Of a stretch of 64,000 bases of DNA, positions 1-64,000 are shown piece by piece; within the stretch, counting starts at the first letter, position 1; each line of letters starts with the position of its first letter. Under the pieces are notes generated by a model. It saw nothing but the letters and a program-made list of their open reading frames with translations. It made no database searches and had not been told where the DNA came from. The stretch comes from Vallicoccus soli (lineage in GTDB: Bacteria > Actinomycetota > Actinomycetes > Motilibacterales > Motilibacteraceae): NCBI RefSeq assembly GCF_003594885.1, contig NZ_QZEZ01000004.1, forward strand, positions 62,001 through 126,000, in the 5' to 3' direction. A program made the translations under genes and the position numbers.

Positions 1-342
1 GGCGGTCGTGCGCCGCTCGGGCGGCGTCATGACGCCGGCGTTGTTGACGAGGAGGTCGACGGGGCGGCCCTCCCCGAGCAGGGCGTCGGCGAACGCGCGC
101 ACCGACGCGAGCGAGGCCAGGTCCAGGGCGTGCAGGGTGACCCGCGCCCCGGGCACCTGCGTCCGCAGGTGCGCGGCGGCCGCGTCGCCCTTGGCGGAGC
201 TGCGGACCGGCAGGACGAGGTCGGCGCCGGCCGCGGCGAGGCGGCGGGCGATGACCAGGCCGATGCCGTCGCTGCCCCCGGTGAGCACCGCCCGGCGTCC
301 CGACAGGTCGGGGAGGGCGGTGCCGGTCGTCGTACGGGCCAT
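1..342 (-). CDS. SDR family oxidoreductase, N-terminal part (truncated by window edge)
   Basis: The first 114 residues of a short-chain dehydrogenase/reductase; the C-terminal half lies left of the window. The ATG is at the right end. The Rossmann half is clear: nucleotide-binding motif TGGSDGIG at residues 21-28 and NNAG at 100-103. The opening and the TPPERRTTA stretch after NNAG closely match the SDR at 3724-4680, so the two are paralogues flanking the regulator and pump between them. The catalytic Ser/Tyr/Lys are outside the window, so activity and substrate cannot be judged. It is divergent from the HTH regulator at 565, which probably controls it. Confidence 0.85.
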   Translation of the reverse strand, partial: MARTTTGTALPDLSGRRAVLTGGSDGIGLVIARRLAAAGADLVLPVRSSAKGDAAAAHLRTQVPGARVTLHALDLASLASVRAFADALLGEGRPVDLLVNNAGVMTPPERRTTA

Positions 343-415
343 GGTCGGGCTCCTGTGCTGGGTGGGTGCGCCGTGCGGCGCCGTGCGGCCACTCTCGCCC
401 GACCCGCGGACCGGA

Positions 416-473
416 GGCAGGGCCTGCCGATCCCCCCTTCCGGAGCCCCGCGGCGCGGGGCGAGGGGGGGATC
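416..473. promoter_or_regulatory. Compound inverted repeats between divergent SDR and HTH regulator
   Basis: The 222-nt divergent gap holds GGCAG-N3-CTGCC (416-428), an outer arm pair GATCCCCCC (429-437)/GGGGGGATC (465-473), and an inner pair GCCCCGC (445-451)/GCGGGGC (455-461). Because both neighbours read away from it, an operator is more likely than a terminator. The 16-mer at 418-433 recurs with two differences at 11338-11353. The bound protein is inferred, most simply the adjacent HTH regulator. Confidence 0.4.
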
Positions 474-564
474 GTCGGGCCGTGGCTGCGCCCCTCGCGC
501 TCCGGTAGGAACGGCGGTGCCGCCCCGGCAGGGACGGTCCGACCCGCACCCCGAGGAGCACGTG

Positions 565-1449
565 GTGATCGATCGAGCCGGCTTGGCGGAGTTCCTCCGG
601 CGGCGCCGCGAGGCGCTGCAGCCCGAGGACGTCGGGCTGCCGCGCGGCCCGCGCCGCCGCACGGCGGGGCTGCGGCGCGAGGAGGTCGCCGCGCTCTGCC
701 ACATGTCGACCGACTACTACTCGCGCCTGGAGCGCGAGCGGGGTCCCCAGCCGTCGGAGCAGATGGTCGCGTCGATCGCGCAGGGCCTGCACCTGACCCT
801 CGACGAGCGCGACCACCTGCACCGCCTGGCCGGGCACCAGCCGCCGCCCCGCGGGGCGAGCAGCGAGCACATCAGCCCCGGCCTGCTGCGGATCTTCGAC
901 CGCCTCGCGGACACGCCCGCCGAGATCGTCACCGAGCTCGGCGAGACGCTGCGCCAGACGCCGCCCGGGGTCGCGCTCGTGGGTGACGCCACCCGCTACA
1001 CCGGCCCGGCGCGCAGCAGGGGCTACCGGTGGTTCGCGGACCCCGCGGCGCGCGAGCTCTACGTCCCCGAGGACCGCGCCCTCATGAGCCGCATGTACGC
1101 CGCCGGGCTGCGCCAGCTGCTCGCGGTCCGGGGCCCCGGGTCGAGGGCGGCGCACCTGGCGGAGCTGCTGCTCGAGCGGAGCGAGGAGTTCCGCACCCTC
1201 TGGGCCGCGCACGAGGTCGGCGTCCACCGCGACGAGGTGAAGCGCTACCTGCACCCCGAGGTGGGTCGGCTCGACCTCGAGTGCCAGACGCTCGTCGACC
1301 CGCACCAGGCCCACCGCCTGCTCGTCTACACCGCCGTCCCCGGCTCCGAGAGCTACGAGAAGCTCCGGATGCTCACGGTGATCGGCGCCCAGTCCCTCGC
1401 CCTCAGCCCCCCAGGCGCCGCCGGCGCAGATCCCGGAGACCCCCGATGA
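565..1449 (+). CDS. XRE-family HTH regulator with MmyB-like ligand domain
   Basis: A 294-residue DNA-binding regulator. An N-terminal helix-turn-helix carries the family hallmark TAGLRREEVAALCHMSTDYYSRLERERG (residues roughly 33-60, here in the typical XRE/MmyB order), and the C-terminal two thirds match the MmyB-like domain that often follows it in actinobacteria. Two GTG codons lie at 562 and 565; GAGGAG at 553-558 is better spaced for 565. The stop overlaps the start of the MMPL transporter gene as ATGA, so the two are translationally coupled. It likely controls the pump downstream and the divergent SDR. The effector is unknown. Confidence 0.88.
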   Translation: MIDRAGLAEFLRRRREALQPEDVGLPRGPRRRTAGLRREEVAALCHMSTDYYSRLERERGPQPSEQMVASIAQGLHLTLDERDHLHRLAGHQPPPRGASSEHISPGLLRIFDRLADTPAEIVTELGETLRQTPPGVALVGDATRYTGPARSRGYRWFADPAARELYVPEDRALMSRMYAAGLRQLLAVRGPGSRAAHLAELLLERSEEFRTLWAAHEVGVHRDEVKRYLHPEVGRLDLECQTLVDPHQAHRLLVYTAVPGSESYEKLRMLTVIGAQSLALSPPGAAGADPGDPR

Positions 1450-3623
1450 CCCGCTTCCTGCACCACCTCGGCCGCTCCTCGGCGGCGCACCCCTGGCGCA
1501 CCGTCGGCGCGTGGGTGCTGGCCGCCGTGCTGGCCACCCTCGCCGGCGGTGCCCTCGGCGGCACGACGCGGGACGACTTCGACGTCGAGGGCGCACCCGC
1601 CCTCGCCGGCATCCAGTCGCTGCGCGAGCACTTCCCGGGCTCCGGCGCGGCCGGCAGCTCCGCCCAGGTCGTCGTCCACGACCCGGCGGGGACCCCGCTC
1701 GACGGGGCGTCCGTCGCCGACGTCGCGTCCCGTCTCGCGCAGGTCGAGCACGTCACCTCCGTGGGGGCGCCGCGCTGGTCCGGCGACCGCGACACCGCGC
1801 TGCTCGCCGTCAGCCTGGACGCCCCCGTCACCGACCCGGACCTCGCGGGGGGCCGCGGCGCCGAGGCCCTCGAGGCCGCGGTGCAGGGCGCCGCGCCGGG
1901 GCTGCAGGTCGAGCTCGGCGGCGAGCTGCCGAACGTCTCCACCGGGGAGGTGCGGGGCACGGGCGAGCTCGTCGGCGCGGCCGTCGCCCTGCTGCTCATG
2001 GTCGTCGTGCTGGGCACGGTCGTCGCCGCCGGCCTGCCCCTGCTCGTCGCCCTCACCGGGCTCGCCGTGTCCGCCGCCGGGGTCACGCTCCTGGCCGCCG
2101 TGACCGAGGTCAGCACCACCGCCCCGACCGTCGCGGTCATGGTGGGCCTCGGCGTCGGCATCGACTACGCGCTGCTGCTCGTCACCCGGCACCTGGAGCA
2201 CCTGCGCGCCGGGCTCCCCGTCACCGAGGCCGCCGGCCGCGCCGCCGCGACGGCCGGGCGGTCGGTGGTCTTCGCCGCCGCCATCGTGCTCGTCTCCCTC
2301 ATGGGCCTGCCGCTGGCCGGACTGCCGATGTACTCCTCGTTCGGCTTCGCCACGGGCATCGCCGTGGTGGCCGTCGCCGCCGCCGCCCTCACCCTCGTCC
2401 CCGCCCTGTGCGGGATCCTCGGGCGGCGCCTGCTGCCGCGCCGCGAGCGCCGCGAGCGCCGCGACGGCGCCCTGCGCCCGGCCGTCCCGGCCCAGCGCAC
2501 GCGCCGGCCCGCGCCCTGGTCCGCGCGGTGGGCGGCCGCCGTCGCCCGCAGGCCGGTGCCGTGGGCCGTCGCCGCGTCGGCCCTCGTGCTCGCGCTCGCC
2601 GCGCCCGCCCTCGACATGCGCACGTTCCCGCGGGACGTGTCGAACAACCCGGCGGACAGCACCACGCGGCAGGCGTACGACATCGTCGCGGCCGAGTACG
2701 GCGCGGGCGCGAACGGCCCGCTCACGGTGGTCGTCGACCGCGCCGCCGTCGGCGACGCGGGCGTGGCCGCGGCCCGGGAGCGGCTGCTGGCCGAGGACGA
2801 GGTCGTCGCCGTCGGCGAGCCGGTCGTGTCGCCGGACGGGCAGGTCGCGGTGCTCGAGGCGCAGCCGGCCTCCGGCCCCGCCGACGAGCGCACCCACGCG
2901 CTGGTCGAGCGCCTGCGCGCGGAGCTCGACGGCGCCCAGGTCACCGGCAGCACGGCGATGCAGTCCGACATCGCGGTGCTCCTGTCGGAGCGGCTGTGGC
3001 TCGTCGTCGGCGTCGTCGTCGCGGTGTCGATGCTCCTGCTGGCGGCGATGTTCCGCTCGCTCGTCGTGCCGCTCAAGGCGGCGGTGCTCAACCTGCTCTC
3101 GATCGGCGCCGCGTACGGCGTCGTCACCGCGGTGTTCCAGTGGGGCTGGGGTGCCGGGCTGCTCGGGGTCGACCACCCGATGCCCGTCTCGAGCTTCCTG
3201 CCGATCCTGCTCTTCGCCATCCTCTTCGGCCTGTCCATGGACTACGAGGTGTTCCTGCTCTCGCGGATCCGTGAGCACTGGCTCCGCACCGGCGAGGCGC
3301 GCTCGGCCGTCGTGCAGGGCCTCGCGGCCACCGGCCGGGTCATCTCGACCGCCGCGGCCGTCATGGTGGTCGTCTTCCTCGGCTTCGCCACCGAGGCCGA
3401 CGTCGTGGTGCGCCAGCTCGGGCTCGGCATGGCCGTCGCCGTCGCCCTCGACGCGACCGTCGTGCGCATGGTCCTCGTCCCCGCGTCGATGGCCCTGCTG
3501 GGGCGGGCGTCCTGGTGGCTGCCCGCGTGGATCGACCGGCTCCTGCCGCGCATCGAGGCCGAGGCCGCCGACCAGCAGCCCGGCCGGGACCACGAGGGCG
3601 AGCGCGCCGGCGCCCTCGGCTGA
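1446..3623 (+). CDS. MMPL/RND-family membrane transporter
   Basis: A 725-residue integral membrane protein of the MMPL (RND superfamily) type, about 12 membrane segments in two halves, each half with a large extracytoplasmic loop after its first segment. Family-typical segments are GLGVGIDYALLLVTRH in the first half and LFGLSMDYEVFLLSR in the second; the Asp-Tyr pairs are the proton-relay positions in this family. MMPL proteins export lipids or hydrophobic compounds using the proton gradient; the cargo here is not visible. It starts inside the stop codon of the HTH regulator. A strong hairpin follows the stop, so the regulator and pump probably form one transcript. Confidence 0.92.
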   Translation: MTRFLHHLGRSSAAHPWRTVGAWVLAAVLATLAGGALGGTTRDDFDVEGAPALAGIQSLREHFPGSGAAGSSAQVVVHDPAGTPLDGASVADVASRLAQVEHVTSVGAPRWSGDRDTALLAVSLDAPVTDPDLAGGRGAEALEAAVQGAAPGLQVELGGELPNVSTGEVRGTGELVGAAVALLLMVVVLGTVVAAGLPLLVALTGLAVSAAGVTLLAAVTEVSTTAPTVAVMVGLGVGIDYALLLVTRHLEHLRAGLPVTEAAGRAAATAGRSVVFAAAIVLVSLMGLPLAGLPMYSSFGFATGIAVVAVAAAALTLVPALCGILGRRLLPRRERRERRDGALRPAVPAQRTRRPAPWSARWAAAVARRPVPWAVAASALVLALAAPALDMRTFPRDVSNNPADSTTRQAYDIVAAEYGAGANGPLTVVVDRAAVGDAGVAAARERLLAEDEVVAVGEPVVSPDGQVAVLEAQPASGPADERTHALVERLRAELDGAQVTGSTAMQSDIAVLLSERLWLVVGVVVAVSMLLLAAMFRSLVVPLKAAVLNLLSIGAAYGVVTAVFQWGWGAGLLGVDHPMPVSSFLPILLFAILFGLSMDYEVFLLSRIREHWLRTGEARSAVVQGLAATGRVISTAAAVMVVVFLGFATEADVVVRQLGLGMAVAVALDATVVRMVLVPASMALLGRASWWLPAWIDRLLPRIEAEAADQQPGRDHEGERAGALG

Positions 3624-3631
3624 GCACGCGC

Positions 3632-3659
3632 GGGGCGGCCCGCAGGGGCGGGCCGCCCC
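3632..3659 (+). terminator. Hairpin after MMPL gene
   Basis: Perfect 12-bp inverted repeat GGGGCGGCCCGC/GCGGGCCGCCCC with a 4-nt AGGG loop, starting 9 nt after the MMPL stop. There is no U-tract, as is usual in very GC-rich actinobacteria. It separates the regulator/pump unit from the SDR gene. Confidence 0.6.
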
Positions 3660-3723
3660 GCCGACGCGCACCCGCCCCGCCGCCGCGCACCCGCCCTGCC
3701 CGTCCGACCCGAGGAGCACCGCC

Positions 3724-4680
3724 GTGCCCGTCCCGCCCGACGTCGCCGTCCCCGACCTCACCGGCCGTCGCGCCGTCGTCACGGGCGCCACCCGCGGGCT
3801 CGGCCTCGTCCTCGCCGCGCGGCTCGCGGCAGCCGGGGCCGAGGTGCTCCTGCCCGTGCGCGACCCGGGCAGGGGCCGCGCCGCCGTCGCCGCGGTCCGG
3901 CGCCGGGTGCCCGGTGCCGACGTCTCGCTGCGCGAGCTCGACCTCGCCGCGCTGCACTCGGTCGCTGCCCTGGGGCGCACCCTGTGCGCCGAGGGCCGGC
4001 CGGTGCACCTGCTCGTCAACAACGCCGGCGTGCTGCCCCCGCCGGAGCGCCGTACGACCGCCGCGGGCCTCGAGCTGCAGCTCGGGACCAACCACCTCGG
4101 GCACTTCGCGCTCGTCGCCCACCTGCTGCCCCTGCTGCGGGCGGGGCGCGCCCGGGTCACCTCGCAGGTGGGCCTGGCGGCCGCCCGCGGCTCCCTCGAC
4201 TGGGACGACCTGGGCTGGGACGGGGGCTACGAGGGCCGGGCCGCGCACCGCCGCTCCAAGCTCGCGCTCGCGCTCTTCGGCTTGGAGCTCCAGCGGCGGA
4301 GCCGCGCGCTCGGCTGGGGCGTCACGAGCAACCTGTGCCACCCGGGGCTGGCGCCGACGGGCGCGCCGGGGCGGGGGGCCGGCCGCTCGCGCGCCGTCGA
4401 GGCCCTCGCGGGGTGCGGCCTCGTCGGCACGGTCGAGACCGCCGCGCTCCCCGCGCTCCTCGCCGCCACGGCACCCGCCGCGGGCGGTCGCCTGTACGGC
4501 CCGAGCGGCCCGGGGCACCTCGGCGGCCCGCCGGCCCAGCAGCGCCCCTGGCGCCCGCTGCGCAGCACCGGGGACGCCGAGCGGCTCTGGCGGGCGTCGG
4601 AGGTGCTGACCGGGGTGGCGTTCCCGGCGGGGGCCGTCAGCGGTCGTAGTGACCGGCCGCGATGTCCTCGAGCAGCGTAG
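3724..4680 (+). CDS. SDR family oxidoreductase with catalytic Tyr replaced by His
   Basis: A 318-residue SDR with nucleotide motif TGATRGLG (20-27), NNAG, and Ser147 in RVTSQ. The actinobacterial family it resembles has a Tyr-x-x-Ser-Lys catalytic motif; this protein reads HRRSK with His175 and Lys179, so the catalytic Tyr is missing. The rest of the block (the FGLELQRR and SNLCHPGLAP segments) is well conserved. The GTG start is preceded by GAGGAG at 3711. It is a paralogue of the truncated SDR at the left edge. Its 3' end overlaps the convergent epimerase gene by 44 bp. It may be an altered enzyme, a non-catalytic binding protein, or decaying. Confidence 0.85.
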   Translation: MPVPPDVAVPDLTGRRAVVTGATRGLGLVLAARLAAAGAEVLLPVRDPGRGRAAVAAVRRRVPGADVSLRELDLAALHSVAALGRTLCAEGRPVHLLVNNAGVLPPPERRTTAAGLELQLGTNHLGHFALVAHLLPLLRAGRARVTSQVGLAAARGSLDWDDLGWDGGYEGRAAHRRSKLALALFGLELQRRSRALGWGVTSNLCHPGLAPTGAPGRGAGRSRAVEALAGCGLVGTVETAALPALLAATAPAAGGRLYGPSGPGHLGGPPAQQRPWRPLRSTGDAERLWRASEVLTGVAFPAGAVSGRSDRPRCPRAA

Positions 4681-5530
4681 GACCCGTGGGCTCCCAGCCC
4701 AGCAGCTCGCGGGTGAGGGCGCTCGAGGCGGGGACGTCGGCGGCGAGGAACGCCCCGACGAAGGGCAGGTCGTGCGCGAGCTGCTCCGCGGTGACGGACC
4801 GGGCCGACAGCCGCAGGCGGTCGGCGAGCGCGGCCGCGATGCGGCGCACCGGCACGCCCTCCTCGGCCGCCGCGTGGACGACGGTGCCCGCGGGTGCGCG
4901 CTCCAGCGCGAGGCGGACCAGGACAGCGGTGTCCGACCGGTGCACCGCCGACCAGCGGCCGCTCCCGTCGCCCGGGTAGGGGACGGCTCCGGCGCGCCGG
5001 GCGTGCTCGGCCAGGAGCGCGACGAAGCCGTGGTCGCCCTCGCCGTGCACGGTCGGCGCGAAGCGGGCGCTGACGACGCGCACACCGCGGTCCGCGTGGT
5101 CCAGGGCCAGCTCCTCGGCGCCGCCCCGGGGTGCGTCGACGCCCCGGGCCCCGGTCCGGTCGCGCTCGGTGGTGGGACGCCCGAGGCCGGGCACGGCGAG
5201 GCCGGCGGCGATCACCAGGGGGCGGCCGGTGCCCGTGAGCGCCCCGGCCAGGGTGCCGACGGCGGCGCGCTCCGCGCGGTTCGACGCGGCCGGGTCGGTC
5301 CAGTCGTGCTTGTTCGCCAGGTGGACCACGCCGTCGGCCGCGGCGGCGCCCCGCCGCAGCGACTCGAGGTCGTCGAGGTCGCCGCGCAGGACGTCGGCGC
5401 CCTGCGCGGCGACGGCGGCGGCGGAGGCGTCGGAGCGGGCGAGGCCGAGGACCTCGTGGCCGGCGGAGAGCAGCTCCGGGACGACGGCCGAGCCGATGAA
5501 GCCGGACGCTCCCGTGATGAAGACGCGCAT
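4637..5530 (-). CDS. Atypical SDR / NAD-dependent epimerase-dehydratase family protein
   Basis: A 297-residue extended/atypical SDR. It opens with FITGASGFIGSAVV, the GxxGxxG dinucleotide motif, and has VHLAN at the position of the NNAG-like segment. A clear YxxxK pair is not seen; the central segment RFAPTVHGEGDHGF is characteristic of actinobacterial atypical SDRs that often lack it. The ATG is preceded by GAGGGG. The gene is divergent from a TetR regulator, and two near-identical palindromes lie in the gap, so TetR control is likely. Substrate is unknown. Confidence 0.88.
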   Translation of the reverse strand: MRVFITGASGFIGSAVVPELLSAGHEVLGLARSDASAAAVAAQGADVLRGDLDDLESLRRGAAAADGVVHLANKHDWTDPAASNRAERAAVGTLAGALTGTGRPLVIAAGLAVPGLGRPTTERDRTGARGVDAPRGGAEELALDHADRGVRVVSARFAPTVHGEGDHGFVALLAEHARRAGAVPYPGDGSGRWSAVHRSDTAVLVRLALERAPAGTVVHAAAEEGVPVRRIAAALADRLRLSARSVTAEQLAHDLPFVGAFLAADVPASSALTRELLGWEPTGPTLLEDIAAGHYDR

Positions 5531-5545
5531 GAGGACCCCTCGCGA

Positions 5546-5594
5546 TGGCAGGAACTGTCATCACCACCGTAGCAGGTGATGTCAGGAACTGTCA
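5546..5594. promoter_or_regulatory. Two TetR-type operators in divergent promoter region
   Basis: Two 15-bp sites, TGGCAGGAACTGTCA (5546-5560) and TGTCAGGAACTGTCA (5580-5594), share CAGGAACTGTCA and are palindromic as TGNCAG-N3-CTGNCA. Their starts are 34 bp apart. The right site lies in the -35/-10 spacer of the TetR promoter (TAGCCT at 5600-5605, 6 nt before the ATG). The left site sits near the predicted +1 of the minus-strand promoter (TACGGT, complement of 5566-5571). This fits one repressor controlling both genes. Confidence 0.7.
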
Positions 5595-5611
5595 CCGGCT
5601 AGCCTCACGGG

Positions 5612-6223
5612 ATGGGACGCTGGGAGCCGGGAGCGCCGCAGCGCCTGCAGCGGGCGGCGCTCGAGCTGTTCACCGAGCAGGGCTTCGACGCCACGACGGT
5701 CGCCGGCATCGCCGAGCGGGCCGGCGTCACCGAGCGCACGTTCTTCCGCCACTACGCCGACAAGCGCGAGGTGCTCTTCGCCGGAGAGGACGAGTTCCGG
5801 GAGCCGTTCCTGCGCGCGGTGACCGAGGGGCCGGCCGGTGCGCCGGCGCTCGACCTGGTGCGGGGCGCGCTGGCCGCCGCGTGCGCGGCGTTCGAGGCCG
5901 GGCGCAGCCGTGACCACGCCCGGGCACGGCAGCGCGTCGTCGACGCGCACCCGCCGCTGCGCGAGCGCGAGCTGCTCAAGCTGGCCGGGCTCGCGGCTGC
6001 CGTCGGCGACGCCCTCGTCGCCCGCGGGGTGCCCCCCCTGCGGGCCCGGCTCGGCGGGGAGCTCGCGGTGTCGGTCTTCGCCGCGGCCTTCGCCCTGTGG
6101 ACGGCCCCCGGCGAGGAGCGGGACCTGGTGCGCCTCCAGGCCGAGGCGATGGCCGAGGTGCTCGCCCTCGTCGACCGCCCCGGCGAGCTGCCGGGCCAGG
6201 TGCCGGGCCAGGTGCCGGGCTAG
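5612..6223 (+). CDS. TetR family transcriptional regulator
   Basis: A 203-residue TetR regulator. The N-terminal HTH is standard: ALELFTEQGFDATTVAGIAE, then RAGVTERTFFRHYADKREVL, ending with the usual Phe/Tyr-His-Tyr-x-x-Lys turn. The C-terminal ligand domain is not assignable. The mRNA is probably leaderless: TAGCCT ends 6 nt before the ATG. It is divergent from the epimerase-like gene and sits on the two palindromes between them, so autorepression plus repression of the neighbour is the simplest model. The last codons come from a 12-bp tandem repeat (LPGQVPGQVPG). Its stop overlaps the stop of the convergent Mo-hydroxylase gene by 4 bp. Confidence 0.92.
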   Translation: MGRWEPGAPQRLQRAALELFTEQGFDATTVAGIAERAGVTERTFFRHYADKREVLFAGEDEFREPFLRAVTEGPAGAPALDLVRGALAAACAAFEAGRSRDHARARQRVVDAHPPLRERELLKLAGLAAAVGDALVARGVPPLRARLGGELAVSVFAAAFALWTAPGEERDLVRLQAEAMAEVLALVDRPGELPGQVPGQVPG

Positions 6224-8487
6224 GCGCCGCGGCGGGCCTCGAGCAGCTTGTCGAGCGTGATGGGCAGGTCGCGCACCCGCACGCCGGTCGCGTCGAAGAC
6301 CGCGTTGGCGACCGCGGCGGCCGAGCCCACGTTCCCGATCTCGGCGACCCCCCGCGCCCCCAGGCTGCGCGTGCCGACCTCGCCCTCCGCGCCCAGGGGA
6401 CCGGTGATCACGGGGTCGGGACGGTCGAGCCAGTGCACGTCGACCGGGGGCACGTCGGCGTTCACGGGCACCAGGTAGTCGGCGAGGTTGGCGCACGCCA
6501 GCCGGCCGGTGGCCGGCTCCACCGGGTCGTCCTCGAGCAGGGCGTGGCCGATGCCGAAGACCACGCCCCCGACGAGCTGGCTCCTCGCCGCCTGCGCGTT
6601 GAGGACCCGGCCGACGTCCAGGACCGAGGTGAAGCGGCTGACCCGGACCTCGTACGTGAAGCGGTTGACGCGGACCTCGCAGAAGTGGGCGCCGAAGCTG
6701 GCGAAGGCGTGCCCCGGCGGGACGCCGCGCTGGCCCGAGGCCGTGGCGTCGACGCCGCGGACCCCGAGCCGGGTGAGCAGGCCCCCGAAGCCCGCCGAGC
6801 GCCCCCGCCCCACCAGGCGGCCCCGCTCGTAGCGCAGCTCCGCGGGGTCCGCGCCGTGCCAGGGCGAGTGCGGGTCGGTGACCGCCAGGCGCTTGAGGGC
6901 GGCGACGGCGTCTCGCGCGGCCGCGACGACCAGCGCCACCGTGGTCGTCGTCGCCGAGGAGGCGATCGAGGGGGCGCCGGGGGGCAAGGCCGTGTCGCCA
7001 ATCTCCGGGGTCACCCGCTCCAGCGCGATCCCGAGCGCGTCGGCGCCGGTGATCGCCACCATCGTCCACGCCCCGGTCCCCGGGTCGGCCGTCGCCGTCG
7101 ACACGGTCGCGGTGCCGTCGTCGAGGAGCCGGAGCCGGACGCTCGCCGCGCCGCGGCTCGCCGGGTACGTGGCCGCCGCCGTCCCGGTCCCGACCAGCCA
7201 GTCGCCGTCGACCCGGGTGCCCGGGGCGTCGCGCCGGCGGGACCACCCGAAGCGCTCCACCCCGACGCGGAAGCAGTCGGCGAGGTGCCGGCTCGACCAC
7301 GCCAGCCCCGAGCGGGGGTGGACGGGCGCGTCGTTGCGCAGCCGCAGCTCGACGGGGTCGACGCCGGTGGCGACGGCCAGCTCGTCCATCGCCGTCTCGA
7401 GGGCGAAGGCGCCGGGGGACTCGTTGGGAGCGCGCATCGCGCGGCAGGCCGGGAGGTCGAGCGCCACGGCGCGGTGCGCGATGTGCAGGTTCGGCGTCCG
7501 GTAGAGGGTGTCGGTGACGGCGTGCGCGGGGAGCAGGGGCGGGCCGCCGACGGCCGGGGCCTCGGCGTCGCACTCGTGGCTGACCGCGGTGAGCACGCCG
7601 TCGCGGGTCGCGCCCAGCCGGACGCGCTGGACGACGTGGCTGCGGTGACCGGTGAGGGTGAACATCTGCTCGCGGGTCAGCGTGAGCAGCACGGGCCGGC
7701 CCGTCTCGCGGGCGGCCGCGGCGGCGAGCGGCGCCTCGCTCCAGAGGACGACCCGTGCCCCGAAGGCGCCCCCGACGAACCGGGAGACGAGCCGGACGTC
7801 CTCGGGCAGGACCCCGAGGCGCGCCGCGAGCAGCATGGCCCACTCCGCGGGGAGCTGCGCGCCCGCGTGCACCGTGAGGCGGTCGCCGTCCCAGGCGGCC
7901 AGGACGCTGTGCGGCTCCATCGCCGCGTGGTGCTGGACCGGGTTGCGGGACTCCGCCTCCACGACGACCTCGCTGGCGGCGAGCGCCTCGTCGATGGAGC
8001 GGATGCCCGGAGCGAGGGCGGTGTGGCTGCTCGGCGAGCCGTCCGACGCGGGCGGCGACTCCACGCGCGGGCCGTCGGCCAGCGTGGTCCGCGCCGGCTC
8101 GGCGTCGTAGGCGGCGGTGACCAGGGCCGCGGCGTCGCGGGCCTGCTCGACGGTCTCCGCCACGACCATCGCGACGATCTGCCCGTGGAACCGGACGATC
8201 GGGTCCTGCAGGGGGGCGTAGCGCTCCGAGAACGCGGCCAGCTGGCCGGCCAGCGGGTAGAGCCGCAGCCGCGGGTCGGGTGCCGCGTAGACGCGGAGGA
8301 CCCCGGGGGCGGCCAGGGCGGCGGCGGTGTCGATGCTGCGGACCGTGCCACGGGCGACGGTGCTCGTGACGACGTGGGCGTGCACCGTGCCAGGGGGCCG
8401 GTGGTCGGCGGAGTACCGGGCCGAGCCCGTCACCTTGAGGCGTCCCTCGATGCGGTCGACCTCGCGTCCGACGGGGGAGAGGCTCAT
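6220..8487 (-). CDS. Molybdopterin-binding subunit, xanthine dehydrogenase/aldehyde oxidase family (PaoC/YagR-like)
   Basis: A 755-residue catalytic subunit of a molybdenum hydroxylase. Substrate-channel and cofactor-binding segments are present: GGAFGARVV near residue 240, RAMRAPNESPGAFALE near residue 350, and GARGVAEIGNVG near the C-terminus, whose Glu is the catalytic base in this family. The length fits the short PaoC/YagR branch rather than full xanthine dehydrogenase (about 780 or more). It is the last gene of a minus-strand operon and starts in an ATGA-type overlap with xdhC. With its partners it would oxidise aldehydes or N-heterocycles; the substrate is not predictable. Confidence 0.92.
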   Translation of the reverse strand: MSLSPVGREVDRIEGRLKVTGSARYSADHRPPGTVHAHVVTSTVARGTVRSIDTAAALAAPGVLRVYAAPDPRLRLYPLAGQLAAFSERYAPLQDPIVRFHGQIVAMVVAETVEQARDAAALVTAAYDAEPARTTLADGPRVESPPASDGSPSSHTALAPGIRSIDEALAASEVVVEAESRNPVQHHAAMEPHSVLAAWDGDRLTVHAGAQLPAEWAMLLAARLGVLPEDVRLVSRFVGGAFGARVVLWSEAPLAAAAARETGRPVLLTLTREQMFTLTGHRSHVVQRVRLGATRDGVLTAVSHECDAEAPAVGGPPLLPAHAVTDTLYRTPNLHIAHRAVALDLPACRAMRAPNESPGAFALETAMDELAVATGVDPVELRLRNDAPVHPRSGLAWSSRHLADCFRVGVERFGWSRRRDAPGTRVDGDWLVGTGTAAATYPASRGAASVRLRLLDDGTATVSTATADPGTGAWTMVAITGADALGIALERVTPEIGDTALPPGAPSIASSATTTTVALVVAAARDAVAALKRLAVTDPHSPWHGADPAELRYERGRLVGRGRSAGFGGLLTRLGVRGVDATASGQRGVPPGHAFASFGAHFCEVRVNRFTYEVRVSRFTSVLDVGRVLNAQAARSQLVGGVVFGIGHALLEDDPVEPATGRLACANLADYLVPVNADVPPVDVHWLDRPDPVITGPLGAEGEVGTRSLGARGVAEIGNVGSAAAVANAVFDATGVRVRDLPITLDKLLEARRGA

Positions 8488-9635
8488 GCGGGCTCCTTCA
8501 GGTGCTGCGGGTCCGTGGCGGTGGGAGACGGGGCGTCGGGCCGGTGGAGCGGGACTCCGGTGCTCAGGGGCGCGCCGGTGCCGCCGTGACGGGCCGCGAC
8601 GAGCTCGGCGGCGATGGAGAGCGCTGTCTCGACGGGCGTGCGCCCACCGAGGTCGAGCCCGACGGGGGACCGCAGGCGGGCGAGCTCGCGGTCGCCCAGG
8701 CCGGCTGCGTTCAGGCGCAGCAGGCGCTCCTCGTGCGTGCGGCGCGAGCCCATGGCCCCGACGTACGCCAGGGGCAGCCGCAGCGCGACCTCGAGGGCCG
8801 GCACGTCGGCGCGCGGGTCGTGCGTGAGGACGCAGACCGCGGTGCGGCTGTCCAGCCGCTGCGAGCGCAGGTAGCGGTGGGGCCGGTCGACGACGACCTC
8901 GTGCGCGGCGGGGAACCGCTCGGGCGTCGCGAAGGCGGGGCGCGCGTCGCAGACGGTCACGCGGTAGCCGAGGCAGGACCCCAGGACGGCGAGCGGCGCA
9001 GCGTGGTCGACCGCCCCGACGACCACGAGGCGCGGTGCGGGGGTCGTGACCTCCACGAGCAGGGTCGACGGCTCCCGGCAGAGCCCGTCGGCCACTCCGA
9101 CCTCGATCGTGCCCGTGCTGCCCGCGTGCAGCGCGGCCGCCGCGCGAGCGGCCGCCGCGAGGTCGAGCCGAGCGTCGCCGAGCGACCCGCGGTGCCCGTC
9201 GGGGCGGACGACGACGGACCGGCCGAGGTGCGGGTCGGGGCCCTGCACCACCGTGGCGACGGCCACGGGCACGCCCGACGCCGCATCGGCGAGCGCCGGG
9301 CCGAGGTCCGGCTCCCCGCGCGGGTCGTGGTGCCGCAGGAACAGCTCGATCGTCCCCCCGCAGGTGAGGCCGACGTCCAGCCCCTCGCCGTCGGAGTAGC
9401 CGAACCGCGCGGTCTGCGGCCGCCGGTCGCCGAGCAGCACCTGCCGGCAGCGCTCGACCACGTCCCCGTCGACGCACCCGCCGGAGACTCCGCCGAGGAC
9501 GGCGCCGTCGGCGTCGACCACGAGCGAGGACCCGGGCGAGCGCGGGGCGCTGCCGTCCACGCGGGTGACGGTGGCGGTGACGAACGGGGTGCCGCTGCGC
9601 ACGCGGTCGAGCAGCTCGGCGGCCAGCTCAAGCAC
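8484..9635 (-). CDS. XdhC/CoxI family molybdenum cofactor insertion protein
   Basis: A 383-residue XdhC-family protein that binds molybdopterin cofactor, supports its sulfuration and inserts it into the large subunit. The N-terminal XdhC/CoxI domain has the conserved GGVSGGCVDGDV and LTCGGTIELF motifs (the Cys residues are the cofactor-binding positions in the family). A C-terminal Rossmann-type domain follows (RLVVVGAVDHAAPLA, then YVGAMGSRRTHEERL). The GTG start overlaps the FAD-subunit stop by 8 bp, and its own stop overlaps the Mo-subunit start. It lies between structural genes rather than at the operon end, which couples chaperone synthesis tightly to the large subunit. Confidence 0.92.
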   Translation of the reverse strand: MLELAAELLDRVRSGTPFVTATVTRVDGSAPRSPGSSLVVDADGAVLGGVSGGCVDGDVVERCRQVLLGDRRPQTARFGYSDGEGLDVGLTCGGTIELFLRHHDPRGEPDLGPALADAASGVPVAVATVVQGPDPHLGRSVVVRPDGHRGSLGDARLDLAAAARAAAALHAGSTGTIEVGVADGLCREPSTLLVEVTTPAPRLVVVGAVDHAAPLAVLGSCLGYRVTVCDARPAFATPERFPAAHEVVVDRPHRYLRSQRLDSRTAVCVLTHDPRADVPALEVALRLPLAYVGAMGSRRTHEERLLRLNAAGLGDRELARLRSPVGLDLGGRTPVETALSIAAELVAARHGGTGAPLSTGVPLHRPDAPSPTATDPQHLKEPA

Positions 9636-10608
9636 GGTCGCCCCCCAGGGCGGTGAGCGCCCGCACCAGCGTGCGTCGCAGCAGCGCCGGCTTGAAGGCG
9701 TTGTGCTCCAGCGGGCGCGCGCCGTCGGCCGCGTGCACGACCGCGGCCTCGTACGTCTCCTCCGTCGCCGGCCGGCCGACGAGGGCCCGCTCGACGCCCC
9801 TGAGCCGCCAGGGGACGGTCCCGACCCCGCCGGCGGCCACCCGGGCGCCGCGGACCCTGCCCCGCTGCACGTCCAGCGCGACGGCCGCCGAGGCGAGGGC
9901 GAACTCGTACGACTGGCGGTCGCGGACCTTCACGTAGGTCGAGCGCGCCGCCCACGGCGAGCGCGGGACGGACACGGCCGTGACCAGCTCGCCGGGCCGC
10001 AGGGCGTTCTCGACGTGCGGCGTCGAGCCCGGCAGCCGGTAGAAGCGCTCGAGCGGCACCGTGCGCCCGCCGGCCGCGGAGGCCAGGTGCACGGCGGCGC
10101 CGAGCGCGACCAGTGCGACGGCCAGGTCGCTGGGATGCGTGGAGACGCAGTCCCCGCTGGTGCCGAGGACGGCGGCGCCGCGGTTCCAGCCGGTCAGCGC
10201 GGAGCAGCCGCTCCCCGGCTCGCGCTTGTTGCAGGGGGTGGAGACGTCGCGGAAGTAGCCGCACCGGCTGCGCTGCAGCAGGTTGCCGCCGATGCTGGCC
10301 ATGGCGCGCAGCTGCGGCGACGCGCTCAGCTCGAGCGCCTCCGCGATGACCGGATAGCGCTTGCGCACCACGAAGTGCGCAGCGACGTCGCTCAACCGCT
10401 CAAGTGCCCCGACGTGCAGCCCGGCGCGGCTGGACGTGATGCCACGCAGCGGGAGCCACGTGATGTCCACGACCCGCTGGGGCGACACCACCTCGAGCTT
10501 CATCAGGTCGACGAGGGTCGTCCCGCCGGCGAGGTACGCGGTCCCCGCGCCGGTCTCCTCGAGGGCCTCGGCGACGGAGCGGGCGCGGGCGTAGGCGAAC
10601 GGCCTCAT
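9628..10608 (-). CDS. FAD-binding subunit of Mo hydroxylase, with 4Fe-4S loop (PaoB/YagS-like)
   Basis: A 326-residue FAD subunit that passes electrons from the iron-sulfur subunit to the acceptor. FAD motifs are YLAGGTTLVDLMK and ASIGGNLLQRSRCGYFRD. After the latter comes a Cys-rich insertion: Cys in RCGYF, CNKREPGSGC and GDCVSTHPSD, together four cysteines, matching the extra 4Fe-4S cluster of the PaoB/HcrB branch. The Cys loop distinguishes it from ordinary xanthine dehydrogenase FAD subunits. The start codon overlaps the 2Fe-2S subunit stop as ATGA. Confidence 0.93.
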   Translation of the reverse strand: MRPFAYARARSVAEALEETGAGTAYLAGGTTLVDLMKLEVVSPQRVVDITWLPLRGITSSRAGLHVGALERLSDVAAHFVVRKRYPVIAEALELSASPQLRAMASIGGNLLQRSRCGYFRDVSTPCNKREPGSGCSALTGWNRGAAVLGTSGDCVSTHPSDLAVALVALGAAVHLASAAGGRTVPLERFYRLPGSTPHVENALRPGELVTAVSVPRSPWAARSTYVKVRDRQSYEFALASAAVALDVQRGRVRGARVAAGGVGTVPWRLRGVERALVGRPATEETYEAAVVHAADGARPLEHNAFKPALLRRTLVRALTALGGDRA

Positions 10609-11237
10609 CGGCCCACCGCCTCCTGCGCGGCCCGCACCGCGGCGACGATCGCCGGGTAGGCGCTGCAGCGGCAGATGTTGCCCGACATCCGCTCGCGGAC
10701 CTCGTCGTCGGAGCGCGCCGGGCCCTCCTCGAGGAGGGCCACCGCGGACATGACCTGCCCCGGCGTGCAGAAGCCGCACTGGAACCCGTCCTGCTCGAGG
10801 AACGCCTGCTGCACCGGGTGCAGCAGGTCCCCGCGGGACAGCCCCTCCACGGTGGTGACCTCGGCGCCCGAGACGGTGGCGGCCAGCGTGAGGCAGGAGA
10901 GCACGCGCCTGCCGTCGACGTGCACGGTGCAGGCGCCGCACTGGCCGCGGTCGCAGCCCTTCTTCGTCCCGGTCAGGTCCAGCCGCTCGCGCAGGGTGTC
11001 GAGCAGCGTCGCCCGCGGGTCGACCTGCAGGCGCACCCGCTCGCCGTTGACCCTCGCGCGGACCTGGACGACCAGGTCGTCGGCCCCGCCGACGGCGGCC
11101 GGCCCGGGCGCGGCCTGCGCGGGTGCGGGCGCGCCGCCGGCCAGCAGCGGCGCAGCGGCCGCGGCGAGGCCGCCGCCGAGGAAGCCCCGCCGGGAGACCT
11201 CCGTCCCCGCGCCGTCCTCGTCCTGGGGTGGGTGCAT
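10605..11237 (-). CDS. 2Fe-2S subunit of Mo hydroxylase with Tat signal (PaoA/YagT-like)
   Basis: A 210-residue iron-sulfur subunit. A twin-arginine signal (SRRGFLGGG followed by an Ala-rich hydrophobic stretch ending near AQA) precedes the plant-ferredoxin-like domain (GCDRGQCGACTVHVDG) and the helical second 2Fe-2S domain (QCGFCTPGQVMS and GNICRCSAYPAI), so all eight cluster cysteines are present. An in-frame ATG exists 21 nt upstream (11258) but lacks an RBS; the chosen ATG has GGGGAG 5 nt before it. As in E. coli PaoA, the Tat signal implies the whole complex is exported folded. First gene of the operon. Confidence 0.9.
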   Translation of the reverse strand: MHPPQDEDGAGTEVSRRGFLGGGLAAAAAPLLAGGAPAPAQAAPGPAAVGGADDLVVQVRARVNGERVRLQVDPRATLLDTLRERLDLTGTKKGCDRGQCGACTVHVDGRRVLSCLTLAATVSGAEVTTVEGLSRGDLLHPVQQAFLEQDGFQCGFCTPGQVMSAVALLEEGPARSDDEVRERMSGNICRCSAYPAIVAAVRAAQEAVGR

Positions 11238-11337
11238 GTCGGCTCCCCGCTCGTCCATGGGTCAGGTCCGCACCGGGTCCGGTCGGGCGAGCGGCCCCCG
11301 TGCTCCCAGCAGGCTCGCCCCTCGGCGGGACCGCATC

Positions 11338-11353
11338 CAGGACCTGCCGGTCC
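11338..11353. promoter_or_regulatory. Candidate operator upstream of Mo hydroxylase operon
   Basis: CAGGACCTGCCGGTCC contains the perfect dyad GGACC-TGCC-GGTCC and lies in the 180-nt divergent gap between the Mo hydroxylase operon and the TRIC gene. It matches 14 of 16 positions with 418-433, in the promoter region of the XRE/MmyB-like regulator. Otherwise nothing distinctive is seen between 11238 and 11417. Confidence 0.35.
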
Positions 11354-11417
11354 ACGGATCCGCACCAGCCCCGACCCGGCGGCCGCACGCGGCACCCGTC
11401 TGCGGTACACGTGACCG

Positions 11418-12050
11418 GTGAGCCAGCCCTCCCTCCTGCTGCTCGGGCTCGACCTGCTCGGCACCTCCGCCTTCGCGCTCAACGGCGCGCTCACGGCCCT
11501 GCGCGCCGCGCGGCTCGACCTCGTGGGGGTGCTGACGCTGGGCGCGATCACGGCGCTCGGAGGGGGCATCGTCCGGGACGTCCTGCTCGGCGCCGTCCCG
11601 CCGGCGACGCTGCAGGACTGGCGGTACCTCGTCGTGGCCACGGTGGGCGGGCTGCTCGCCTTCGCCGCCGGCCACCGGCTGGCGCGGCTGGCGACCCCGA
11701 TCCTCGTCCTGGACGCGCTGGGGCTCAGCCTCTTCGCGGTGACGGGGGCCGGGAAGGCGCTCGAGCTCGGCCTCGGGCCCGGGCAGGCGGTCCTGCTCGG
11801 CGGGATCACGGCGGTGGGTGGAGGGACGCTGCGCGACGTCCTGGTGGCGCAGGTCCCCACGGTCCTGCGCAGCGGCCTCTACGCGGTGCCTGCGCTCCTG
11901 GGGGCTGCCGTGGCTGTCGGGGCCGAGGTGGCGGGCGCCGGCGGCGCGGCCTCGGCGGTCCTCGCGGCCGGCACGTGCCTCGCGGTACGGCTGCTCGGGG
12001 TCCGCTACGGCGTCGACCTGCCGGGGCCGCGCGGGCTGCCGGGCGACTGA
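11418..12050 (+). CDS. Trimeric intracellular cation (TRIC) channel family protein (UPF0126)
   Basis: A 210-residue membrane protein with about seven hydrophobic segments, built from two repeats of the UPF0126 unit. Each repeat carries the family motif: ITALGGGIVRDVLLG in the first and ITAVGGGTLRDVLVA in the second; these glycine-rich kinked helices line the pore of bacterial TRIC channels. Length matches the family (about 205-215). The start is GTG, with no clear RBS. It reads away from the Mo hydroxylase operon and is convergent with argP, ending 25 bp from it. Confidence 0.92.
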   Translation: MSQPSLLLLGLDLLGTSAFALNGALTALRAARLDLVGVLTLGAITALGGGIVRDVLLGAVPPATLQDWRYLVVATVGGLLAFAAGHRLARLATPILVLDALGLSLFAVTGAGKALELGLGPGQAVLLGGITAVGGGTLRDVLVAQVPTVLRSGLYAVPALLGAAVAVGAEVAGAGGAASAVLAAGTCLAVRLLGVRYGVDLPGPRGLPGD

Positions 12051-12075
12051 CGGCCGCCGGTCCGCCGGCCGGCCC

Positions 12076-12978
12076 TCAGCGGGGGCGGTGCAGGTGCTCG
12101 CGCCCGGCGGCCAGGACGGCGGCGGCGACGCGGTCCAGGGCGGGCGAGCGCAGCTTCCACTGCTGCCAGTGCAGCGCCACGTCGACCGCGCCGCGCGGGT
12201 CGAGCACGACGAGCCCGCCGTCCGCGGCGCCGAGCTGCAGGTCGGGCAGCATCCCCCAGCCGTAGCCGAGCCGGACGGCCTCGAGGAAGTCCGCGCTCGC
12301 CGGCACCCGGTGCTGCGGCGGGCGCGGGACCTCGCGGCCGCGGGCGCGCCGGTGCAGGTAGTCGTGCTGCAGCCGGTCGTCGCGGTCGAACACCACGACG
12401 GGTGCGGCGGCGAGGGCCGCCGGCGTGGCGCCCTCGGGGAACCAGCGCTCGGCGAAGGAGCGCGCGGCGCGCGGCCGGTAGCGCATGGCGCCCAGCCGCT
12501 CGACGGAGCAGCCCGGCACCGGGGCGGCCTCGGACGTCACGGCCGCCATGACCGCGCCGCTGCGCAGCAGGTCGCCCGTGCGGGCCTGGTCCTCGCGGTG
12601 CAGCTCGAGGCACAGCTCGCCGGCGAGCGGGGCGAGGGCGGGCAGCACCCAGGTCGACAGGCTGTCCGCGTTGACCGCCACCGGGACGACCGGGGCGCGG
12701 CCCGGTCCGGTGCCCTCCAGGAGCGCGGCGGCGTCGGCGGTCAGCAGCTCCACCTGCCGGGCCAGCCGCAGCAGCGCCTCACCGCTCGCCGTGGGGCGCA
12801 CCGGCCGGCTGCGCACGAGCAGGACGCGGCCCGCGGCCGTCTCCAGCGCCTTGAGCCGCTGGCTCACCGCGGACGGCGTCACGTGCAGCCGGCGCGCCGC
12901 GCCGTCGAGCGAGCCCTCGTCGACCGCCGCGGCGAGGGCGCGCAAGTGGGCGAGGTCGAGGTCCGGTCCGAGCGTCAT
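12076..12978 (-). CDS. argP: LysR family regulator, ArgP/LysG type
   Basis: A 300-residue LysR-type regulator. The N-terminal winged HTH (AARRLHVTPSAVSQRLKALE) is followed by a linker helix and a periplasmic-binding-like effector domain. The opening LAHLRALAAAVDEGSLDGAA and length match ArgP/LysG, which sense Lys/Arg and activate the basic amino acid exporter. The exporter gene lysE is divergent at 13049, the classic arrangement. The transcript looks leaderless: TAGCGT (complement of 12985-12990) ends 6 nt before the ATG. Confidence 0.93.
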   Translation of the reverse strand: MTLGPDLDLAHLRALAAAVDEGSLDGAARRLHVTPSAVSQRLKALETAAGRVLLVRSRPVRPTASGEALLRLARQVELLTADAAALLEGTGPGRAPVVPVAVNADSLSTWVLPALAPLAGELCLELHREDQARTGDLLRSGAVMAAVTSEAAPVPGCSVERLGAMRYRPRAARSFAERWFPEGATPAALAAAPVVVFDRDDRLQHDYLHRRARGREVPRPPQHRVPASADFLEAVRLGYGWGMLPDLQLGAADGGLVVLDPRGAVDVALHWQQWKLRSPALDRVAAAVLAAGREHLHRPR

Positions 12979-12984
12979 GAAGCG

Positions 12985-13041
12985 ACGCTAACGGTGCTGC
13001 AGCGACGTGAGCTGGAGTGCAGGGCGAGGGCGACCTAGCGT
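12985..13041. promoter_or_regulatory. Divergent leaderless promoters of argP and lysE
   Basis: Two TAGCGT -10 boxes face outward: complement of 12985-12990 for argP (6 nt to its ATG) and 13036-13041 for lysE (7 nt to its GTG). The approximately 45 bp between them is where a LysR-type tetramer would bind; CTGCAG at its centre is palindromic. Binding by ArgP is inferred from the family. Confidence 0.55.
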
Positions 13042-13048
13042 CGGGCGG

Positions 13049-13672
13049 GTGGACACCGGACAGACCTTGCTCAGCGCCGCCTCGGGCCTCGCCCTCGGCC
13101 TCTCGCTGATCGTCGCGATCGGGGCGCAGAACGCCTTCGTCCTGCGCCAGGGGCTGCGCGGGGAGCACGTGGCCGCCGTCGTCGCGGTGTGCGCGGTGTC
13201 GGACGCGGTCCTCATCGCCGCCGGGGTCGCGGGCACGGGGGCCCTGCTCGAGCGGCTGCCGTGGTTCGTGCCGGTCGTGCGCTGGGGCGGCGGCGCCTTC
13301 CTCCTCGGGTACGCGCTCCTCGCCGCCCGGCGCGCCCTGCGCCCGTCCGGCGCGCTCCGGGTGGAGGGCGCGTCGGCGCGCCAGGGCCTGCGGGCCGTGC
13401 TGGCGACCTGCCTGGCGCTGACGTGGCTCAACCCGCACGTCTACCTCGACACCGTGGTCCTGCTGGGCTCCGTCGCCGGCGGGCACGAGGAGCGGCGCTG
13501 GTGGTTCGGCGCCGGCGCGGTGCTCGGCAGCGTGGTGTGGTTCACCGCGCTCGGGGCCGGCGCCCGGCTCCTGCGCCCCCTCTTCGCCCGCCCACGGGCC
13601 TGGCAGGTGCTCGACGGCGGCATCGCGGTCGTCATGGTCCTCATCGCGGTGTCGCTGGTGCGGCACGCGTGA
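13049..13672 (+). CDS. lysE: LysE/ArgO family basic amino acid exporter
   Basis: A 207-residue inner-membrane exporter with about six transmembrane segments. The family signature [16 protein letters not shown] lies near residue 26, and [16 protein letters not shown] near residue 130 is the second conserved block. It exports L-lysine/L-arginine in LysE/ArgO relatives. An upstream in-frame GTG at 13007 would add 14 residues, but TAGCGT exactly 7 nt before 13049 supports a leaderless start there. Divergent from argP, its expected activator. Confidence 0.93.
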
Positions 13673-13680
13673 GCCGGTGC

Positions 13681-13714
13681 GGGTTAGCCACTAACCCCAC
13701 CGGAGAACTAGGGT
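13681..13714 (+). promoter_or_regulatory. Hairpin and promoter upstream of sulfotransferase
   Basis: GGGTTAG-CCA-CTAACCC (13681-13697) is a perfect 7-bp inverted repeat starting 9 nt after the lysE stop. TAGGGT at 13709-13714 fits a -10 box about 37 nt before the sulfotransferase GTG. The dyad could be the lysE terminator or an operator over the -35 region; position alone does not decide. Confidence 0.4.
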
Positions 13715-13751
13715 TGACGGTCGTACGTCCCGTCGTCCCCCGGAGGTCCCG

Positions 13752-14702
13752 GTGCCGCTGCCCGACGTCCTCATCATCGGCGCGCCCAAGGCGGGCTCCA
13801 CCGCGCTGCACGCGGCGCTGGCCCAGCACCCGCTGCTCTTCGGCTCCGACCCCAAGGAGCCCAAGTACTTCCTCTGCGACGACCGCCCGCCGGAGCGCTC
13901 GGGGCAGCGCGGCCCGGGCGACGCGCACAGCGCGCGCGAGTGGGTGTGGCAGCGCGAGCGCTACGAGCGGCTCTTCGCCGGTGCCCCGGCGGGGGCGCTG
14001 ACCTTCGAGAGCACGCCCTTCTACCTCTGGGACCGCCGGGCGCACGAGCGGATCGCCCGCACGCTCCCCGACGTCCGCCTCGTGGCCGTCGTCCGCGACC
14101 CGCTCGACCGCGCCTTCAGCAACTGGACGCACCTCTGGGTCGACGGGCTCGAGCCCGTCGCCGACTTCCGCGCGGCCTGCGAGCTCGAGCCGCAGCGCGT
14201 CGCCCGGGGGTGGGCGCCCTTCTGGCGCTACCTCGAGCTCGGCCGGTACGGCGAGCAGCTCGCCCACCTCTTCACCCTCGTCGACCCCGCGCGGGTGCAC
14301 GTCGTGCGCTACCGCCGGCTCGTCGACGAGCCGGAGCGCACCCTGGCCGGGGTGCACGCGTTCCTCGGGGTGCCGCCCGGGCCCACCACGGTGCCCGGCT
14401 CCAACGTCAAGCGCTGGGCGCCGGACACCGCCCCGCGGCGCCTCCTGCGCCGCGGGGTCCGGCTCGGCGCGGCCGCCGGCGCGTACGCCCCGCCGCGCGT
14501 CTGGCGCGAGGTGGAGCGTCCGCTCCTGCGGCTGCTGCAGCGCGGGACGGCGCCCCGCGCGGTCCTCACCCGCGAGGACCGCGCTGCGCTGCTCGGGCGC
14601 TTCACCGAGGACGTGCACCGGCTCAGCGACCTGCTGCAGGAGGACTACACCGACTGGCTCTCGCCGTCGGGGCGTGGCACGTACACCGTCCGGAGGTCGT
14701 GA
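13752..14702 (+). CDS. PAPS-dependent sulfotransferase family protein
   Basis: A 316-residue sulfotransferase. The 5'-phosphosulfate loop is GAPKAGSTAL near residue 10, and the 3'-phosphate-binding motif is VVRDPLDRAFSNW near residue 115, both diagnostic of PAPS-dependent enzymes; the strand-turn-helix and final WL-type C-terminus are also typical. The acceptor (carbohydrate, lipid or small molecule) is not visible. GTG start with CGGAGG upstream. The 3' end overlaps the convergent propeller gene by 58 bp, and both ends look like genuine coding sequence. A TauE/SafE exporter lies just beyond, so sulfur chemistry may link the cluster. Confidence 0.9.
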   Translation: MPLPDVLIIGAPKAGSTALHAALAQHPLLFGSDPKEPKYFLCDDRPPERSGQRGPGDAHSAREWVWQRERYERLFAGAPAGALTFESTPFYLWDRRAHERIARTLPDVRLVAVVRDPLDRAFSNWTHLWVDGLEPVADFRAACELEPQRVARGWAPFWRYLELGRYGEQLAHLFTLVDPARVHVVRYRRLVDEPERTLAGVHAFLGVPPGPTTVPGSNVKRWAPDTAPRRLLRRGVRLGAAAGAYAPPRVWREVERPLLRLLQRGTAPRAVLTREDRAALLGRFTEDVHRLSDLLQEDYTDWLSPSGRGTYTVRRS

Positions 14703-15625
14703 GCGCCGTCGGCGCGGGTGCGCTCGACGTACACCCGCAGCCCGCCCGGCACGGGGACGACGCTCGCGTAGCGCAGGGCGGGACCCGGCTCCTCCGGCAC
14801 CGGGCCGGCGGTGGGTCGCAGCCGCCCGGGCGGCCCGGCGGCCGCGCCGGTGCGCTCGTACCAGTTCTCCGCGGCCGAGGCGCGCCCGTCGTACAGGGCC
14901 TCGTACGCGCCGCCGCCCGCGGGCCAGACCGCGCTGACCCGCGCCCCGCGCCGGTCCCACCCCTCGCCGGGCCCGAGCGCCTCGCCCCGCAGGTCCCACC
15001 GCAGGCCGTCGGCGCTCGTCGCGTACCAGCTGCTCATGCGGTCCGCCTCGTCGTCGCCGCCGTCCAGGGGGTGCCGGCAGGCCCACATCGCCCAGGCGCC
15101 GTCGTCGACGCGCACGACGACGTCCTTCCAGGCCTCGTCGCGCCCGCCCGGCAGCACGACCGTGCGCCGCCCGGAGGCCAGCGCCGCGGGGGAGCCCGCG
15201 TCGAGCGCCTCCACCCACCAGTGCTTGCTGCCGGCGGTGGAGCAGCTGACGTAGAGGCGCCACCCGCCGTCCGGGCGCACGACGAGGGCGGGGCGCTCGA
15301 GCGAGGCCGCCCCGAGGTCCTCGCTCGTCACGCGCGCCACCTCGATGAACCGCACCCCGTCGTCCGAGCGCGCGACGACGTTCGCGTAGCCCCGCCCGCG
15401 GTCCACCGGGCGGCGCAGCCGGTACGCCAGCCACCACGTCCCCTCGTGCAGGACGGCGCTCGGCCCGCCCGCCCAGTACCCCGGGCCGGGGCCCGGCGGG
15501 GCCGCGACCACCTCGCCCTCGGAGAGCAGGGCCCGCAGCAGCCCCCCCGCCCCCGCGCCCGGCGGCTCCGGGGTGCTGGCTGCGGTGCGCGCGGGGGCGC
15601 CGGTACCGGGTTCCGAGAAGCTCAC
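14645..15625 (-). CDS. Five-bladed beta-propeller protein, glycoside hydrolase 43/32-like fold, function unknown
   Basis: A 326-residue protein without signal peptide. Regularly spaced blades are suggested by repeated WxLY/RSDDG-type strands: EGTWWLAYRLRRP, GGWRLYVSCSTAG, DGAWAMWACRHPL and SSWYATSADGLRWD. This resembles the five-bladed propellers of GH43/GH32-like proteins, but the three catalytic acids of GH43 cannot be assigned, so hydrolase activity is not claimed. The GTG start is leaderless: TAGGGT (complement of 15632-15637) ends 6 nt upstream. Tail-to-tail overlap with the sulfotransferase gene. Confidence 0.75.
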   Translation of the reverse strand: MSFSEPGTGAPARTAASTPEPPGAGAGGLLRALLSEGEVVAAPPGPGPGYWAGGPSAVLHEGTWWLAYRLRRPVDRGRGYANVVARSDDGVRFIEVARVTSEDLGAASLERPALVVRPDGGWRLYVSCSTAGSKHWWVEALDAGSPAALASGRRTVVLPGGRDEAWKDVVVRVDDGAWAMWACRHPLDGGDDEADRMSSWYATSADGLRWDLRGEALGPGEGWDRRGARVSAVWPAGGGAYEALYDGRASAAENWYERTGAAAGPPGRLRPTAGPVPEEPGPALRYASVVPVPGGLRVYVERTRADGAHDLRTVYVPRPDGESQSV

Positions 15626-15631
15626 CCACGG

Positions 15632-15654
15632 ACCCTACAGAACCGCTAGGGTTC
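15632..15654. promoter_or_regulatory. Divergent promoter region with GAACC/GGTTC dyad
   Basis: The minus-strand -10 box TAGGGT (complement of 15632-15637) serves the propeller gene; a plus-strand TAGGGT at 15647-15652 can serve the TauE/SafE gene. GAACC (15640-15644) and GGTTC (15650-15654) form a dyad overlapping the plus-strand box. A similar AACTAGGGTT occurs in front of the sulfotransferase (about 13706-13715). Confidence 0.45.
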
Positions 15655-15702
15655 GTCGAAGTCAGTTCCAGACCCCACCCCTGAGCGTTCGGCGGTAGAG
15701 AC

Positions 15703-16647
15703 ATGCAGAAGCTCCTGCTCCTGGCCCTCGTGGGCCTCGGCGCCCAGCTGGTCGACGGCAGCCTGGGCATGGCGTACGGCGTCACCTCCACGACCCTGCT
15801 GCTGGCCATCGGCACCAACCCGGCGGCCGCCTCGGCCACCGTCCACCTGGCCGAGATCGGCACCACGCTCGTCTCGGGCGCGGCGCACTGGAAGTTCGGC
15901 AACGTCGACTGGAAGGTCGTCGCCAAGATCGGCATCCCGGGCGCCGTCGGCGCCTTCGCCGGCGCGACGTTCCTGTCGAGCCTGTCCACCGAGACGGCCG
16001 CGCCGCTCATGTCGGTGATCCTGCTGGCGCTCGGCGTCTACGTGCTCGTGCGCTTCACCCTCGCGGGCCTGCCGAAGGGCAACCTCGGCAAGCCGCTGCG
16101 CAAGCGGTTCCTCGCCCCGCTCGGCCTCGTCGCCGGCTTCGTCGACTCCACCGGCGGCGGTGGCTGGGGCCCGGTCGGCACCCCCGCGATCCTCGCCAGC
16201 GGCCGGCTCGAGCCGCGCAAGACGATCGGCTCGATCGACACCAGCGAGTTCCTCGTCGCCGTGGCCGCGAGCATCGGCTTCATCATCGGCATCGGCTCGG
16301 AGGGCGTGGACTACGCCTGGGTCCTGGCCCTGCTGCTCGGCGGCATGATCGCCGCGCCCGTGGCCGCCTGGCTCGTCCGGCACATCCCGCCGCGCGTCCT
16401 CGGCTCGCTCGTCGGCGGCCTCATCATCCTCACCAACACCCGCACGCTGCTGCGCAGCGACTGGATCGACGCCCCCGACGCCGTCCGCTACGCCTTCTAC
16501 GCCGCCATCTACGCGGTGTGGGCCGCGGCCATCGCCTGGTCGGTCCGCCAGCACCGCGCGAACCGCGAGGAGGAGCAGCGCGTGATCGCCGAGGCCGAGG
16601 CCGCCGCCGCCCGCGGCGAGGAGCCCACGGGCGCCGGCACGCTCTGA
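15703..16647 (+). CDS. TauE/SafE (TSUP) family sulfite/organosulfonate exporter
   Basis: A 314-residue membrane protein with about eight transmembrane segments in two TSUP half-repeats. The first half has GAQLVDGSLGMAYGVTSTTL and the second GLVAGFVDSTGGGGWGPVGTP, both conserved TSUP motifs. Relatives move sulfite, sulfoacetate or similar anions; the substrate here is inferred only. The C-terminus is a charged Glu/Ala-rich helix. Only a weak RBS (GTAGAG) precedes the ATG. It is followed by 9-bp repeats and a terminator hairpin. Confidence 0.92.
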   Translation: MQKLLLLALVGLGAQLVDGSLGMAYGVTSTTLLLAIGTNPAAASATVHLAEIGTTLVSGAAHWKFGNVDWKVVAKIGIPGAVGAFAGATFLSSLSTETAAPLMSVILLALGVYVLVRFTLAGLPKGNLGKPLRKRFLAPLGLVAGFVDSTGGGGWGPVGTPAILASGRLEPRKTIGSIDTSEFLVAVAASIGFIIGIGSEGVDYAWVLALLLGGMIAAPVAAWLVRHIPPRVLGSLVGGLIILTNTRTLLRSDWIDAPDAVRYAFYAAIYAVWAAAIAWSVRQHRANREEEQRVIAEAEAAAARGEEPTGAGTL

Positions 16648-16683
16648 CCCGCAGCACCCGCAGCACCCGCAGCACCCGCAGCA
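16648..16683 (+). repeat. Four 9-bp tandem repeats after TauE gene
   Basis: CCCGCAGCA is repeated four times without mismatch, immediately after the TGA of the exporter gene, followed by a partial fifth copy. It lies in the 3' untranslated region, just before the terminator hairpin. It is probably a slippage-generated minisatellite; no function is visible. Confidence 0.85.
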
Positions 16684-16694
16684 CCCGCTCGACC

Positions 16695-16725
16695 GGGGCC
16701 CCGTCCGCGCGCCGGGCGGGGCCCC
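16695..16725. terminator. Bidirectional-type hairpin between TauE gene and convergent small ORF
   Basis: GGGGCCCCG (16695-16703) pairs perfectly with CGGGGCCCC (16717-16725) around a 13-nt loop. It sits between the plus-strand exporter gene and the end of a small minus-strand ORF, so it could stop transcription from either side. Confidence 0.6.
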
Positions 16726-16736
16726 TCCGCGTCCGC

Positions 16737-16979
16737 CTACTGCGCGTCGTCCGGCGGCACGAGGCCCCCGGCGTCGGGCTGGTCGCCGACGGCCCCGCGC
16801 TCCTGCCGGGTGGACTCCTCCGGGGTCTCGGCGGCCGTCCCCGCGAGGTCGGGCACCGGGGCCGCTGCGTGGTCGGGGCCGCGACCCCCCTCGGGCCCCC
16901 GTACGGGGCTCTCGGCGGGGCTCTGGTCGGGGCTCCGGTCGTGGCTCTGGTCGGGGCTCTGCCCGTTCTGCGCTGCCAT
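16737..16979 (-). CDS. Small disordered hypothetical protein
   Basis: An 80-residue ORF with ATG start and GAAGGGG about 6 nt upstream. The product is hydrophilic and low-complexity: SPDQSHDRSPDQSPAES near the N-terminus is an imperfect SPDQS repeat, followed by Gly/Pro/Ala/Glu-rich sequence ending PPDDAQ. There is no membrane segment, Cys or known domain. It fits an intrinsically disordered protein, but composition in such GC-rich DNA can mislead. Codon third positions are GC-rich in this frame and it has its own RBS and downstream hairpin, which support it modestly. Confidence 0.45.
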   Translation of the reverse strand: MAAQNGQSPDQSHDRSPDQSPAESPVRGPEGGRGPDHAAAPVPDLAGTAAETPEESTRQERGAVGDQPDAGGLVPPDDAQ

Positions 16980-17143
16980 GGCCCGCCCCTTCCCCCGCAC
17001 CGCCGGACGGCACCCCCGTCGGGGTGAACGCCCCGGGGCCGCCCGGCGTCCGGCGCGCGACGGGCCGGTCCGCGCGATGCGCGTGCGCCGGCAGCCGCGG
17101 GCTGGCAGCCTGGCCCCGCCGCCCCCCACCCCGAGGACCGCCC

Positions 17144-17218
17144 GTGCCGACACCGCCCGCCGCCGCCGGGGAGCGCTCCCGGCCCGACGCCGCGGGGGTC
17201 GCGTGCGCGCACCCCTGA
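17144..17218 (+). CDS. Possible 24-residue leader ORF before ABC permease
   Basis: A GTG codon with a good RBS (GAGGA at 17133-17137, 6 nt spacing) opens a 24-codon ORF whose TGA lies 13 nt inside the permease gene in another frame. The permease GTG at 17203 has no good RBS of its own, so reading through this leader could deliver ribosomes by coupling. Alternatively the RBS marks the real permease start and a frame error separates them. No peptide family is recognised. Confidence 0.25.
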   Translation: MPTPPAAAGERSRPDAAGVACAHP

Positions 17219-19998
17219 CGCCCGGCGGGCCGCTGGCCCGCGCCGCGCTGCGGCACGGGCTGCGCCAGGGCCCGTGGACGGTGCTCGTGCTGCTCGCCCT
17301 CGCCGTGCTGGCCGGCGCGGCGGCGTCCGTGCCGCTGGTGCACGGGGCGGTGCGCGACGCGGAGCTGGCCGAGCGCCGGGCCGACCCGCCGGCCGCGCTG
17401 CTCGAGGACCCGGCGCTCGTGCGGGTCACCACCAGCGGCTCGCCCACCGGGAGCGGCGGGCTGGCCGCCGTGCGGGAGGACCTCGCCCGGGTCCCGTCCC
17501 TCACGCCGCCGTCCCTCGTCGGCGCGTCGGCCGGCCTGGAGCTCGTGCGCCCCGCCCGCTGGACGTCCACCGCGACCGGCCCCGGCGGCACCGCCCCCGC
17601 GCGCCTGCTCGCGGTCGAGGACCCGGCGGGCACCCTGCGGACCACGTCCGGCGGCGGGGAGGGGGTGTGGCTCCCCGACCCGCTCGCGCGGCGCCTCGGG
17701 CTGGGCGCCGGTGACGACCTCGTCCTGGAGGTGGCCACCGGCGGGGCGACCGGCGGGGCCCGGACGGCGGTGGCGGGCACGTACGCCGTCGCGCCGGACG
17801 GGCGCCGCCCGGCGGACCCGCCGGGGCGCACGACGTGGGCGCGCCAGCGCGGGGCGCTGCCCGCCGACCCCGACGACGACAGCCGCCAGGCGCACCTGCT
17901 CGTCGGCGACCCCGCCACCGTGGAGCGGCTGGCGGAGCGGGCCGGCGACATCGTCGTCTGGTCCCTGGACGCGCAGCTCGTGCCCGGGGCGACGTACGAG
18001 GAGGCCGCGGCCGCCGCCGACGGGGTGCGGTCGCTGCGGGGGGCGTACGTGCGGGGCAGCCGGGCCGACGACGAGGGGCCGGTCGACCGCCGGGTGTCCG
18101 ACGGCGTCGAGGACCTCGTCGCCGCGACAGACGTCGTCGCGGACGCGGTCGAGCGCCGGCTGCTCCCCGGCGAGGCGGCCGCGGTCGGGCTGGCGCTCGC
18201 CTGCGTGCTCGGCGCGGGGCTGCTCGCCGTGCGCCGGCGGGCCGTCGAGCTGCGCCACGCGGCCGGGGCGGGGCTGCGGCCCGGCGCGGTCGGCCTGCTC
18301 TGGGCGCTGGAGCTCCTGCCCGCCGCGCTGCTGGGCGTCGCGGCCGGGACGGCCGGTGCCTGGCTGCTCGTCGTCCTCGCGGGCCCGGCCGACGCGGCGC
18401 CGGTGGCCGCGCTGCCGGTCGCGGCGCTGCTCGCGGCCGGCGCCTGCGCCACGGGCGTGCTGGGCGTCGCCGCCACCGCCGCGCTCGCCACCGCGCGCCG
18501 GGTGCGCCCGGCCCCGCCCGCCGCGCCGGCGCGGCGGGTGCCCTGGGGCGCGGTCCTGGTGGCCGCCGCGCTCGCCGGCGCCGCGGGCCTGGCGAGCGCG
18601 CCGGCGGGGGACGGCGGCGCCCGCGGGGCGGACCTGCTCGTCCCGCTGCTCGCCACGGCGGCCGCCGGGGCGCTCGGCGCGGCCGTCCTCGCCCGGCTCG
18701 TCGCGCCGCGCGGCGCGGCGCGCGGGGCCGCCGCGGGCACGGCCCCGCTGCGGCGTCCGGCCGCCTGGCTCGCGCGGCGGCGCCTCGCCCGGGGCGGCAC
18801 GGAGCAGCGGGTGGTCGTGACCGTCGTCGCCGCGGGCCTCGGCATGCTCCTCTTCGCGCTGAGCGCGGCGTCGTCGACGGCGACGGCGGTGCAGGACCGG
18901 GTCGCGGTCAGGGCGGGGGCGCAGGCCGTCGCCGTGCTCGACGGCTCCTGGCAGCTCGACCCCGGCGCCCCCGTGCGGCCCGGCGAGCCGGCGGCCGGGG
19001 AGCCACCGGCCGGGGTCCCCGCCGGGCGGACGCCGCCGGTGCCGCCGGGGACCTCGGTCGTCTGGCGCGGCGACGCGACGACCCCGCTCGACGAGGTCCC
19101 CCGCGAGCTCCTGCTCGTCGACCCCGCCGGGCTGCGCGACGTCGTCCTGCCGGGCCGCGGCCCCGACCTCGCCCGCGCCCGGCAGGCCCTGGACGAGCTG
19201 ACCGCCGCCGCCGCCACCGGTCCCGGCGGGGACGTGCCGGCGCTGGTGGTCGGCGACCCCGCCGCCGCGGGCGAGGACCTGCTCGACGTCGACGCCCTCG
19301 CGTGGCAGGGGCGGCTGCGCGTGCTGGACCGGCTGGACGCCTTCCCCGGGGCGAGCGGGCCGACGTACGTGCTGCCCGCGGACGCCGTGCTGGGCGAGCT
19401 CGGCCCGCTCGACCCGCGGCTGCGCCCGGCCAGCGGCCCGGGGTGGCCCTTCTTCGAGGACGTCGCGCTGTGGGCGTCCTCCGCCCGGCTGCTCGCCGAC
19501 ACCCTCGACGCCGCCGGGGCCCGGCCGGAGTCGGTGAGCACCGCCGCCGAGGTCCGCCGCCTGCCCGCCCTCGTCGCCGCGGAGCGGGCGCGGGGGCACC
19601 AGCTCGCGGTGGCGGCGTACCTCGGCCTGCTGGCCGCCCTGGCCCTCGCCGTGCACGCCGAGCGGGCGGCGTCCGCGGGGCGCGCCGCCGACCTCGTCCT
19701 CGGGCGGGTCGGGCTGCGGCGCCGGCAGGTGCTGGGCGCGCGCGTGCTCGAGCTGGCGGCGCTCGCGGCCGCCGGGGGCGCGTGCGGGGTGCTCGCCGTG
19801 CTGGCGGTCGTCCCGCTCGGCGGCCGGCTGCTCGACGACGCGCCGTACCTGCAGCCGGCCGTGGAGCTCGCCGTGGGTCCCGCGGCGGTGCTGCTCACCG
19901 CGGCGGCCGCCGCGGGAGCCGTGCTCGCCGGGGCGCTGGCCGCCGCAGCGCGGGCCGGCACCGGCGGGGAGGAGGGGGCCTACCGTGACGGCACCTGA
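17203..19998 (+). CDS. ABC transporter permease, FtsX/MacB-like
   Basis: A 931-residue permease. One transmembrane helix near the N-terminus (VLVLLALAVLAGAAASVPLV) is followed by a long extracytoplasmic domain, a central cluster of membrane segments, a second extracytoplasmic domain (roughly 560-790) and three C-terminal segments. This duplicated FtsX layout is typical of lipoprotein/peptide/antibiotic export permeases. The GTG start was chosen because the first helix follows at once; upstream in-frame sequence looks non-coding. The stop overlaps the first ATPase gene by 14 bp. The cargo is unknown. Confidence 0.85.
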   Translation: MRAPLTPGGPLARAALRHGLRQGPWTVLVLLALAVLAGAAASVPLVHGAVRDAELAERRADPPAALLEDPALVRVTTSGSPTGSGGLAAVREDLARVPSLTPPSLVGASAGLELVRPARWTSTATGPGGTAPARLLAVEDPAGTLRTTSGGGEGVWLPDPLARRLGLGAGDDLVLEVATGGATGGARTAVAGTYAVAPDGRRPADPPGRTTWARQRGALPADPDDDSRQAHLLVGDPATVERLAERAGDIVVWSLDAQLVPGATYEEAAAAADGVRSLRGAYVRGSRADDEGPVDRRVSDGVEDLVAATDVVADAVERRLLPGEAAAVGLALACVLGAGLLAVRRRAVELRHAAGAGLRPGAVGLLWALELLPAALLGVAAGTAGAWLLVVLAGPADAAPVAALPVAALLAAGACATGVLGVAATAALATARRVRPAPPAAPARRVPWGAVLVAAALAGAAGLASAPAGDGGARGADLLVPLLATAAAGALGAAVLARLVAPRGAARGAAAGTAPLRRPAAWLARRRLARGGTEQRVVVTVVAAGLGMLLFALSAASSTATAVQDRVAVRAGAQAVAVLDGSWQLDPGAPVRPGEPAAGEPPAGVPAGRTPPVPPGTSVVWRGDATTPLDEVPRELLLVDPAGLRDVVLPGRGPDLARARQALDELTAAAATGPGGDVPALVVGDPAAAGEDLLDVDALAWQGRLRVLDRLDAFPGASGPTYVLPADAVLGELGPLDPRLRPASGPGWPFFEDVALWASSARLLADTLDAAGARPESVSTAAEVRRLPALVAAERARGHQLAVAAYLGLLAALALAVHAERAASAGRAADLVLGRVGLRRRQVLGARVLELAALAAAGGACGVLAVLAVVPLGGRLLDDAPYLQPAVELAVGPAAVLLTAAAAAGAVLAGALAAAARAGTGGEEGAYRDGT

Positions 19999-20809
19999 GC
20001 CCGCGCTGCTCGACGCGCGCGACCTGCTGCAGCTGCACGCCTCCGGCACCGGACCCGTGCAGGCGCTGCGCGGCATCGACCTCGAGGTGCGGCGCGGCAC
20101 GGTCACCGCGGTGACGGGCCCCTCCGGGAGCGGCAAGTCCACCCTGCTCGCGGTCCTCGCGCTGCGCGAGCGCCCGGCCGGCGGCGAGCTGCGGTACGAC
20201 GGGCGGCTGCTGTCCGGGCTCGGCCGGCGCGAGCTGCAGCGGCTGCGGCGCCGCGTCGGCTGGGTGGCCCAGCGCCCGGCGCACTCGCTGTTCCCCCAGC
20301 TCGCCGCGCACGAGCAGGTGGCCGAGGTCGCGCGCCTGCGCGGCGCCGACGACGACCCGGGGCAAGCGCTTGCCGACGTCGGTCTGGAGGGCCGCGCCGG
20401 GGCCCGGCTGCACGAGCTCTCCGGCGGCGAGCAGCAGCGCCTCGCCGTCGCGGCCGCGACCACCGGGCCGCCGGACCTGCTCGTCGCGGACGAGCCGACG
20501 GCCGAGCTCGACGACGCCTCGGCCGGGCTCGTGCTGCGCCGGCTGCGCGCGTGCGCCCTGCGCGGCGCCGCCGTCGTGCTCACGACGCACGACGCCCGCG
20601 CGACGGCGTCGGCGGACCGGGTGCTGGCCCTGCGGCACGGGGTGCTGTCCGGGGAGCACCGGGCAGGGGGCCCGCGCACGGCGGCCGTGGACGGGCAGGG
20701 CCGCGTGCAGCTCCCGCCCGACGCCCTGGGCCTCTTCCCCGACGGCCGCGCGGTCCTCGAGGTGCACGGGGGCCGGGTCGTGCTCAGCCCGCCAGGGGAG
20801 GGGCGGTGA
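19985..20809 (+). CDS. ABC transporter ATP-binding protein (first of two)
   Basis: A 274-residue ATPase of the MacB/LolD class. Walker A GPSGSGKST, Q-loop VAQRPAHSLFPQL, signature LSGGEQQRL, Walker B LLVADEPTAELDD and the H-loop TTHDA are all intact. The C-terminal 50 residues beyond the nucleotide-binding domain form a short extra strand-rich tail (VDGQGRVQLPPDALGLFPDG). It would energise the large permease upstream. The GTG start lies inside the permease gene and its stop overlaps the next start as GTGA. Confidence 0.94.
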   Translation: MTAPEPALLDARDLLQLHASGTGPVQALRGIDLEVRRGTVTAVTGPSGSGKSTLLAVLALRERPAGGELRYDGRLLSGLGRRELQRLRRRVGWVAQRPAHSLFPQLAAHEQVAEVARLRGADDDPGQALADVGLEGRAGARLHELSGGEQQRLAVAAATTGPPDLLVADEPTAELDDASAGLVLRRLRACALRGAAVVLTTHDARATASADRVLALRHGVLSGEHRAGGPRTAAVDGQGRVQLPPDALGLFPDGRAVLEVHGGRVVLSPPGEGR

Positions 20810-21498
20810 GCGCGCCGCTCGTGCACCTCGACGGGGTGCGGCTCGTGCGCGGCAGCGGCGCCGCGGCGACGGAGGTCCTGCGCGGCGTGGACCTCGCGCT
20901 GGGCCCGGGCCGGCTCGTCGCGCTGGCCGGGCGCTCGGGCTCCGGGAAGTCCAGCCTGTGCCACCTGGTCGCCGGCGTCGCGCGGCCGAGCGCCGGGACC
21001 GTGCGGGTCGCGGGGCACCCGGCCCACGCCGTGCGGGACTGGGGCACCGTCGCCCTGCTGCCGCAGCGGCTCGCGCTCGTCCCCGAGCTCAGCCTGGCGG
21101 AGAACGTGCTGCTGCCCCGGCGGCTGGGGCGCGCGGGGCCGTGCGCGCCGCAGGACGGGGCCGGGGACCTGCTCGACCGGCTCGGCGTCGCCCGGGTCGC
21201 GCACCGGCCGGCGCAGGAGGCGAGCCTCGGGGAGCAGCAGCGCGCCGCCCTCGCCCGCGCGCTGCACGCCGGCCCTGCCGTCGCCGTCCTCGACGAGCCC
21301 ACGGGGCACCAGGACGACGACCACGTCGCGCTCGTCCTCGCCGCGGTCGTCGCGGCCGCGCGGCGGGGCACGCTCGTGCTCGTGGCGACGCACGACGAGC
21401 GGGTGAGCGGCGCCGCCGACGCGCGCGTGCGGCTGCACGACGGCGCCGTGGAGGCCGTCGAGGGGGACACGGGGGCGCCGCCGCCCGCCGCCCCCTGA
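20806..21498 (+). CDS. ABC transporter ATP-binding protein (second), degenerate signature
   Basis: A 230-residue ATPase paralogous to the preceding one. Walker A is GRSGSGKSS, Walker B VAVLDEPTGHQDD and the H-loop ATHDE, but the LSGGQ signature reads ASLGEQQR. With one duplicated permease and two ATPases, the natural model is a heterodimeric ATPase pair in which one composite site is weakened, as in asymmetric ABC exporters. Starts in a GTGA overlap. A 7-bp dyad GCGGCCG (21502-21508)/CGGCCGC (21523-21529) follows the stop. Confidence 0.93.
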   Translation: MSAPLVHLDGVRLVRGSGAAATEVLRGVDLALGPGRLVALAGRSGSGKSSLCHLVAGVARPSAGTVRVAGHPAHAVRDWGTVALLPQRLALVPELSLAENVLLPRRLGRAGPCAPQDGAGDLLDRLGVARVAHRPAQEASLGEQQRAALARALHAGPAVAVLDEPTGHQDDDHVALVLAAVVAAARRGTLVLVATHDERVSGAADARVRLHDGAVEAVEGDTGAPPPAAP

Positions 21499-21528
21499 GC
21501 GGCGGCCGACCTCCCACCCGTACGGCCG

Positions 21529-21556
21529 CTCAAGCCGCGCCGCCCCCCTGCCGATG
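21529..21556 (+). promoter_or_regulatory. Sigma-28 (FliA/WhiG)-like promoter
   Basis: CTCAAG (21529-21534) and CCGATG (21551-21556), 16 bp apart, resemble the CTAAA/CCGATA pattern of flagellar and WhiG-class sigma factors, 54 nt before the GTG of the secreted S55-type gene. The match was judged by eye and is one substitution away from consensus in each box. Confidence 0.4.
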
Positions 21557-21609
21557 CCGGGGGCGACCCCGGGGGCACGGGCCCCCGGGCGCGACGACGA
21601 GGAGCGCAC

Positions 21610-24162
21610 GTGCAGGCACGGGGAGCCGGGACGACCGGCAGCAGGACGCGCAGGGCGCTGGGCGCCGGGGTGTCGGCGGTGCTGGGGCTCTGCCTCGCGC
21701 CCGCCGCGCTGGCCGCGCCGGCGCACGCCGCGCCGCCGCCCGGCGTCACGGGGACGCCGGAGTGCCCGGAGGCGTACCCGGCGGCGGACCTGACCGCCGG
21801 CCAGGTGCTCACCGGCCGGACGGTGTCGCGCGGCACCGCGCCGGAGGACTTCACCGCGACCGTCATCGGGGTCCTGCGGGACGGGATCGGCCCCGGCGTG
21901 GACATGGTCCTCGTCGACGTCGACGCGCCGGCGGTCACGAGGGCCGGCGGCATCTGGTCGGGCATGTCGGGCTCGCCGCTGTACGCCGACGACGGGCGCC
22001 TGGTCGGCGCGGTCTCGTACGGCCTCGCGGCCGGCCCGTCGCCGATCGCCGGCGTCACGCCGGCCGCCGCGATGCAGGCGCTGCTCGCGGCGCCCGCGGC
22101 GCGCTCGGCGGTGGGCGCGGTGCGCCTGCCGCAGGCCGTGCAGCAGCGGGTCGTCGCCTCCGGCGGCGCCACGCGCGGGCAGGCGGCGGGCGGGCTCCGC
22201 GCGCTCCCGGTGCCGCTCGCGGTGTCGGGCGTGAGCTCGGCCCGGCTCGCGGCGCAGCCCGACCGGCTGGCGGAGCGGGTCCCGGGGGCGCGGCCGTACC
22301 TCGCCGGCACCTCGGGCGCGACCGCCACCGGCGGCGCCGAGACCGTCGTGCCCGGCGGGAACGTCGCCTTCGCGCTGTCGAACGGCCAGTTCAGCGCCGC
22401 CGCCGTGGGCACGGTGACGGCGGTCTGCGGCGCCGAGGTCCTCGGCTTCGGCCACCCCTTCGGCTGGTCCGGCGCGACGACCCAGGCCATGCGCAGCGCC
22501 GAGGCGCTGTACGTGCAGCCGGACAGCCTCGGGGCGCCGTTCAAGGTGGCGAACCTGGGGCCGGTCGTCGGCACGGGGACGCAGGACCGCCTCGCGGGCG
22601 TGCGCGGCACGCTCGGCCCGCTCCCGGCCACCGTGCCGCTGCGCACGTCGCTGCGCCCGTCGGAGGGCGGGCCGGTGCGGACCGGCACGACCGAGGTCGT
22701 CAGCCCGTCCTTCCTGCCGACCGCGGCGTTCTACCACGTGGTGGGCGCGCTCGACGCGACCGCGGACCGGCTGGGCGGCGGCGTCGTCGAGACCACCACC
22801 ACGGTGCGGGGCCACCGGCCCGACGGGCGGTCCTGGACGCTGCGGCGCTCCGACCTGCACGCCTCGACCGAGGGCAGCGCCGGCGAGGCGCCCGTCGAGA
22901 CCGCCTTCGGCGTCGCGTCGAGCCTCGAGCAGCTGATCGGCAACGAGTTCGAGCGGGTCACGGTCGACGAGGTGTCCGTCGAGGGCACGACCTCCGAGGA
23001 GTACCGGGACCTCACCGTCGTCGGCGTGAAGGTGCGCGCCGCGTCCGGTCGCTGGGTCGCGGCGGGCGACGGCCCGGTGAGGCTCGTCGCCGGCACCCGG
23101 GCGCAGGTGCAGGTGCTCCTGCGGCCGTACCGCTCGACCGCGACCGTCACCGTGCCGCTGTCGGTCGTCGTGCCCGCGGGCAGCGCCGGCAGCGCCGGCG
23201 AGATGTGGGTCGGCGGGGGCGACGCGGGCTACGGCTTCGCCGGCAGCCTGCTCGTCGACGACCTCGGCTACTGGGCCGGCGACGAGCCCGAGGGCCCGGA
23301 GGGGTTCGACGAGGTCCTCGCCGCCGTGCAGGACGCCCCGAGCGGGGACAGCGTCGTCGCCGAGCTCGCGCTCCTGCCGGACGTCGAGTGCGACGACGAG
23401 GAGTGCTACGTCGACGACGAGGACGAGGTCGAGCCCGTGCTCACCTCCGGGACGGCGCGCACCGGCGCGGTGACCTGGGGCGGGCGCAGCATCGACGTCG
23501 AGGTCGTGGCGCCCCGCGCCGCGCGCGCCGCGGTCGTCAGCGGCGGCCTGTGGAGCCTGCGCTCCGGCCTGGCCTCCGGCCCCAGCACCGTCGTGGCCCT
23601 CGGGCGGGCGTCCGACCGGCCGCTGCTCGGCGACTGGGACGGCGACGGCACCCGCACGCCGGGGCTGTTCCGGGACGGCGCGTGGCACCTCCGGGACGCG
23701 GTCGGCGGCCGCCAGCGCGCCGCCTTCGGCTTCGGCGGCGCGGGCGACGTGCCCGTCGTCGGCGACTGGGACGGCGACGGCGCCGACGAGGTCGGCGTCT
23801 ACCGCAGCGGCACGTGGCTGCTGCGCGACGAGGCGTCGGCCGGCCCGGCCACGGTGCGCCTCGCCTGGGGCGACGGCTCGATGCGCCCGGTCGTCGGCGA
23901 CTGGGACGGCGACGGGCGCGACGAGCCCGGCCTGTTCCACGACGGCACCTGGCGCCTGCGCAGCGACGCCTCGCCGACCGGCACGACGACCCGGGTCCGG
24001 TACGGCGCCCGCGGCGACGCACCCGTCGCCGGCGACTGGGACCGCGACGGGGCCGACGGCGTCGGCGTCGTGCGCGCCGGCACCTGGCACCTGCGCGGGT
24101 CGGGGGGCCGGACCCTCCGGTTCGCGTACGGCCGCCCGGGCGCCCGGCCGCTCGTCGGCTGA
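21610..24162 (+). CDS. Secreted SpoIVB peptidase S55-domain protein with C-terminal FG-GAP/VCBS repeats
   Basis: An 850-residue exported protein. A Sec-type signal with Arg-rich n-region ends near residue 41 (AHA-AP). The S55 domain follows: GIWSGMSGSPLYADDGRLVGA near 114-132, with Ser120 in the GxSGSP position of the nucleophile, and LGFGHPFGWSG near 280, the second hallmark. The last 190 residues hold four FG-GAP-like units, each with a Ca-binding GDWDxDG motif (GDWDGDGTRTPGLF, GDWDGDGADEVGVY, GDWDGDGRDEPGLF, GDWDRDGADGVGVV). GAGGAG precedes the GTG. It probably acts outside the membrane as a protease or scaffold; the target is unknown. Confidence 0.85.
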   Translation: MQARGAGTTGSRTRRALGAGVSAVLGLCLAPAALAAPAHAAPPPGVTGTPECPEAYPAADLTAGQVLTGRTVSRGTAPEDFTATVIGVLRDGIGPGVDMVLVDVDAPAVTRAGGIWSGMSGSPLYADDGRLVGAVSYGLAAGPSPIAGVTPAAAMQALLAAPAARSAVGAVRLPQAVQQRVVASGGATRGQAAGGLRALPVPLAVSGVSSARLAAQPDRLAERVPGARPYLAGTSGATATGGAETVVPGGNVAFALSNGQFSAAAVGTVTAVCGAEVLGFGHPFGWSGATTQAMRSAEALYVQPDSLGAPFKVANLGPVVGTGTQDRLAGVRGTLGPLPATVPLRTSLRPSEGGPVRTGTTEVVSPSFLPTAAFYHVVGALDATADRLGGGVVETTTTVRGHRPDGRSWTLRRSDLHASTEGSAGEAPVETAFGVASSLEQLIGNEFERVTVDEVSVEGTTSEEYRDLTVVGVKVRAASGRWVAAGDGPVRLVAGTRAQVQVLLRPYRSTATVTVPLSVVVPAGSAGSAGEMWVGGGDAGYGFAGSLLVDDLGYWAGDEPEGPEGFDEVLAAVQDAPSGDSVVAELALLPDVECDDEECYVDDEDEVEPVLTSGTARTGAVTWGGRSIDVEVVAPRAARAAVVSGGLWSLRSGLASGPSTVVALGRASDRPLLGDWDGDGTRTPGLFRDGAWHLRDAVGGRQRAAFGFGGAGDVPVVGDWDGDGADEVGVYRSGTWLLRDEASAGPATVRLAWGDGSMRPVVGDWDGDGRDEPGLFHDGTWRLRSDASPTGTTTRVRYGARGDAPVAGDWDRDGADGVGVVRAGTWHLRGSGGRTLRFAYGRPGARPLVG

Positions 24163-24169
24163 CCCCTCC

Positions 24170-24211
24170 GGCCGGCCGGGCCCACCCGTACGGGGGATGG
24201 CCCGGCCGGCC
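24170..24211 (+). terminator. Hairpin after S55-domain gene
   Basis: GGCCGGCCGGGCC (24170-24182) pairs perfectly with GGCCCGGCCGGCC (24199-24211) around a 16-nt loop containing the palindrome CCCGTACGGG. It starts 8 nt after the stop and ends 19 nt before the EAL gene start. Confidence 0.6.
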
Positions 24212-24230
24212 GCGGGGCCGATGGGCGGGG

Positions 24231-25436
24231 GTGACGACGACCGTGGTGCCGAGCGGCCTGCTCGACGGGCCGTACGACGGCCCCGCCTGGCGCGCCGCGG
24301 TGGACGCCGCCCTCGCCGACCCCGGGCGGCGGCTGCACCTGGTCTTCCAGCCGGTCGTCGACGTGCGGCGCGGCGTGGTGGCCGGGTACGAGGCCCTGAC
24401 CCGCTTCGTCGACCCCGACGGCGCACGCAGCGCCGCCACCCCCGACCGCTGGTTCGCGGCGGCGGACGCGCAGGGCCGGGGCGCCGCCCTGGAGGCGGTG
24501 GTCGTGCACCGGTGCCTGCACCTGCGCCCGACGCTGCCGCCGAACTGCTTCCTCACCGTCAACGTCAGCCCGCACCTGCTCACCGAGCCGGAGCTCGCCG
24601 ACCCGCTGCTCGCGGCCGGCGACCTCTCGCCGCTGGTGCTCGAGCTGACCGAGCACCGCGCCGTGCCCGACCTGCGCCCGCTCGTGGCGCTGCGCGACCG
24701 GCTCCAGGACCGCGGCGCGCTCATTGCGCTCGACGACGCCGGGTCGGGCTACTCCGGGCTCCAGCAGGTCGCGCGGGTGCGCCCGCAGCTCATCAAGCTG
24801 GACCGGGCGCTGGTCGCCGGCGCGGACCGGGACGAGGTCAAGATCGCCCTGGCGCAGCTCCTCGGGGAGTTCGGCGGCCGGATCGACGCCTGGCTGCTCG
24901 CCGAGGGCGTGGAGACGTGGGGCGAGATGGACGCCTTCCTGCGCCTCGGGGTGCCCCTCGCGCAGGGGTGGCTGCTGGGGCGCCCCGGCCCGCCCTGGGT
25001 CGCCCTCGACCCGGCGACGGGCGAGCGGCTGCGGCGCTCCGCCGCCCGGGCGGCGCTGGCCGAGCACGTGGCGAGCCTCGTCGAGCAGGTCCCGCTCGTC
25101 GGGCCGGACGACCCCGCGGGCGCGCACCCGGCGGCCCGCGGCCCGGCGCCGGCGGCGGACGGCGTCGTGCGGGTGCGCGTCGACGGCCGCGGCCGCCCCG
25201 TCGCGCTCCTGCTGCCGCACCGCCGCTCGGGCGACGCCCCGGGGCACCGGCTGGCCGCCGTCTCGCTGCGCGTCCCGGCCTCCGCCGGCGTCGTCGAGGT
25301 CGCCCAGCGGCTCGTCGCGCGGGAGGAGGACGTGCGCTTCGACCCCGTGGTCGTCGTGGACGACCTCGGCCGGGCCGCCGGCGTCGTGCGCGTGGAGCGC
25401 GTGCTCCAGCGCCTCGCCGAGCTCGCCCCCCGCTGA
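24231..25436 (+). CDS. EAL-domain c-di-GMP phosphodiesterase with C-terminal CBS-like region
   Basis: A 401-residue cytoplasmic protein. The EAL domain (about residues 30-260) keeps every usual active-site element: YEALTRF, NVSPHLL, LELTEH, ALDDAGSGYSGL (DDAG in place of DDFG), LIKLDRAL, LLAEGVET and QGWLLGRP. Hydrolysis of c-di-GMP to pGpG is therefore expected. The rest (about 290-401) looks like a CBS pair (VRVDGRGRPVALL and VVVVDDLGRAAGVVRVERVL), probably a nucleotide sensor. The GTG start is preceded by GGGCGGGG. It could set c-di-GMP for motility or surface functions. Confidence 0.88.
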   Translation: MTTTVVPSGLLDGPYDGPAWRAAVDAALADPGRRLHLVFQPVVDVRRGVVAGYEALTRFVDPDGARSAATPDRWFAAADAQGRGAALEAVVVHRCLHLRPTLPPNCFLTVNVSPHLLTEPELADPLLAAGDLSPLVLELTEHRAVPDLRPLVALRDRLQDRGALIALDDAGSGYSGLQQVARVRPQLIKLDRALVAGADRDEVKIALAQLLGEFGGRIDAWLLAEGVETWGEMDAFLRLGVPLAQGWLLGRPGPPWVALDPATGERLRRSAARAALAEHVASLVEQVPLVGPDDPAGAHPAARGPAPAADGVVRVRVDGRGRPVALLLPHRRSGDAPGHRLAAVSLRVPASAGVVEVAQRLVAREEDVRFDPVVVVDDLGRAAGVVRVERVLQRLAELAPR

Positions 25437-25478
25437 CCCCGCACCACCCCGCACCACCCCGCCACCAGGAGGTACCCC

Positions 25479-25655
25479 GTGAAGCAGTTCGCCTGCGGCG
25501 ACGTCGTCCCCGGCTGCGCCCGCACGTTCACCGCCCCGGACGACGACGGCGTGCTCGCGGCCGTCGCCGTGCACGCCCGCGACGACCACGGCCTGGCCGC
25601 GGTGCCCGCGCCGCTCGTCGCGCAGGTGCGCGCGAGCATCCGCACCGCCGCCTGA
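25479..25655 (+). CDS. DUF1059 domain-containing small protein
   Basis: A 58-residue protein of the DUF1059 family, covering the whole domain: VKQFACGDVVPGCARTF at the start, with the two conserved cysteines, then HARDDHGL and the final VRASIR helix. Its function is unknown; the cysteines and His suggest metal or redox chemistry. A perfect AGGAGG at 25467-25472 is spaced well for the GTG. Just upstream is a short direct repeat of GCACCACCCC. It lies between the EAL gene and the convergent Lrp regulator, leaving 10 bp. Confidence 0.9.
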   Translation: MKQFACGDVVPGCARTFTAPDDDGVLAAVAVHARDDHGLAAVPAPLVAQVRASIRTAA

Positions 25656-25665
25656 GGGGCGCGGG

Positions 25666-26193
25666 TCAGCCCCCGGCGCCGCCCTCGCGGTACGCCGGCG
25701 CGCGGGTGGTGCCGGTGCGCTCGCCGGCCTGCGCCCGCAGCAGCGGCAGCACGCGCGGCGCGACCACCTCGGAGAGCACGATGACGCTCGTCGAGCGGAC
25801 CACCGACGGCGAGCGGTCCAGCTCCAGCAGCGCCGTCTGCAGGTCGCCGTGCGAGCGGGCGGCGAGCCGGCACACGACGTCGGCCGAGCCGGTCGTCGCG
25901 TGCGCCTCGAGGATCCACGGCAGCCGCTCGAGCTCCGCGCGCACCTCGGTGAGCGCGCCCTGCGCGATCTCGAGGGTGACGAAGGCGAGGACCGGGTTGC
26001 CCGCGGCCTCGAGGTCGACGTCCGGGCCGTACCCGGTGACGACGCCGGCCTCCTCGAGCCGGCGGAGCCTGGCCTGGACCGTGGCGCGCGCGACCCGGAC
26101 GACGCGCGAGAGCTCGAGGGCGCCGGCCCGCGGGTGCTCGCGCAGGGCGGCCAGCAGCGCGACGTCGAGGGCGTCGAGGGCGTACGGCGCCAC
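25666..26193 (-). CDS. Lrp/AsnC family transcriptional regulator
   Basis: A 175-residue Lrp/AsnC regulator. N-terminal HTH: LDVALLAALREHPRAGALEL, then ATVQARLRRLEEAGVVTGY; C-terminal RAM effector domain from about residue 65. Members sense amino acids and often act locally. It is divergent from hppD, the first gene of the homogentisate pathway, a common arrangement in actinobacteria that suggests control by an aromatic amino acid. The GTG start was chosen from AGGAGG exactly 5 nt upstream; a longer in-frame ORF exists but looks non-coding. Confidence 0.92.
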   Translation of the reverse strand: MAPYALDALDVALLAALREHPRAGALELSRVVRVARATVQARLRRLEEAGVVTGYGPDVDLEAAGNPVLAFVTLEIAQGALTEVRAELERLPWILEAHATTGSADVVCRLAARSHGDLQTALLELDRSPSVVRSTSVIVLSEVVAPRVLPLLRAQAGERTGTTRAPAYREGGAGG

Positions 26194-26230
26194 GGGCACC
26201 TCCTGGCGGTCGGCTGGTCGCGGAGCATAG

Positions 26231-27555
<1,325 letters not shown>

Positions 27556-27556
<1 letters not shown>

Positions 27557-28752
27557 TGGCGTACTACCGCAGGGTGGGGGACGTGCCGCACAAGCGGCAC
27601 ACGCAGCACCGGGCGCCGTCCGGCGCGCTCTACGCCGAGGAGCTCATGGGCGAGGAGGGGTTCTCCTCGGACTCCTCCCTGCTCTACCACGCGGGACTGC
27701 CCTCGGCGCTGGTCGACGCCCGGCCGTGGGCGCTGCCGGACCAGGCGGTCGTGCCGAACGAGCCGCTGCTGCCCCGGCACCTGGCGCTGCCGCGGCTCTT
27801 CGAGGGCCTGGACCGGGGAGCGGTCGACGCGGTCACCGGCCGGCGGCTGGTCCTCGGCAACGCGGACGTGCGCATCTCGTACGTCGTCTGCGGCGCGCCG
27901 TCCCCGCTCTACCGCAACGCCGTCGGCGACGAGTGCGTCTACGTCGAGTCCGGGCGGGCCCGGGTGGAGACGGTGTTCGGCGACCTCGTCGTGCACGGCG
28001 GCGACTTCGTGGTGCTGCCGCGCGCGACCACCCACCGGTGGGTGCCGGACGGCGAGCTGCGGCTCTACTGCGTCGAGGCCGCCGGGCACGTGGCCCCGCC
28101 GAAGCGCTACCTCTCGCGCTACGGCCAGTTCCTGGAGCACGCCCCGTACTGCGAGCGCGACCTGCGCGGGCCCTCCGGGCCGCGGGTGGTCGAGGGCGAG
28201 GACGTGGAGGTGCTCGTCAAGCACCGGGGCTCGGGCCCCTCCGGGCTCGCCGGCACGGTGCACGTCCTGCCCACCCACCCGTTCGACGTCGTCGGCTGGG
28301 ACGGCTGCCTCTACCCGTACGCCTTCGACGTCGCGGACTTCGAGCCGATCACCGGGCGCGTGCACCAGCCGCCGCCGGTGCACCAGGTCTTCGAGGGCAG
28401 CGGCTTCGTCGTGTGCGCCTTCGTGCCCCGCAAGGTGGACTACCACCCGCTGGCCGTGCCGGTGCCGTACTACCACTCCAACGTCGACAGCGACGAGGTG
28501 ATGTTCTACTGCGGCGGCGACTACGAGGCCCGCAAGGGCTCGGGGATCGCGCAGGGTTCGGTGTCGCTGCACCCGGGCGGGCACTCGCACGGCCCCCAGC
28601 CGGGCGCGGTGGAGCGCTCGCTCGGCAAGGAGGCGTTCGACGAGCTCGCCGTCATGGTCGACACGTTCCGCCCCCTCGGTCTCGGCGAGGGCGGCGCGGC
28701 GTGCGACGACGGGGCGTACGCCTGGACGTGGGCCGGCGGGCGGCGTGGCTGA
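27556..28752 (+). CDS. hmgA: Homogentisate 1,2-dioxygenase
   Basis: A 398-residue iron enzyme of the cupin superfamily that opens the homogentisate ring to maleylacetoacetate. Conserved features include YRRVGDVPHKRHTQ at the N-terminus, the PYYHSNVDSDEVMFYCGG segment with a His and Glu near the iron, and SLHPGGHSHGPQPG with further ligand histidines. It is shorter than the fungal/animal enzyme (about 440), as usual for the actinobacterial branch. Starts in the hppD stop and overlaps fahA by 8 bp. Confidence 0.96.
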
Positions 28753-29926
28753 CCCGTACGGCGTCCACAACCTCCCGTACGGCTCGTTCAGCACCGGCGG
28801 GGGAGCCCCGCGGCTCGGGGTGCGGTACGGCGACGCCGTCCTCGACGTCGCCGCCGCCCTGCCCCCGAGCGGCGCGCGCGCTGAGGCCCTGCGCAGCCTG
28901 GACGCGCTGCTCGCCGCCGGGCCGGCGGTGTGGCGGGAGGTCCGGGCGGCGCTGCAGGACCTGCTGACGGGAAGCGCTGTCCCGGCGGAGCACCTGCACC
29001 CCCTCGAGGGTGTGCGCCTGCACCTGCCCTTCACCGTCGCGGACTACGTCGACTTCTACGCCTCCGAGCAGCACGCGAGCAACGTCGGGCGCATCCTGCG
29101 GCCCGGCCAGGACCCGCTGCCGGCGGCGTGGCGGCACCTGCCCATCGGCTACCACGGCCGCAGCGGGACCGTCGTGGTGTCCGGGACGGACGTCGTGCGG
29201 CCGTGCGGGCAGCGGCGGGAGGACGACGGCACGGTGGCGTTCGGCCCGACCCGCCGGCTCGACCTGGAGGCCGAGCTCGGCTTCGTCGTCGGCGTGCCGA
29301 CCGCGCTGGGCGAGCCGGTGCCGCTGGAGCGCTTCGCCGAGCACGTCCTCGGCGTCTGCCTGGTCGACGACTGGTCGGCCCGCGACGTGCAGGCGTTCGA
29401 GTACGTCCCCCTCGGCCCCTTCCTCGGCAAGTCGTTCGCGACCTCGGTGTCGCCCTGGGTCGTGCCGCTCGCGGCGCTGGAGCACGCCCGCGTCCCGCCG
29501 CCGCCGCGCGACCCGCGGCCGCTGCCGCACCTGGACGACGCGGGGACCGGGCCCTGGGGGCTCGACGTGCGCCTGGAGGTGCTCGTCCAGGGCACGGTCG
29601 TGTCCCGGCCCCCCGCGGCCGGCCTCTACTGGACCGGCGCGCAGCAGCTCGCGCACCTGACCTCGGGCGGCGCGTCGCTGCGCACCGGGGACCTCTACGC
29701 CTCGGGGACCGTCAGCGGCCCCGCCCGCGAGGAGCGGGGCTCGCTGCTGGAGCTGTCCTGGGGCGGGACCGAGCCGGTGGCGCTCGCCGACGGGACGACG
29801 CGGACGTACCTCGAGGACGGCGACGAGGTCGTCGTCCGCGGCACCGCCCCCGGGCCCGGCGACCGCGTCGTCGGGCTGGGGGAGGTGCGGGGGCGGGTGC
29901 TCCCGGCGCGCGGTCAGCCCACGTAG
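28745..29926 (+). CDS. fahA: Fumarylacetoacetase
   Basis: A 393-residue fumarylacetoacetate hydrolase giving fumarate and acetoacetate, the final step. An N-terminal SH3-like domain precedes the catalytic domain with YVDFYASEQHASNVG, LPIGYHGRSGTVV and LVDDWSARDVQAFEYVPLGP; the metal-binding Asp/Glu and catalytic His lie in these blocks. No maleylacetoacetate isomerase gene is adjacent; a mycothiol-dependent isomerase elsewhere is the usual actinobacterial solution. The GTG start overlaps hmgA by 8 bp, and the 3' end overlaps the convergent OmpA-like gene by 13 bp. Confidence 0.96.
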   Translation: MADPYGVHNLPYGSFSTGGGAPRLGVRYGDAVLDVAAALPPSGARAEALRSLDALLAAGPAVWREVRAALQDLLTGSAVPAEHLHPLEGVRLHLPFTVADYVDFYASEQHASNVGRILRPGQDPLPAAWRHLPIGYHGRSGTVVVSGTDVVRPCGQRREDDGTVAFGPTRRLDLEAELGFVVGVPTALGEPVPLERFAEHVLGVCLVDDWSARDVQAFEYVPLGPFLGKSFATSVSPWVVPLAALEHARVPPPPRDPRPLPHLDDAGTGPWGLDVRLEVLVQGTVVSRPPAAGLYWTGAQQLAHLTSGGASLRTGDLYASGTVSGPAREERGSLLELSWGGTEPVALADGTTRTYLEDGDEVVVRGTAPGPGDRVVGLGEVRGRVLPARGQPT

Positions 29927-32900
29927 ACCTCGACGCGGCGGTTGGCCGCCTTGCCCGCGCGGGTCGCGTTGGTGGCCGCGGGGCGGTCCTCGCCGAAGCC
30001 CGCCGTGCCGCTGACCTCGAGCCCTTCGGCCCTGGGCAGCAGCCAGTCGCGCACCTGGCGGGCCCGCTGGCGCGACAGCACGTCGTTGGAGGCGCTGCTG
30101 CCGTCCGCGTCCGTGTGCCCCTCCATGCGGACCGCCGTGAAGCCCGCGCCGGCCGCCTGCTCCACCACCCCGCGCAGCGTCGCCCGCGCGTGCTCGTCGA
30201 GGTAGAACTCGCCGGTCGGGAAGTAGACGACGGCGACCAGACGGCGGGAGGCCGCGGCCGGGCGGACCGGCACGTCCACCGGCGCGGCGACCGTGCCGTC
30301 GACGCCGACGGCGCGCACCTGGACGCGCTGCGCGGGCAGCAGGGCCCGCCCGCGCACGGTGCAGCCGGTGCGCTCGCCCGGTGCGCCGGCGGGCACGCGG
30401 CAGACCTGGCGGCCGTCGACGTGCACGAGGTGCTCGGAGACCGACGCGGTCGCCGAGGAGCGCCACACGACCTCGGAGTCGGTCCGCGCGGACAGCAGGC
30501 GCGAGACCGGCACGCCGTCCTCGTAGACCGGCCGGCGCAGCGCCTCCTCCGCGCCGGGGTCGCGCAGGACGCCGGCGCCCACCGCGGCCGCCGGGCGGGG
30601 CAGCACCGTCAGGCGGAGCTCGCGGGTCGCCGTGCCGCCGTGGCGGTCGTCGACGACGACCGTGGTCGTGAGGCGGCCGCTGGTGCCGGTCGCGGCGGCC
30701 ACCACGAGGCGCCCGTCCTCGACCGCGGCGACCGTGCCGGGGGCCGGCCGCGGCCGCACGGCGAGGGCGTCCCGGTCGGCGTCCTGCGTGCGCAGCGCGA
30801 GCGTGGTGCGGGTGCCCGCCACGACGGTGGTCGGCGGCAGGGGGTCGAGCGTCGGCGCCGTGTTCGCGACGTGCACGACGACGCGGGCCGACGCCGTGCG
30901 CCCGAGCGCGTCGCGGACGGTGTACGTGAACGCGTCGTCGCCCACCGCGTCGGGGTGCGGCAGGTAGCGCAGCGCGCCGCCGGCCACGACGACCCGGCCC
31001 CGGGCGGGACCGGCGGCCGCGACCTCGAGGCCGGCGCCCGTGTCGTTCCCCAGCACGTCGAGCTGCAGGGCGCCGCGGGCGCGCGTCGTGGTGGCCGCGT
31101 CGTCGCGCGCGGCCAGCTCCGGCGGCGCCACGGTCACGACCACCTCGGCCACCGCGTCCGAGCCCTCGAGCCGGTACGTGAACCGGTCGGTCCCCGCCCA
31201 GCCGTCCTCCGGGACGTAGCGGACACCCCCGTCGACCACGACGGCGGTGCCGTGCGCCGGCGCGGTGACGACGCCGGCGAGCACGCTGCCCTCGGGGTCG
31301 TTCGCCGTGACGGGCACCAGGACAGCGCTTCCCCACGACGTGCCGGCGACGTCGTCCACCGGCAGCCGCACCGGGACCGACGGGTCGGGGGTCGGGTCGG
31401 GGGTGGGCTCGGGGTCGGGGGTCGGCTCGGGGTCGGGCTGCGGGTCCGGGGTGGGCTCGGGCTGCGGGTCCGGGGTGGTGGGCTCGGGGTCGGGGTCGGG
31501 GTCGGGGGTCGGCTCCGGCGACGGGGCACCGCCCTCGGCGACGGTCACGACGAGCCGGCCCGTGGCGTCGCCGCCGCGGCCGTCGGTGACCCCGTACGCC
31601 AGGACGTCCTCGCCGGGCTCGGCACCCGCGGTGTAGACGACGGTGGCGCCGTCGGTGCTCGCCCCGCCCAGCGCGCCGGGGTCGACCCGGGTGACGGCGA
31701 GCGGGTCGCCGTCGGCGTCCGCGTCGCCCTCGAGGACGGGCACCTCGAGGGTGCCGCCGGGGGCGACCCGCACCGCCTCGTCGTCGGGCACGGGAGCGCG
31801 GTTCACGACGACGGTCGCCGAGGCGGGGGCGTCGTCGCCGAGGCCGGGCGTCGCGTCGAGCACGGCGGTCCCGACGCGACCGCGCACGTCCTGGCGCTGC
31901 GGGCCGGGGGTGCCCGGCAGGCGCACGTCCAGCTCGAGGACGCTGCCGCCGGTGGCCAGCTCGAACGGCCCCTGCAGGACGTACCGCCCGGGCAGCGCCA
32001 CCGGGTCCGCGACGGGCACGCCGTCCCAGCGCGCCGTCCCGGGCACGGGCTCGGCGCCGGCGGGCAGCGCGTCCTCGACCGCGTCGAGGACGGCGCCCGG
32101 GGTGCCGCTCACGGCGACGCGCAGGCGCACGGTGCCGCCGCCGGTCGGCAGGCGGTCGGGCGCCGCGGTCGCGGCGAGGCTGATGTCGTTGGTGGCCGGC
32201 GGGATCGCGGCGAGGGAGGACGCCGTGCCGGAGACGTCGGTGTGCTTGATCTGCGTGCCCGAGGTGACCTGCTGCACGGGCAGCACCGGCGTGGCGGCGC
32301 TCGTGAAGCCGACGGCGCGGAAGGTGTACGTGGCGGTGTAGTCGCGGTCCGCGGACGGCTGGTCGGCGACGCGCAGGACCCCGTCGTACGAACTGCCGTC
32401 GCTGAACGCCAGCCGGGTGCCGACGAGCCGGTACGCCTCCGCCGGCCAGTCGCCGCGCGCCGCGGGGCTCATCCAGACGCTGCGGTAGTCCCCGGCGGGA
32501 CCCTCGCCGATGGTGCCCGTGCTGCCCTTCACCGTGACCTCGAAGGTCGAGCCGAGGCGCGGGGCGGTGCCGCCCGAGACGGTGACGGAGGTGAGCTTGT
32601 TCGCGGCCGCCTTGATGGTGCCGTCGACGCGGGAGAAGCCGCCCGGCTGCTCGCACAGCGGCGCGGCCCCCGGCAGGCCCGGCTGGCCCTGCCACACCCG
32701 CACGACGTGCCCCTGCGGCGTGGTGGTGGGGGCGTGCGCGACGAGGTACGTGTACCGCGCCGCGCCGGCCCCCGCGGCGAGCGCCGGGACCTGCTGCGCC
32801 GCCGGCTGCCCTGCACCGAGGCGGACCTCGCCGCCGGTGAACCCGTCGAGCTGCACCCAGAGGTCGCGGCGCGCCTGCCCGGCCGCCTCCTGCAGCCGGT

Positions 32901-33102
32901 AGCCCGCGTACGCCCCCTGCAGGGCGGGGGTGGTGCCGGGGTCGATGTAGAAGACCGGCCCGTGCAGGGCCGTGAGAGTCAGCCCCGCGGCGCTGCACGC
33001 GGGGGCGGCGGCCAGGGCCGGGGCGGCGGGGACGGCCAGCACGGGCAGCACGGCCAGGGCGCACGCGGCGGCGGTGCCGGCCGTGGTACGGGGCTTCGTC
33101 AT
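29914..33102 (-). CDS. Large secreted multidomain protein with C-terminal OmpA domain
   Basis: A 1062-residue exported protein. A signal peptide (MTKPRTTAG, then a hydrophobic run ending ALA-AAP) precedes about 500 residues of adhesin-like/Ig-like strands, then a Pro-Glu-Asp linker of repeated PDPEPTPDP units around residue 530-575, then cadherin-like beta domains containing WAGTDRFTYRLEG and VGDDAFTYTVRDALGR. The last 110 residues are an OmpA/MotB peptidoglycan-binding domain (VVYFPTGEFYLDEHA, MEGHTDADGSSASND, RRVEVYVG). It is probably a wall-bound surface protein. ATG at 33102 was preferred over an in-frame GTG at 33138 because the signal peptide starts there. Confidence 0.85.
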   Translation of the reverse strand: MTKPRTTAGTAAACALAVLPVLAVPAAPALAAAPACSAAGLTLTALHGPVFYIDPGTTPALQGAYAGYRLQEAAGQARRDLWVQLDGFTGGEVRLGAGQPAAQQVPALAAGAGAARYTYLVAHAPTTTPQGHVVRVWQGQPGLPGAAPLCEQPGGFSRVDGTIKAAANKLTSVTVSGGTAPRLGSTFEVTVKGSTGTIGEGPAGDYRSVWMSPAARGDWPAEAYRLVGTRLAFSDGSSYDGVLRVADQPSADRDYTATYTFRAVGFTSAATPVLPVQQVTSGTQIKHTDVSGTASSLAAIPPATNDISLAATAAPDRLPTGGGTVRLRVAVSGTPGAVLDAVEDALPAGAEPVPGTARWDGVPVADPVALPGRYVLQGPFELATGGSVLELDVRLPGTPGPQRQDVRGRVGTAVLDATPGLGDDAPASATVVVNRAPVPDDEAVRVAPGGTLEVPVLEGDADADGDPLAVTRVDPGALGGASTDGATVVYTAGAEPGEDVLAYGVTDGRGGDATGRLVVTVAEGGAPSPEPTPDPDPDPEPTTPDPQPEPTPDPQPDPEPTPDPEPTPDPTPDPSVPVRLPVDDVAGTSWGSAVLVPVTANDPEGSVLAGVVTAPAHGTAVVVDGGVRYVPEDGWAGTDRFTYRLEGSDAVAEVVVTVAPPELAARDDAATTTRARGALQLDVLGNDTGAGLEVAAAGPARGRVVVAGGALRYLPHPDAVGDDAFTYTVRDALGRTASARVVVHVANTAPTLDPLPPTTVVAGTRTTLALRTQDADRDALAVRPRPAPGTVAAVEDGRLVVAAATGTSGRLTTTVVVDDRHGGTATRELRLTVLPRPAAAVGAGVLRDPGAEEALRRPVYEDGVPVSRLLSARTDSEVVWRSSATASVSEHLVHVDGRQVCRVPAGAPGERTGCTVRGRALLPAQRVQVRAVGVDGTVAAPVDVPVRPAAASRRLVAVVYFPTGEFYLDEHARATLRGVVEQAAGAGFTAVRMEGHTDADGSSASNDVLSRQRARQVRDWLLPRAEGLEVSGTAGFGEDRPAATNATRAGKAANRRVEVYVG

Positions 33103-33162
33103 GCCCCTGGCATCGACGGGTCCCGGGAGGTCCTGCACCCCCCGACCGGGTGAGGGGACGGC

Positions 33163-33810
33163 TCAGCGCACCGCGACGCCCAGGGCCGCCGCGAGGACGG
33201 GCGCCAGGCGCGGCAGCTGCTCCGCCGCGACGACGGCCCCGCGCAGGTGCTCCGGCCCGTCCACCGCGTCGAGCTCCGCCCCACGCAGGTCCAGGCGCTC
33301 CAGCGAGGCGCCGTGCAGCGACAGCCGCCCGACGCGGCAGCCCTCGAGCGCCGCGTGCCGCACGGTCGCCCCGGCCAGGTCCAGCTCCTCCACCACGCAG
33401 CCGCGCAGCACGAGGTCGGTCGCGCGGGCGGTGCGCAGGCCGAGGTAGCCGAGCCGGCAGTCCTCGACGAGCACCGCCTCCCAGGTGGCGCCGTGGGCCT
33501 CGAGCGCTCCCACGCGGCTCGCCGCGAGCCGCACGTCGCGCCACTCGCCGCGCCCGGCCCGCAGCAGGGCCACGTCGGCGCCGTGCACGGCGGTGCGCCG
33601 CAGCCGGGCGCCGCCGAGGTCGGCCTCCTCGCCCGTCGGGCCGTCGACGAGGCAGTCGAGCAGCGCCGCGCCGGCGAGGGCGGCGGCACCGGGGACCCGT
33701 ACGCCGTCGAGCGACGCCCCCGGCCGCAGCGCCGCCGGGGCGGCGAGCGGCGGGTCGACGACGTCGGGCGCCTCCGGCGCCCGCGGGGCGCGGTCGCGGC
33801 GCGCGGCCAC
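33163..33810 (-). CDS. Pentapeptide-repeat family protein
   Basis: A 215-residue soluble protein with roughly fifteen imperfect five-residue repeats in the A(D/N)LxG style between residues 45 and 190, for example GASLDGVRVPGAAALAGAAL, EADLGGARLRRTAVHGADVA and HGASLERLDLRGAELDAV. These form a right-handed quadrilateral helix. Some members mimic DNA and bind gyrase; nothing here proves that. The GTG start is fixed by AGGAGG 7 nt upstream. Its neighbours give no functional hint. Confidence 0.8.
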   Translation of the reverse strand: MAARRDRAPRAPEAPDVVDPPLAAPAALRPGASLDGVRVPGAAALAGAALLDCLVDGPTGEEADLGGARLRRTAVHGADVALLRAGRGEWRDVRLAASRVGALEAHGATWEAVLVEDCRLGYLGLRTARATDLVLRGCVVEELDLAGATVRHAALEGCRVGRLSLHGASLERLDLRGAELDAVDGPEHLRGAVVAAEQLPRLAPVLAAALGVAVR

Positions 33811-33923
33811 GCGACCACCTCCTGCGCACGGGGCGGGCGCCCGGCGCGCCCGCGCCACCATGGTGCCCGGGCGGGCGGTGCGTTCGCGCCCGGGCGCCGC
33901 GGGACGGGGGATAGCGTCGGCGC

Positions 33924-34922
33924 GTGAACGGACCACCGCGACCGCCGGCGCCCGCCGCGCGGCCGACCATGCTCGACGTCGCGCGCGAGGCGGGCGTCTC
34001 GCTCAAGACCGTCTCCCGCGTCGTCAACGGCGAGCCCGCGGTGCGCCCCGAGACCTCGCAGCGGGTCGAGCGCGCCATGGCCGCCCTGGGGTTCCGTCGC
34101 AACGACAGCGCCCGCCAGCTGCGCACCGGTCGCACGGCGAGCGTCGGCCTCGTCGTGGAGGACCTCGCCGACCCGTTCTACTCCCTGCTCACCAAGGCCG
34201 TCGCGCGCGTCTGCGAGGAGCGCGGGCACCTGCTGCTCAGCGGCTCCGCCGAGGGCTCGCCCGAGCGCGAGCGCTCGCTCGTCTCCGCGTTCCTCGCGCG
34301 CCGCGTCGACGGCCTCGTCGTGGTCCCCGCGCTCGCCGACGACCACGGGTGGCTGGCCGGCGAGGGGGTGCCGTTCGTCCTCGTCGACCGCCCGGCCGGC
34401 GGGACGCCCTGCGACAGCGTCCTCAGCGACAACGCCGGCGGGGTGCGGGCGGCGGTGGAGCACCTCGCGGGGCGGGGGCACCGGCGCATCGGCTTCCTCG
34501 GCGACGACGCCGCCTTCTGGACCGCGCAGCAGCGGCGGCGGGGCTTCCTCGAGGCCGTGGACGCCCTGGGGCTGCCCGCCGCCGACCTGGTGGGGATGGG
34601 CCCGCACACCGTCGCCTCCGCGGCGGCCCTGCTCGAGGGCTGGGGGGCGGGCGCGGACCCGCTGACCGCGGTCGTCACCGGCAACAACCGGGTCACCGTG
34701 ACGGCGCTGCGGGCCCTGCGGGACGCGGGGCGGCGGCTCGAGGTCGTCGGCTTCGACGACGTCGAGCTCGCCGACCTGCTCGACCCGCCGCTCACCGTCG
34801 TCGCGCAGGACCCCGAGCGGCTGGGCGACACGGCCGCCCGCCTGCTGTTCCGGCGGATGGGCGGCGACCTCGAGGGCATGGGCCCGGTCGTGGTGCCGAC
34901 GCGGCTCGTCGTCCGCGGCTGA
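33924..34922 (+). CDS. LacI family transcriptional regulator
   Basis: A 332-residue LacI/GalR regulator. The HTH and hinge are canonical: MLDVAREAGVSLKTVSRVVN near residue 16, then VRPETSQRVERAMAALGFRRN, with the hinge around residue 62. The effector domain has SVGLVVEDLADPFYSLLTKA and VVGFDDVELADLL. Sugar-type effectors are typical, but no sugar operon is adjacent, so the target is remote or unknown. TAGCGT (33912-33917) ends 6 nt before the GTG, indicating a leaderless mRNA. Confidence 0.94.
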   Translation: MNGPPRPPAPAARPTMLDVAREAGVSLKTVSRVVNGEPAVRPETSQRVERAMAALGFRRNDSARQLRTGRTASVGLVVEDLADPFYSLLTKAVARVCEERGHLLLSGSAEGSPERERSLVSAFLARRVDGLVVVPALADDHGWLAGEGVPFVLVDRPAGGTPCDSVLSDNAGGVRAAVEHLAGRGHRRIGFLGDDAAFWTAQQRRRGFLEAVDALGLPAADLVGMGPHTVASAAALLEGWGAGADPLTAVVTGNNRVTVTALRALRDAGRRLEVVGFDDVELADLLDPPLTVVAQDPERLGDTAARLLFRRMGGDLEGMGPVVVPTRLVVRG

Positions 34923-34925
34923 GGC

Positions 34926-35684
34926 CTAGCGGCGCGCTGCGGGGCTCCGGCCCGGGCGCTGCTCCTCGGCCGGCCGCGGCCGCCGGCCCGCCGCCACGAC
35001 GAGCGCGACGACCCCTGCCACGACCCCGCCGAGCACGAGCCAGGTCGTGACCCCCGTCGCCGGGCCGGGCTCCCCGTCCTGCGCCGCGTCGACGCCGGCG
35101 GGCGCCACGGTGCCCGGCTCCGCCGCGAGCGCGCCCTCGAGCGGCACGCCCTGCGCGGTGAGCTCGTCCGCGAGCTGGCGGTCGGGACCCTCCGTCGGTG
35201 CCGTCCAGGCCTCGGGGGCGGGCGTCGGCTCGCCGTCGTAGGTGAAGGCGTACGAGTCCACGACGGGCTCGCCGTCGGAGGCGATGCTGGCCCAGCTGAC
35301 GACGTACTCGCCCCGGGCCGGCCAGTGCGCGACGGCGACCTCGGCGGTGTAGCCGGTGTAGTAGGAGCGCGGCTCCCACCTGCCGTCGACCTCGTAGAAC
35401 TCCTGCACCGGCTCGCGCAGGCGCACCTGGGTGCCGTGGGCCCAGCCGTCGTCGACGCGCGTCCCGTCGGGGGCGGTCACCGCGAAGAAGGCGTGGGAGG
35501 CCGGGGCCTCGGTGAACACGAGGTCGAGCGAGCGCAGCGGGTCGCCGACGCGCGACCCCTCGACCGGCTCGGTCTCCTCCGCCACGATCTGCCCGTGCGC
35601 CGCGGCGGCCCCGGCGCCGGCGAGGGCCAGCGCGAGGGCGAGGGCCGTGGCGGCGCCGGCACGGCGGGCTCCTGCTGTCAGCAC
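34926..35684 (-). CDS. CopC-domain (YcnJ/CopC-like) membrane-anchored protein
   Basis: A 252-residue exported protein. After a signal peptide ending in the Ala run, the mature chain begins HGQIVAEETEP; an N-terminal His is the Cu(II) ligand in CopC. The CopC beta-barrel (LVFTEAPASHAFFAVTAPDG through GEYVVSWASIASDGEPVVD) spans about residues 30-150. A Pro/Glu-rich linker and one C-terminal membrane helix (WLVLGGVVAGVVALVVAAG) anchor it outside the cell. Met/His-rich Cu(I) sites are not seen. The GTG start is inferred from the signal peptide; no good RBS. Copper binding is likely, a role in import or resistance undecided. Confidence 0.8.
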   Translation of the reverse strand: MLTAGARRAGAATALALALALAGAGAAAAHGQIVAEETEPVEGSRVGDPLRSLDLVFTEAPASHAFFAVTAPDGTRVDDGWAHGTQVRLREPVQEFYEVDGRWEPRSYYTGYTAEVAVAHWPARGEYVVSWASIASDGEPVVDSYAFTYDGEPTPAPEAWTAPTEGPDRQLADELTAQGVPLEGALAAEPGTVAPAGVDAAQDGEPGPATGVTTWLVLGGVVAGVVALVVAAGRRPRPAEEQRPGRSPAARR

Positions 35685-35781
35685 CGCGGCAGCATGCCAT
35701 GGCGACCCCGGTCCCGCCGAGCCTCGAGGGTCGCCCGCGACCCCGCGGGGTGCTGCCGCGTGCTCGTCCGCGGTCGGGTGG

Positions 35782-36825
35782 TCAGCCGGCGGCGGTGCCC
35801 GTGCGCACCACGACGACGGGGCCCTGCGCGCCCGCGGCGGCACCGGCCCGGCCCGGCGGCGCGAGCAGCACGGCGAGGGCGGTGACCGGCCGGGCCCCCC
35901 CCGCGGCCACGGGGGCCAGGGCGGGACCGGCCACCTCCGCCCCGGCGCCGACGTGGACCAGGTCGAAGGCGTCCGTCACGAGCGCGCAGGCCCCGCCCGC
36001 GGGCAGGACCGCCAGCTGGCCGTGCGCCCCGCCCCCGAGGGGCAGCCCCGCCGGCCCCGCCAGTCCCGCCGCAGCGTCCGCTGAACCGGCGCCGACGGCG
36101 TGCAGCACCGGCGGCGCCCCGAGGCGCAGGGCGAGCACGGGGCCCGCCGGGGGCACGTCGAGCAGGACCGCCGAGAGCCGGGCGCTGGGCGCGAGGCCGC
36201 CGACCAGCAGGTCCAGCGCCACGGCGAGGTCGTCGAGGCCCGCCGGCCCCCCGGCGAGGCGCCGGAACGCCGGCGGCACCCGCCGCGCGAGGAGGCCGGG
36301 CGCGCCCGAGCCGGCCAGCGCCGCCGCGACGAGGACCCGCACGGTGCCGTCGGCGCGCACCGCGACGGCCACGAGGTCCCCGGGCCGGTCGGGGCCGGCG
36401 ACCGCGACCTCGTTGCGCAGCGGGGCCGGGACGCGCTCCGGCACGGCGCGCACCGCGCGCCGTCCGGCGACCGCCGCGCCGGAGACCCGTACGCCGTCCC
36501 GGGCCGGCCCCTCCGCCGCGCGCCACAGCGCGCCGAGCGCCGGCAGCGCGAGCAGCGCGGCGGCGGACACGGCCAGGGCCAGCTCGTCGGTCCGGTGCCC
36601 GGGCACGAGGGGCACGGCGATCCCGGCGGCGATGAGCGCGCCCGCCCAGGCGCAGACGGCCAGCGCGAGCCGGTGCCGGACCAGCAGGGCGAGGGTCCCC
36701 GGCACCAGCACCCAGCCGACCGGGGAGGTGACGCCGGCGACGCCGGCGAGTACCCCGTTGGCCGTGGTCAGGAGGAGCGCGTGCGTCGGCCGCACCTGCA
36801 GCGGGGGTCCCTCGTCCGTGCGCAC
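35782..36825 (-). CDS. Membrane protein with degenerate PP2C/SpoIIE-like domain
   Basis: A 347-residue protein. About four transmembrane segments occupy residues 15-105. The rest follows the layout of RsbU/SpoIIE-type phosphatases: RLSAVLLDVPPAGPVLALRLGAPP matches the strand before the usual AGHxP loop (here LGAPP), GPAGLPLGGG matches pLGL, and LAVLPAGGACALVTDAFDL matches the TDG strand. The metal-binding GDxxGHG motif and the TDG glycine are lost, so catalysis is doubtful. Most likely a pseudo-phosphatase acting by partner binding. The start (GTG) is uncertain. Confidence 0.6.
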   Translation of the reverse strand: MRTDEGPPLQVRPTHALLLTTANGVLAGVAGVTSPVGWVLVPGTLALLVRHRLALAVCAWAGALIAAGIAVPLVPGHRTDELALAVSAAALLALPALGALWRAAEGPARDGVRVSGAAVAGRRAVRAVPERVPAPLRNEVAVAGPDRPGDLVAVAVRADGTVRVLVAAALAGSGAPGLLARRVPPAFRRLAGGPAGLDDLAVALDLLVGGLAPSARLSAVLLDVPPAGPVLALRLGAPPVLHAVGAGSADAAAGLAGPAGLPLGGGAHGQLAVLPAGGACALVTDAFDLVHVGAGAEVAGPALAPVAAGGARPVTALAVLLAPPGRAGAAAGAQGPVVVVRTGTAAG

Positions 36826-36864
36826 GGGACCAGGGTCGCAGGTCCCGCTGGTAGTTTCGAGGGC

Positions 36865-37404
36865 ATGCGCGGAGCCCGCAGTGCCCCGCGCCGGGGCGCG
36901 CCCACCACCCTCCTGCCCCTGCTGGGGCTCCTCGCGCTGGTCGGCGTCCTGCTCCCCGCACCCGCCCGCGCCGCGCTCGCGGAGGCGCTGCCGTCGGGCT
37001 CGGCGCGCACCGCCACCGCGCCCGCGCACGGCTCCGGCCTCGACCGGCGCGGCCCCGAGCCCCGGGCCCAGCGCGACGGCCGCGCGCTGCGCACGAGCGC
37101 CGGGGGCCGGCGCGACGCGCTCGTCACCGGCACGGCACCGCGGGTGCGGCAGCACCCCGTGGCCGCCGACGGGCAGGGCCCCGGTGCGCAGGACCGGGCG
37201 CACGCGCACGCGCACGACCACGCCGACGACCTCCCCGCGGCCGCCGTCCTCGGCAGCGGCCCGCCCGTGCCGCCGGCCCTGCTGCGCGCCCCCGCGCCCC
37301 GCCCGGACGACGGCGCGGCCCCGTCCCACGGCCCGCCCGCCCCCGCCGCCCCCCGCGCGCCTCCGACGGGCCCCCCGCCCGTGCCGCCCGCCCCGACCGC
37401 CTGA
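36865..37404 (+). CDS. Secreted Pro/Ala-rich protein with His cluster
   Basis: A 179-residue hypothetical protein. A signal peptide (TLLPLLGLLALVGVLLPAP, cleavage after ARA) is followed by a low-complexity chain rich in Ala, Pro, Gly and Arg. The only distinctive motif is RAHAHAHDHADD near residue 112, an alternating His/Asp cluster suited to metal binding. The C-terminus is a PAPRPDDG/PPAPAAPRAPP-type proline tract. No family is recognised. TAGTTT (36852-36857) ends 7 nt before the ATG, which suggests a leaderless mRNA. It is divergent from the PP2C-like gene and near the CopC gene. Confidence 0.6.
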   Translation: MRGARSAPRRGAPTTLLPLLGLLALVGVLLPAPARAALAEALPSGSARTATAPAHGSGLDRRGPEPRAQRDGRALRTSAGGRRDALVTGTAPRVRQHPVAADGQGPGAQDRAHAHAHDHADDLPAAAVLGSGPPVPPALLRAPAPRPDDGAAPSHGPPAPAAPRAPPTGPPPVPPAPTA

Positions 37405-37438
37405 GCCGTGCTCCGGCGGCACCCCGTCGGAGGACCCC

Positions 37439-39901
37439 TTGTCCCGTGCACCCCTCGTGCGTGCGCTGCTCGCGCTCGCCGTGCTCGCCGGATCGCTGTA
37501 CGCCGCCCTGTCCACCCCCGCGCGCCTGGGCCTGGACCTGCGCGGCGGCACCCAGATCGTCCTCGAGGCCCGCTCGACCGACCGCGTCAGCGCCGACGCG
37601 GAGAGCACCGACCGCGCCCTCGAGGTGCTGCGCGGGCGGGTCGACGCCCTCGGCGTCGCCGAGCCGACCCTCGCCCGCTCGGGCGAGACGCGCATCGTCG
37701 TCGAGCTGCCCGGCCTGCAGGACCCGCGCGAGGCCGCCGAGGTCGTCGGCCGCACCGCGCAGCTGACCTTCCACCCGGTCCTCGGCGCGGACCCGCAGGA
37801 GCCGGCGGCGGAGCCCACCCCGGGCGCTACCCCCGGCGCCACCCCCGGCGCCACCCCGGGCCCCGCCCCGGCCGCGACGCCCGCGCCCGAGGAGGGGGCC
37901 GGCGAGGGCGCCGCCGGGGACGCGCCCCCCGAGGAGCGCGAGGACCTCGTCGACGAGTCCGGACTGCCGCTGCGCGTCGGGCCCGCCGCGCTCACGGGGG
38001 AGGACGTCGACGGCGCCGACGCCCGTACCGACCCGCAGCGCGGGCGCGGCTGGTTCGTCGTGCTCGACTTCCGCGGCGGCGGCGAGGCCTGGCGCGGGCT
38101 CACCGGGCAGGCCGCGTGCGCGCCCGCCGGCGACCCGCAGCGCCGCGTCGCGATCGTCCTCGACGACCAGGTCATCAGCTCGCCGCAGGTCGACCCGTCG
38201 GTCGGCTGCGGCGCCGGCATCGGCGGTGGCACCACCGAGATCACCGGCACCTTCACGGCCGAGGAGGCCCGCGAGCTGGCGGCCCTCGTCGAGGGCGGGG
38301 CGCTGCCCGTGCCCGTCGAGGTCGTCGAGCAGCGCACGGTCGGCCCGACGCTCGGCGCCGACGCCATCGACGCGTCCTTCCGCGCCGGCATCATCGGCGT
38401 GGTCCTCACCGGGCTCTTCATCACCGTCGTCTACCGCCTCGTCGGGCTCCTCGCCAGCGTCGCGCTCGCCTGCTACGCGCTCATCGCGTACGCCGTCCTC
38501 GTCACCCTGGGCGCGACCCTCACGCTGCCCGGCCTCGCAGGCTTCGTGCTGGCGATCGGCATGGCGATCGACGCGAACGTCCTGGTGTTCGAGCGCGCGC
38601 GGGAGGAGTACGCCGCCGGCCCCGGCGGCGGCCTGCGCACCGCCCTGGACACCGGCTTCCGCAAGGCGTGGAGCGCCATCCTCGACACGAACGTCACGAC
38701 GCTCATCGCCGCCGGTCTGCTGTTCCTGCTGGCGTCGGGCCCCGTGCGGGGGTTCGGCGTCACGCTGGGCATCGGCGTGCTGGCCTCGATGGTGTCCGCG
38801 CTCGTCGTGGCGCGGGTCCTCGCCGAGCAGGCCGTGCGCCGCTCGGCGGTGGTGCGCCGGCCCCGCGCCTCCGGCCTCGTCGGCCCCGGCCGGGTGCGCG
38901 CCTGGCTCGAGCGCAGCGGGCCGGACCTCATGGGGCGAGGGCGGGTCTGGCTCGCGTTGTCGGGAGCGGTGGTCGTCGTCGCGCTCGCGGGCCTCGGCGC
39001 CCGTGGCCTCGAGCTCGGGGTCGAGTTCACCGGCGGGCGGCTCCTCGAGTACTCCACGGGCACGCCGGTCAGCGCCGAGCGGGCGCGCGAGGCCGTGGCG
39101 GACGGGGGCTTCCCCCGCGCCGTGGTGCAGACGTCCGGCAGCGGCGACGGCGAGGACATCACCGTGCGGACCGAGCGCCTGAGCAACGAGGAGGCGTACG
39201 CCGTCGAGCAGGCCCTGGCCGGGGTCGGCGGGGAGGTGACCAAGGTCCGCGACGAGCTCATCGGGCCGAGCCTGGGGGACGAGCTGCGCCGCGGTGCGCT
39301 CGTGGCCCTCGGGGTCGCGCTGGGCGCCCAGCTGCTCTACCTCGCCCTGCGCTTCCGCTGGACCATCGGCGTGGCCGCGGTCGTGGCGATGCTGCACGAC
39401 GTCCTCGCGGTCGTGGGCCTGTTCGCCTGGCTCGGCAAGCCCGTCGACGGCGTGTTCCTCGCGGCGGCGCTGACGATCATCGGGCTCTCGGTCAACGACT
39501 CGGTGGTGGTCTTCGACCGGGTGCGCGAGCTGGTGAGGGCGCGCCCGCGCGAGCCGCTCGGCGCCGTCGTGGACGCCGCGGTCCTGCAGACGGTCCCGCG
39601 CACGGTGAACACCGGGCTCGGCGCGATGCTCATCCTGGCCGCGCTGTTCGTCCTCGGCGGCGACACGCTCACCGACTTCGCCCTCGCGATGCTGGCCGGC
39701 CTGGTCGTCGGCACGCTGTCGTCGGTCTTCCTCGCCTCGCCGCTCTACGTGCTGCTCGAGCGGCGCTGGCCGGCGCCCGGTCCCGCGGTCCCCGCCACCG
39801 GCCCGGGCGGCCGGCGCGCGGCGGTGGCGGACCCCGCGGACCCGTACGGTTTCGTGGACGCGGCGGCGCGGCAGGGTGAGGACGGGGGAGCGTCGCGGTG
39901 A
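37439..39901 (+). CDS. secDF: Fused protein translocase subunit SecDF
   Basis: An 820-residue SecD-SecF fusion that uses the ion gradient to pull exported proteins out of the SecYEG channel. SecD: LGLDLRGGTQIVLE near the N-terminus, a P1 domain with a low-complexity insert (repeats of PGAT), and GMAIDANVLVFERAREE. SecF: GVEFTGGRLLEYS and LSVNDSVVVFDRVRE. About 12 membrane segments. The start is probably TTG: GGAGG (37429-37433) is 5 nt upstream and no ATG/GTG fits as well. Most actinobacteria keep secD and secF separate beside yajC; this isolated fusion is probably a second copy. Confidence 0.92.
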   Translation: MSRAPLVRALLALAVLAGSLYAALSTPARLGLDLRGGTQIVLEARSTDRVSADAESTDRALEVLRGRVDALGVAEPTLARSGETRIVVELPGLQDPREAAEVVGRTAQLTFHPVLGADPQEPAAEPTPGATPGATPGATPGPAPAATPAPEEGAGEGAAGDAPPEEREDLVDESGLPLRVGPAALTGEDVDGADARTDPQRGRGWFVVLDFRGGGEAWRGLTGQAACAPAGDPQRRVAIVLDDQVISSPQVDPSVGCGAGIGGGTTEITGTFTAEEARELAALVEGGALPVPVEVVEQRTVGPTLGADAIDASFRAGIIGVVLTGLFITVVYRLVGLLASVALACYALIAYAVLVTLGATLTLPGLAGFVLAIGMAIDANVLVFERAREEYAAGPGGGLRTALDTGFRKAWSAILDTNVTTLIAAGLLFLLASGPVRGFGVTLGIGVLASMVSALVVARVLAEQAVRRSAVVRRPRASGLVGPGRVRAWLERSGPDLMGRGRVWLALSGAVVVVALAGLGARGLELGVEFTGGRLLEYSTGTPVSAERAREAVADGGFPRAVVQTSGSGDGEDITVRTERLSNEEAYAVEQALAGVGGEVTKVRDELIGPSLGDELRRGALVALGVALGAQLLYLALRFRWTIGVAAVVAMLHDVLAVVGLFAWLGKPVDGVFLAAALTIIGLSVNDSVVVFDRVRELVRARPREPLGAVVDAAVLQTVPRTVNTGLGAMLILAALFVLGGDTLTDFALAMLAGLVVGTLSSVFLASPLYVLLERRWPAPGPAVPATGPGGRRAAVADPADPYGFVDAAARQGEDGGASR

Positions 39902-39944
39902 CCCCCGCGCGCACCGCCCTCGCCCCGCCCACCCCGGAGCGCCC

Positions 39945-42821
39945 GTGCTGCTGACCCTGCTCGCCGCCCACGCCGTCGCTGCCCTCGTCGCCCCGCTGCT
40001 CGTCCGGGCCGCGGGGCGCAGGGCCTTCCTCGCGCTGGCCCTCGTCCCGGCCGCCTCGTGCGCCGCGCTGCTCGCCCGTGCCGGCGGGGAGGTGCGGGAG
40101 GCGTACTCCTGGATCCCCTCGCTCGACGTCGCGGTCGCGCTGCGCACCGGGCCGCTGCCCACGCTGCTCGCCGCCCTCGTCACCGGGGTCGGCGCGCTCG
40201 TCCTCGTCTACTGCTCCCGCTACTTCGGCGCGGCGTCACCGGGGCTCGCCCGCTTCGCCGGCGTCCTCGTCGCGTTCGCCGGGGCGATGCTCGGGCTCGT
40301 CCTCGCCGACGACGTCCTGCTCCTGTACGTCTGCTGGGAGCTCACGACCGTCTTCTCGTACCTGCTCATCGGGCACAGCGCGCGCCTGAAGGCGGCGCGC
40401 CGCGCGGCGATGCAGGCGCTCGTGGTGACGACGTCCGGCGGCCTGGCGATGCTCGTCGGGCTCATCGCGCTCGCGGTGGCCGGCGGCACCACGTCGCTGT
40501 CCGGGCTGGTGGCGGACCCGCCGCGGGGGACGGTGGTGACCGTCGCGGTCGTGCTCGTGCTCCTGGGCGCCCTCACGAAGTCGGCCCTGCTGCCGTTCCA
40601 CTTCTGGCTCCCCGCGGCGATGGCGGCACCGACGCCGGTGAGCGCTTACCTGCACGCCGCGGCGATGGTGAAGGGCGGGGTGTTCCTCGTCGGCGTGCTG
40701 GCCCCCGGCTTCGCCGACGTGCCGGGCTGGCGCCCGCTCGTCGTGGGCCTGGGCCTGGCGACGATGCTCGTCGGGGCCTGGACCGCGCTGCGCCAGACGG
40801 ACCTCAAGCTCCTCCTCGCCCATGGCACGGTGAGCCAGCTCGGCTTCCTCATGGTGCTGCTCGGCGCGGGCACCCGCGACGCCGCGCTCGCCGGCGCCGC
40901 GATGCTCCTGGCCCACGCGCTCTTCAAGTCCTCGCTCTTCCTCGTGGTGGGCGTGGTCGACCGCTGCACCGGGACCCGGGACCTGCGACGCCTGGACGGG
41001 TTGGGGCGGCGCCTGCCGGTCCTGGCCGTGACCGGGGCGCTCGCGGCCGCCTCGATGGCCGGCGTCCCGCCGCTCGTCGGGTTCGTCGGCAAGGAGGCGG
41101 CGTACGAGGCGTACCTGCACGACGCGCTGCCGTCCGGCGCCGGGAGCGCGGTGGTCCTCGCCGGCCTGGTCACCGGGTCGGCCCTGACGGCCGCGTACAG
41201 CCTGCGCTTCGTGTGGGGCGCCTTCGCCCGCAAGCCCGGCGCGGGGGCCGTGGAGCTGCACGCGCCGGCGGCGGTCGCCCAGGCCGTCCCCGCCCTGCTC
41301 GCGCTCGCGGGCCTGGCCGCGGGCCTGGCGGCGACCGCGCTCGACCGCCCCCTCGCCGCGTACGCCCGGGCGCTCCCGGCCGCCGCGGCCGAGGACTACC
41401 ACCTCGCGCTCTGGCACGGGCCCAGCCCGGCGCTCGGGCTCTCCCTGGTGTCCCTCGGCGGTGGCGCGCTGCTCTTCGCCGGGCGCGGCGCGGTCCAGCG
41501 GGTCCAGGTGTCCCTGCGGACGGGGCTCGACGCCGACCGGTCGTACCGGAGCCTCATGCGCTGGGTCGACCGGGCCTCCACCACGGTCACGGCCGCCACG
41601 CAGCGGGGTTCGCTGCCCGTCTACCTCGGCACGATCGTCGCGGTGCTCGTGGTGCTCACCGGCTACCGCTGGGCGGGTGCGGTCGCCGGGGGCGGGTGGC
41701 CCGACCGCTGGCGCGCGTGGGACAACCCCCTGCAGGTCGTGGTCGCGGTGCTCGTGCTCGCGGCCGCCCTCGCCGCGGCCCGCTCGGCCCAGCGCCTCAC
41801 CGCCGTGCTGCTCGTGGGGGTCACCGGCTACGGCACCGGCGTCCTCTTCGCGCTGCACGGCGCCCCCGACCTGGCGCTGACCCAGTTCCTCGTCGAGACC
41901 GTCACGCTCGTGGTGTTCGTCCTCGTGCTGCGCACGCTGCCGAAGCAGATCGTCGACCGGCACACCCGGGCCCAGCGGCGGGGGCGGCTGCTCGTCGCCG
42001 TGCCCGCCGGCCTGCTCATGGCCGGCACGGGCGCGCTGGCGCTCGGTGCGCGCGAGGCGCCGGCCGTCTCGCTCGCGTTCCCGTCCTGGGCGTACGAGTA
42101 CGGCGGTGGCCGCAACGTCGTCAACGTGACGCTCGTCGACATCCGCGCCTGGGACACGCTCGGCGAGATCTCGGTGCTCGTCGTCGCGGCGACGGGCGTG
42201 GCGAGCCTGGTGTTCCTGCGCGGTCGCACCGGCGGCCCGCCGCGGCTGCGCGACGAGGAGTCGCCGCCGCTGCCGGCGCCGGCGGTGACCGAGCGCTCGT
42301 CCCGCCTGGCCGACACCGGGGCCCACGTGGCGGGGGCGCCCTGGCTGCGCGGCGGCGGGCTGCTGCCCTCGGCGCGCCGGTCGATCGTCCTCGAGATCGT
42401 CACCCGCGCGGTGTTCCACACGGTCGTCGTGCTCTCCGTGTACCTGCTCTTCGCCGGCCACAACGCCCCCGGCGGCGGCTTCGCCGGCGGTCTCGTCGCG
42501 GGGCTGGCGCTCGTCGTGCGCTACCTCGCCGGCGGCCGGTACGAGCTCGGCGAGGCCGCCCCCGTCGACGCCGGCCTGCTCCTCGGCGCCGGCCTGCTGC
42601 TCGCCGGGGGCACCGGCGCCGCAGGGCTCCTCCTGGGCGCGGACGTGCTGCAGACGACCATCGTCGAGGGGGCCCTGCCGGTCTTCGGCGACGTGAAGCT
42701 CGTGACCTCCCTCTTCTTCGACGTCGGCGTCTACCTCGTGGTCGTGGGGCTCGTGCTCGACGTGCTGCGCAGCCTCGGCGCCGAGGTCGACCGCCGCGAG
42801 CACCAGGAGACGACCGCATGA
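39945..42821 (+). CDS. mrpA: Mrp-type Na+/H+ antiporter subunit A (MrpA with fused MrpB domain)
   Basis: A 958-residue membrane protein. The first 500 residues are the NuoL/N-type antiporter module: the lysine of ALTKSALLPFHFWLP and the Glu of LLYVCWELTTVFSYLLIGHS are the expected proton-path residues. The central part holds the extra MrpA C-terminal domain (ALTQFLVETVTLVVFVLVLR), and the last 150 residues (FAGHNAPGGGFAGGLVAG) are an MrpB-type domain. No separate mrpB exists in the operon. The GTG start has GGAG 6 nt upstream; it lies 43 nt after secDF and overlaps mrpC as ATGA. Confidence 0.95.
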   Translation: MLLTLLAAHAVAALVAPLLVRAAGRRAFLALALVPAASCAALLARAGGEVREAYSWIPSLDVAVALRTGPLPTLLAALVTGVGALVLVYCSRYFGAASPGLARFAGVLVAFAGAMLGLVLADDVLLLYVCWELTTVFSYLLIGHSARLKAARRAAMQALVVTTSGGLAMLVGLIALAVAGGTTSLSGLVADPPRGTVVTVAVVLVLLGALTKSALLPFHFWLPAAMAAPTPVSAYLHAAAMVKGGVFLVGVLAPGFADVPGWRPLVVGLGLATMLVGAWTALRQTDLKLLLAHGTVSQLGFLMVLLGAGTRDAALAGAAMLLAHALFKSSLFLVVGVVDRCTGTRDLRRLDGLGRRLPVLAVTGALAAASMAGVPPLVGFVGKEAAYEAYLHDALPSGAGSAVVLAGLVTGSALTAAYSLRFVWGAFARKPGAGAVELHAPAAVAQAVPALLALAGLAAGLAATALDRPLAAYARALPAAAAEDYHLALWHGPSPALGLSLVSLGGGALLFAGRGAVQRVQVSLRTGLDADRSYRSLMRWVDRASTTVTAATQRGSLPVYLGTIVAVLVVLTGYRWAGAVAGGGWPDRWRAWDNPLQVVVAVLVLAAALAAARSAQRLTAVLLVGVTGYGTGVLFALHGAPDLALTQFLVETVTLVVFVLVLRTLPKQIVDRHTRAQRRGRLLVAVPAGLLMAGTGALALGAREAPAVSLAFPSWAYEYGGGRNVVNVTLVDIRAWDTLGEISVLVVAATGVASLVFLRGRTGGPPRLRDEESPPLPAPAVTERSSRLADTGAHVAGAPWLRGGGLLPSARRSIVLEIVTRAVFHTVVVLSVYLLFAGHNAPGGGFAGGLVAGLALVVRYLAGGRYELGEAAPVDAGLLLGAGLLLAGGTGAAGLLLGADVLQTTIVEGALPVFGDVKLVTSLFFDVGVYLVVVGLVLDVLRSLGAEVDRREHQETTA

Positions 42822-43357
42822 GCCCGAACCTGACCCTGCTCGCCCTCGTCGCCGGCCTCTACGTCGCGGGCACGTACCTGCTGCTCGAACGGAGCCTCAC
42901 CCGGGTGCTGCTCGGGGTGCTGCTGCTCGGCAACGGCACCAACGTCCTGCTCGTCAGCGCGGGGGGCCCGGCCGGCGAGGCACCCTTCCACGGCGGCGCG
43001 GAGCCGGAGGAGATGAGCGACCCGCTCGTGCAGGCCCTCGTCCTCACCGCCATCGTCATCACCTTCGGCATGGCCGCCTTCCTGCTCTCGCTCATCCGCC
43101 GGGGCTACGAGCTCGGCCGGGAGTCGGGCCCGGCGGGCGAGGGGGAGTCCGCCCTCGTGGACGACGTCGTGGACGACGCCGAGGACCGTCGGGTGGCCGC
43201 CGCCCGGCGCGGCGGCTCCGGCGCCGACCCCGACGACACCGACGACACCGACGACACCGACGACACCGACGGGGCGGGCGACGACGGTACGGGGGGCGAC
43301 GCCGACGGCGACGCCACGGACGGCCTGCTGCCGCGGGCCCGGGGGGGTCGCCGGTGA
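42818..43357 (+). CDS. mrpC: Mrp antiporter subunit C (NuoK-like)
   Basis: A 179-residue subunit. The first 105 residues are the NuoK-like core with three membrane helices and the conserved GNGTNVLLVS and DPLVQALVLTAIVITFGMAA segments. A roughly 70-residue acidic cytoplasmic tail follows, including four tandem Asp-Asp-Thr units; homologues usually stop near 110-130 residues, so the tail is an extension. Starts and ends in 4-bp overlaps with mrpA and mrpD. Confidence 0.94.
   Translation: MSPNLTLLALVAGLYVAGTYLLLERSLTRVLLGVLLLGNGTNVLLVSAGGPAGEAPFHGGAEPEEMSDPLVQALVLTAIVITFGMAAFLLSLIRRGYELGRESGPAGEGESALVDDVVDDAEDRRVAAARRGGSGADPDDTDDTDDTDDTDGAGDDGTGGDADGDATDGLLPRARGGRR
43232..43267 (+). repeat. 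Four 9-bp tandem repeats within mrpC tail
   Basis: GACGACACC is repeated four times without mismatch, encoding Asp-Asp-Thr units in the acidic tail of MrpC. Being a multiple of three, copy-number changes would stay in frame. Confidence 0.9.
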
Positions 43358-44985
43358 TCCGCGTCCTCGCCCCGCTGCCCGTCCTGCTCCCGCTGCTCGG
43401 CGCGGGCCTGGCGCTGGCCGTCGGCCGCCACCCCCGGCTGCAGCGCACCGTGAGCGTCGTCGTGCTCGCGACGGTCCTCGCCGTCGCCGTCGCGCTGCTG
43501 CTGCTCGCGGACGACCGGGGCGCCACGTCCCTCGACGTCGGCGGCTGGCCGGCCCCGCTCGGCATCACCCTCGTCGTGGACCGGCTGTCCGCGCTGTTCC
43601 TCGTCGTGTCGACCACCGTGACGCTGGCCGTCCTCGTCTACGCGGTGGGGCAGGGCGCGTCGGACCGCGACGACGCCAGGACGCCGCTGTCGATCTTCCA
43701 CCCGACGTACCTCGTCCTCACCGCGGGCGTGGCGAACGCGTTCCTGTCCGGCGACCTGTTCAACCTGTACGTCGGCTTCGAGGTCCTCCTCGCCGCCAGC
43801 TACGTCCTGCTGACCCTCGGCGGGAGCCAGGAGCGGGTGCGCGCCGGCGTGACGTACGTCGTGGTCAGCCTGCTGTCGTCCCTGGTGTTCCTGGCCGGCA
43901 TCGCGTTCACGTACGCCGCCACCGGCACCCTCAACATGGCGCAGCTGTCGCTGCGGCTGGCCGAGCTGGACGACGGCACGCGCGCCGCGCTCAACGCCGT
44001 GCTGCTCGTGGCGTTCGGCATCAAGGCGGCGGTCTTCCCGCTGTCGTCGTGGCTGCCGGACAGCTACCCGACCGCGCTGGCCCCGGTCACCGCGGTGTTC
44101 GCCGGGCTGCTCACGAAGGTCGGCGTCTACGCCATCATCCGGGTGCAGACGCTGCTCTTCCCCGACGGCGCGTTCGAGGACGTGCTCATGCTCGCCGCGG
44201 GGCTGACGCTCGTCGTGGGGATCCTCGGCGCGGTCGCGCAGACCGACGTCAAGCGGATGCTGTCCTTCACGCTGGTGAGCCACATCGGCTACATGGTCTT
44301 CGGCGTCGCCCTCGGGTCGGCGGCCGGGCTCGCGGGCGCGATCTTCTACGTGGCGCACCACATCCTCATCCAGACCGTGCTCTTCCTCGCCGTCGGGCTC
44401 GTCGAGCGGCACGCGGGCACGACGTCGCTCACCCGCCTCGGCGGCCTGGCCGCGGCGTCCCCGCTGCTCGCGGTGCTCTTCTTCGTGCCCGCGATGAACC
44501 TCGCCGGCATCCCGCCGCTGTCCGGCTTCATCGGCAAGGCGGGCCTGCTGCGCGCGGGCGTCGAGGACGGCGGCCCGGCGGCGTGGGCGCTCGTCGGCGC
44601 CGGGACGCTGACCAGCCTGCTCACCCTGTACGCCGTGGCCAAGGTCTGGTCCAAGGCCTTCTGGCGCCCGCGCGAGGAGGCGCCGCAGGTCGCCGCCGCC
44701 GCGGCGGCGGACACCGGCGCGACCTCGTACGCCGTCGTCGCGGCCACCGGGCGCCCGGGGAGCCCGGAGACCGCGCCGGCCCTCGACGCGGTCGGCGGGG
44801 ACGAGGTGGCCGCCCCCGCGCCGCGGTCGCGCACCATGGTCGCCTCGACCGTCGTGCTCCTCGCGGTCAGCCTGTCCCTGACCGTCCTGGCGGGCCCCCT
44901 GTACGGGCTCGCCGACCGCGCCGCGGACGACCTGCTGGAGCGCTCGCCGTACCTGCGCGCCGCGACGACGGCGGGTGCGCCGTGA
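43354..44985 (+). CDS. mrpD: Mrp antiporter subunit D (NuoN/L-like)
   Basis: A 543-residue antiporter subunit with about 14 membrane helices. Proton-pathway residues of the NuoL/M/N family are present: Glu in LYVGFEVLLAASYVLL, Lys in FGIKAAVFPLSSWLPDSYP, and Lys in AQTDVKRMLSFTLVSHIGYM, whose downstream His pair is also typical. Between the last two helices is a long soluble insert (about 445-490) rich in Ala/Thr. Start and stop overlap its neighbours by 4 bp. Confidence 0.96.
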   Translation: MIRVLAPLPVLLPLLGAGLALAVGRHPRLQRTVSVVVLATVLAVAVALLLLADDRGATSLDVGGWPAPLGITLVVDRLSALFLVVSTTVTLAVLVYAVGQGASDRDDARTPLSIFHPTYLVLTAGVANAFLSGDLFNLYVGFEVLLAASYVLLTLGGSQERVRAGVTYVVVSLLSSLVFLAGIAFTYAATGTLNMAQLSLRLAELDDGTRAALNAVLLVAFGIKAAVFPLSSWLPDSYPTALAPVTAVFAGLLTKVGVYAIIRVQTLLFPDGAFEDVLMLAAGLTLVVGILGAVAQTDVKRMLSFTLVSHIGYMVFGVALGSAAGLAGAIFYVAHHILIQTVLFLAVGLVERHAGTTSLTRLGGLAAASPLLAVLFFVPAMNLAGIPPLSGFIGKAGLLRAGVEDGGPAAWALVGAGTLTSLLTLYAVAKVWSKAFWRPREEAPQVAAAAAADTGATSYAVVAATGRPGSPETAPALDAVGGDEVAAPAPRSRTMVASTVVLLAVSLSLTVLAGPLYGLADRAADDLLERSPYLRAATTAGAP

Positions 44986-45581
44986 CCGCGCACCTGCGCG
45001 GGGCCCGGGGGCTGGTGCGCCACCTGCCGCCGCTGCTCTGGCTCGCCCTGGTCTGGACGATGCTCTGGGGCACCTTCAGCGTCGGCAACCTCGTCGCCGG
45101 GCTGCTCGTGGGCCTCGTCGTGACGGCGGTGCTGCCGCTGCCGGTCGTCGTGCTGGGCGGGCGGCTGGACCCCCTGGCGCTGCTGGGGCTCCTCGCGCAC
45201 ATGCTGCGCCAGCTCGTCGTGTCGAGCGCGCACCTGGCGTGGCTGTCGCTGCGCCCGGGGCCGCCGCCGCTCGCGGCGGTCGTCGCGGTGCCGCTGCGCA
45301 GCCGCTCCGACCTGCTGGTCACGCTCACCGCGGAAGCGGTGTCCCTCACCCCGGGCAGCCTCGTCCTCGAGGTCAGCCGGCGCACGCTCTACTGCCACGT
45401 GCTCGACGTGAGCAGCGCGCAGGAGGCCCAGCGCTTCCGCACCGAGGTGCTCGACCTCGAGCGCCGCATCGTGCGGGCCGTCGGCGGGCCGTCGGCCATC
45501 GCCCGGCTCGCCGGCGCCCCGCCCGTCCCCGACCCGCCCGCCACCGCCCCGCCGCCCCCCACCCACGAGGAGGCCCCGTGA
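44982..45581 (+). CDS. mrpE: Mrp antiporter subunit E
   Basis: A 199-residue MrpE subunit. Two N-terminal membrane helices (LLWLALVWTMLWGTFSVGNL and a following Val/Leu-rich one) precede the soluble domain with AVPLRSRSDLLVTLTAEAV, SLTPGSLVLEVSRRTLYCHV and the helix RFRTEVLDLERRI, the family hallmarks. The C-terminus has a Pro-rich extension. The GTG start overlaps the mrpD stop. MrpE stabilises the complex and is needed for full activity in other bacteria. Confidence 0.95.
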   Translation: MTAHLRGARGLVRHLPPLLWLALVWTMLWGTFSVGNLVAGLLVGLVVTAVLPLPVVVLGGRLDPLALLGLLAHMLRQLVVSSAHLAWLSLRPGPPPLAAVVAVPLRSRSDLLVTLTAEAVSLTPGSLVLEVSRRTLYCHVLDVSSAQEAQRFRTEVLDLERRIVRAVGGPSAIARLAGAPPVPDPPATAPPPPTHEEAP

Positions 45582-45865
45582 CCGTCGTCGGCGTCGTCGT
45601 CGCCGTCCTGCTGTCCGCCGCCGCGGCGCTGTGCGTGCTGCGCATGCTCCGCGGCCCCGCCACCCTCGACCGCGTGGTCGCCACCGACATGCTGCTGGCC
45701 GTGGTGGTGTGCGGCCTCGCCGCGTACGCGGCCGTCACCCGCGCGTCGTACGTCGTGCCGGTGGCGGTGGTCGTCGCCCTGCTCGGCTTCACCGGCTCGA
45801 CGAGCATCGCCCGCTCGGTCGGCCGGCAGGTGCCGCCGCCCCCGGCACCCCGGGACCCGGCGTGA
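45578..45865 (+). CDS. mrpF: Mrp antiporter subunit F
   Basis: A 95-residue MrpF subunit with three membrane helices. The family motif RGPATLDRVVATDMLL lies after the first helix, and ASYVVPVAVVVALLGFTGS covers the third. The GTG start sits in the mrpE stop and its stop holds the mrpG start. Confidence 0.95.
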   Translation: MTVVGVVVAVLLSAAAALCVLRMLRGPATLDRVVATDMLLAVVVCGLAAYAAVTRASYVVPVAVVVALLGFTGSTSIARSVGRQVPPPPAPRDPA

Positions 45866-46203
45866 GCACCGCCCTCGACGTCCTCGCGGCCGTCCTGCTG
45901 ATCAGCGGGGCCGCGCTCGCGCTCGCCGCGTCGGTCGGCGTGCTGCGCTTCCCCGACGTCCTGTCGCGGATGCACGCCGCGACCAAGCCGCAGGTCCTGG
46001 GCATGCTCCTCGTCCTCGCCGGGGCCGCCGTGCGGCTGCGGACCAGCGTCGACGTCTGGATGCTCGTGCTGACCGGCGCCTTCCAGCTGATGACGGCGCC
46101 GGTCGCGGCCCACCTCGTCGGCCGCCTGGCCTACCGCACCCGGCACGTGCGCACCGACCTGCTCGTCTGCGACGAGCTGGCCGACGCGCCCGACCGGCCC
46201 TGA
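45862..46203 (+). CDS. mrpG: Mrp antiporter subunit G
   Basis: A 113-residue MrpG subunit, the last gene of the operon. It has three membrane helices with the conserved [20 protein letters not shown] block after the first, and [12 protein letters not shown]-like sequence ([13 protein letters not shown]) in the third. With it, all Mrp functions (A including B, C, D, E, F, G) are encoded in order, giving an active Na+/H+ antiporter for sodium and alkali tolerance. Confidence 0.95.
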
Positions 46204-46300
46204 CGGGGCCGCCCGGCAGCGCGGCAGCGGCACCGATGAGTACGGCCGCCGGCGCCGGTCCACCCCGGAGGACGACCGCAGGCCGGTGGAGGGAGCGGGC

Positions 46301-47416
46301 ATGGCACGCGTACGGGTGCTGGTGGGCACGCGCAAGGGGGCCTTCGTGCTGAGCGCGGACGGCACGCGGCGGGACTGGCGGGTGGAGGGCCCGCACTTCG
46401 CGGGCTGGGAGGTCTACCACGTCGCGGGGAGCCGGGCCGAGCCCGACCGGCTCTTCGCCTCGCAAAGCAGCGGCTGGTTCGGGCAGGTGGTGCAGCGCTC
46501 CGACGACGGCGGCGCGTCCTGGTCGCCGGTCGGCAGCGACTTCCGCTACGACGGCGAGCCGGGCACGCACCAGTGGTACGACGGCACCCAGCGGCCCTGG
46601 GCGTTCACGAGGGTGTGGCACCTCGAGCCCTCGGCCACCGACCCCGACCTGGTGCACGCCGGCGCCGAGGACGCCGCGCTCTTCCGCTCCACCGACGGCG
46701 GCGCGACGTGGTCGGAGCTGACGGGCCTGCGCACCCACCCCTCCGGCCCGTCCTGGCAGCCCGGCGCGGGCGGCATGTGCCTGCACACCGTCGCCCCGCA
46801 CCCCACCGACCCGCTGAGCATGCTCGTGGCCATCTCGGCGGCCGGCGTCTTCCGCACGGACGACGGCGGGGAGACCTGGCACCCCTCGAACACCGGCCTG
46901 TCCTCCGGGTCCATCCCCGACCCCGAGGCGGACGTCGGCCACTGCGTGCACCGCCTCTCGCGCCACCCCTCCCGCCCGGACACCGTCTACATGCAGAAGC
47001 ACTGGGACGTCATGCGCAGCGACGACGGCGGGCGCTCCTGGCGGGAGGTGTCCGGCGACCTGCCGTGCGACTTCGGCTTCCCGGTGCAGGTGCACGCCCA
47101 CGAACCCGAGACCGTGTACGTCGTCCCCATCACCTCCGACGAGCTGCACGTCCCGCCGGAGGGGCGCCTGCGCGTCTACCGCTCGCGCACCGGCGGCGAG
47201 GAGTGGGAGCCCCTGACGCGGGGCCTGCCGCAGGAGCACTGCTACGTCAACGTGCTGCGCGACGCCATGGCCGTCGACGAGCTCGACGGGTGTGGGGTCT
47301 ACTTCGGCACCACGGGCGGGCAGGTCTACTGCTCGCCCGACGGCGGCGACACCTGGGACGCGGTCGTCCGCGACCTGCCGCCGGTCCTGTCGGTGGAGGT
47401 GCAGACGCTGCCATGA
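46301..47416 (+). CDS. Asp-box (BNR) beta-propeller protein, VPS10/sialidase-like fold
   Basis: A 371-residue cytoplasmic protein without signal peptide. At least five Asp boxes (SxDxGxTW) are seen: [36 protein letters not shown] and CSPDGGDTW, with a degenerate RSRTGGEEW, indicating a six- or seven-bladed propeller. The sialidase catalytic Arg triad and Tyr/Glu pair are not recognisable, so the common label exo-sialidase is not supported. The N-terminus [13 protein letters not shown] and the segment [18 protein letters not shown] are characteristic of this subfamily. GGAGGGAG precedes the ATG. The stop overlaps the start of a MoaD/ThiS-like gene, so the two products are probably partners. 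Confidence 0.85.
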
Positions 47417-47727
47417 GCGACGGGACCACCGTGGTGACCGTCGTGCTGCCCGGGCACCTGCGCGCCCTCGCCCGGGTGGACGGCGACGTGCCGGTACGGG
47501 TCGAGGGCCCGGTCACCCAGGCGTCCGTGCTCGACGCCCTCGAGGCCCTGCACCCGGTGCTGCGCGGCCGGGTGCGCGACCAGGCGACGGGCCGCCGCCG
47601 CGCCTTCGTCCGCTTCTTCGCCTGTCAGGAGGACCTCTCGCACGAGCCCCCCGACGCCCCGCTGCCCGCCGACGTCGCCGAGGGGAAGCAGCCCTTCGTC
47701 GTCGTCGGCGCCATGGCCGGCGGGTAG
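47413..47727 (+). CDS. MoaD/ThiS-like ubiquitin-fold protein ending in Gly-Gly
   Basis: A 104-residue beta-grasp protein. It opens with [20 protein letters not shown], the first hairpin of the MoaD/ThiS fold, has the conserved [16 protein letters not shown] helix, and ends exactly in AMAGG, the C-terminal di-glycine used for adenylation and thiocarboxylate or conjugate formation. No E1 (MoeB/ThiF), MoaE or ThiG gene is adjacent, so a role in molybdopterin or thiamin synthesis is not supported. Its start lies in the stop of the Asp-box propeller gene. Confidence 0.88.
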
Positions 47728-47767
47728 CGCCCTCCGCGCACGACCACGGCGGTGCTGACCCCGCCGC

Positions 47768-47844
47768 GATCATGCACGACCTCGGCCGTGATCATGCACG
47801 ACCTCGGCCGTGATCATGCACGACCTCGGCCGTGATCACGCACG
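47768..47844. repeat. Three 22-bp tandem repeats plus partial copy between convergent genes
   Basis: The unit GATCATGCACGACCTCGGCC plus GT (22 bp) occurs at 47768-47789, 47790-47811 and 47812-47833, with a partial variant GATCACGCACG at 47834-47844. It contains the palindrome TGATCA, and CGTGATCACG at the end is a perfect 10-bp palindrome. It lies in the 129-bp gap between the convergent MoaD-like and E2 genes. No spacers, so not CRISPR. A transcription-ending or REP-like role is possible. Confidence 0.85.
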
Positions 47845-47856
47845 GGGTGGCGCTCC

Positions 47857-49125
47857 TCAGAGGTCGCCGAGGGCGGTGAGGGGGGACTCGACGCAGTCGG
47901 CGACGTAGCGCAGGAAGCCGCCGGCCGTGCCGCCGTCGCAGACGCGGTGGTCGAACGCCAGCGTCAGCTGGGTGACCGTGCGGACGGCGAGCTGCCCGTC
48001 CACGACCCAGGGCCGCTCGACGACGCGCCCCATGCCGAGGATCGCCACCTCGGGGTGGTTGATGATCGCGGCGGAGCCGTCGATGCCGAAGACGCCGTAG
48101 TTGTTGACGGTGAACGTGCCGCCGGTCAGGTCGGAGGGTGCGAGCGCGCCGGCGCGGGCCGCACGGGTGCGCTCGGCGAGGGCGGCGGCCAGCTCGCGCG
48201 TCGTGAGGCGGTGCGCGTCGCGGACGACCGGGACGACGAGGCCGCGGTCGGTCTGCGCGGCGAAGCCGAGGTGCACGTGGTGCGGGACGACGATCTCGTC
48301 CTCGGTGACCCGCCCGCCCAGCTCCGGGTAGCGCTTCAGCCCGAGCAGCGCGAACCGGGCGAGGAGCGTCAGCAGCCCGACCGGCTGCTCCGGCGCGCGG
48401 GCGGTGAGCGCCGCCTTGGCTGCGACCAGGTCGGTCGCGTCGACGTCCACCCACACCGTCGCCTCGGGGATCTCCCGGCGCGAGCGGCTGAGCTTCTCGG
48501 CGATCGCGCGCCGGGCGCCGCGCAGCGGCACGCGGGTGACGTCCTCGTCCGGGGTGGGCGCTGCGGGTACGGGCGCCGGCGCCGGCGTCGCGGCCGCAGC
48601 CCGCTCGGCCAGCGCCTTCTCGACGTCGGCGCGCCGGACGATGCCGTCGGGCCCGGTGCCGCGCAGCGACGCCAGGTCGAGGCCGGCGTCGCGGGCGATC
48701 CGACGCACCAGCGGCGACACGACCTGCACCCGCTCGGGCCAGCTCTCGACGGGCGCGGCCGGGGCGAGGGCGACCGGCTCCGGGCGCCGCCGGGACCTGC
48801 GCGCACGGCGCGGGGACGTCGCGGTGCCGTACCCGACGAGGACCGCCCCGCTCTCCACGCCCGGCTCCTGCACGCCCTGCCGCTCCGGCCGCTGCTCGCC
48901 GACGCTGACGAGCGGCGACCCGACGCCCAGGACAGCGCCTTCCTCCGCGTGCAGCGCGGTGACGACGCCGGCCCAGGGGACGGGCACCTCGACGACGGCC
49001 TTGGCGGTCTCGACCTCGGCGACGACCTGGTCGACCTCGACGGCGTCGCCGACGGCGACCCGCCAGCGCACCACCTCGGCGTCCTCGAGGCCCTCGCCGA
49101 GGTCGGGGAGGAGGAAGTCAGGCAC
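47857..49125 (-). CDS. bkdC: Branched-chain 2-oxoacid dehydrogenase E2 (dihydrolipoyl acyltransferase)
   Basis: A 422-residue acyltransferase. One lipoyl domain (lysine in VETAKAVVEVPVPWAG, near residue 42), a flexible Arg/Ala linker, a peripheral-subunit-binding domain (SPLVRRIARDAGLDLASLRG, about 135-170) and the catalytic domain with NNYGVFGIDGSAAIINHPE and the active-site FDHRVCDGG near the C-terminus. A single lipoyl domain is typical of BkdC. The GTG start overlaps the E1-beta stop by 8 bp. The E3 (lipoamide dehydrogenase) gene is not in this operon. Confidence 0.93.
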   Translation of the reverse strand: MPDFLLPDLGEGLEDAEVVRWRVAVGDAVEVDQVVAEVETAKAVVEVPVPWAGVVTALHAEEGAVLGVGSPLVSVGEQRPERQGVQEPGVESGAVLVGYGTATSPRRARRSRRRPEPVALAPAAPVESWPERVQVVSPLVRRIARDAGLDLASLRGTGPDGIVRRADVEKALAERAAAATPAPAPVPAAPTPDEDVTRVPLRGARRAIAEKLSRSRREIPEATVWVDVDATDLVAAKAALTARAPEQPVGLLTLLARFALLGLKRYPELGGRVTEDEIVVPHHVHLGFAAQTDRGLVVPVVRDAHRLTTRELAAALAERTRAARAGALAPSDLTGGTFTVNNYGVFGIDGSAAIINHPEVAILGMGRVVERPWVVDGQLAVRTVTQLTLAFDHRVCDGGTAGGFLRYVADCVESPLTALGDL

Positions 49126-50179
49126 GGCGGGCTCCGTACGGGGCGGGGCACGGCTCGGGCTGGTCGTCCCACTGGAGGCGGGCGACGGTGTCGAGGATGC
49201 GGTCCACGCTCGGCAGGTGGTGCTGCTCGAGCTTCGGCGGCGGGTAGGGGATGTCGAAGCCGGTGACGCGCAGCACCGGCGCCTCGAGGTGGTGGAAGCA
49301 CCGCTCGGTGATCCGCTGCGCGACCTCGGCGCCGAGCCCGCCCGACCCCGGCGCCTCGTGGACGACGACGGCGCGGCCGGTCCGGCGTACGGACGCGGTG
49401 AGGGTGGCGTCGTCGATCGGCGAGAGGCTGCGCAGGTCGACGACCTCGACGTCCCAGCCCTCCTCGACGGCGGCGTCGGCCGCCTCGAGCGCGGTGGCGA
49501 CCGTGCCGCCGTACGTGACGAGGGTGACGTCGCGCCCGGGCCGGCGGACGACCGCCTCGTCGAGCGCGGGCCCGTCGGCGGTGAGCTCGGCGGCCTCCTT
49601 GCTCCAGTAGCGGCGCTTGGGCTCGAGCAGCACGACGGGGTCGGGGCAGGCGATGGCCTGGCGCATCATCCGGTAGGCGTCGGCCGGCGTCGCCGGCGTG
49701 ACGACGCGCAGGCCCGGGGTGTGGGCGTAGTACGCCTCGGAGGAGTCGCAGTGGTGCTCGACGCCGCCGATGCCACCGCCGTAGGGCACGCGGACCACGA
49801 CGGGCAGCGCGACCGCGCCGCGGGTGCGGTTGCGCAGCTTGGCGAGGTGGCTGGTCACCTGCTCGAAGGCGGGGTACGCGAAGGCGTCGAACTGCATCTC
49901 GACGACCGGCACGAGCCCGCCCATCGCCATGCCGATCGCGGTGCCGACGATGCCGGACTCGGCGAGCGGTGTGTCGACGACGCGGCGGTCGCCGAAGCGC
50001 GCGGCGAGCCCGTCGGTGACCCGGAAGACGCCGCCGAGCGTGCCGACGTCCTCGCCGAGGACGACGACGCGCGGGTCCTGCTCGAGGGCGTCGGCGAGCG
50101 CCGCGTTGAGCGCGCCGGCCATCGTGACGGTGGCGGGGGCGGCGGCGGGGCCGGCGGGCCGCTCCAGGGTCTCGGTCAC
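49118..50179 (-). CDS. bkdB: Branched-chain 2-oxoacid dehydrogenase E1 component subunit beta
   Basis: A 353-residue E1-beta subunit. Conserved blocks are VVVLGEDVGTLGGVFRVTDG, DTPLAESGIVGTAIGMAMGG, VRVPYGGGIGGVEHHCDSSE and PAVLRVTGFDIPYP-like sequence (PVLRVTGFDIPYPPPK), with the family Glu that activates thiamin diphosphate in the first block. It pairs with E1-alpha encoded upstream. The GTG start overlaps the E1-alpha stop as GTGA. About 20 extra N-terminal residues (Pro/Ala-rich) precede the domain. Confidence 0.94.
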   Translation of the reverse strand: MTETLERPAGPAAAPATVTMAGALNAALADALEQDPRVVVLGEDVGTLGGVFRVTDGLAARFGDRRVVDTPLAESGIVGTAIGMAMGGLVPVVEMQFDAFAYPAFEQVTSHLAKLRNRTRGAVALPVVVRVPYGGGIGGVEHHCDSSEAYYAHTPGLRVVTPATPADAYRMMRQAIACPDPVVLLEPKRRYWSKEAAELTADGPALDEAVVRRPGRDVTLVTYGGTVATALEAADAAVEEGWDVEVVDLRSLSPIDDATLTASVRRTGRAVVVHEAPGSGGLGAEVAQRITERCFHHLEAPVLRVTGFDIPYPPPKLEQHHLPSVDRILDTVARLQWDDQPEPCPAPYGARRA

Positions 50180-51297
50180 GCCGGCTCCTCCTCCAGCTCG
50201 GCGAGCAGCAGGTCGCGCTGCTCGAGGAGCGCAGCGGTCGGCTGCGCGTAGACGTGCTCGAAGAGCTCGCGCGGGTCGGGCGCCACGTCGTGCTCCAGGG
50301 CGGCGCGCACGCCCGCGGCCAGCTCCTCGCCCTCGCGGGCGAACCGCTCGGCGAGGGCGTCGTCGAGCAGTCCGCGCGAGCGCAGGTGGGCCTCGGACCG
50401 GCTCACCGGGTCCTTCGCCAGCCACGCCTCGACCTCGGCGGGGTCGCGGTAGCGGCCCGCGTCGTCGGCGTTGGTGTGGGCCTCGACGCGGTACGTCAGC
50501 GCCTCGACGAGCGTGGGCCCGTCGCCCCCGGCAGCGCCCGCGACCGCCTCGGTGAGGACCGCGTGCACGGCGGCGGCGTCGTTGCCGTCGACGAGGCGCG
50601 AGCGCATGCCGTACCCCACGCCCTTGTGGGCCAGGCTCGGCGCCGCGGTCTGCTTCGCCAGGGGGACGCTGATCGCGTACCCGTTGTTCTGCACGAGGAA
50701 GACGACCGGGGCGCCCCACACGGCGGCGAAGTTCAGCGCCTCGTGGGTGTCGCCCTCGCTCGTGGCGCCGTCGCCGAGCAGGACGAGCGCGACGCGGTCC
50801 TCGCCCTGCAGGCGCGCGGCGTGCGCGAGCCCGACGGCGTGCAGGGTGTTGGTGGCGAGCGGGGTGCACTGCGGGGCGACCCGGTGCTCGTACGGGTCGT
50901 AGCCGCAGTGCCAGTCGCCGCGCAGGAGCGTGAGGACCTCGACCGGCGGGACGCCGCGGGTGACGATCGCGACGGAGTCGCGGTACGTCGGGAAGAGCCA
51001 GTCCTGCGGGCGCAGCGCGAGCGCGGCGGCGACCTGGCACGCCTCCTGGCCGCGGGACGACGGGTAGACCGCGAGCCGACCCTGCCGGGTGAGCGCGCTC
51101 GCCTGGGTGTCGAAGCGGCGCCCGACGACCATCGCGCGGTGCAGGGCGAGCAGGTCGTCGTCGGCGGGCATCGCCAGCGGCGAGGGGAGCGGGGAGCCGG
51201 TCGGGTCGACGAGGGCCTGCGGCCCGTCACCGGGCGGCAGGAAGGCCGCGGCGCGCTCCTGCACGGAGCCGTCCAGCGCGGGTGACGACGGTGTCAC
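50176..51297 (-). CDS. bkdA: Branched-chain 2-oxoacid dehydrogenase E1 component subunit alpha
   Basis: A 373-residue E1-alpha subunit. The thiamin diphosphate motif runs from LGDGATSEGDTHEALNFAAV to VQNNGYAIS; SSRGQEACQVAAALAL and FPTYRDSVAIVTRGV are further hallmarks, and the phosphorylation-loop-like YRVEAHTNADDAGRYRD is typical of branched-chain and acetoin-type enzymes. First gene of a three-gene operon; products feed branched-chain fatty acid synthesis or catabolism. AAGGAGGG lies 8 nt before the GTG. Divergent from an Lrp-type regulator, as with BkdR. Confidence 0.94.
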   Translation of the reverse strand: MTPSSPALDGSVQERAAAFLPPGDGPQALVDPTGSPLPSPLAMPADDDLLALHRAMVVGRRFDTQASALTRQGRLAVYPSSRGQEACQVAAALALRPQDWLFPTYRDSVAIVTRGVPPVEVLTLLRGDWHCGYDPYEHRVAPQCTPLATNTLHAVGLAHAARLQGEDRVALVLLGDGATSEGDTHEALNFAAVWGAPVVFLVQNNGYAISVPLAKQTAAPSLAHKGVGYGMRSRLVDGNDAAAVHAVLTEAVAGAAGGDGPTLVEALTYRVEAHTNADDAGRYRDPAEVEAWLAKDPVSRSEAHLRSRGLLDDALAERFAREGEELAAGVRAALEHDVAPDPRELFEHVYAQPTAALLEQRDLLLAELEEEPA

Positions 51298-51456
51298 GGG
51301 CTCGTCCCTCCTTCGGGCCGGGTGGCAGGAGTGTGGGTGCTGCGGTGGCCGCTGGTCCAGGCGCGGCGACGAGGACGAGACGAGTGGCCGTACGAGGGGT
51401 TCGGCGGTGGCAGGATGGCCCTGCGCGGCTCGTCGCGGGCCGGGGGAGGTGGACGG

Positions 51457-51906
51457 ATGGACCTCGACGACGTCGACCGCGGGATCGTCGACGCCCTGCG
51501 TGCCGACGCGCGGCTGTCGATGCGCGCGCTCGCGGCGCGGCTGCACGTGTCGCGGGCGACGGTGTACGCCCGGCTGCAGCGGCTCGAGGCCGAGGGCGTC
51601 ATCACCGGCTACCACGCCGCGGTGGACCCGCAGCAGTACGGGCACGGGCTGACGGCGTACGTCTACCTCAAGGTCAGCCAGCACTCGTGGAAGGACCTGC
51701 GCGAGCGGGTGCTCGCCGTGCCCGAGGTGCACCACGGAGCGCTGCTGTCGGGCGAGCACGACATGGTGCTGCTCGTGCGGACGCGGGACGCGGCGTCCCT
51801 GCGGGACCTGGTGCTCGGGCGGCTGCAGGAGATGCCGGAGGTGGAGTCGACGCAGACGGTGCTGGTGTTCGACGAGCTGGTGCCGGGGCGGGGGAGTCCG
51901 CCGTGA
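51457..51906 (+). CDS. bkdR: Lrp/AsnC family regulator of bkd operon
   Basis: A 149-residue Lrp/AsnC regulator. HTH: LDDVDRGIVDALRADARLSM, then VSRATVYARLQRLEAEGVIT; RAM effector domain from about residue 62 (YVYLKVSQHSWKDLRERVL). It is divergent from bkdA across a 159-nt gap, the same arrangement as bkdR in other bacteria, which activates branched-chain oxoacid dehydrogenase genes in response to branched-chain amino acids. The ATG has GGGGGAGG upstream; a longer in-frame ORF begins earlier but lacks the RBS. Confidence 0.92.
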   Translation: MDLDDVDRGIVDALRADARLSMRALAARLHVSRATVYARLQRLEAEGVITGYHAAVDPQQYGHGLTAYVYLKVSQHSWKDLRERVLAVPEVHHGALLSGEHDMVLLVRTRDAASLRDLVLGRLQEMPEVESTQTVLVFDELVPGRGSPP

Positions 51907-52036
51907 TCCGCGCAGGCGGTGTCGCCCAGGGCGCCGCGCGAGCCGTCGGCCCCCGCGGGCGCCCGCTTCCGCAGCGTGCGTGCGTGCGATCGGTCGCTCG
52001 ATGCCACCCTGAGGATCGGCGGCAGCAGCTCGCCGG

Positions 52037-52141
52037 CTACCACTGGCTTGCATCCGGGCGGAGGAGCAGCTCGCTCATCACGACGCGTGCAGGCCGCCTG
52101 ACGACGTAGCCGACGGCGTCTGCGATGTCCTCTGGTACGAG
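52037..52141 (-). pseudogene. SDR family oxidoreductase, C-terminal relic
   Basis: On the minus strand, 34 codons and a TAG read PEDIADAVGYVVRRPARV followed by a SELLLRPDASQW tail. This is the typical C-terminal end of a YdfG/serine-dehydrogenase-like SDR (PEDIADAV...RP...V...E.L.RP). An in-frame TGA lies directly before the first conserved residue, and no Rossmann-fold part is found upstream in any frame. It is therefore a remnant, not a gene. Confidence 0.65.
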
Positions 52142-52408
52142 TCAGGGGGAGGGAGCGTCACAGACGGCCTCGGAGTCGACGAGATGGACACGTGCCCCAT
52201 CTGCACTCGGATCGACGTGCGTGTTCCGTTGCGCTCCGAGCGGGGGTGCGCTGACACCGCGCGGGCGCGATCATCAGAGTCGTGCGCCAGGCAGCCGCTG
52301 CCCAGGACCCTGCACCACGCGACGTCGCGGACCAGCCCCCCACCGCAGGTACCGCGCCCGGCCAGGCAGACGATGTCGCTGGTGGCAGTTCGACGCCGTG
52401 CTGGCGCC

Positions 52409-52464
52409 GCTGGCACGGGGCCGCTGGCACGGGGCCGCTGGCACGGGGCCGCTGGCACGGGGCC
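52409..52464. repeat. Four 14-bp tandem repeats
   Basis: GCTGGCACGGGGCC occurs four times without mismatch (52409, 52423, 52437, 52451). It lies in the gene-poor stretch. 14 bp is not a multiple of three, so it is unlikely to be selected as coding. Expansion by slippage is the simplest explanation. Confidence 0.85.
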
Positions 52465-52732
52465 AACGTCTGCACGATCGTCGTGCTACCGGTGGACCTC
52501 GTCGCCGCGGCCGAGCAGCAGGGCAAGCACCGGCTCGAGGGGTGCGTGGAGGACGTCGGCGGTTGCTCGTCCCGATCGAGTCCGCCCGGACGGCGCGAAC
52601 GCGAGCCAGGCGGATCGATGCCTCGTCCGGCAGCTGCTGTGACCGCCGCACGTGCCGCAGGTGTCGTTCTGCGCCCCCGCCGTTCGTCCTAGCAGTGACA
52701 CCGGCGACCGGCGCCGGTGCGGGAAGGACACC

Positions 52733-53089
52733 ATGACCCTGTACGCAGCCATCATCTACAGCACCGACGTCGACTGGTCCGCTCGGGAGCAGGCGGGCGA
52801 GATGGCCGAGTACGCCGCCTTCAGCACCACGGCCGCTGCCGTGCTGCGCGGCGGCGCCGCGCTCTACCCGACCGCGACCGCCACGACGGTCCGGGTCACC
52901 GGCGGCAAGGGCGGCGAAGTGCTCAGCACCGACGGCCCCTACGCGGAGACCAAGGAGGTCCTCACCGGCTTCTTCCTGCTCGAGTGCGCCGACCTCGACG
53001 CAGCGCTCGCGCTCGCCGCGCAGATCCCCGCCGCATGGAACGGTGCGGTCGAGGTCCGTCCCGTCATCCCGATGGGACAGCCGTCCTGA
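52733..53089 (+). CDS. YciI/DGPF-family protein
   Basis: A 118-residue ferredoxin-like alpha/beta barrel protein of the YciI (DGPF) family; the signature is STDGPYAETKEVLTGFFLLE, here with DGPY. These small proteins are commonly encoded next to ECF42 sigma factors, exactly as here, and are thought to belong to the sigma factor's regulon or signalling; the enzymatic role is undefined. The ATG has GGGAAGGA upstream; TAGCAG at 52690 may be part of its promoter. The last base of its TGA is shared with the sigma gene's probable first codons (CTGA overlap). Confidence 0.9.
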   Translation: MTLYAAIIYSTDVDWSAREQAGEMAEYAAFSTTAAAVLRGGAALYPTATATTVRVTGGKGGEVLSTDGPYAETKEVLTGFFLLECADLDAALALAAQIPAAWNGAVEVRPVIPMGQPS

Positions 53090-54333
53090 CCGCCGACACG
53101 CACGCCGCCCTCGTCGCGCTCGTCCGCGACGAGGGCCGGCGCGTCATGGCCACCCTCGTGCGCACGACCGGGTCGTGGGAGCTGGCCGAGGACGCCGTCC
53201 AGGACGCTGCGCTCCGGGCGCTGGAGACGTGGTCCCGGGACGGCATCCCGGCAGAGCCACGCGCGTGGCTCACCCTCACAGCCCGCCGTCGAGCGCTGGA
53301 CGTGCTGCGGCGCGAGGCGGCCCGCACCGGCAAGCAGCAGGAGGCGGTGACGCTCATGGACCAGCGCGGCACCGCGGAGGACCTGCCCGGCTCCGTCGTC
53401 CGCGACGACCTGCTGCGTCTGATCTTCACCTGCTGCCATCCGGCACTGTCGCCGCAGACGCAGGTCGCCCTCGCGCTGCGCACGCTCGCTGGTCTCAGCA
53501 CCGCGGAGACCGCGCGGGCGCTCCTCGTGCCCGAGCAGGTCATGGCCAAGCGCCTGACCCGCGCCAAGCAGAAGATCCGCGACGCGGCCATCCCCTACCG
53601 CGTGCCCCCCGACGCCGAGCTGCCAGCCCGGCTCCGTGGCGTCGGGGCGACGGTCTACCTGATGTTCAACGAAGGCTGGGCACCGGGCGCCGGCGACACC
53701 GTCGTGCGGCCGGACCTGCTCGACGAGGCGGTGCGCCTGGCCCGGCTGCTGCACGAACTCATGCCCGACGAGCCCACCGCCACCGGGCTGCTGGCCCTGC
53801 TGCTCCTGCTCGACGCACGACGCGCCAGCCGCGCCGGACCGGACGGCTCCCCGCTGCTGCTGCGCGAGCAGGACCGCGCACTCTGGGACCGGGCGCTCGT
53901 GGACGAAGGCATGGCACTGCTCGGCGACGGGCTGCGTCGCACCCCGGAGCGTCCCGACCCCTACGTCGTGCAGGCAGCGATCGCAGCGTGCCACGTCCTG
54001 GCACCTCACCCGCAGGCGACGGACTGGCGGGCGATCTGCTCCTGGTACGACGTGCTGCTCACCGTGCAGGACGTACCCGCCGTGCGGCTGGCCCGGGCCG
54101 TCGCGCTCGCCGAGCGCGACGGTCCGGCAGCTGGGCTCGCGGCCCTCGAGCACGTGCGCGGCCTGGAGCGCACAGCCGCTCTGCACGCCGCACGCGCCGA
54201 GCTCCTGCTGCAGTGCGGGCACGGCCCGGCCGCCGTCGCGGCCTACGACCGCGCCCTCGCACTGCCGGCGTCCGGCCCCCAGGCCAAGCACCTCCAGGGC
54301 CGGCGCGCCGCCGCACAGGCGGCCTCGCAGTAG
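53086..54333 (+). CDS. ECF42-type RNA polymerase sigma factor with C-terminal DUF6596 extension
   Basis: A sigma-70 family ECF factor of about 415 residues. Region 2 (WELAEDAVQDAALRALETW, then PRAWLTLTARRRALDVLRRE) and region 4 (LAGLSTAETARALLVPEQVM, then KRLTRAKQKIRD) are intact. The remaining 240 residues are the large ECF42 C-terminal domain (GATVYLMFNEGWAPG block) ending in TPR-like helices. No anti-sigma gene is seen; in ECF42 the C-terminal domain controls activity. The start is uncertain: CTG at 53086 overlapping the YciI stop, ATG at 53035 (55-bp overlap), or ATG at 53146, which would cut into region 2. Confidence 0.85.
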   Translation: MTADTHAALVALVRDEGRRVMATLVRTTGSWELAEDAVQDAALRALETWSRDGIPAEPRAWLTLTARRRALDVLRREAARTGKQQEAVTLMDQRGTAEDLPGSVVRDDLLRLIFTCCHPALSPQTQVALALRTLAGLSTAETARALLVPEQVMAKRLTRAKQKIRDAAIPYRVPPDAELPARLRGVGATVYLMFNEGWAPGAGDTVVRPDLLDEAVRLARLLHELMPDEPTATGLLALLLLLDARRASRAGPDGSPLLLREQDRALWDRALVDEGMALLGDGLRRTPERPDPYVVQAAIAACHVLAPHPQATDWRAICSWYDVLLTVQDVPAVRLARAVALAERDGPAAGLAALEHVRGLERTAALHAARAELLLQCGHGPAAVAAYDRALALPASGPQAKHLQGRRAAAQAASQ

Positions 54334-54460
54334 CGCAGGCACGAGCAGCCACGGCGCGCGTGCGCAGCGCGGCACCCCTGCAACACCCTGCAGTACCGCG
54401 GTGGGGGCGGCTACGCTCTCCCGTTCTGCAGGGGCCCGCGTCCGTCGCTAAGGATGGACG

Positions 54461-55009
54461 TCACGCGTGCGCGCGCCATGGCGCTTCCTTCAGGCGTCCG
54501 ATGGTCCCAGCGCGCGAACGGGCGAGCACCAGGACCGCGCACGCGACGTACGCGAGGATCGCGGCGAGGCCGCCGACGTGAGCCTCCTGGTCGACCAGGA
54601 CGGCGGTGCCGGTCAGGATCGAGAAGTCGAACAACCCGTGGATGACCGAGTTGGCCCAGTTGCCGCCTGCGACGCGCCGCACCAGGTAGAAGAAGTAGCC
54701 GGCGAAGCTGACGGCTATGGGCTGGGGGATGCCTTGCGCTCCGCGCGACCCGAGCGCATTGACGATGTGCACCGCGCCGGACAGGGCGCTGGACCACAGC
54801 GCCACTGAGCCTCCTGCCAGGCCGTGGTTGCGCAAGGTCGTCACACCGATGCCGCGGAACATCCCCTCCTCGCCCCAGCCGACCAGCTGGATGGCGACGA
54901 GCAGCGCGAGCACGGAGGCGACGGTCTTGTCCCTGAGCGAGGCGTCGTCGACCGCGAGGGCGGTGCAGGCCAGGAAGATCGCCGGGACAGCCCAGACCCA
55001 CCGCCGCAC
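54461..55009 (-). CDS. CPBP family intramembrane metalloprotease, probably N-terminally shortened
   Basis: A 182-residue membrane protein with about five helices. The CPBP/Abi signature is complete: Glu-Glu and Arg in LVGWGEEGMFRGIGV, His in SSALSGAVHIVNALG, and His in WANSVIHGLFDF, the presumed zinc and catalytic residues. Full-length members are usually 220-300 residues with one or two more N-terminal helices; here the sequence upstream of about 55015 stops looking like a membrane protein and opposes a TetR relic. The GTG at 55009 is the best in-frame start. It may be an active short form or a truncated gene. Confidence 0.65.
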   Translation of the reverse strand: MRRWVWAVPAIFLACTALAVDDASLRDKTVASVLALLVAIQLVGWGEEGMFRGIGVTTLRNHGLAGGSVALWSSALSGAVHIVNALGSRGAQGIPQPIAVSFAGYFFYLVRRVAGGNWANSVIHGLFDFSILTGTAVLVDQEAHVGGLAAILAYVACAVLVLARSRAGTIGRLKEAPWRAHA

Positions 55010-55035
55010 CGGCCGGTCCCGCCGAGGCGATCTCC

Positions 55036-55254
55036 TCGGGGTCGACGTCGACCCCGACGCCGACGCGGGGCGCCTCGCCGCCCTCCTGCTGGCCGTCCAC
55101 CGCGGGATCGAGGCCCTCCCCGAGGCGGGGCGTCGACGAGGACTCCCTGGCGGGGATCGCGCAGACCGCCCTGGCCGCTCTCCCGCGACCGTCAGGGCGG
55201 AGGCGCTCGCAGCGGGCCCGACCGGGCGCGTACGAGGCCGTCTCCCGGGAGTAG
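55036..55254 (+). pseudogene. TetR family regulator, frameshifted C-terminal remnant
   Basis: On the plus strand a reading frame encodes VDVDPDADAGRLAALLLAVH followed by RGIEALPEAG, very like the ligand-domain helix before the C-terminus of TetR regulators. A one-base shift near 55131 continues with VDEDSLAGIAQTALAALPRP, a fitting last helix, ending in TAG at 55252. No HTH part exists upstream. It is a truncated, frameshifted relic that meets the shortened CPBP gene head to head at about 55020. Confidence 0.4.
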
Positions 55255-55304
55255 GCACGGGACGGCGCGAGCGGCCCCGGCGGGAGGGTCGCTCGTGCGG
55301 CTCC

Positions 55305-55979
55305 TCACAAGAACGGGCCGAAGATCAGCGTGACCTGGGCGGCCGCGCGCTCGGGGTCCTGGGCCGCGATCGCCTCGACGAGCTCGTGGTGGGCCTCGCG
55401 GCCGAGGTCCTCGTCGCCGCCCTCCTCGTCGCGCATGTGCTGGGCGAACACGTCGAGCATGCTCAAGTAGAGGTCCAGGTAGAGCGGGTTGCGCGTCGCG
55501 GCGACGACCGCGGCGTGCAGGGCCAGGTCCGCGCCGGCCCTGGCCCGGGGGTCCGGGGAGGACCAGCTCGCGGCGCGGCGGTCCCGCAGCTCGCGCAGGA
55601 GCTCGACGTCGGCCTCGGTGCGCCGGAGCGCCGCCAGCGAGGCCGCGGTGCGGTCCAGGGCGAGCCTCAGCTCGAGGTAGTGCTGGCGGGTGCCGCCGCC
55701 CAGCTGGCGCTCCAGCGGCCCGGCCAGCTCCGAGGCGGAGATGACGAAGGTCCCCCGGCCCTGCTCGCGCCGCAGCAGGCCGGCGTGGACCAGGGACTGC
55801 ACGGCCTCGCGCACGGTGTTGCGGCCCGCGCCCGACAGGGTGACCAGCTCGGCCTCGACGGGGATCCGGCTGCCGACCGGCCACCGGCCCGAGACCACCT
55901 CGTCGCGGAAGCGGGCCGCCACCAGGTCGATCAGGCCTCCTCGACGCAGCGGCTCCGGCACGCTAGCCTCCCGATTCAT
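55305..55979 (-). CDS. GntR/FadR family transcriptional regulator
   Basis: A 224-residue GntR regulator of the FadR subfamily. The winged HTH reads DEVVSGRWPVGSRIPVEAEL, then AGRNTVREAVQSLVHAGLLR; an all-helical FCD effector domain follows (ELRLALDRTAASLAA, ALHAAVVAATRNPLYLDLY with metal-binding His/Asp). Effectors are usually small carboxylic acids. It is divergent from an MFS transporter gene 32 bp away and probably regulates it. Confidence 0.92.
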   Translation of the reverse strand: MNREASVPEPLRRGGLIDLVAARFRDEVVSGRWPVGSRIPVEAELVTLSGAGRNTVREAVQSLVHAGLLRREQGRGTFVISASELAGPLERQLGGGTRQHYLELRLALDRTAASLAALRRTEADVELLRELRDRRAASWSSPDPRARAGADLALHAAVVAATRNPLYLDLYLSMLDVFAQHMRDEEGGDEDLGREAHHELVEAIAAQDPERAAAQVTLIFGPFL

Positions 55980-55986
55980 CCCATCA

Positions 55987-56005
55987 TCCGACCTATGTCA
56001 TCGGA
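55987..56005. promoter_or_regulatory. Candidate GntR operator
   Basis: TCCGA (55987-55991) and TCGGA (56001-56005) form an inverted repeat with a 9-bp spacer, in the 32-bp gap between the GntR gene and the MFS transporter gene. Any regulator bound here would cover both promoters. Binding is inferred from position only. Confidence 0.35.
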
Positions 56006-56011
56006 GTCTAG

Positions 56012-57283
56012 GTGCACGCTCCACCAGCGCAGGCCGTCCAGCCGGGGCTCCGCCGCCCGGCCGTCTGGGCCGGTATCGCCATCGCCCTCACCGCGGTGAA
56101 CCTGCGGACGGCGGTGACCGGGTTCAGCCCGCTGCTGGAGACCATCGGGGCTGACCTCGGCTTCGGGGTGGCGGTGGCCGGACTCCTCGGGACCGTGCCG
56201 GCGGCCTCCTTCGCCGTCTTCGGCCTGCTCGCCCCGGTGGTGACGGGGCGGTTCGGGCTGGAGCGCACCGCCACCGCGGCGCTCGGCCTCACCGCCGTGT
56301 CCCTGCTGCTGCGCGCCCTGTCGTCCGGGGCGCCCGTGCTCGTGCTGTCCACCGTGCTGGCCCTGGCGGGCATCGGCGCGGTGAACGTGGTGATCGTGCC
56401 GCTGGTCAAGGCCTGGTTCCCGGACCGCATCGCCGTGTGGACCTCCGCGTACCTGCTCCTGCTGCAGACCGGCCAGTTCGTCGCCCCGCTCATGGCGGTG
56501 CCGGTCGCCGACGCCGGCGGGTGGCGCCTGTCCGTGGGCCTGTGGGCTGTCCCTGCTGCTCTCGCCGCCGCCGTCTGGCTCGTCCTGGCCGCGCGCACCT
56601 CCGCCGACCACCACGGGCCCACGGCGTCCCCGACCCGCAGCGCGAGGCGGCAGGTCCTGAGGTCGCCGGTCGTCTGGGGGCTCGTGGTCCTGTTCGCGAT
56701 GATGGCGCTGTCCAACTACACGATCATCACCTGGCTGCCGGCCGTGCTCACCGACGCCGGTGGCAGCCCGGGGCTCGGCGGCACCATGGTCGCGCTGTAC
56801 TCGGTCTGGGGCGTCGCCGCCGCGCTGGTGGTCCCGCAGGTGGCCGACCGGATGGCGAACCCGTTCCCCGCGGTCGTGCTGTGCTCGGCCGCCCTGGTGG
56901 CCGGCTACGTCGGTCTGGAGCGGGCGCCGATGAGCGCCACCTGGGTCTGGGTCTGCGCGCTCGGCATCGGCGTCAGCACCTTCCCGCTGTGCCTGACGTT
57001 GATCAACCGCCGTACGCGCAGCCCGCACTACGCGTCGGCGGTCTCGGGCTTCGTCCAGGGCACCGGCTACGGGCTGGCGTGCCTCGGCCCGATCGGCCTC
57101 GGCCTCCTGCGCGAGGCCACCGGGTCGTGGTCCGCGCCGCTGTGGACCCTCGTCGCGACCGTCGTGCCCACCCTGGTCGCAGGCTGGTACGCCTGCCGCC
57201 CGGGGCTCGTCGACGACGCCGTGGCCGACCCGGCCCGCACGCCCGCGGCCGCACCTCCGCCGGCGCCCTCGTCCTCGAGGTGA
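56012..57283 (+). CDS. MFS transporter, CynX/NimT family
   Basis: A 423-residue major facilitator with 12 membrane helices. The family hallmark AVNLRTAVTGFSPLLETIG follows the first helix, and the loop between helices 2 and 3 (PVVTGRFGLERTATAALG) replaces the usual MFS motif A. Relatives transport cyanate or 2-nitroimidazole, or are uncharacterised. The GTG start is leaderless or has a very short leader; no RBS is visible. The divergent GntR regulator is the likely control. Confidence 0.92.
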   Translation: MHAPPAQAVQPGLRRPAVWAGIAIALTAVNLRTAVTGFSPLLETIGADLGFGVAVAGLLGTVPAASFAVFGLLAPVVTGRFGLERTATAALGLTAVSLLLRALSSGAPVLVLSTVLALAGIGAVNVVIVPLVKAWFPDRIAVWTSAYLLLLQTGQFVAPLMAVPVADAGGWRLSVGLWAVPAALAAAVWLVLAARTSADHHGPTASPTRSARRQVLRSPVVWGLVVLFAMMALSNYTIITWLPAVLTDAGGSPGLGGTMVALYSVWGVAAALVVPQVADRMANPFPAVVLCSAALVAGYVGLERAPMSATWVWVCALGIGVSTFPLCLTLINRRTRSPHYASAVSGFVQGTGYGLACLGPIGLGLLREATGSWSAPLWTLVATVVPTLVAGWYACRPGLVDDAVADPARTPAAAPPPAPSSSR

Positions 57284-57305
57284 CGGGACGGGTCGTGCGG
57301 TGGCG

Positions 57306-57647
57306 TCAGCCGCGGGCGCGCAGCATGCGCGGGTCGGGCACGTGCCGCGACCTCCCGAGCGACCTCCCGAGCAGGTAGCCGGCGGCGGTGAGCAGGGCCA
57401 CCGCCGTCAGGAGCGCGTGCGCCTCGAGCCCGATCGCGTACGTCAGCAGCCAGTAGCAGGGCAGCAGGAGCACGGCCACCACGGCCGCGAAGCGCGCGTG
57501 CGCGGCCGCCCGGCGCAGGGCGTCGCGCGAGGTACGGCTGGCCGCCCGCCCCCGCGCCGGCCGGTGGCACCAGCCCGCGAGCAGGGCCAGGGTCGCCGTG
57601 AGCAGGCCCAGCAGGAGCAGCGACGGCTCGAGCGGCCCGCGCTCCAC
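57306..57647 (-). CDS. Two- to three-helix membrane segment, probable 3' part of a frameshifted gene
   Basis: This frame encodes VERGPLEPSLLLLGLLTATL, a Cys/His loop and the hydrophobic stretch FAAVVAVLLLPCYWLLTYAI, then ALLTAVALLTAAGYLLGRSL and a basic tail. It overlaps by about 200 bp the 3' part of the preceding propeller-like gene, whose own frame there is Arg/Cys/Ser-rich and shadow-like. The simplest reading is one gene with a one-base shift near the CCCCC run at 57647-57651. If it is separate, the GTG at 57647 has only a poor RBS. Confidence 0.45.
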   Translation of the reverse strand: MERGPLEPSLLLLGLLTATLALLAGWCHRPARGRAASRTSRDALRRAAAHARFAAVVAVLLLPCYWLLTYAIGLEAHALLTAVALLTAAGYLLGRSLGRSRHVPDPRMLRARG

Positions 57648-58870
57648 CCCCGCGCGGGGACCGGCACGGCGTCTCGCGCCAGCCCCGTCGCCAACCGCAG
57701 GTGCATCGCGGGCGATCCGTCGCCCGTGCTGCTCAGCACGGTCCGCGCCTGCCCCGGCTGCCACCGCAGGAGCGCGTCGCCGTCCGCGACGAGCAGGGAG
57801 CGGCCCTGCCAGGCCAGGGGCAGGGTGCCGTCCGGCGGACCCAGCAGCGACGGGACCCCCGCACCGCCGCCGTCGCGCAGCAGCGCGGGAGTGCCGGGCT
57901 CGCCCTGGGCGTACGGCGACGCCGGTGCGGCGGTCATCGCGAGCGTGCCACCGTCACGGGACCAGCCCGCCGGGGCGACCCGCCACCCCTCCGGCAGCCG
58001 AGCGCTCGCGAGCAGGGCGCCGTCGGGCGCGTGCACCGCCAACCGCCCTGCGCGGGACACGGCGATGCGGCCGTCCGCGGCGACGGCCGCCGAGCCCGCC
58101 CCGACCGCGAGCGCGGTCTGCGCGCCGGTCGCGGTGTCCACCACGCGCGTCGCGTCGGGCGACGCCACGACGAGGGCACGGCTGTCGGTCGACCAGGCCA
58201 GCAGCCGCGGTCCCCCGTCGTCGGGCAGGCGGACACCGGGGAGGCTGCCGACCGACCCGTCCCGCAGGTCGTGCACCCGTACCCCGCCGTCCGCGGTCAG
58301 CGCGAGCGAGGCCCCGTCGGGGGAGAGCAGCGGCGGCCATTCCGGGCGCAGGGCGCCCGGCAGCGGGACGCGCCGGGCGGTCGTCCCGTCCGCCCCCAGG
58401 ACGACGGCGAACTCCTCCCCGTCCTCGTCCCCGTCGACGTACGAGACCAGCGCCGGCCCGGCCGGGCTGGCCGAGACGGCGGCGGGCCGGGGCTCCCAGC
58501 CGGGCAGGTCGGTGAGGAGGGCGGGCCGGCCGTCGGCGCTGGACGGGCCGCCGAGGAGGCCCCGCCGCTCGAGCACCGCCGCGCCGAGCAGCGTGGCGGC
58601 GAGCAGGAGCGCGACGGCGGCCAGGGCGCCGAGCCGGGCGACCGGGTCGGTCACGAGCAGGCCGCGGGCGCGCGAGCGGACCGCGGCACGGAGCAGGTCG
58701 GCGGTCTCCGCCGCGCTCGGGCGGGCCCGGCCCGGGGCGGCGCAGGCCAGCAGGACCCCGAGCATCTCCTCGCCGCGCACCGCGCGCTCCGGGGCCGGCA
58801 GCAGGCGCAGCAGCAGCCGGTAGCGCCGCTCCAGCCGGGCCGCCGCGTCCGGCCGGCCCGCCGGGCTCAC
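57443..58870 (-). CDS. Membrane-anchored WD40/TolB-like propeller protein, 3' end likely frameshifted
   Basis: A 475-codon ORF. Residues 1-75 are the helical domain (RLERRYRLLLRLLPAPERAV, GEEMLGVLLACAAPGR) typical of proteins encoded beside PadR regulators. One membrane helix (LGALAAVALLLAATLLGAAV, near 90) is followed by an extracytoplasmic beta-propeller with WSTDSRALVVASPDATRVVD and WSRDGGTLAMTAAP-type blades. After about codon 405 the frame turns into improbable Arg/Cys-rich sequence while the overlapping frame encodes membrane helices, so the real C-terminus is probably the ORF at 57306-57647. The GTG start overlaps the padR stop as GTGA. Confidence 0.65.
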   Translation of the reverse strand: MSPAGRPDAAARLERRYRLLLRLLPAPERAVRGEEMLGVLLACAAPGRARPSAAETADLLRAAVRSRARGLLVTDPVARLGALAAVALLLAATLLGAAVLERRGLLGGPSSADGRPALLTDLPGWEPRPAAVSASPAGPALVSYVDGDEDGEEFAVVLGADGTTARRVPLPGALRPEWPPLLSPDGASLALTADGGVRVHDLRDGSVGSLPGVRLPDDGGPRLLAWSTDSRALVVASPDATRVVDTATGAQTALAVGAGSAAVAADGRIAVSRAGRLAVHAPDGALLASARLPEGWRVAPAGWSRDGGTLAMTAAPASPYAQGEPGTPALLRDGGGAGVPSLLGPPDGTLPLAWQGRSLLVADGDALLRWQPGQARTVLSSTGDGSPAMHLRLATGLARDAVPVPARGWSAGRSSRRCSCWACSRRPWPCSRAGATGRRGGGRPAVPRATPCAGRPRTRASRPWWPCSCCPATGC

Positions 58871-59211
58871 GCGGCGCCCTCCGCGGCAGACCCCCGCCGC
58901 CGCAGCCTGCGCAGCGCCGCCTCCGCCTGCCGCCGTGACCGCAGGGCCTCGGCCTCGAGGCGCTCGGCCCCGAGCCCCGTCAGCCGGTAGTAGCGCCGGA
59001 GCCGCGAGTCGACGACCTCCTCGCGGTCCACCGCCACCAGGCCCTCACCGGCCAGGCGGTCCAGCGCGCCGTACAGCGTCCCCACCCGCAGCCGCACGCT
59101 CCCGCGGGACAGCTCGCCGACCTCCTGCAGCACGGCGTAGCCGTGCATCGGGCCCCCGGCCAGGGCGCTGAGGATGAGGAAGGACGGCTCCTGGAGCCGG
59201 TCGCTCGGCAT
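58867..59211 (-). CDS. PadR family transcriptional regulator
   Basis: A 114-residue PadR regulator. The winged HTH is plain: SFLILSALAGGPMHGYAVLQ, then RVGTLYGALDRLAGEGLVAV and DSRLRRYYRLTGLGAERLEA. Members repress neighbouring membrane-protein genes, here the overlapping propeller gene. An in-frame ATG lies 12 nt upstream (59223), but TATGTT (complement of 59219-59224) ends 7 nt before 59211, so the shorter leaderless start is preferred. A 15-bp palindrome lies just upstream. Confidence 0.9.
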   Translation of the reverse strand: MPSDRLQEPSFLILSALAGGPMHGYAVLQEVGELSRGSVRLRVGTLYGALDRLAGEGLVAVDREEVVDSRLRRYYRLTGLGAERLEAEALRSRRQAEAALRRLRRRGSAAEGAA

Positions 59212-59218
59212 GGTCGCG

Positions 59219-59239
59219 AACATACTCCGGTCACCGGAG
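59219..59239 (-). promoter_or_regulatory. padR promoter with 15-bp palindromic operator
   Basis: The -10 box TATGTT (complement of 59219-59224) is abutted by CTCCGGT-C-ACCGGAG (59225-59239), a perfect palindrome located in the -35/-10 spacer. This is the expected position for PadR autorepression of the padR-propeller operon. Confidence 0.6.
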
Positions 59240-59325
59240 CATCGGCAACGGCCATCGAGGCGAGCTCGACCCTGACGCGCCAGCGCCGTCCACGGAGCCC
59301 CTGCTCCCCACCGGGCGCGCCGGGC

Positions 59326-59823
59326 TCAGCGCCGGCGGCGGGGTGAGGCGGAGCGGGGCGGCAGCGAGCGCATGTGGTCGCGCACGGGCGTGAGCAGGTC
59401 GGACAGGGCCCGCGCGTCCTCCCGCGGCAGGGGCTCGAACAGCTGCCGGCGCACGACCTCGGTGTGCCCGGGGAGCACCTGCGCCAGGCGCTCGCGCCCC
59501 GCGTCGGTGATGGTCACCGTCACCCCGCGCTCGTCGTCGGCGGAGGGGGCGCGGGTGACGAGGCCGGCCCGCTCGAGCAGCCCCGCCTGGTACGTCAGCC
59601 CGCTGCGGCTGTAGACGACGCCGTCGGCCAGGTCGGTCATCCGGGCGCTCCCGTCGGGCGCGTCGAGGCCGAGGCGCGCGAGCAGCTGGAACTGCACCCA
59701 GCTCAGGTCGCCGGCCTCGCGCAGCTGCTGCTCGACCGCGTGCCGCAGCAGGCCCGCGACCTCCATGAGCGCGAAGTACGCGCCCAGCTGGACGGGGTCG
59801 AGGTCGGCGCGGCGCTCCGGCAT
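59326..59823 (-). CDS. MarR family transcriptional regulator
   Basis: A 165-residue MarR regulator. LSWVQFQLLARLGLDAPDGS, MTDLADGVVYSRSGLTYQ and the wing VTRAPSADDERGVTVTIT are standard features. It is divergent from a quinone-reductase-like gene and the gap holds three palindromes. The transcript is leaderless: TAGGGT (complement of 59830-59835) ends 6 nt before the ATG. One Cys-free sensor domain; the ligand is unknown but phenolic/quinone-type compounds would fit the neighbour. The C-terminus ends in Arg-rich tail. Confidence 0.92.
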   Translation of the reverse strand: MPERRADLDPVQLGAYFALMEVAGLLRHAVEQQLREAGDLSWVQFQLLARLGLDAPDGSARMTDLADGVVYSRSGLTYQAGLLERAGLVTRAPSADDERGVTVTITDAGRERLAQVLPGHTEVVRRQLFEPLPREDARALSDLLTPVRDHMRSLPPRSASPRRRR

Positions 59824-59829
59824 GCGCCC

Positions 59830-59911
59830 ACCCTACCCGGTGCTGCGACTTCGAAGGGCTTGCTCAGAGTTCGAAGTAGCGCTAAGGTCCGTAGTGCTTC
59901 GGATCCGAAGC
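59830..59911. promoter_or_regulatory. Divergent MarR/oxidoreductase promoters with three operator palindromes
   Basis: ACTTCGAA (59848-59855) and TTCGAAGT (59870-59877) form an inverted pair; each half also contains TTCGAA. GCTTCGGATCCGAAGC (59896-59911) is a perfect 16-bp palindrome. The plus promoter is TTGCTC (59860-59865), 17 bp, TAAGGT (59883-59888): the second site lies in its spacer and the third just after +1. The minus promoter (TAGGGT, complement of 59830-59835) has the first site in its -35 region. All fit repression of both genes by the MarR protein. Confidence 0.75.
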
Positions 59912-59938
59912 AACGGTCCACGAGGAGAGGCACCAGCG

Positions 59939-60880
59939 ATGAAGGCAGTGCGGTTCCACGAGTACGGCGACCCGGGCGTCCTGCGTTACGAGGACGTGGA
60001 CGTCCCGGTCCCCGGACCCGGCCAGGTGCGGGTGCGCGTCGCCGGGACGTCCTTCAACGGCGTCGACGGCAACATCCGGGCCGGCCTCATGCAGGGGCCG
60101 ATGCCCCTGACCCTCCCGCACGTCCCGGGCGTCGACGTGGCGGGGACGGTCGACGCGCTCGGCGAGGGGGTCACCGGCCTGACCGTGGGCGACGACGTGG
60201 TCGGCTTCCTCCCCTTCGTCGCCGACGGCGCCGCGGCGGAGCACGTGCTCGTCGCCGCCGACGGCCTGGCCCGGGCGCCCCGGAGCATCCCGCTCGCCGA
60301 CGCCGCCGCGCTGCCCGTGGTGGGCCTCACCGCGTGGCAGGCCCTCGTCGACCACGCCCGGCTCCAGCCCGGGCAGCGGGTCCTCGTCAACGGCGCCGGT
60401 GGTGCCGTGGGCGGCTACGCCGTCCAGTTGGCGAAGGCGGCGGGTGCCCACGTGGTCGCCACCGCCAGCCCCCGCAGCGCCGACCGGGTCCGGGCCGCCG
60501 GCGCCGACGAGGTCGTGGACCGCACGGCCACCGACGTCGCGGCGGTCGTCGAGCCGGTCGACGTCCTGCTCAACCTCGCGCCGATCGACCCCGAGCGGTT
60601 CACCGAGCTCGCCGGGCTCGTGCGGGACGGCGGCGTCGTCGTCAGCACCACGGTGTGGATGCCCGCCCCGGGCGACGAGCGCCGCGGCGTCCGCGCCGTC
60701 GACCTCTACGTCCGCAGCGACGTCGACCAGCTCGACGAGCTCGTGGCGCGGGTCGACCGGGGGGAGCTGACCGTCGACGTCGCCGAGCGCGTCCCGCTGG
60801 CCGAGCTCGCCCGGCTCCACGAGCGCGCGGCGGCGGGGGAGGTCTCGGGCAAGGTGGTGGTCGTCGTCGAGGAGCGCTGA
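59939..60880 (+). CDS. Zinc-independent MDR, quinone oxidoreductase-like NADP-dependent enzyme
   Basis: A 313-residue medium-chain reductase. The GroES-like N-domain starts MKAVRFHEYGDPGVLRYEDV and holds HVPGVDVAGTVDALGEGV; the Rossmann domain has VNGAGGAVGGYAVQLAKAAG (AXXGXXG nucleotide motif). Structural zinc cysteines and catalytic Cys/His are absent, as in the QOR class that reduces quinones or enones. Length is normal. GGAGAGG precedes the ATG. Control by the divergent MarR regulator is strongly suggested by the operators. Confidence 0.93.
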   Translation: MKAVRFHEYGDPGVLRYEDVDVPVPGPGQVRVRVAGTSFNGVDGNIRAGLMQGPMPLTLPHVPGVDVAGTVDALGEGVTGLTVGDDVVGFLPFVADGAAAEHVLVAADGLARAPRSIPLADAAALPVVGLTAWQALVDHARLQPGQRVLVNGAGGAVGGYAVQLAKAAGAHVVATASPRSADRVRAAGADEVVDRTATDVAAVVEPVDVLLNLAPIDPERFTELAGLVRDGGVVVSTTVWMPAPGDERRGVRAVDLYVRSDVDQLDELVARVDRGELTVDVAERVPLAELARLHERAAAGEVSGKVVVVVEER

Positions 60881-60896
60881 GCCGACGTGGGGAGCG

Positions 60897-61442
60897 CTAC
60901 CCCGTGGCGCCCGCGGAGGCTCCCCGGGCGGTCTCCCGGTGGTGGGCCAGGTGCCCGCCCAGGAAGCCCGCACCCGCCACGACGAGGTTGCCGGCGACGG
61001 CCAGGGTCGTCCCGAGCCGGTGCCTCCGGCGCAGCCGCGCGACGAGCGAGCCCGTGAAGAGGAGGACCGCGGCGTCCATGCCGAGCCCGTGGACGGCGCC
61101 GAGGCGACGCGCCGCCCCGGTGGTCTCGGCCCAGTCGGCAGCACCCGCCAGAGCCGTGGGCACGGAAGCCAGCACGCCGACACCCGTGAGGAGTACCGCG
61201 CCGTGACGCGACGCGGGTCCGCCGGCGAGGTCGAGCAGCGACGTGCCGAGCCAGCACCCGGCGGTCACGTCGGTCAGCGACGGGTGCAGGGGGTGGCCGA
61301 GCGCGTCGGTGTGCAGCGGGCTGCGCCGCACCCGCGCGATCAGCGGGCCGTAGGCCAGATCCTGCGCGCGGGCGACGCGCTCGGACAGAGGGCTCTCGCC
61401 GACGGCGCGGACGGCGCGTCGGGGAAGCGTGCTCGACGTCAC
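60897..61442 (-). CDS. DUF2231-like membrane protein
   Basis: A 181-residue protein with four membrane helices. LGHPLHPSLTDVTAGCWLGT is the DUF2231 signature (the HPLHP histidines are suited to metal or heme binding), and later helices include a conserved His in HGLGMDAAVLLFTG and GHLAHHRE at the C-terminus. Function unknown. The GTG start appears leaderless: TACCGT (complement of 61450-61455) ends 7 nt upstream. It is convergent with the reductase gene, 16 bp apart. Confidence 0.8.
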   Translation of the reverse strand: MTSSTLPRRAVRAVGESPLSERVARAQDLAYGPLIARVRRSPLHTDALGHPLHPSLTDVTAGCWLGTSLLDLAGGPASRHGAVLLTGVGVLASVPTALAGAADWAETTGAARRLGAVHGLGMDAAVLLFTGSLVARLRRRHRLGTTLAVAGNLVVAGAGFLGGHLAHHRETARGASAGATG

Positions 61443-61538
61443 GGCGCTGACGGTACGCCCGACGCCGCGCGGCGGAAAGCGCTATCGGAGTCAGCGTGCC
61501 GGCTAGCCCGGTCCGGGCGACGGTGCAGGGGTGACGGT

Positions 61539-62003
61539 CTACCCGTACGGGTCCGTCACCTCCCGCAGCCGGGTGAGCGTGCGGCGCAGCTCGGCGGTCG
61601 CGGCCCGGCCCAGGTGGCGCGTCCACTCTGCCTCGACCTCCTCCTCGACCCGCTGCGCCACCTCGACGGCGGCGCGCCCGCGCTCGGCGACCACCACGAG
61701 GCGGGCGCGCGCGTCCGTGGGGTCGGGGACGCGCCGCACGTACCCGGCCCGCTCGAGCTGGTCGACGAGGAAGCCGGCGGTCTGCTTGGTGACCCGCGCC
61801 TGCTCGGCCAGCTCGGTGAGCCGCGTCCCCTGCGTCCCGACGCGGGCGAACACCCGCCCCTGGGCCGCGGTCACGTCGTCGTACCCCTCCGCGGCCAGGG
61901 CGTCGAGCACCCGCGCCTCCATCGCGCGGTGGGCGAGGAAGCAGAGCAACCCCAGGTTGGGCTGCCGCTCCTCGCCCTGCGCCGCCCGCTGCTCCTCTGC
62001 CAC
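61539..62003 (-). CDS. MarR family transcriptional regulator (second)
   Basis: A 154-residue MarR regulator with AAQGRVFARVGTQGTRLTEL, ARVTKQTAGFLVDQLERAGY and the wing VRRVPDPTDARARLVVVAE. It is divergent from the mycothiol-type DinB gene. Two GTG codons are possible (62009, 62003); AAGGGG is 5 nt before 62003, so the shorter start is preferred. A GTACGA-GGA-TCGTAC palindrome lies in the gap. Confidence 0.9.
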   Translation of the reverse strand: MAEEQRAAQGEERQPNLGLLCFLAHRAMEARVLDALAAEGYDDVTAAQGRVFARVGTQGTRLTELAEQARVTKQTAGFLVDQLERAGYVRRVPDPTDARARLVVVAERGRAAVEVAQRVEEEVEAEWTRHLGRAATAELRRTLTRLREVTDPYG

Positions 62004-62042
62004 CCGCACCCCTTGACGTCGTCAGAGGGTCGAACCACTGTG

Positions 62043-62057
62043 GTACGAGGATCGTAC
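62043..62057. promoter_or_regulatory. Candidate operator of second MarR regulator
   Basis: GTACGA-GGA-TCGTAC is a perfect 15-bp inverted repeat in the 82-bp divergent gap, close to the start of the DinB-type gene. A nearby weaker dyad ACCAC-T-GTGGT lies at about 62032-62042, and TTGACG at 62013 may be a -35 box. Confidence 0.5.
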
Positions 62058-62085
62058 TTCCCTGGCTCGACGGAGGAGGCGTCCC

Positions 62086-62739
62086 ATGGACGTCGACGAG
62101 GTGTGGCGCACGACGTTCAAGCAGCGGCTGGCCCTGGCCGACCTGCTCGACGACCTGGCTCCCGGCGAGTGGGAGGAGGCGTCCCTGTGCCGGGGGTGGC
62201 GCGTGCGTGACGTGGCGGCCCACCTGACGCTGGCGCAGATGCGGCCGCTGCCCGCCGCGCTCGCCCTCCTGCGGGCACGCGGCAGCTTCGACCGGATGGT
62301 CCACGACACGGCGGTCGCGCGCGCGGCGCTCCCACCCGGGGAGCTGACCCGGCGCCTGCGCGCCACGACGGCCTCGCGCGCGAAAGCGCCCGGCATCAGC
62401 CACCTCGAGCCGATGCTCGACGCCCTCGTGCACGGCCAGGACGTCGCTGTCCCCCTGGGGCGCGAGCACCCCGTGCCCGCCCTCGCCGGCGCCGTCGCGG
62501 CCGAGCGGGTCTGGGCGATGGGCTGGCCCTTCCACGCCCGACGGCGGCTGCGGGGGTTCCGCCTGGCCGCGACCGACGCCCCGTGGGCGGCGGGGGAGGG
62601 GGAGCTCGTCGAGGGCCCGGTCGGCGCGCTCCTGCTCGTCCTCACCGGCCGCCCGGCGGGAGCGACCGGGCTGCGCGGCCCCGGCGCGGCGGAGCTGCGG
62701 GCGCGGCTCGCGCCGGTCGGGGCCGCCGCGGGGGGCTGA
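62086..62739 (+). CDS. Mycothiol-dependent maleylpyruvate isomerase / DinB-like family protein
   Basis: A 217-residue protein of the TIGR03083-type family: an N-terminal DinB-like four-helix bundle. WRTTFKQRLALADLLDDLAP, SLCRGWRVRDVAAHLTLAQM (first metal His in AAHL) and ALVHGQDVAVPLG (second His) are hallmarks. Relatives use mycothiol as thiol cofactor for isomerisation or detoxification and are confined mostly to actinobacteria. GGAGGAGG precedes the ATG. The gene is divergent from a MarR regulator. Confidence 0.87.
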   Translation: MDVDEVWRTTFKQRLALADLLDDLAPGEWEEASLCRGWRVRDVAAHLTLAQMRPLPAALALLRARGSFDRMVHDTAVARAALPPGELTRRLRATTASRAKAPGISHLEPMLDALVHGQDVAVPLGREHPVPALAGAVAAERVWAMGWPFHARRRLRGFRLAATDAPWAAGEGELVEGPVGALLLVLTGRPAGATGLRGPGAAELRARLAPVGAAAGG

Positions 62740-62752
62740 CCCGGGCAGCCCG

Positions 62753-62798
62753 GTCCGTGAGCCGTCAGCCGCCCGTCGCCGGCCGCGGCCTCACGGAC
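62753..62798. terminator. Hairpin between convergent genes
   Basis: GTCCGTGAG (62753-62761) pairs perfectly with CTCACGGAC (62790-62798) around a GC-rich 28-nt loop, in the 134-bp gap between the convergent DinB-like and NTF2-like genes. The symmetrical position suits bidirectional termination. Confidence 0.45.
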
Positions 62799-62873
62799 GA
62801 GCCGCGCGACGACGTCGCGCCGCGAGACCGTCACCGCGCGCGAGGCGTCCACCTCGACGACGCGGGGCTGGGC

Positions 62874-63224
62874 TCAGGGGGCGATGACGAGCTCGGCGAC
62901 GCGGTCGCCGTCGAGGGTGAAGCGGAAGCCGAGGTCGACGACGCCGCCGGGGAAGTCGCCCTGCAGGCGCTGGGTCACGAGCCAGTGGGCGTCATCGCGC
63001 CGCGCGGCGAGGAGCCTGGTGGTGTAGGTGAACCCGGCCCCGGCGCGGGAGAGGAAGCGGCGCACCTCCTCGGTCCCCCGGTAGGTCGCGCCGTCGTCGA
63101 CGACGACGGCGTCGGGCGCGAACGCGCGCAGGGCGGTGTCGGTGTCGCGGGCGGCGTGCGCGGCGAGGTATGCGCGGATCGCGGCCGGGAGCTCGTCGTG
63201 CGGGGTGCTGGTCGTCGAGGTCAT
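62874..63224 (-). CDS. NTF2/SnoaL-like family protein
   Basis: A 116-residue alpha+beta cone-fold protein. AIRAYLAAHAARDTDTALRA, APDAVVVDDGATYRGTEEVR and VTQRLQGDFPGGVVDLGFRF follow the SnoaL/NTF2 pattern, ending with the strand RVAELVIAP. Such proteins are small hydrolases, isomerases or binding proteins; the role is open. A CAGCCT -10 box 6 nt before the ATG, with TTGACC 19 bp further upstream, is the long-spaced promoter type activated by MerR proteins; a MerR gene is divergent. Confidence 0.85.
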   Translation of the reverse strand: MTSTTSTPHDELPAAIRAYLAAHAARDTDTALRAFAPDAVVVDDGATYRGTEEVRRFLSRAGAGFTYTTRLLAARRDDAHWLVTQRLQGDFPGGVVDLGFRFTLDGDRVAELVIAP

Positions 63225-63293
63225 GCCCCGAGGCTGCGCGCTGCGGGCGCGGGAGGGTCAAGCACAGGACCCTCCCCCGGGGGGAGGGGTGGA
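63225..63293. promoter_or_regulatory. MerR-type divergent control region
   Basis: GGGAGGGTC (63251-63259) and GACCCTCCC (63268-63276) form a perfect dyad with an 8-bp spacer, and the CCTCCCCC/GGGGGAGG dyad next to it (about 63271-63289) overlaps it. On the minus strand TTGACC and CAGCCT are separated by 19 bp, as in MerR-activated promoters. The adjacent MerR regulator is the natural ligand. Confidence 0.5.
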
Positions 63294-63304
63294 AGCATGG
63301 CCGC

Positions 63305-64000
63305 ATGATGTCGATCGGTGAGTTCTCCCGAGTGACGCACCTGAGCGTGCGGACCCTGCGCCGCTACCACGACGCGGGCCTGCTGGAGCCGGCGCTCGTG
63401 GACGGCGCCAGCGGCTACCGCTACTACGGCGCGGAGCAAATCCCCACCGCGCAGGTGATCCACCGCCTGCGCGAGCTCGACGTACCGCTGGCCGACGTGC
63501 GGCGCATCCTCGGCTCGCCCGACCCGGGCAGGCGGGCCGCGCTCGTGGCGGAGCACCTGCAGCGGCTCGAGGCGGAGCTCGACCGCACCCGCGCCGCCGT
63601 GGCCTCCCTGCGCCGGCTCCTGGCGCCGGAGCCGCCGCCGCTCGAGGTCGAGCTGCGCGCGGTGCCCGCGGCGACGGTGGCCGCGGTCGAGGACGACGTG
63701 GCGCACGAGGACGTCCTCAGCTGGTACGCCGGCGCCATGGCCGAGCTCGATGCCGCGGTCGGGTCGGCGGGGGTGCCCGGCGGGCTCTACGACGGCGCGC
63801 TGTTCGAGGAGGGCCGCGGGCACGTCCTGGTGTACCGGCCGACGCCAGAGCCACCGCGCCGGGGCCGGGTCCACCCGGTGACCCTGCCGGCCGTCGAGCT
63901 CGCCGTCACCACGCACGCGGGCGAGCACGACGACATCGACGTCACGTACGGCCAGCTCGGCGCGTGGGTGAGCGCGAACGCCCTCGCGGTCGTGGGTCCC
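63305..64000 (+). CDS. MerR family transcriptional regulator with GyrI-like domain (truncated by window edge)
   Basis: The first 232 residues of a MerR regulator. The HTH SIGEFSRVTHLSVRTLRRYH, the wing GLLEPALVDGASGYRYYGAE and a coiled coil (AALVAEHLQRLEAELDRTRA) are typical of BmrR/TipA-like proteins. A GyrI-like effector-binding domain starts near 115 (PLEVELRAVPAATVAAVED). Two ATGs in tandem (63305, 63308). The C-terminus is outside the window. It probably binds drug-like ligands and controls itself and the divergent NTF2-like gene. Confidence 0.9.
   Translation, partial: MMSIGEFSRVTHLSVRTLRRYHDAGLLEPALVDGASGYRYYGAEQIPTAQVIHRLRELDVPLADVRRILGSPDPGRRAALVAEHLQRLEAELDRTRAAVASLRRLLAPEPPPLEVELRAVPAATVAAVEDDVAHEDVLSWYAGAMAELDAAVGSAGVPGGLYDGALFEEGRGHVLVYRPTPEPPRRGRVHPVTLPAVELAVTTHAGEHDDIDVTYGQLGAWVSANALAVVGP

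Follow-up and report, generated by a model that had tools for sequence, protein, structure and literature searches.

Introduction

What joins a gene that databases label a sialidase to a neighbouring gene for a ubiquitin-like protein (UBL) ending in Gly-Gly, and what might the two products do together? Known bacterial UBLs of the class in question are understood through their partners ThiG, MoaE and CysM. The locus described here presents a widespread UBL with a conserved partner of very different fold. It lies in a 64-kb stretch of DNA that was analysed as a whole (the window; G000:C4:62001-126000, from a genome of 4.04 Mb in 20 contigs), where its features read as follows:

46288..46295, + strand: Shine-Dalgarno-like GGAGGGAG, 5 nt ahead of the propeller ATG, read by eye
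46301..47416, + strand: Asp-box beta-propeller gene, coding for 371 aa from an ATG at 46301 to a stop with its last base at 47416
47413..47416, + strand: ATGA, shared by the end of the propeller gene and the beginning of the UBL gene
47413..47727, + strand: gene for the UBL (MoaD/ThiS/CysO class), coding for 104 aa from an ATG at 47413 to a stop with its last base at 47727
47719..47724, + strand: codons of the C-terminal Gly-Gly of the UBL, stop next

Plasmid records annotate the pair separately, as 'MoaD/ThiS family protein' and 'exo-alpha-sialidase', and five annotated plasmid propellers (L167-L171) carry the name 'exo-alpha-sialidase' or 'sialidase family protein'. We found no description of the pair among the titles and abstract openings listed from the open-access PMC literature, nor by word searches of PMC1779556, PMC1949818 and PMC2948915; the words propeller, sialidase, BNR and Asp-box are absent from the first of these. 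PA1356 of Pseudomonas aeruginosa looks like the propeller, judged by the N-terminus given in PMC6085387, where PA1356 is among the proteins assigned a possible Tat signal in silico. A passage of PMC11538994 credits PA1356 with roles in adhesion and biofilm formation, which were probably carried over from the sialidase name.

Results and discussion

The locus and its surroundings

A first reading of the window from its letters (the sequence-only reading) had described an overlap of the two genes by ATGA and a UBL whose last residues are exactly Gly-Gly. Both descriptions are exact: the overlap occupies 47413-47416, and the translated UBL reads ...AMAGG directly before the stop. Identified by eye, Mrp-antiporter-type genes lie upstream of the pair in the window, and a 2-oxo-acid dehydrogenase E2-type gene follows the UBL on the opposite strand; we know of no link of either type of gene to UBLs. 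In agreement with the same reading, no E1, MoaE or ThiG was seen beside the window pair. Neither a sigma-70-like promoter nor a terminator came out of a consensus scan of 45900-48000, which is weakly informative at high GC. The gap that separates the UBL stop from the convergent E2-type gene contains a 22-base unit (GCCGTGATCATGCACGACCTCG) repeated 3.7 times with 96% matches (47763-47844); a 38-base piece of this array is single copy in the genome, and the array could be local and regulatory or terminator-like.

A codon-usage script picked out 35 upstream genes that share the strand and lie within 400 bp; no Pfam family recurred more than twice among them, and the substrate is not named by any recurrent neighbour. 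Putative YCII/YciI (DGPF-type), ECF sigma factor and VOC genes, named partly by eye and memory, occurred near the pair at 9, 8 and 8 of 80 loci, respectively. All three are annotated near the pair on the P. aeruginosa plasmid pZYPA1927 (L171, 665-7643), and neighbours of these types also occur at L049, L056, L075, L094, L100, L106, L109 and L110. Shared regulation is possible; as a functional clue, such neighbours were too rare for a claim.

Fold and conservation of the propeller

The first gene encodes an Asp-box beta-propeller, as had been read from the sequence: repeated Asp-boxes and a predicted propeller fold are both present. Pfam returned BNR/Asp-box (E 1.7e-12) and Sortilin-Vps10, and the AF2 model (pLDDT 90.7, pTM 0.90) had PDB 3b7f as its best match by far (Z 50.3, rmsd 1.9, 354 aligned residues, 34% identity), followed by GH74 halves and other propellers at Z 29 or lower. 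We call the propeller seven-bladed on the blade count given for 3b7f in the table of a 2009 survey (PMC2716378), which, two years after the structure was solved in 2007, still entered its function there as 'Not known'. The sequence-only reading had also called the propeller cytoplasmic; inspected by eye, the N-terminus has neither a signal peptide nor a hydrophobic stretch, and from this we infer the location.

Conservation was assessed in 159 paired and 21 unpaired propellers, with a cut of at least 97% in both sets. Gly, Pro and Asp-box positions left aside, the residues kept in both include T10, K12, W106, W152, H162, S179, H217, Q232, H234 and R320. Placed by predicted strands rather than by coordinates, these residues appear to sit mostly in loops on the side opposite the Asp-boxes. 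Since the unpaired propellers keep the invariant residues of the paired ones, their core role would be independent of a neighbouring UBL, and the propeller may also work without a UBL of its own. Two candidate features were dropped: a conserved catalytic cysteine (C215), which gives way to Asp in 3B7F and in part of the upstream-type members, and a UBL docking patch of residues conserved in paired and lost in unpaired propellers, which came to seven weak positions with about nine effective unpaired sequences.

The active site of GH33 exo-sialidases has an arginine triad. Compared family-wide rather than in a single structure, the propellers keep only one arginine, R320, at 97% or above in both paired and unpaired sets, and the sialidase reading was rejected at family level; the sequence-only reading had remarked that the propeller lacks recognisable sialidase catalytic residues. 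GH74 xyloglucanases have two tandem propellers and a catalytic Asp pair. By its model, the window protein is a single propeller that resembles one GH74 half (Z about 29).

Fold and family of the UBL

Searched alone, the window UBL has no significant Pfam match and no NCBIfam match. Among its relatives, six of the 11 members of alignment A2 match PF02597 (ThiS), and the A2 profile finds CysO (3dwg_C) in the PDB at E 7.4e-17. The AF2 model (pLDDT 90.1) is closest in fold to SAMP1 (4hro_A; Z 12.3, rmsd 1.8), other matches being a Thermus MoaD-related protein and CysO (Z about 11), with SAMP1 and CysO almost tied; the last three residues fall below pLDDT 50, as expected for a mobile tail. The assignment to MoaD/ThiS follows from the profile of the relatives and the fold, and agrees with the MoaD/ThiS-type beta-grasp protein of the sequence-only reading. 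Together with the C-terminal Gly-Gly, the predicted beta-grasp fold and the relatives' profile are the marks of the MoaD/ThiS/CysO class.

Pairing across genomes

With the propeller alignment A1 as the sole query (E <= 1e-40), a search of 396 genomes from the phylum gave 92 matches in 91 genomes, and the flanks of all 92 were read. A UBL was adjacent or fused at 74 of the 90 judgeable propellers (L182 and L231 lie at contig ends), a count that leans towards relatives of the A1 seeds; the 11 propellers of A1 itself were found through their UBL, hence are paired by construction, and the later surveys used the propeller alone. The flanks read for the other 16 of the 90 held no UBL recognised by profiles that contain Gly-Gly. 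These 16 comprise all 11 propellers of family f19 (one genus, g21) and all five of f72; the pair is present in 22 of the 24 family codes having a propeller, and unpaired propellers are confined to the other two. The sequence-only reading had staked its case on the two genes being neighbours in related genomes, and so they are.

Of 586 confirmed matches in named genomes, we examined the best 80 (69-78% identical to the window propeller). A UBL follows the propeller on the same strand at 76 of these 80 loci, at a distance of no more than 244 bases apart from L069 (702 bases); two of the 76, L045 and L064, are truncated where the contig ends. At L046, L068 and L097 the contig runs out within 83 bases, too early for a decision, and at L091 no UBL was found within 6 kb. 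The taxa among these 80 include Actinomycetota, the Acidobacteriota isolates Edaphobacter aggregans, Granulicella and Acidipila rosea, and Chloroflexota (Oscillochloris); Planctomycetota, Gemmatimonadota, Rokubacteria, Verrucomicrobiota and others are represented by bins only. As metagenome bins are possibly contaminated, the isolates carry the weight of the taxonomic spread. Propeller identity between phyla is about 70-75%.

Fifteen plasmid matches were obtained, and of the eight that were opened, four have a UBL and four do not. In the former, which are Pseudomonadota plasmids or megaplasmids of Mitsuaria, P. aeruginosa, Cupriavidus and Burkholderia (L170, L171, L172, L174), the UBL is upstream of the propeller, an order found also in one clade of the window's own phylum. 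In the latter, three Rhodobacterales and one Streptomyces plasmid propellers, no UBL was found within 4 kb on either side. In 13 genomes the two proteins form one chain, UBL-GG-linker-propeller, in which the linker varies in length and the Gly-Gly is always kept (the UBL start of fusion L191 is lost at a contig end).

In a set of 164 distinct propellers from mixed sources, with identical proteins counted once, 118 have the UBL downstream, 17 have it upstream, 12 carry it as a fusion and 17 lack it; five of these last are not secure (contig ends at L045, L046, L068 and L097; a truncated propeller at L182). In 61 of the 118 UBL-downstream loci the match to the UBL profile begins at -1, an overlap of the window's type; this is a lower bound because such a match may begin past the real start of the gene, which happens in the window too. 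Identity thinning left 97 of 180 propellers for a tree, built by a quick IQ-TREE search, on which gene order changes once, the absence of a UBL needs at least five changes, and fusion needs five, of which the starred branches force only one. Within the window-type group, propeller and UBL distances correlate (r 0.64, n=102; the maximum of 1000 permutations was 0.20).

Judged from gene content and order, then, the pair has stayed together in different phyla, whichever gene comes first, and also as natural fusions. Chance adjacency is ruled out by the pairing at 74 of 90 phylum and 76 of 80 named-genome propellers, and the conservation census leaves chance neighbours or an annotation artefact with next to no probability. 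Because adjacency is conserved, the order was reversed once, fusions occur naturally and the Gly-Gly is kept, we regard the partnership that the sequence-only reading had suggested as well supported by these genomic comparisons. Against a simple obligate pair stand the 16 UBL-less propellers and the invariant residues kept in the unpaired ones. Conserved pairing in many unrelated soil bacteria points to a shared and seemingly unstudied job.

The Gly-Gly end

All 145 readable UBLs of the mixed set have kept the Gly-Gly, a count made with profiles that could miss UBLs lacking it; conservation of this end in propeller-paired orthologues, the other point on which the sequence-only reading had hung its case, thus held. 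It is exactly C-terminal in 119 (two of which, L075 and L162, end in GGG), followed by 1-25 extra residues in 14, and fused in 12. Another 13 paired loci gave seven exact ends, five ends with 1-5 extra residues and one fusion. Tails after Gly-Gly were seen at L072, L074, L084, L155, L157, L163, L166, L176, L177, L178, L180, L181, L185 and L186. Nine of the 14 tailed UBLs belong to loci with the UBL before the propeller, and in 9 of the 17 upstream-type UBLs the Gly-Gly is not C-terminal. Fused and tailed UBLs would need processing before activation by an E1. Trimming may be usual in this phylum, since two of its CysO-like UBLs (L204, L206) also carry 5-6 residues after Gly-Gly; L204 adjoins JAMM and cysteine synthase genes, and L206 was assigned by the same layout. 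Tails past Gly-Gly also occur on the CysO- and thrC-linked UBLs L197, L204, L205 and L206.

E1, JAMM and other UBLs

The window's own genome has one ThiF-family gene, MoeZ by NCBIfam (718 bits against a cut-off of 647), on another contig than the pair, and five Gly-Gly UBLs in all. The four others, which likewise end in Gly-Gly, are a ThiS-like UBL (L033), CysO (L034), L035 and a MoaD-like UBL (L036); CysO is flanked by genes for a cysteine synthase and a JAMM protein on a contig other than that of the pair. The single MoaE match of the genome lies at G000:C1:836160. L035 adjoins the threonine synthase gene thrC, and thrC-adjoining Gly-Gly UBLs (L196, L197, L198) occur in the genomes of three unpaired propellers. 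MoeZR is reported to sulfurate MoaD1, MoaD2 and CysO (PMC3227635). The suggestion in the sequence-only reading that the system borrows a distant E1 is plausible, with one candidate E1 for five UBLs; that MoeZ activates this UBL we infer.

In the examined flanks of 129 propeller loci we found no E1 or JAMM with one query each, verified on known copies, from which distant families could escape. Genome-wide counts were taken in 80 of 93 genomes, six propeller and seven propeller-less genomes having been dropped. ThiF-family genes were present in 78 of the 80 (65 of 67 with a propeller, 13 of 13 without), and since such an E1 is near-universal its presence proves nothing. In two paired drafts, G250 and G357 (completeness 94 and 96%), no E1 was matched, and paired G348 yielded only a fragment below the cut-off. 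A JAMM-family gene was present in 65 of 67 propeller genomes and in 3 of 13 without a propeller, a difference that lineage confounds; no JAMM match came from the paired genomes G006 and G050, where Gly-Gly is the very end of the UBL. JAMM as a required processor was tried and rejected: it is present in 19 of 19 genomes with fused or tailed UBLs but also in those 65 of 67 propeller genomes, with the same confounding by lineage.

Each of seven unpaired-propeller genomes searched has at least two other UBLs. The ten of these with ends read all have Gly-Gly, six exactly at the C-terminus, and all three checked for thrC lie beside it. Such UBLs might serve the unpaired propellers in trans.

A proposed module and its alternatives

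We tentatively favour, with somewhat less than even confidence, a two-protein module in which a sulfur carrier of the CysO/SAMP1 class is activated by MoeZ and acts with a dedicated propeller partner. A protease, possibly JAMM, would first cut fused or extended forms past Gly-Gly. MoeZ, a general E1/rhodanese, would then adenylate the C-terminal glycine and convert it to a thiocarboxylate, as for CysO and MoaD. In the least certain steps, the propeller would dock the UBL tail at the face bearing the invariant residues (T10 to R320, as listed above) and spend the activated sulfur on a bound substrate, thus playing the role of MoaE, ThiG and CysM toward their own UBLs. Activation by MoeZ and action on or through the propeller are proposed by analogy with UBLs encoded beside the enzyme that uses them; in the same genome, CysO and another UBL have cysteine synthase and threonine synthase as such neighbours.

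The UBL might instead be a non-covalent subunit that regulates or folds the propeller, its Gly-Gly tail held in a groove and no E1 involved. Where Gly-Gly is not C-terminal, as in the 13 fusions and 9 of the 17 upstream-type UBLs, no processing would then be called for, and the lack of an E1 beside the pair fits; we nevertheless think this rather unlikely, as Gly-Gly is exactly C-terminal in 119 of 145 readable UBLs, the four other UBLs of the genome end likewise, and Gly-Gly stays in the fusions even as linker lengths differ. Somewhat less likely still is a protein modifier, conjugated to lysines like SAMP1/Urm1, with the propeller as target, target-selecting receptor or remover. Its case draws on SAMP1 (4hro_A) as the closest fold at Z 12.3 and on the JAMM-family gene in 65 of 67 propeller genomes tested, but the SAMP1 and CysO folds are almost tied, neither E1 nor JAMM was found near the pair in 129 loci, JAMM adjoins a CysO-like UBL and cysteine synthase where examined (L034 in the own genome; L204), and the paired genomes G006 and G050 gave no JAMM match.

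A self-sufficient propeller enzyme, for example a hydrolase, with the UBL as an accessory in a horizontally moving cassette, is to us the least probable of these three. It would account for the invariant residues retained by unpaired propellers; identity of about 70-75% across phyla suggests transfer, and the at least five tree changes to the unpaired state imply repeated uncoupling. Pairing, however, persists through order reversal and fusions, and unpaired propellers are limited to two of the 24 family codes in the phylum sample.

The sulfur-carrier module, if extended to a pathway common to many phyla, would have an E1-activated, thiocarboxylated UBL give sulfur to a substrate held on the propeller, with the UBL-GG-propeller precursor of one clade cut like MoaX. 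We consider this wider claim more doubtful, roughly a one-in-three prospect; if true, thiocarboxylated UBL and propeller would together make up a sulfur-transfer enzyme of a new class. Any activation of the UBL would bring sulfur-carrier or modifier systems a new class of partner, and at the least a misleading 'exo-alpha-sialidase' label is corrected, including that in P. aeruginosa.

Comparison with known systems

GH33 exo-alpha-sialidases and GH74 enzymes share the Asp-box propeller and differ in that one arginine (R320) is invariant in the present family; sialidases in the table of PMC2716378 have six blades, against seven for 3b7f. PDB 3B7F itself, which is Reut_B4987 (YP_299179.1), shares the fold over 354 residues at 34% identity and Z 50.3, and has Asp in place of C215. 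SAMP1, of the SAMP1/Urm1 systems, is the closest solved fold to the UBL by Z; here the likeness is one of fold only, and E1 and JAMM were not found beside the pair.

In the CysO-CysM-Mec system, as here, a CysO-like beta-grasp UBL with a Gly-Gly end is encoded beside its partner and the E1 (MoeZ-type) elsewhere. The partner here is an Asp-box propeller rather than a PLP enzyme; no cysteine synthase was seen by eye among the window neighbours, JAMM was not found beside the pair at the 129 loci, and the genome has a separate JAMM-CysO-cysteine synthase set. Molybdopterin synthase likewise joins a UBL to a partner, and MoaD-MoaE/MoaX, too, includes UBL-GG-partner fusions that retain Gly-Gly; the propeller, however, is unrelated to MoaE, and the genome has a separate MoaE and the MoaD-like L036. 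Fusions of ThiS and MoaD to ThiG and MoaE, and many UBL operons, are reported in sections of PMC1779556. According to PMC4326299, an unidentified protease cleaves MoaX behind Gly82 and activity requires this cleavage; a JAMM cleaves DRMoaD-MoaE of D. radiodurans, according to PMC8832034. The 13 fusions found here have the layout of MoaX (MoaD-GG-MoaE), with a putative cleavage and a propeller in the place of MoaE.
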